Source: Tannerella sp. (GTDB taxonomy: Bacteria; Bacteroidota; Bacteroidia; Bacteroidales; Tannerellaceae). From it: a stretch of DNA of 11,652 nt. The position numbers and the translations under genes are program-made. The stretch spans positions 1 through 11,652 of the forward strand of contig JAITPL010000186.1 of assembly GCA_031289445.1 (NCBI GenBank). Direction: 5' to 3'. Positions 1 through 11,652 of the stretch are shown here, in pieces. Numbering within the stretch: position 1 is the stretch's first letter; every line of letters begins with the position of its first letter. Under the pieces are notes generated by a model. It worked only from the letters and a program-made list of their open reading frames with translations, had not been told where the DNA came from and did no database searches.

Positions 1-1350
1 TTCGAACGCGCTGTTCCCTTACTGAAAAAAGCCCTGCACGACAAGCCCACCCATTTTGCCGACCGCTCCGATTTGAGGGCGAGAACGCTTCTTGCCGAAT
101 ATTATGCCGAAAACAATCGGCTCGATTCTTCCGACTACTATTACCGTTCGTTGTATGACGACCGTAATCCCGTGCGCTTCCGTCCGATTTATGACATAAT
201 AGCGGCTGTGGGCATTGCCGGCAATATGGTTCGTCGCGGCAATTACAGCGAAGCCCTGCCCCGTCTGCAACGCTGGCTGCCCGAAGCCCAAAAGGAAAAC
301 AGAACCAACGATATATTCAAGATTTACCTCGCCATGGGCGAATGTTACCTTGCCGAAAACCGTACCGCGCAAACCCTGACGACAATCGACTCCGTCCATA
401 GTCTGATGCGGCAATACCCCCAATTCGATTTTCGCAAGGAAAAACTTTTCGACCTGATATATCGCTACCATTCTACCTTGGGCGACATAAAACAGACACA
501 GCTATACGTCGATTCCATGCAAACGGCTATCAACAGTCGCAGGGAAGCAACCAGCTCCCTGATAATTCTTCGTGCAGAGCAGGAAACGTTTGAAACGGAA
601 AAGGAACTGCGCGACAAACAGATTCAAATGCACAAGACGCGCAACCTCTTTACCTTCGGCGGATGCCTTTTATTAGCCCTTGCACTGGGAATATGGATAT
701 ATTACAGCCGGAAAATCGTGCGGAAAAACCGCGAACTCGTCCGCAAAAACCAGCAATGGGCAAATGTCGTCACGGTTTCGGCGGCGAATGCAGGGGACAT
801 GGAGGATATGGAGGCGGACATAGCGAACGTGGCGGAGAATACGACGGGCATGGCGGATATGGCGGGCATGGCGGAGGATACGGAGAACGTGGCGGCGAAC
901 ATGGCGGGCATGGCGGATACGGCGGACATGGCGAATACGGCGAATATGGAAGACGCTCTGCCGGAAGACGCCGGAGAAAAAACAGCGCCGGCTCTTCCGG
1001 ATACCTCGGACAGTATGATTATGGGCGAAATAGAGATACTGATAGCCGGAGGGCTTTACAAGGACAGTAATCTTTCGCTTGAAATGCTCGCGGAAAAAAC
1101 CGGTCATATCCAGAATTACATCTCAAAAGCCATCAACCGTTGCACCGGTAAACATTTCAAAGCCTACGTCAACGAATACCGTATAAAAGAGGCTATACAT
1201 ATCCTGTCGGACGCCAAATACGCGAATCTTTCCATTGACAGCCTCGCTTATGAATCGGGATTCAACGACCGGACAATTTTTTATCGCGTGTTCAAAAAAA
1301 CAACCGGCCTGTCGCCTTCCGACTTCAAAAAGAACGCGATCAAAAAGTGA
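1..1350 (+). CDS. TPR / transmembrane / AraC-type helix-turn-helix regulator, 5' partial
   Basis: The frame is open from base 1, so the true start lies upstream; a TTG at 73 is internal. Of 449 visible residues, about 1-195 are helical hairpins of TPR type (for example the stretch around MGECYLAENR), followed by a short charged helix. Bases 646-705 encode one membrane helix (rich in Leu, Ala, Ile, Trp) followed by basic residues. A low-complexity linker (bases 781-951) comes next. Bases about 1060-1341 encode an AraC-family DNA-binding domain with two helix-turn-helix units, the first around LSLEMLAEKTG and the second around LSIDSLAYESGFND followed by the family-typical FYRVFKKTTGLSPSDFKK ending. 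The architecture matches Bacteroidota regulators that sense through a periplasmic TPR domain and bind DNA on the cytoplasmic side; ligand and targets cannot be read from the sequence. There is no histidine kinase or receiver domain. The gene is convergent with the minus-strand operon. Confidence 0.9.
   Translation, partial: FERAVPLLKKALHDKPTHFADRSDLRARTLLAEYYAENNRLDSSDYYYRSLYDDRNPVRFRPIYDIIAAVGIAGNMVRRGNYSEALPRLQRWLPEAQKENRTNDIFKIYLAMGECYLAENRTAQTLTTIDSVHSLMRQYPQFDFRKEKLFDLIYRYHSTLGDIKQTQLYVDSMQTAINSRREATSSLIILRAEQETFETEKELRDKQIQMHKTRNLFTFGGCLLLALALGIWIYYSRKIVRKNRELVRKNQQWANVVTVSAANAGDMEDMEADIANVAENTTGMADMAGMAEDTENVAANMAGMADTADMANTANMEDALPEDAGEKTAPALPDTSDSMIMGEIEILIAGGLYKDSNLSLEMLAEKTGHIQNYISKAINRCTGKHFKAYVNEYRIKEAIHILSDAKYANLSIDSLAYESGFNDRTIFYRVFKKTTGLSPSDFKKNAIKK
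781..951 (+). repeat. Degenerate GGCGGAYAT-like repeat inside the regulator gene
   Basis: About 170 bases are built from degenerate units of 9 bases such as GGCGGATAT, GGCGGGCAT and GGCGAATAC. In the gene's frame they encode a monotonous Met/Thr/Val-Ala-Asp/Gly/Asn peptide (for example GMADMAGMAED) between the membrane helix and the DNA-binding domain. The +3 frame through the same bases reads a Gly-His-Gly-Tyr-rich peptide, and the minus strand is also open, which explains the long shadow frames here. The tract preserves the reading frame, so the regulator is intact across it. It probably arose by slippage expansion of a linker. Confidence 0.8.
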
Positions 1351-1384
1351 TTAGTGATTAATGATTAGTGATTAATGATTAGTG
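1348..1384. repeat. Heptanucleotide array TGATTAR x5 starting at the regulator stop codon
   Basis: Five tandem 7-base units, alternating TGATTAG and TGATTAA, run from 1348 to 1382 followed by TG. The first three bases are the stop codon of the AraC-type regulator. Because 7 is not a multiple of 3, the array places stop codons in every plus-strand frame. Two other genes in this window end in similar but different 7-base arrays. Confidence 0.85.
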
Positions 1385-1640
1385 CCCCGATGGGTAACAG
1401 GGTGCGGGTGATTCCGTTTTCTATTGATATGAATCTCCGTCGGGGATGTACCGTATTAATTCTATGTTACCGCAGTTAATAAGTTTTGCCCCTTCGGGCA
1501 GAGGTATGAAGAGCGTTTGCTCCCGCAGGTTGCGGCTTACGCCTTACCTGCGGTTATGAAAATACTGCCCTTTCGGGCAGCCTCTGCAAACAATTTATTT
1601 CGCAAAATAATAGCGCCTCAAAAAAAGCTTTAACCCTACC
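1385..1640. other. Gene-free spacer with several inverted repeats
   Basis: No credible reading frame is present. Inverted pairs include CCCCGA (1385-1390) with TCGGGG (1440-1445) and GGTAAC (1393-1398) with GTTACC (1466-1471); these cross each other and would form a pseudoknot if both paired. Both are only 6 bp and may be chance. The 1487-1587 part is described separately. The wording of the sequence resembles multi-copy intergenic repeats of Bacteroidota, but I cannot confirm a copy number from one window. Confidence 0.4.
1487..1587. repeat. Cluster of hairpins able to form a cloverleaf-like fold
   Basis: Two near-identical 15-base copies, TGCCCCTTCGGGCAG (1487-1501) and TGCCCTTTCGGGCAG (1566-1580), each form a small hairpin. 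Between them lie GAGC-GTTT-GCTC (1511-1522) and an 8-bp stem CCGCAGGT (1523-1530) with ACCTGCGG (1546-1553). GCAGAGG (1498-1504) is perfectly complementary to CCTCTGC (1581-1587), enclosing three of the hairpins in a closed junction. The 7-bp closing stem competes with the first hairpin for bases 1498-1500. On the minus strand the hairpin at 1565-1580 is followed by TATTTTC, so it could also end transcription of the comF operon. It may be a repeat element, a terminator region or a structured RNA. Confidence 0.5.
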
Positions 1641-1675
1641 TTCTAATTTCTAACTTCTACTTTCTACCTTCTATC
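1641..1675. repeat. Heptanucleotide array TTCTANN x5 at the comF stop codon
   Basis: Five tandem 7-base units TTCTAAT, TTCTAAC, TTCTACT, TTCTACC and TTCTATC fill 1641-1675. Read on the minus strand each unit carries TAG, and the first TAG met by a ribosome (1673-1671) is the stop codon of the ComF-like gene. The following units supply TAG in all three frames. The unit sequence differs from the arrays at 1348 and 10987, so the period and the position are shared and not the sequence. Confidence 0.85.
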
Positions 1676-2366
1676 TTTGTCCCGCGATTGACAATGCAAA
1701 AATGCTGATGGTGATGTTGGGAACGGCAACAAGGGCATCGACGCAGGCCGAGATAGTAGAGCCGGTAGTCATTACGTCGTCTATCAACAGTACGTGCTTG
1801 CCGCTGAGCGCTTCGATGGCGGTCGCCATAAAGATATTTTCGACGTTGAGGCGGCGGTCATAAGCATTCTTGCGGGTTTGAGTTTTGGTGTTGACAACAC
1901 GGCGCACTGCTTCCGTTTCAACACTGCAACCATAGACCGCCGCCATGCCTTGCGCTATACAGGCCGACTGGTTGTATCCGCGTTTGCGCTCTCTCTTTGG
2001 ATGGAGGGGGACAGGGATGATAGTGTCGATAGAAGCGAAATAACCCGCATTTTTAAGCTCGGTAGCGGCTATGTTGCCAAGATACACGGCCAGCGATTTG
2101 TTGCCGTAATATTTTAGCGCGTGAACAAGTTTTTGCGTTACCCCCTCCTTCTCGAAATACAAATAGGCCGTTACTTCATTGAGCTGTGAATATCCTGATA
2201 ATAAAATCCTTGCATTATTGGCTTTGTATAGGTGATAATCGGTTGTGGGTAGGTCGCAGAAGCAGTCGAGGCAGACAAACTTCTCGCCCTCCACTAATAT
2301 TTTTTTGCAGTTAAGACATAATTCGGGATAGAACAGGGCGAACAAATACTTCAGCAATTTAATCAT
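1671..2366 (-). CDS. comF: ComF family phosphoribosyltransferase-fold protein
   Basis: The 231-residue product has the ComF layout: an N-terminal zinc-ribbon-like pair of CxxC motifs (Cys17/Cys20 and Cys32/Cys35), then a type I phosphoribosyltransferase domain with the PRPP loop VLLIDDVMTTGST at about 192-204. The segment PVPLHPKRERKRGYNQS (about 118-134) is also characteristic. In Bacillus and Haemophilus, ComF relatives are needed for DNA uptake; in Bacteroidota the role is not established and no other competence gene is nearby. I chose the ATG at 2366; a TTG six bases upstream in frame is less likely. The ATG overlaps the recX stop codon by 8 bases, indicating translational coupling as last gene of the operon. 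The length is normal and all key motifs are present. Confidence 0.92.
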   Translation of the reverse strand: MIKLLKYLFALFYPELCLNCKKILVEGEKFVCLDCFCDLPTTDYHLYKANNARILLSGYSQLNEVTAYLYFEKEGVTQKLVHALKYYGNKSLAVYLGNIAATELKNAGYFASIDTIIPVPLHPKRERKRGYNQSACIAQGMAAVYGCSVETEAVRRVVNTKTQTRKNAYDRRLNVENIFMATAIEALSGKHVLLIDDVMTTGSTISACVDALVAVPNITISIFALSIAGQR

Positions 2367-2832
2367 AATCAACGTTTTTAATCATTATCTTCAGTGTCTT
2401 GACGATGAGAGGCGTCTCGAAACCCCGTGATGAAGCAAACCGCATCAGCTTGGCGAACAGGTCTTGCGGCGAGCTGCTTTTGACCGTGCGTCGCTTGCCG
2501 ACTAACAAATTACGCAGTACGGACATGTATTCCTCGTCGTCGATACCGCTTATCGCATCCTCATAGATGGCGGGTTTGATGTCCCTAATTTTCAACTCGT
2601 AAGCGATTTTGATTCGTCCCCAGTGATTGAAGCGAAACTTGTCGTTTACGAAAGCGCGGACGAAACGGCTTTCATCAACGAACTTTTCATCCGATAGCCT
2701 CCGTATAATCCGTTTCCCGGCGTCCGGCGACAGACCGGCGTCGCGAATCTTGCGGCGCAGGTCGAACAGGCATCTTTCAGCCTGCGAACAATAAGCTGCC
2801 AGTGCGGCTAAAACCTCTGCTTCACTCTTCAT
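2359..2832 (-). CDS. recX: RecX family regulatory protein
   Basis: This 157-residue, highly charged helical protein has the RecX pattern of three-helix repeats: an N-terminal AxxYCSxAERCLFDLRRKI-type helix, a middle LSDEKFVDESRFVRAFVNDK segment with the FNHWGRIKIAYEL stretch typical of the family, and a C-terminal repeat around LFAKLMRFASSRGF. RecX proteins bind RecA filaments and limit or modulate their activity in homologous recombination and the SOS response. No recA is present in the window. The ATG at 2832-2830 overlaps the prmC stop (ATGA), so it is translated in a coupled way after prmC. The length is usual for the family, and no frameshift or truncation is visible. Confidence 0.9.
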   Translation of the reverse strand: MKSEAEVLAALAAYCSQAERCLFDLRRKIRDAGLSPDAGKRIIRRLSDEKFVDESRFVRAFVNDKFRFNHWGRIKIAYELKIRDIKPAIYEDAISGIDDEEYMSVLRNLLVGKRRTVKSSSPQDLFAKLMRFASSRGFETPLIVKTLKIMIKNVDYD

Positions 2833-3740
2833 AGTCTATCCTGTTTTTCCCTGACAATACAATCCATTGCGGACAATAACTCTTTGCAGAGTTTTGCGGT
2901 TATAAACCTGTTTTTCCCTGACAGGTCAAGATGAACTTTTATGTCCGTAAATCCTTTCCCTGCAAGTAAATCGACCGTCCCGGCGCTATGCAGCGGATTG
3001 ATTTCGAGAAAAAGGCGTCCGTCCGGCGACAGTCTTTGGAGGGCAAAGTCGGCAATCGAACGGTAATAAAGCAGGGGTTTGGCGTCAGGAACAAACAGCG
3101 CCCCGTGAGGCTCATAATCAAGAACGTTAGCCGTCATGGCTGCCTTCTCGCTTTCGCAAACGTATGGCGGATTGCTGACAATAATGTCGAAACCGCTTGA
3201 GAACGCCGCGAGCATGGCCCCGGTTTGCAAAATATCTGCGTTAGCGAAGTCTATATCAACATTGTTCAGAACAGCATTTTTGCGGGCGGTAGCAAGTGCG
3301 GCTTCCGAGACGTCAATGGCTGTTACCCCGGCATTTAATATATGCTTGGCAAGCGTGACGGCGATGCAGCCGCTACCTGTGCCTATATCAAGGATTGAAA
3401 CATGCTTGCGGCTTGCTTGCGACGATTTGATAATCATATCGACCAATTCTTCGGTCTCGGGGCGGGGTATAAGAACAGTAGCGTCAACCTTGAAGGGCAG
3501 GCTGTAGAACTCCGTCTCTCCAAGCACATACTGCAAAGGCTCCATTGTTTTAAGCCTCTCGACTGTCCGGTGTATCGCTTCCTTTGCGACGGCAGGCAGT
3601 AGAGCCTCCCTGTTCAATACCTGACGACTGTACGGCATCCCGCATATAGACGATAATATCACACGGATGAAGCTGCGAATCTCATCCTCCGGATAAATAT
3701 CTTTCAGACTGTTGAAAATGTACTTCTTCGTTTCCTGCAT
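2829..3740 (-). CDS. prmC: Release factor glutamine N5-methyltransferase
   Basis: PrmC methylates the glutamine of the GGQ motif in peptide chain release factors, using S-adenosylmethionine, which raises termination efficiency. The 303-residue product shows the helical N-terminal domain (1-80), the IPRPETEELV motif (91-100), the SAM-binding loop DIGTGSGCIA (118-127) and the catalytic, glutamine-binding NPPY motif (190-193). The frame continues upstream to a TTG at 3869, but that part overlaps the preceding gene and lacks homology-like sequence; the ATG at 3740-3738 gives the usual N-terminus and length. The gap to the upstream TPR gene is 25 bases and the stop overlaps the recX start. The C-terminal ~20 residues after the conserved core are slightly longer than in many homologues. 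It acts in the cytoplasm. Confidence 0.95.
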   Translation of the reverse strand: MQETKKYIFNSLKDIYPEDEIRSFIRVILSSICGMPYSRQVLNREALLPAVAKEAIHRTVERLKTMEPLQYVLGETEFYSLPFKVDATVLIPRPETEELVDMIIKSSQASRKHVSILDIGTGSGCIAVTLAKHILNAGVTAIDVSEAALATARKNAVLNNVDIDFANADILQTGAMLAAFSSGFDIIVSNPPYVCESEKAAMTANVLDYEPHGALFVPDAKPLLYYRSIADFALQRLSPDGRLFLEINPLHSAGTVDLLAGKGFTDIKVHLDLSGKNRFITAKLCKELLSAMDCIVREKQDRL

Positions 3741-3765
3741 TATGTCGCAAAAATAGTCAATTATA

Positions 3766-4599
3766 TCAGAACGATTCTTTGATACAGCGTTCGACAGTTT
3801 CTTTGTCGTAACCAAGCTCGCCTGCCGTTTTGAAATCGACGGCAGCGGATTCTTTCTCGTACTGCGCAAGTTTTATCCGCCCGCGCAGCATGTACATCTC
3901 GGCCGTAGGCTCCTTGACGGCTGCAAATACCTTGTTTATGTCCGTCAAGGCAAGCCTGTTGCGTTTCATCAGATAATACAACTCGGCGCGTTCTTCGAGC
4001 AGTCTTGCGTTATCCGGCACCTTGTCGGCAAGGTAGTTGAAGATGACTTCGCTCTCGTCATAGTTGCCACGCGCCATTTCGAGAATGGCATATCCGAAGC
4101 GGCCTAAAAACGTATCCTTGTATTTCTCTATTATAAGGTTGAAATCGGCTTGGGCTAATTCGTGGTCTCCGGTGTTGATGTAGAGCAATCCCCGGTCGTA
4201 GAGCGCCTGTTCGTGCAGGGGATATTTTTCCAGCAGCTTGTTATAGTCAGCCAGAGCCTTGAAAATCTCATTCATCTCGGTATAAAGCTCGGCGCGGTTT
4301 AACAGTATCAAAGCATCTTCGGGACGCTGACTGAGGGCTGCCGAATATGACACTTCAGCATCTTCAAACTTGCCTTGACGACGTTGTATTGTGCCGAGAT
4401 TGGTCAGCAGCGCGAAGTTGAATTTGTTGGCCGGCTCAAGCCGCATCGCCGCCTTCAGACTTTCCTCTGCCGCCGGTAAAGCGCCTGAATCGGCATACTC
4501 GTAACTCCTTTTCAACATATCTTCATAAGTCTGCGCCTTCACCCCAATCGTTGAACATAACGCACTTATTATCAATATAAAAGCAAAAATTATCTTCAT
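3766..4599 (-). CDS. Exported tetratricopeptide repeat protein
   Basis: The 277-residue product begins with a signal peptide (MKIIFAFILIISALCSTIG followed by VKA, likely cleavage site) and then consists almost entirely of TPR helix pairs, about six or seven, with typical spacing and residues such as NLGTIQRRQGKFEDAEVSYS, LYDRGLLYINTGDHELAQAD and LLEERAELYYLMKRNRLAL. TPRs are protein-protein interaction scaffolds; this one would act in the periplasm. The in-frame codons upstream of 4599 include the promoter, so the ATG at 4599-4597, about 23 bases after the TACCTTTG signal, is the start. It is the first gene of the tpr-prmC-recX-comF operon. The partner is unknown and no catalytic domain is visible. 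Confidence 0.88.
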   Translation of the reverse strand: MKIIFAFILIISALCSTIGVKAQTYEDMLKRSYEYADSGALPAAEESLKAAMRLEPANKFNFALLTNLGTIQRRQGKFEDAEVSYSAALSQRPEDALILLNRAELYTEMNEIFKALADYNKLLEKYPLHEQALYDRGLLYINTGDHELAQADFNLIIEKYKDTFLGRFGYAILEMARGNYDESEVIFNYLADKVPDNARLLEERAELYYLMKRNRLALTDINKVFAAVKEPTAEMYMLRGRIKLAQYEKESAAVDFKTAGELGYDKETVERCIKESF

Positions 4600-4621
4600 A
4601 AATATCTTTATTAAAAGTAGC

Positions 4622-4629
4622 CAAAGGTA
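4622..4629 (-). promoter_or_regulatory. Bacteroidota -7 promoter element TACCTTTG for the tpr-prmC-recX-comF operon
   Basis: On the minus strand these bases read TACCTTTG, a full match to the Bacteroidota primary sigma -7 consensus TANNTTTG. The ATG of the TPR gene lies 23 bases downstream, giving a short 5' leader. No clear TTG-type -33 element is seen at the expected distance. Confidence 0.75.
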
Positions 4630-4749
4630 CAAAATAAATTGAATTTTCAGGCACGGAGGACTTTTAGTTTCTCCGGAGTAGAGCACATCGCACAACAGCC
4701 CAACGTAGTCAATTTAAGGAAAAGTCACCGGGAAATAGCATTATTGGCA

Positions 4750-4795
4750 GACATTCCAAGTCTCGCAGACTTGGAATGTCTTCGAGACATGTCTT
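4750..4795. repeat. Perfect 15-bp dyad and adjoining 10-bp palindrome between divergent genes
   Basis: AGACATTCCAAGTCT (4750-4764), a CGC spacer and AGACTTGGAATGTCT (4768-4782) form a perfect inverted repeat. Three bases later AGACATGTCT (4786-4795) is a 10-bp palindrome sharing the AGACAT/ATGTCT ends. The site lies between two divergent promoters, upstream of both genes, so it is not a terminator for either. It could be an operator, or more probably a dispersed intergenic palindrome. As RNA it would form a very stable hairpin. Confidence 0.8.
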
Positions 4796-4845
4796 CTAAT
4801 CAATCCATCATCATGCGAAATCCACTCTGTTTGCTAAAAAAGTAT

Positions 4846-4853
4846 TACCTTTG
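4846..4853 (+). promoter_or_regulatory. Bacteroidota -7 promoter element TACCTTTG for the WbsX/GH99-like gene
   Basis: TACCTTTG is a full match to TANNTTTG and lies 18 bases before the ATG at 4872. Transcription would begin around 4858-4862, leaving a leader of only about 10-14 bases. A more upstream in-frame TTG falls inside this promoter and cannot be the start. Confidence 0.75.
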
Positions 4854-4871
4854 CGGCAAAATTGTTATTAT

Positions 4872-6059
4872 ATGAGAAATATTGGATTTGTTTATTTAGT
4901 ACTTGTGTCGATGGTTTTGGGGGCTTGCAACCCTCAGAAGAAGTCGGACAAAGCGAAACAGCATTACGATGTGGCGGCATATATCTGGCCTGCCTATTTC
5001 AACGAGCCTCGTTTTGGGGATATGGGCGTTTTCCATGACGGAAAGGGCGAATGGGAGGCTATTTACAACGCCAAACCCAAGTTTGAAGGTCATCGGCAAC
5101 CACGCGAACCGCTGTGGGGCTATTTCGACGAGTCAGCTCCCGAAATGCAAGAGAAAATCATCGCTACAGCTCTTGACTACGGCGTCAATACCTTTATTTT
5201 CGACTGGTATTGGTACGACGACCGCCCTTTCCTTGAAGACGTGCTTAACAAGGGCTTCCTGAAGGCTAAAAATAATGAAGAAATGAACTTTTACCTTATG
5301 TGGGCTAATCATACACATAACTCCTACCTCGACTATACCAACCCGGATAAAAACAAGATTTATTGGGAAGGTGGCGTTAGCCGTGAGATATTCGACCGCC
5401 TGACAGACCACGTGATAAAGGATTATTTTTCGCGCCCCAACTACTACAGGATAGACGGCAAGCCGGTATTTGCCATTTATGAGGTAAGCACGTTTATCAA
5501 TGGCATTGGCGGCGAACAGGCAGCTCGAGAGGCTCTCGACGCTTTCCGCAAGAAATGCGTCGCAGCCGGATTGCCGGGCGTTCATATACAGGCTATTTTG
5601 TGGACTATATTACCCGAAAGCCTTGCCGCAACTCCGGGCGATAAGCATCAAACGGAGAACACGCTGATGCAAAAACTTGGATTCGAGAGCCTTACGCACT
5701 ATCAATGGTGTCATTATGTGCCTACCGGCCAACCGTATCTTGCGTGGGGCGAAAAGGCGCAGGCACAATATCCCGATTTTGACAAGGCGTTCACCCTGCC
5801 GTATTATCCGCATGTTTCCATCAGTTGGGATCCCAATCCGCGTTTCCCTGAAGGGACATATCCCTGTGTGCAGGACGCTACTCCCGATCAATTCAAACAA
5901 TTCCTGCTGAAAGCAAAAGAATATGTCGATGCCCATCCTCAACAGACCCCATTGATTACCGTCAATGCGTGGAACGAATGGGCCGAGGGCAGCTATCTCG
6001 AACCGGATACCGAATATCAATACGGTTTTCTGGAAGCCGTCAAAGAAGTATTCAAATAG
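4872..6059 (+). CDS. WbsX/GH99-like lipoprotein, putative glycosidase
   Basis: The 395-residue product starts with a lipoprotein signal peptide (MRNIGFVYLVLVSMVLGAC, lipobox LGAC with the lipidated Cys at about residue 19), so it should be anchored to a membrane facing the periplasm or the surface. The rest is a single TIM-barrel-like domain of the WbsX family, related to glycoside hydrolase family 99 (endo-alpha-mannosidase type). Key signs are the opening YDVAAYIWPAYFNEPRF segment, IFDWYWYDDRPF, the WANHTHNS stretch and the C-terminal NAWNEWAEGSYLEPD motif, where Glu369 and Glu372 have the E-x-x-E spacing of the GH99 catalytic pair. Substrate cannot be assigned; mannose-containing glycans are a guess from the family. 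It has its own promoter and no SusC/SusD, sulfatase or glycosyltransferase neighbour, so it appears as a single gene. Confidence 0.85.
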   Translation: MRNIGFVYLVLVSMVLGACNPQKKSDKAKQHYDVAAYIWPAYFNEPRFGDMGVFHDGKGEWEAIYNAKPKFEGHRQPREPLWGYFDESAPEMQEKIIATALDYGVNTFIFDWYWYDDRPFLEDVLNKGFLKAKNNEEMNFYLMWANHTHNSYLDYTNPDKNKIYWEGGVSREIFDRLTDHVIKDYFSRPNYYRIDGKPVFAIYEVSTFINGIGGEQAAREALDAFRKKCVAAGLPGVHIQAILWTILPESLAATPGDKHQTENTLMQKLGFESLTHYQWCHYVPTGQPYLAWGEKAQAQYPDFDKAFTLPYYPHVSISWDPNPRFPEGTYPCVQDATPDQFKQFLLKAKEYVDAHPQQTPLITVNAWNEWAEGSYLEPDTEYQYGFLEAVKEVFK

Positions 6060-6153
6060 TCATAAATAATTTGTTCATAACAGTTTGCAGCGACTATTCG
6101 AGTAATTCGGCCGGTATTTTCCCGACGGTTGCCATTTATTAAAATATTATTAC

Positions 6154-6161
6154 TACTTTTG
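6154..6161 (+). promoter_or_regulatory. Bacteroidota promoter TACTTTTG for the helicase-cinA pair
   Basis: TACTTTTG matches TANNTTTG, with a TTG at 6129-6131 in roughly the -33 position (22-base spacing). The helicase ATG follows 20 bases downstream. There is no gene between 6060 and 6181, and no strong terminator hairpin after the preceding gene. Confidence 0.72.
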
Positions 6162-6181
6162 TCTCATTAAATTAATAAGAT

Positions 6182-8380
6182 ATGAGTTTTATAGCAGACG
6201 AAAACAATGAAGTTTTCGAGATGGCGACAATGTTTGTCAATGAGACCTCGGAGCATCTTTTCCTGACCGGTAAGGCAGGAACAGGCAAGACGACTTTCCT
6301 GCGCTATATCCGCGAACATACGCATAAGGTGGCGGTAGTGGCGGCGCCTACCGGTGTGGCAGCTGTCAATGCGGGAGGCGTAACGCTTCATTCGCTCTTT
6401 CAACTGCCGCTTGAGCCTTTCGTGCCGGGCTTCCGCTCACAAAAAAAACCATACAGTTTCAGTAAGGCCAAACTTGATTTGCTACGCCGGCTGGAACTGC
6501 TTATTATCGACGAAGTGAGTATGCTGCGGGCAGATATTCTTGACGCTATCGACAGTACATTGCAAAAAATACGGCGTACTTATAAACCTTTCGGAGGAGT
6601 GCAGATATTGTATATCGGCGACATGTTTCAGTTGCCGCCGGTTGTCAAGGACGAAGAATGGGAGATGTTGAAACCTTATTATAAAAGTTCGTTTTTCTTT
6701 CATTCACAGGCTTTTGGCAAGACGCAACCGGTGTATCTCGCCCTGAAAAAAGTCTATCGCCAAAGCGAACAGTCGTTTATCGACCTGCTTAACAATGTGC
6801 GCAATAATTGTTTGACAGACAGTGATTTTAAAGCATTAAATTCTCGTTTCCTGCCTAACTTCACTCCTTCGGCTGCGGATAAATATATCACCCTGACTAC
6901 GCATAACTACAAGGCAGACCGCATCAATCGTCAGGAGTTGGACAAACTGTCCTCAAGGGAATACAAACTGTCGGGCAAGGTTGAGGGTGATTTTCCCGAA
7001 TACGCCTTGCCGACCGACCTGCAACTGAGCATGAAGGAGGGCGCACAAATAATGTTTATCCGCAACGACTCCGAAGGACGCTATTACAACGGCAAGATAG
7101 CGATTGTCAGCGGTATCTTCGGCGACCGCGTCGAGGTGCGTATGCCCGAAGGCGACGTGATAACCGTTACGCAAGATATATGGAAGAATTTCCGCTACTC
7201 GCTCAACAAGGAAACAGGCGTTATGGACGAGGAAGAGATAGGCGCATACACGCAGTATCCGCTGCGGCTGGCTTGGGCGGTAACGATACATAAAAGTCAG
7301 GGATTGACTTTCGAAAAGGCGATTATTGATATAGGTTCGTCGTTTGCGCCCGGTCAGGCTTATGTGGCGCTGAGCCGCTGCACTTGTCTCGAAGGAATAG
7401 TGCTGAAAACGCCTGTCGCCCCCGACAGCATTATGACCGACCCCCATGCTATTGATTTTAGCAGGTCTGAAAAGGCTATCGACGAGTTGCGGGGCATACT
7501 TGAAGACGGCAAACGCAAGTTCTGGCGCGAGCGGCTACTGCTGTATTTCGACTGGAAGCCGATGTTTACGTTTTTATGGGAGTTGGAAAAACTGCTTGAG
7601 GACAAGGTTTCGGAGGAGTATGACGCCGGACGCGGCCTGCTCGAAACGTTTCGCAAGTCGGTGCGCGAGATGGACGAGGTGAGCGGGAAATTTAGCGGGC
7701 AGTTGAAAGCGCTTCTGGCTCAGGAGGCTCTCACCGGCGATATCAGCGCTATACGCGAGCGTTGCCGCAAGGCTATTGTTTATTTTCACGAGAACGTTAC
7801 CGACAAGATTCTGTCGCCCTTGCGCATTTATACTTCAAAGATGCGTCAAATCAAGCGTGCGCGTACTTTTTACAAGCATCTCGCAGACCTTGAAAGCGAT
7901 GTTCATCTGTTTCTCGAAAATATGAAGCGCGTGCGATATAACAATGTTCCGCTGGCCGAGGATTTGGAAGTTGTCTCCCTGCCCCAAACGGCTGTCGATG
8001 AGCCTCAATCCGTACAGCTTTCATCCTCATATAAACTCAAAACGAAGAAGACGCCGGGAGAAAAAGCGCCCAAAATTGATACCCGCGCTTTGTCGCTTGC
8101 ACTGTTCAATTCGGGTCTTCCGATAAAGGAAGTAGCGGCGCAACGCTCCCTTGCCGTCAGCACTGTCGAAGAACATCTTTCGGAATTTCTCGGTACGGAA
8201 ATAAGGATAGACCAATTACTTGAAAAGGATGAACTCGCGGAAATATCCGGACTTGTACGCCCGTTACTGCACCTCGAAAAGCCTGCATTTAAGGAGGTTT
8301 ACGAGCGGGGCGGCGGTAAATACAGCTACGGCAAACTGCGAATGGTTTTCCGTTATTTGAAATCTCTAAACGGTCAATAA
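6182..8380 (+). CDS. PIF1-like superfamily 1 DNA helicase with C-terminal helix-turn-helix
   Basis: The 732-residue protein carries the SF1B helicase motifs in order: Walker A GKAGTGKTT (30-38), motif Ia AAPTGVAA (54-61), Walker B LLIIDEVSML (106-115), motif III GDMFQLPP (146-153) and the C-terminal TIHKSQGLTF (368-377) followed by YVALSRC (394-400), as in PIF1 and RecD. Such enzymes translocate 5'-3' on single-stranded DNA and resolve structures such as G-quadruplexes. Residues about 430-640 are long charged helices, and about 645-732 form a helix-turn-helix module of the kind found at the C-terminus of RecQ-like and PIF1-like helicases (LFNSGLPIKEVAAQRSLAVS). The start follows the promoter by 20 bases. 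The stop shares one base with the cinA start. There is no mobile or phage context, so a housekeeping role in replication or repair is likeliest. Confidence 0.93.
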   Translation: MSFIADENNEVFEMATMFVNETSEHLFLTGKAGTGKTTFLRYIREHTHKVAVVAAPTGVAAVNAGGVTLHSLFQLPLEPFVPGFRSQKKPYSFSKAKLDLLRRLELLIIDEVSMLRADILDAIDSTLQKIRRTYKPFGGVQILYIGDMFQLPPVVKDEEWEMLKPYYKSSFFFHSQAFGKTQPVYLALKKVYRQSEQSFIDLLNNVRNNCLTDSDFKALNSRFLPNFTPSAADKYITLTTHNYKADRINRQELDKLSSREYKLSGKVEGDFPEYALPTDLQLSMKEGAQIMFIRNDSEGRYYNGKIAIVSGIFGDRVEVRMPEGDVITVTQDIWKNFRYSLNKETGVMDEEEIGAYTQYPLRLAWAVTIHKSQGLTFEKAIIDIGSSFAPGQAYVALSRCTCLEGIVLKTPVAPDSIMTDPHAIDFSRSEKAIDELRGILEDGKRKFWRERLLLYFDWKPMFTFLWELEKLLEDKVSEEYDAGRGLLETFRKSVREMDEVSGKFSGQLKALLAQEALTGDISAIRERCRKAIVYFHENVTDKILSPLRIYTSKMRQIKRARTFYKHLADLESDVHLFLENMKRVRYNNVPLAEDLEVVSLPQTAVDEPQSVQLSSSYKLKTKKTPGEKAPKIDTRALSLALFNSGLPIKEVAAQRSLAVSTVEEHLSEFLGTEIRIDQLLEKDELAEISGLVRPLLHLEKPAFKEVYERGGGKYSYGKLRMVFRYLKSLNGQ

Positions 8381-9633
8381 TGAATGTCGAAATTATTACT
8401 ATAGGCGACGAGCTTCTGATAGGGCAGGTTGTCGATACCAACTCGGCCTGGATGGCTAAGGCGCTTAATGACAGCGGATTTAAGGTTGTGCGAAAAGTAA
8501 CGGTAGGCGATGTGGAAGAAGATATTCTGCATGCTGTCGGCGAAGCTCGAAGTCGCGTGCAGACAGTACTGTTGACCGGCGGACTTGGCCCTACGCGCGA
8601 CGATATTACTCTACGTTCCCTTTGCAGCTATTTCGATTGCTCCCTGCAATTTTCGGACGAGGTCTATGCCAATATAGAAAATATTTTTGGCCGCAAGGGT
8701 CGTAAGATGAACGAGCTGACACGCCTGCAGGCGCTTGTGCCCGACAAGGCTGTAGTTATTCAAAACGCTGTCGGTACAGCGCCCTCTACGTGGTTTGAGC
8801 AGGACGGCGTCGTGCTTGTATCCCTGCCCGGAGTGCCGGCTGAAATGAAGTGGCTGATGGAAAACGAGATAATACCGCGTTTGAATAAAAGATTCAATCG
8901 GGATATTTTTATACGGCACCGGACAAGTTGGGTTTCAGGTTATACCGAATCGGCTCTTGCGCAGTCTCTGGCTTCGTTTGAGGATAATTTGCCCGATAGC
9001 GTCAAACTGGCTTATCTGCCCCAGCCTGGTATCATCCGCCTCCGCCTCTCTGCTTATTGCAAGGAAGAACGCTTGGCCGAAGAACTTGTTGAGGGCTTGC
9101 AGAAACAACTTTCGCAGATACTCGGAAGCAACATTATCGCCGAAGAAGATACCGGTTTGGAGATCGTAGTAGGTGAAAAGCTTCGCAGGTGCGGACTGAC
9201 TTTGGGCACGGCCGAGAGTTGTACCGGAGGCGCTATAGCCGCGCTGCTTACATCCGTTCCCGGCAGCTCGGATTATTTTCGCGGCAGCGTGGTGGCATAC
9301 TCCAACGATGTTAAAAAAAATGTGCTGCATGTTGCAGAAAGCGATTTGCAGAAGTACGGAGCTGTCAGTCGCCAAGTGGTAGAGCAGATGGCGCAAGGCG
9401 CATTAACGGTGACAGGCTGCGATTATGCCCTTGCCACATCCGGCATAGCAGGCCCCGGTGGAGGCAGTAATGAAAAACCTGTCGGCACGGTTTGGATAGC
9501 CGTAGCCAATAGGGATACGGTCATCTCTCAAGAGTTTTATTTCACCACCCTCCGCGACCAAAACATACAGCGTGCAGTGAGCGCCGCCCTGCTTATGCTA
9601 CTCGAAAGATTGAAAGCCGATTTTCCTCTGTAG
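8380..9633 (+). CDS. cinA: CinA family protein (MoaB-like domain plus nicotinamide-nucleotide amidase)
   Basis: This 417-residue protein has both CinA halves. The N-terminal MogA/MoaB-like domain (1-170) starts MNVEIITIGDELLIGQVVDT and includes TGGLGPTRDD (66-75), and in characterised relatives it acts as an ADP-ribose or CoA pyrophosphatase. The C-terminal PncC domain (about 258-415) has AESCTGG (278-284) with the catalytic serine, and TSGIAGPGG (353-361) with the following KPVGTVWIA; PncC deamidates nicotinamide mononucleotide to nicotinate mononucleotide in pyridine-nucleotide recycling. Full length and all motifs are present. Its ATG overlaps the helicase stop by one base (TAATG), so the two are almost certainly co-transcribed and translationally coupled. 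The link to competence seen in Gram-positive bacteria should not be assumed here. Confidence 0.96.
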   Translation: MNVEIITIGDELLIGQVVDTNSAWMAKALNDSGFKVVRKVTVGDVEEDILHAVGEARSRVQTVLLTGGLGPTRDDITLRSLCSYFDCSLQFSDEVYANIENIFGRKGRKMNELTRLQALVPDKAVVIQNAVGTAPSTWFEQDGVVLVSLPGVPAEMKWLMENEIIPRLNKRFNRDIFIRHRTSWVSGYTESALAQSLASFEDNLPDSVKLAYLPQPGIIRLRLSAYCKEERLAEELVEGLQKQLSQILGSNIIAEEDTGLEIVVGEKLRRCGLTLGTAESCTGGAIAALLTSVPGSSDYFRGSVVAYSNDVKKNVLHVAESDLQKYGAVSRQVVEQMAQGALTVTGCDYALATSGIAGPGGGSNEKPVGTVWIAVANRDTVISQEFYFTTLRDQNIQRAVSAALLMLLERLKADFPL

Positions 9634-9681
9634 AAAAAACTTTTTCCATTCCTCGCACTTGTAAATCTCAATATTTTAATG

Positions 9682-9689
9682 TACTTTTG
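9682..9689 (+). promoter_or_regulatory. Bacteroidota promoter TACTTTTG for the GH20-like gene
   Basis: TACTTTTG matches TANNTTTG, and a TTG at 9659-9661 sits 20 bases upstream in the -33 position. This is the best complete promoter in the window. It decides the gene start: the ATG codons at 9679 and 9691 lie inside or directly after the element, so 9709 is the first ATG well inside the transcript. Confidence 0.78.
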
Positions 9690-9708
9690 TATGAAAAATA
9701 AATTCATT

Positions 9709-10797
9709 ATGAAGAAAATTTGTATAGTTGTTTTAATTGCAATCTGGGCAAATGCCGCATCGGGACAGAAGCGTATCGACTCCCTCATGTCGGTGCGCGG
9801 GTTGGCTATTGCCGCGCCCTCAGCCAAAAACATTGACCTTTTCACCAAGTTTGTAAATGAAGAGTTGGGGCCGGCGCATTTCAATCTGTTGATTTTGAGG
9901 ATAGACTGGAACTATGATTACAAGTCGCATCCCGAACTGCGCGACCCCAATCCCCTGACAGAGGCGGATATCAAGAAGATTGTGGACGTCTGCCTCAAGT
10001 ATCGCATACGCATCGTGCCGCAAATCAACCTGCTCGGTCATCAGTCGTGGGCTAAACAGACAGGTAACCTGTTGCGCGTGTATCCCGAATTTGACGAGAC
10101 GCCGCACGTCAAGACCGAGGACTATACCGGTTGGCCTAACCCCGACGGACTGTACTGCAAGAGTTACTGTCCGCTGCATCCGTCTGTGCATAAGATTGTT
10201 TTTGCGCTTGTTGACGAGATAACGGAGGTTTTCGAGACGGATTTGTTTCATGCCGGTATGGACGAGGTCTTTTACATCGGCGACGATAAGTGTCCACGCT
10301 GCAAGGGTCGCGACAAGTCGGAGCTTTTTGCGGGCGAGGTTACGCGGATACACAATCATCTGGCCGAGAACGGCAAGCGGCTGATGATATGGGGCGACCG
10401 CCTTATCGACGGCAACGCTACAGGCATAGGCGTCTGGGAAGCGAGCGGCAACGACACGCATCGCGCTATCGACATGATACCCAAGGACGTTTTTATCTGC
10501 GACTGGCATTATGAGCGTCCCGACCAGACAGCTGTTTATTTTGCCATGAAAGGCTTCGATGTGGCGACTTGTCCGTGGCGCAAACCGGATGTAGCCGTCG
10601 AGCAAGTCAACGACATGCTGCGTTGGCGCAAAAGTTCTACGCGGCAGATGTCGCAACATTTTCAGGGAATAATCGAAACCGTATGGTCGGGCGCCGACGG
10701 TTTCCTGAAAAACTATTACGATACGCAGGCAGACCTCAAGCAGGACTCTGACGTATTAACTCTCAAACGATTGATAGAAACATTTAAAACATTGTAG
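9709..10797 (+). CDS. Secreted GH20-like glycoside hydrolase
   Basis: The 362-residue product starts with a signal peptide (MKKICIVVLIAIWANAASG, cleavage near Gly-Gln) and then a single barrel domain of the type annotated as family 20 glycosylhydrolase. Evidence is INLLGHQSWAKQ, corresponding to the D-x-P-G-H segment after the fourth strand; FHAGMDEVFYIG with Asp185-Glu186 in the place of the GH20 catalytic pair; a CDWHYE segment; and a C-terminal TVWSGADGF tryptophan motif. GH20 enzymes remove terminal N-acetylhexosamines by substrate-assisted catalysis. The usual GH20 N-terminal domain is absent and the classical HxGGDE is HAGMDE here, so the substrate may differ. I chose the ATG at 9709 because earlier in-frame ATGs are within the promoter. 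The small gene at 10800 follows after two bases. Confidence 0.82.
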   Translation: MKKICIVVLIAIWANAASGQKRIDSLMSVRGLAIAAPSAKNIDLFTKFVNEELGPAHFNLLILRIDWNYDYKSHPELRDPNPLTEADIKKIVDVCLKYRIRIVPQINLLGHQSWAKQTGNLLRVYPEFDETPHVKTEDYTGWPNPDGLYCKSYCPLHPSVHKIVFALVDEITEVFETDLFHAGMDEVFYIGDDKCPRCKGRDKSELFAGEVTRIHNHLAENGKRLMIWGDRLIDGNATGIGVWEASGNDTHRAIDMIPKDVFICDWHYERPDQTAVYFAMKGFDVATCPWRKPDVAVEQVNDMLRWRKSSTRQMSQHFQGIIETVWSGADGFLKNYYDTQADLKQDSDVLTLKRLIETFKTL

Positions 10798-10799
10798 TT

Positions 10800-10985
10800 A
10801 TGAGCTTTGCAGGACACGTATTGGACATGATTCGTCGCGACAAGGAAAATCGCGAGCTTCGCAAGAATCTGAAATCAAAATTCGACAGGAAAAAATCGTA
10901 TCTGAAAGGCGCCGAACGCTCGACGGAATTATCCGAAGAAGAATTCAAAAGAATTTATCCCAGCATCGAGGAAATGAAGGAATAA
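10800..10985 (+). CDS. Small charged conserved-type protein, 61 residues
   Basis: The product starts MSFAGHVLDMIRRDKENREL and is strongly basic in the middle, acidic at the end (ELSEEEFKRIYPSIEEMKE), and predicted to be helical, with no signal peptide, membrane helix or cysteines. I recognise this type as a small Bacteroidota protein of unknown function, with the MIRRDKENREL stretch as its most conserved part; I cannot assign an activity. The ATG comes two bases after the stop of the GH20-like gene, which places both in one transcript. Codon use is like that of its neighbours. It ends with TAA one base before a heptanucleotide array, and a strong hairpin 30 bases further probably closes the transcription unit. 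Confidence 0.75.
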   Translation: MSFAGHVLDMIRRDKENRELRKNLKSKFDRKKSYLKGAERSTELSEEEFKRIYPSIEEMKE

Positions 10986-10986
10986 A

Positions 10987-11007
10987 TGTGAATTATGAAT
11001 TGTGAAT
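10987..11007. repeat. Heptanucleotide array TRTGAAT x3 after the stop of the 61-residue gene
   Basis: Three tandem 7-base units TGTGAAT, TATGAAT and TGTGAAT begin one base after the TAA stop. Each contains TGA, and the 7-base period places it in all three frames. It parallels the arrays at 1348 and 1641 in period and position but not in sequence. Confidence 0.75.
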
Positions 11008-11016
11008 GACTTTGTT

Positions 11017-11058
11017 GCAACGGTACTATGGATAAAACCTATCCCATAGTACCGTTGC
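11017..11058 (+). terminator. Strong 15-bp hairpin, probable bidirectional terminator
   Basis: GCAACGGTACTATGG (11017-11031) and CCATAGTACCGTTGC (11044-11058) are perfectly complementary with a 12-base loop. It lies between the end of the 61-residue gene and the 3' end of the minus-strand transposase remnant. The plus-strand tail (TTGAATTTTC) is only moderately T-rich, and upstream TTTG would be the tail on the other strand, so termination is likely but not certain. Confidence 0.6.
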
Positions 11059-11066
11059 TTGAATTT

Positions 11067-11438
11067 TCAATTAACTTTGCAGGAATCGGGCATACCTGTC
11101 CCTGCGAATTTATTCGGTATTGAACACTTCAAGTCAACTTCCGTCTTTTGATTTTCCATTATTCTTGCATTTAAGACGCTGCCAAAAACAGTTTGATATC
11201 TAAACATGAGCGCTTCATTGAGACTTCTCCGATGATAGCCGTGTGCCTGTTTCCATGATTTGGAACCGCGCAAATTAATGTGTTCCACCGCTTCATTCCG
11301 CTGTATCAAATAATCCGGCAGGGGACTGCCCCTCTTACCTTTTTGTATCACTGCGCTTTTAGGTGGCGGGATAACCTGTTCCACATCTTTACCCAAGACC
11401 TCTCCATGTCCAAACCTGTCACAGGCGCCATCCCCTGT
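11067..11438 (-). pseudogene. Truncated IS5-type DDE transposase, C-terminal part
   Basis: The minus-strand frame reads a C-terminal transposase segment of about 123 residues. It begins with GDGACD, corresponding to the second catalytic Asp in IS5-family enzymes (usual form ADGAYD), continues with VIPPPKSAVIQ (usual PPRKNAV), and contains GYHRRSLNEALMFRYQ, the Y-(2)-R-(3)-E-(6)-K signature of IS4/IS5 transposases with the catalytic Glu at 11214-11216. The last position of the signature is Gln instead of Lys. It ends MPDSCKVN, close to the usual end of these proteins. The N-terminal half (roughly 180 residues and the first Asp) is missing; the frame meets a stop at 11454-11456, next to nested CCGG palindromes. 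There is no ATG, so it cannot be expressed as a functional enzyme. Confidence 0.85.
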
Positions 11439-11482
11439 AAAACCGGTTTTATTTTACCGGTTTTGCCGGCTCACCGGTAAAA
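11438..11482. repeat. Nested AAAACCGG/CCGGTTTT inverted repeats
   Basis: AAAACCGG (11439-11446) pairs with CCGGTTTT (11457-11464), and TTTTACCGG (11452-11460) pairs with CCGGTAAAA (11474-11482). The two stems share bases and exclude each other. A central GCCGGC palindrome lies at 11465-11470. The cluster lies exactly where the transposase homology breaks off, so it may mark the rearrangement junction or be a separate element that inserted there. Confidence 0.65.
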
Positions 11483-11540
11483 CCCTGTGTTTGATAATCA
11501 AAAAAACATGTATTTACATGAATTGGAATGTTCCAATCGT

Positions 11541-11652
11541 GAATTGTCGTTTGCCAATTGACGAATGTCGTTTGCCAATCGTGGAATGTCGTTTGCCAAT
11601 CGTGGAATGTCGTTTGCCAATTGACGAATGTCGTTTGCCAATTGACGAATGT
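11541..11652. repeat. 21-bp tandem array with two unit types, running off the window end
   Basis: Units share the 17-base core GAATGTCGTTTGCCAAT and end in either TGAC (type A) or CGTG (type B). Copies are at 11541-11562 (22 bases, type A with an extra T), 11563-11583 (B), 11584-11604 (B), 11605-11625 (A) and 11626-11646 (A), then GAATGT to the end. Bases 11520-11540 resemble a diverged earlier unit. The units are contiguous without spacers, so it is not a CRISPR array. The plus frame beginning with an ATG at 11518 stays open to the end and would encode a 7-residue repeat ECRLPI(D/V); coding is possible but unproven. Confidence 0.9.

Follow-up and report, generated by a model that had tools for sequence, protein, structure and literature searches.

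Three genes in the window, an 11,652-nucleotide stretch of the Tannerella sp. contig JAITPL010000186.1, end in tandem arrays of 7-bp units at the stop codon. The question raised by this locus is whether such arrays are linked to gene ends in this genome and, if so, what placed them there. All three arrays, reported in the first-pass annotation, were found with TRF at period 7 (Table 1). As that annotation had stated, the stop codon is inside the first unit at the AraC-type regulator gene and the ComF-like gene, and it is one base away at the 61-codon gene. Thus, in the two strong arrays, the stop codon itself is a member of a unit. In the TGATTAR array at the AraC stop, the G-richer strand is directed away from the gene, and a 14-bp sub-period is 100% matched (TRF). 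The third array is weak (TRF 10989-11007, period 7, score 31). It scores only 9 in the period-7 detector, below the count threshold of 14, and is therefore absent from the 44 arrays counted below; its units are of a family common in the genome. The ComF-like protein matches TIGR00201 at 1.4e-26 (93.6 bits, under the curated cut-off of 233.6) and also matches Pfam Pribosyltran. No match to the 61-codon gene was found among 25 relatives, nor in NCBIfam or Pfam. The three genes had been described as the last of their transcription units. This is plain for the AraC and ComF-like genes, which are a convergent pair; for the third, it means only that the contig's last 0.7 kb has no called gene. The spacer between the two converging arrays contains motifs that resemble, by eye, those present in other spacers.

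Table 1. Genes, heptamer arrays and spacer at the three array-bearing gene ends of the window.
Feature	Start	End	Strand	Remarks
AraC-type regulator gene	1	1350	+	5' end off the contig; TGA stop (1348-1350) is the first TGA in the TGATTAG/TGATTAA repeat (read from sequence)
Heptamer array TGATTAR, 5.6 copies	1346	1384	+	Starts at the AraC stop codon; TRF
Spacer between two converging arrays, not an array	1385	1635	.	
Heptamer array TAGAARK, period 7, 6.0 copies	1636	1677	-	Starts at the ComF-like TAG; TRF
ComF-like phosphoribosyltransferase gene	1671	2366	-	TAG stop (1673-1671, minus strand) is the first TAG in TAGAARK (read from sequence); TIGR00201 comF, Pfam Pribosyltran
61-codon gene, orphan	10800	10985	+	TAA stop at 10983-10985, one base ahead of TGTGAATTATGAATTGTGAATGA
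Short heptamer array, TGAATTR family, about 2.7 copies	10987	11009	+	One base past the TAA stop

Arrays were counted at a detector threshold of 14 in 78 of the 234 contigs of the window's genome, G000 (567,444 bases, one-third of the genome). Tandem 7-bp units are far above chance in this sample. There are 44 arrays of period 7 versus one each of periods 4, 5, 6, and 8, and one order-1 Markov shuffle contained no arrays at periods 4-21. Period 9 gave 11 arrays and period 18 gave 10; periods 14 and 21, with 29 and 36 arrays, are multiples of 7. In spacer DNA only (38 kb), 25 period-7 arrays were observed versus one of period 6 and one of period 8. The gene caller used covers 88% of bases; a first crude caller, which covered 66% and missed genes, was dropped. 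Genes contain 0 of the 44 arrays at threshold 14 and 1 of 72 at threshold 11. Contig ends hold more arrays than expected (9/44 within 300 bp versus 8%), and long arrays are thus probably under-counted.

Heptamer arrays adjoin gene ends and are directed away from them, far above chance, in this uncultured gut-type bacterium. Polarity was defined by G-C skew, without the use of stop codons: an array is "out" when its G-richer strand leaves the gene and "in" when it is opposite. Polarity by stop count was replaced, because using stops to orient arrays makes their location at stops a partly circular result; the two definitions agree (19/19 and 18/18). With G-C skew, 18 of 18 stop-out arrays lie within 12 nt of the stop (25/30 at a looser threshold), versus 1 of 17 stop-in arrays. 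On the start side, where the sense strand is mostly the G-poor one, 9 of 18 start-out and 3 of 18 start-in arrays lie within 12 nt of the start. These counts exclude tied arrays (3 sides at starts, 2 at stops), sides with an incomplete or absent neighbour gene, and genes scoring below 20, which drops L139, one of the arrays that overlap the end of a gene. A Monte Carlo placement null was run on 30 arrays, leaving out the 14 of 44 for which both flanks are not present or polarity is tied. It gave 14 stop-out arrays seen versus 2.7 expected (0 of 20,000) and 8 start-out arrays seen versus 2.6 expected (p 0.00075). For the start side alone, with positions fixed and polarity flipped at random, the result is not significant (p 0.11), and two of the nine start-out matches reach 33-38 nt past a called start; those start calls are doubtful. 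In seven contigs outside the sample, with loci chosen by repeat pattern, stop-out was 3/3.

That heptamer arrays and stop codons are linked, as proposed from the window, is therefore supported in the one-third sample by both distance and placement-null tests. The first-pass annotation had named two patterns that would speak against it, a uniform spread in spacers and arrays as frequent at starts as at stops. Arrays are non-uniform in spacers, and they are found at 19 of 401 complete 3' ends versus 11 of 418 complete 5' ends. The start-side excess is nonetheless real; arrays just ahead of starts, with mirrored polarity, mark a second gene edge that had been overlooked. Because polarity is mirrored at stops and starts, neighbouring arrays converge. 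Within 500 bp in G000, 13 pairs are "+-" and none is "-+", with 12 same-polarity pairs and 4 pairs with a tie. In all Bacteroidota loci read, converging pairs prevail by 19 to 3 at threshold 11 and by 13 to 2 at threshold 14, with L032 in neither list. Bacteroidetes promoter motifs were observed within 80 nt upstream for 2 of the 10 listed start-side arrays of G000. By eye, the arrays L043, L044, and L047 are just upstream of what we take to be TAnnTTTG-like sites.

Gene ends were checked for 8 of the 18 stop-out genes (ComF, AraC, TrpB, PepD, GyrB, MetH, and two SusD proteins), and they coincide with the ends of the protein families. The Pfam HTH_18 match of the AraC regulator (2e-15) reaches profile position 79 of 80, and its nearest congener match, 58% in one genome, extends to residue 448 of 449. 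In these eight genes, arrays start at, or a few codons from, the native end, either after the stop or overlapping it. An overlapping array has stops in all frames, and thus the array itself defines the called gene end. Ten of the 18 stop-out arrays overlap the called end, and for only five of these was the native end checked. Such arrays can add a few array-coded residues before the next in-frame TGA or TAG. The arrays encode the ends of TrpB (after about residue 392) and PepD (after residue 483), which extend past nearly all congener alignments. In TrpB, the first unit reads GGA where the other units read TGA, and a later array stop closes the gene.

The units, which had been considered unrelated in sequence, belong to a few recurring families. 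TGA or TAG followed by four bases accounts for 52 of 57 consensus units; under the same orientation rule, TGA or TAG is found in about 32-38% of random spacer heptamers. The same families are observed at stop and start edges, and the variable positions are mostly shared (4 and 7 in TGA units, 6 and 7 in TAG units). Mismatches in TGA are 17/255 on the stop side, 6/217 on the start side, and 7/256 elsewhere, indicating that the stop triplet is conserved regardless of array position. The TGAATTR-family pattern is present in 8 of 41 genomes, with 40 matches in G000 and 0 for the backward-pattern control, and the AATGAAG pattern is present in 4 of 8 genomes. The TGATTAG pattern shows 123 matches versus 98 in the backward control; since TGATTAG read backwards is its own rotation, this high control says little. 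Compared by eye for the conserved ends of a transposon or MITE, the flanks of the arrays look unlike one another.

Among relatives, the absence of arrays was read at the ComF stop, where a period-7 run is absent from 26 of 27 readable loci, even with the threshold lowered to 8. L203, from one congener, has a short, different heptamer run 2 nt past the stop of the ComF gene. In the congener G021, the edge rule was not seen (stop-out within 12 nt, 0/3); G034 has 3 arrays in 270 kb, and no arrays were found in 57 kb of G014. In the rumen Prevotella genome G044, 13 of 29 arrays are within genes. RimO and HisRS with in-gene arrays have extra residues there relative to solved, distant RimO and HisRS. 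One converging array pair is inside rimO; the other in-gene arrays are single. Synteny was conserved in 2 of 21 neighbour checks for array spacers, 16 of the 21 coming from the one ComF locus, and in 0 of 6 for non-array convergent spacers.

The edge arrays resemble what an undescribed process of repeat spreading would leave behind, not a translation-stop safety device. The reading we favour, at a confidence that is about evenly balanced, is a heptamer repeat that disperses, with the copies that survive filling spacers as far as functional edges. The arrays would be copies of a lineage-specific repeat with a few related units and more G than C on one strand. Units would spread through repeated copying of existing ones, arrays would lengthen by 7- or 14-base slippage, and selection would retain only those copies that keep the gene intact. 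Where an array overwrites the stop of a gene, its stop-bearing strand would have to be the sense one. Ahead of starts, the sense strand would be the G-poor one, on which most units cannot spell ATG or GTG. Within genes, only in-frame, stop-free copies would survive. Stops in every frame would be a by-product of a TGA/TAG unit combined with period 7, not a function.

No insertion junction or copy-number polymorphism was observed in the genomes covered, among which there was no near-identical strain, and no agent of unit copying came to light. Selection on random insertions alone does not explain the edge-hugging in long spacers, such as the window pair in 320 bp and L142 and L160, at most 2 nt from the stop in spacers of 253 and 853 bp. 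Edge-hugging would be accounted for by polar growth, in which a DNA end or nick located at the gene edge is the point from which the G-richer strand is extended outward, followed by joining to another end; each spacer would then resemble two arrays head to head, like a telomere fusion. Such growth fits the convergence of neighbouring arrays in G000. It also fits the converging pair within the G044 rimO gene, a place where polarity is not under selection from starts or stops, but that pair is the only one in a gene, and we regard polar growth as rather unlikely. That some Bacteroidota have a telomere-like process adding repeats outward from gene edges on the G-richer heptamer strand, with many spacers being head-to-head joins and in-gene arrays such as that in rimO of G044 the same event in a reading frame, seems quite unlikely. 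Arrays may also be born locally, through slippage of 7 bases at the stop, or immediately ahead of the start, positions at which a duplication does no harm; the likeness of units would then come only from some heptamers slipping readily. This is consistent with the membership of the stop codon in a unit in the two strong window arrays, with the 14-bp sub-period, which shows growth by unit steps, with the different run at the ComF stop in L203, and with heptamers being the commonest class of long simple sequence repeats of 5-11 nt in most genomes (Mrazek 2007, as cited in PMC4679880). It is nevertheless an unlikely origin: the same few units recur across 57 arrays and both gene edges, and several stop-side arrays begin 2-8 nt past the stop, some out of phase with it (by eye). 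Slippage tolerated only after stops, as previously suggested, is too narrow, since purely local slippage does not account for the same few units being common to unlinked sites, and arrays are also found before starts and, in G044, within genes.

Edge proximity could be historical, if arrays entered spacers of about 30 bp that were later lengthened by other repeats. Spacers in the sample have a median length of 33 bp, and several array spacers barely exceed the array in length (by eye), but the 18/18 stop-out count would need later insertions nearly always on the 3' side of the array's G-strand, which makes this very unlikely. Selection for back-up stops or 3' UTR elements, keeping arrays that catch readthrough or frameshifted ribosomes, would fit the TGA or TAG in most units, the stops that period 7 places in all frames, and the closure of TrpB by a later array stop. 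However, only about 5% of genes have an array (19/401 on the stop side), ComF orthologues lack it in 26 of the 27 readable relatives, and TGA is equally conserved in the same units before starts. The readthrough-catching role proposed earlier is thus not borne out, and we consider selection for back-up stops or 3' UTR elements highly improbable.

Cyanobacterial STRR heptanucleotide repeats have a period of 7, are lineage-specific, and lie mostly in spacers. Their units differ from those of G000, and we know of no stop-codon rule for them. Rickettsia palindromic elements are in-frame repeats that survive within genes; they are longer palindromes, not heptamer arrays. The only close prior art found in the literature search is the TAACTGA heptamer direct repeats of marine Beggiatoaceae, also present in a few Bacteroidetes (MacGregor 2015, PMC4679880). 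They share with the G000 arrays a heptamer unit, stops in all frames, and short arrays at gene edges; 13 sets overlap upstream stop codons, and reverse copies lie within ORFs. The main Beggiatoaceae genome has a single unit, for the most part in forward orientation immediately ahead of starts, whereas G000 has several units, the G-richer strand outward at both edges, and the main peak at stops. The stop-bearing strand is sense upstream of starts in the Beggiatoaceae account, which is mostly not so in G000 (9 start-out versus 3 start-in within 12 nt). Neither TAACTGA nor a rotation of it is among the 57 consensus units. The repeats of Mrazek 2007, as summarised in PMC4679880, come without an edge or polarity rule.

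In many bacteria, heptamers are reported to be the most common of the longer microsatellites, and no explanation for this has gained acceptance. The strict rule of position and polarity at gene edges gives a concrete handle on them and predicts the sites of new copies. The arrays are able to overlap stop codons, adding residues to proteins. Annotators of Bacteroidales should note that repeats can encode C-terminal tails as well as insertions within genes.

Three period-7 arrays were detected in the window, and those at the AraC-type regulator gene and the ComF-like gene share one 320-bp convergent spacer, in which they face each other. The host assembly (1.68 Mb in 234 contigs, 61% complete; the window is contig 174) was sampled at every third contig including the window (78 of 234 contigs, 567,444 bases), with 468 genes predicted by a hexamer-based caller (88% coding). 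At a fixed threshold, period 7 was represented by 44 arrays, periods 4, 5, 6, and 8 by one each, and period 9 by 11; the multiples 14 and 21 gave 29 and 36. One Markov shuffle of the sample contained no arrays. None of the 44 strict arrays (detector threshold 14) is wholly enclosed in a gene with a margin above 30 nt, and some overlap gene ends.

Heptamer arrays and other repeat features in the window and in the other loci
Feature	Sequence	Coordinates	Unit, start or method
Array 1, AraC-type regulator gene	window		starts at TGA of the gene; TRF
Array 2, ComF-like gene	window, minus strand		starts at TAG of the gene; TRF
Array 3 (weak), 61-codon orphan	window		starts 1 base past TAA; TRF
In-frame minisatellite, AraC-type gene	window	795-946	periods 9, 18, 21
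21-bp array at contig end	window	11533-11652	TGTCGTTTGCCAATTGACGAA, ~5 copies
Spacers with common dispersed motifs	window	1385-1635	by eye
	L116	2913-3490	by eye
	L151	1-725	by eye
Array coding the TrpB tail	L163	3288-3328
In-frame array, rimO	L234, rumen Prevotella	16365-16452
In-frame array, hisS	L236, rumen Prevotella	10141-10173
In-frame array, M16-peptidase-like gene	L249, rumen Prevotella	12744-12775
Array past stop	L046, Flavobacteriaceae MAG	10699-10841	GCTGGTG
Array past stop	L046, Flavobacteriaceae MAG	12541-12613	GTAGCAG

The minisatellite in the AraC-type gene encodes a Met/Ala/Asp-rich linker ahead of the DNA-binding domain. The contig end at the 21-bp array may be an assembly break within the repeat. 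The motifs that the three spacers have in common by eye, such as CTATTGATATGAAT... or ...GGTTATGAAAA following an inverted repeat, are distinct from the heptamers.

Arrays were oriented by G-C skew, independently of stop codons, and are called stop-out or start-out when the G-richer strand points away from the stop or start of the gene, and stop-in or start-in when it points towards it. At the strict threshold, all 18 stop-out arrays of the sample are within 12 nt of the stop (distances -27 to +8 nt, with the called gene end overlapped in 10), as is one of 17 stop-in arrays. Start-out arrays, which are antisense to the gene, are within 12 nt of the start in 9 of 18 cases (seven sit 5-11 nt ahead of the called start, and the other two extend across it by 33-38 nt), and start-in arrays in 3 of 18. 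The looser threshold (score 11; 72 arrays, one of them inside a gene) gave 25/30, 2/27, 10/25, and 5/26 for stop-out, stop-in, start-out, and start-in, respectively. When the 30 arrays with both flanks known were placed at random 20,000 times, stop-side matches averaged 2.7 and the observed 14 were never attained; the eight start-side matches had a p value of 0.00075. When polarity was flipped at fixed positions, the p values were 0.00055 (stops) and 0.11 (starts). A further seven loci, from contigs outside the sample and chosen by a TGATTAR pattern, contain 13 arrays and showed 3/3 stop-out, 0/3 stop-in, 3/9 start-out, and 1/5 start-in. By gene, an array accompanies 19 of the 401 complete 3' ends and 11 of the 418 complete 5' ends. 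The association with stop codons proposed in the first-pass annotation is supported in this sample.

In this genome, neighboring arrays within 500 bp form 13 pairs whose G-richer strands converge and no pair whose G-richer strands diverge. Among all Bacteroidota loci read, 19 pairs converge vs 3 that diverge (13 vs 2 at a stricter threshold); no neighboring arrays were observed across 789 kb of loci outside the Bacteroidota list.

In an earlier report (PMC4679880), TAACTGA arrays in a Beggiatoaceae genome are mostly directly upstream of starts, 13 sets overlap upstream stops, and one set in a Bacteroidete, reversed in orientation, directly follows a stop. In contrast to that placement mainly ahead of starts, the arrays here concentrate chiefly at stops. 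Full-text searches, largely outside subscription journals, found neither a stop-side rule nor a rule of polarity described.

Of the 57 consensus units, 52 can be rotated to TGA or TAG followed by four bases (families TGATTAR, TGAATAG, TGAACAG, TGAATTR, TGAYAAT, TAGAAGK, and a few singles); the baseline for random spacer heptamers under the same orientation rule is 32% (38% without ties). Identical units are found at both stop and start edges. Variation within arrays is mostly at set positions, 4 and 7 in TGA units and 6 and 7 in TAG units. Mismatches to the consensus at the TGA position occur in 17/255 cells on the stop side vs 6/217 on the start side and 7/256 elsewhere; those at TAG are 1/95, 1/44, and 4/90, and a few stop-side arrays with a TAA unit have 11/57. 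As the stop triplet is not better kept where it is able to end translation, the suggestion that the arrays catch readthrough is disfavored.

Gene ends were examined in 8 of the 18 stop-out genes; among the remaining 10, the array overlaps the called end in five. ComF-like orthologues in relatives, of which the closest named one found is the Tannerella MAG Po218_bin115 (66% identity in this protein), end within a few residues of the same position, except for two loci at contig ends. Past the ComF stop, readable in 27 of 29 loci, the first 150 bases have no period-7 run in 26 of 27 relatives, even at threshold 8. In the remaining one, the congener locus L203, a weak heptamer run with a different unit (AGAATGAAGAATGATGAAT) lies 2 nt past this stop. 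The best AraC match, from one congener, extends to residue 448 of 449. Judged by local alignment coordinates alone, matches end at residue 388-394 of 397 for TrpB (15 congeners), 475-483 of 486 for PepD (18 congeners), and 651 of 651 for full-length GyrB matches (14 congeners). Profiles of MetH, TrpB, PepD, GyrB, and two SusD proteins reach within a few positions of the protein ends. The C-terminal tail of TrpB is array-coded, and its first unit has GGA where the other units have TGA, which suggests the loss of one array stop and its replacement by a later one.

In 400 kb of an uncultured rumen Prevotella (G044), 13 of 29 arrays are inside 12 open genes and are necessarily stop-free because the reading frames are open. 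RimO, whose gene contains a converging pair of in-gene arrays, and HisRS carry extra residues at the array relative to solved structures from distant species. Further array-bearing genes are, from sequence reading, presumably those for topoisomerase III, an isopropylmalate-synthase-like enzyme, and an M16 peptidase; in the M16-peptidase-like gene, the array encodes the signal-peptide core LSFIIYHLSF. Stop-out arrays of this genome are within 12 nt in 5/5 cases, vs 2.7 already expected by the placement null, and those of other named Bacteroidota loci (including L043, from the same Prevotella) in 3/4. Two of these three are the long arrays of the Flavobacteriaceae MAG (L046), which lie 5 and 6 nt past two stops with the same outward polarity. 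Among congeners, the stop-out count within 12 nt is 0/3 in G021 and 1/1 in G034 (three arrays in 270 kb), and 57 kb of G014 contains no arrays; these genomes weigh against the rule being general in the genus.

The favored explanation is that a repeat family would spread and selection would then act at functional edges, because unlinked sites have units in common, the array is absent at the one stop read (ComF) in 26 of 27 relatives, the gene ends examined are intact, and the orientation allowed in each place is the harmless one there. It does not account well for arrays hugging stops within long spacers. A less likely alternative, polar extension from a DNA end at a gene edge followed by joining, would account for these and for the converging pairs. 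Local slippage accounts for less of the pattern, as do functional back-up stops. The rule of edge and polarity is strong in this Tannerella genome and likely extends to some other Bacteroidota.
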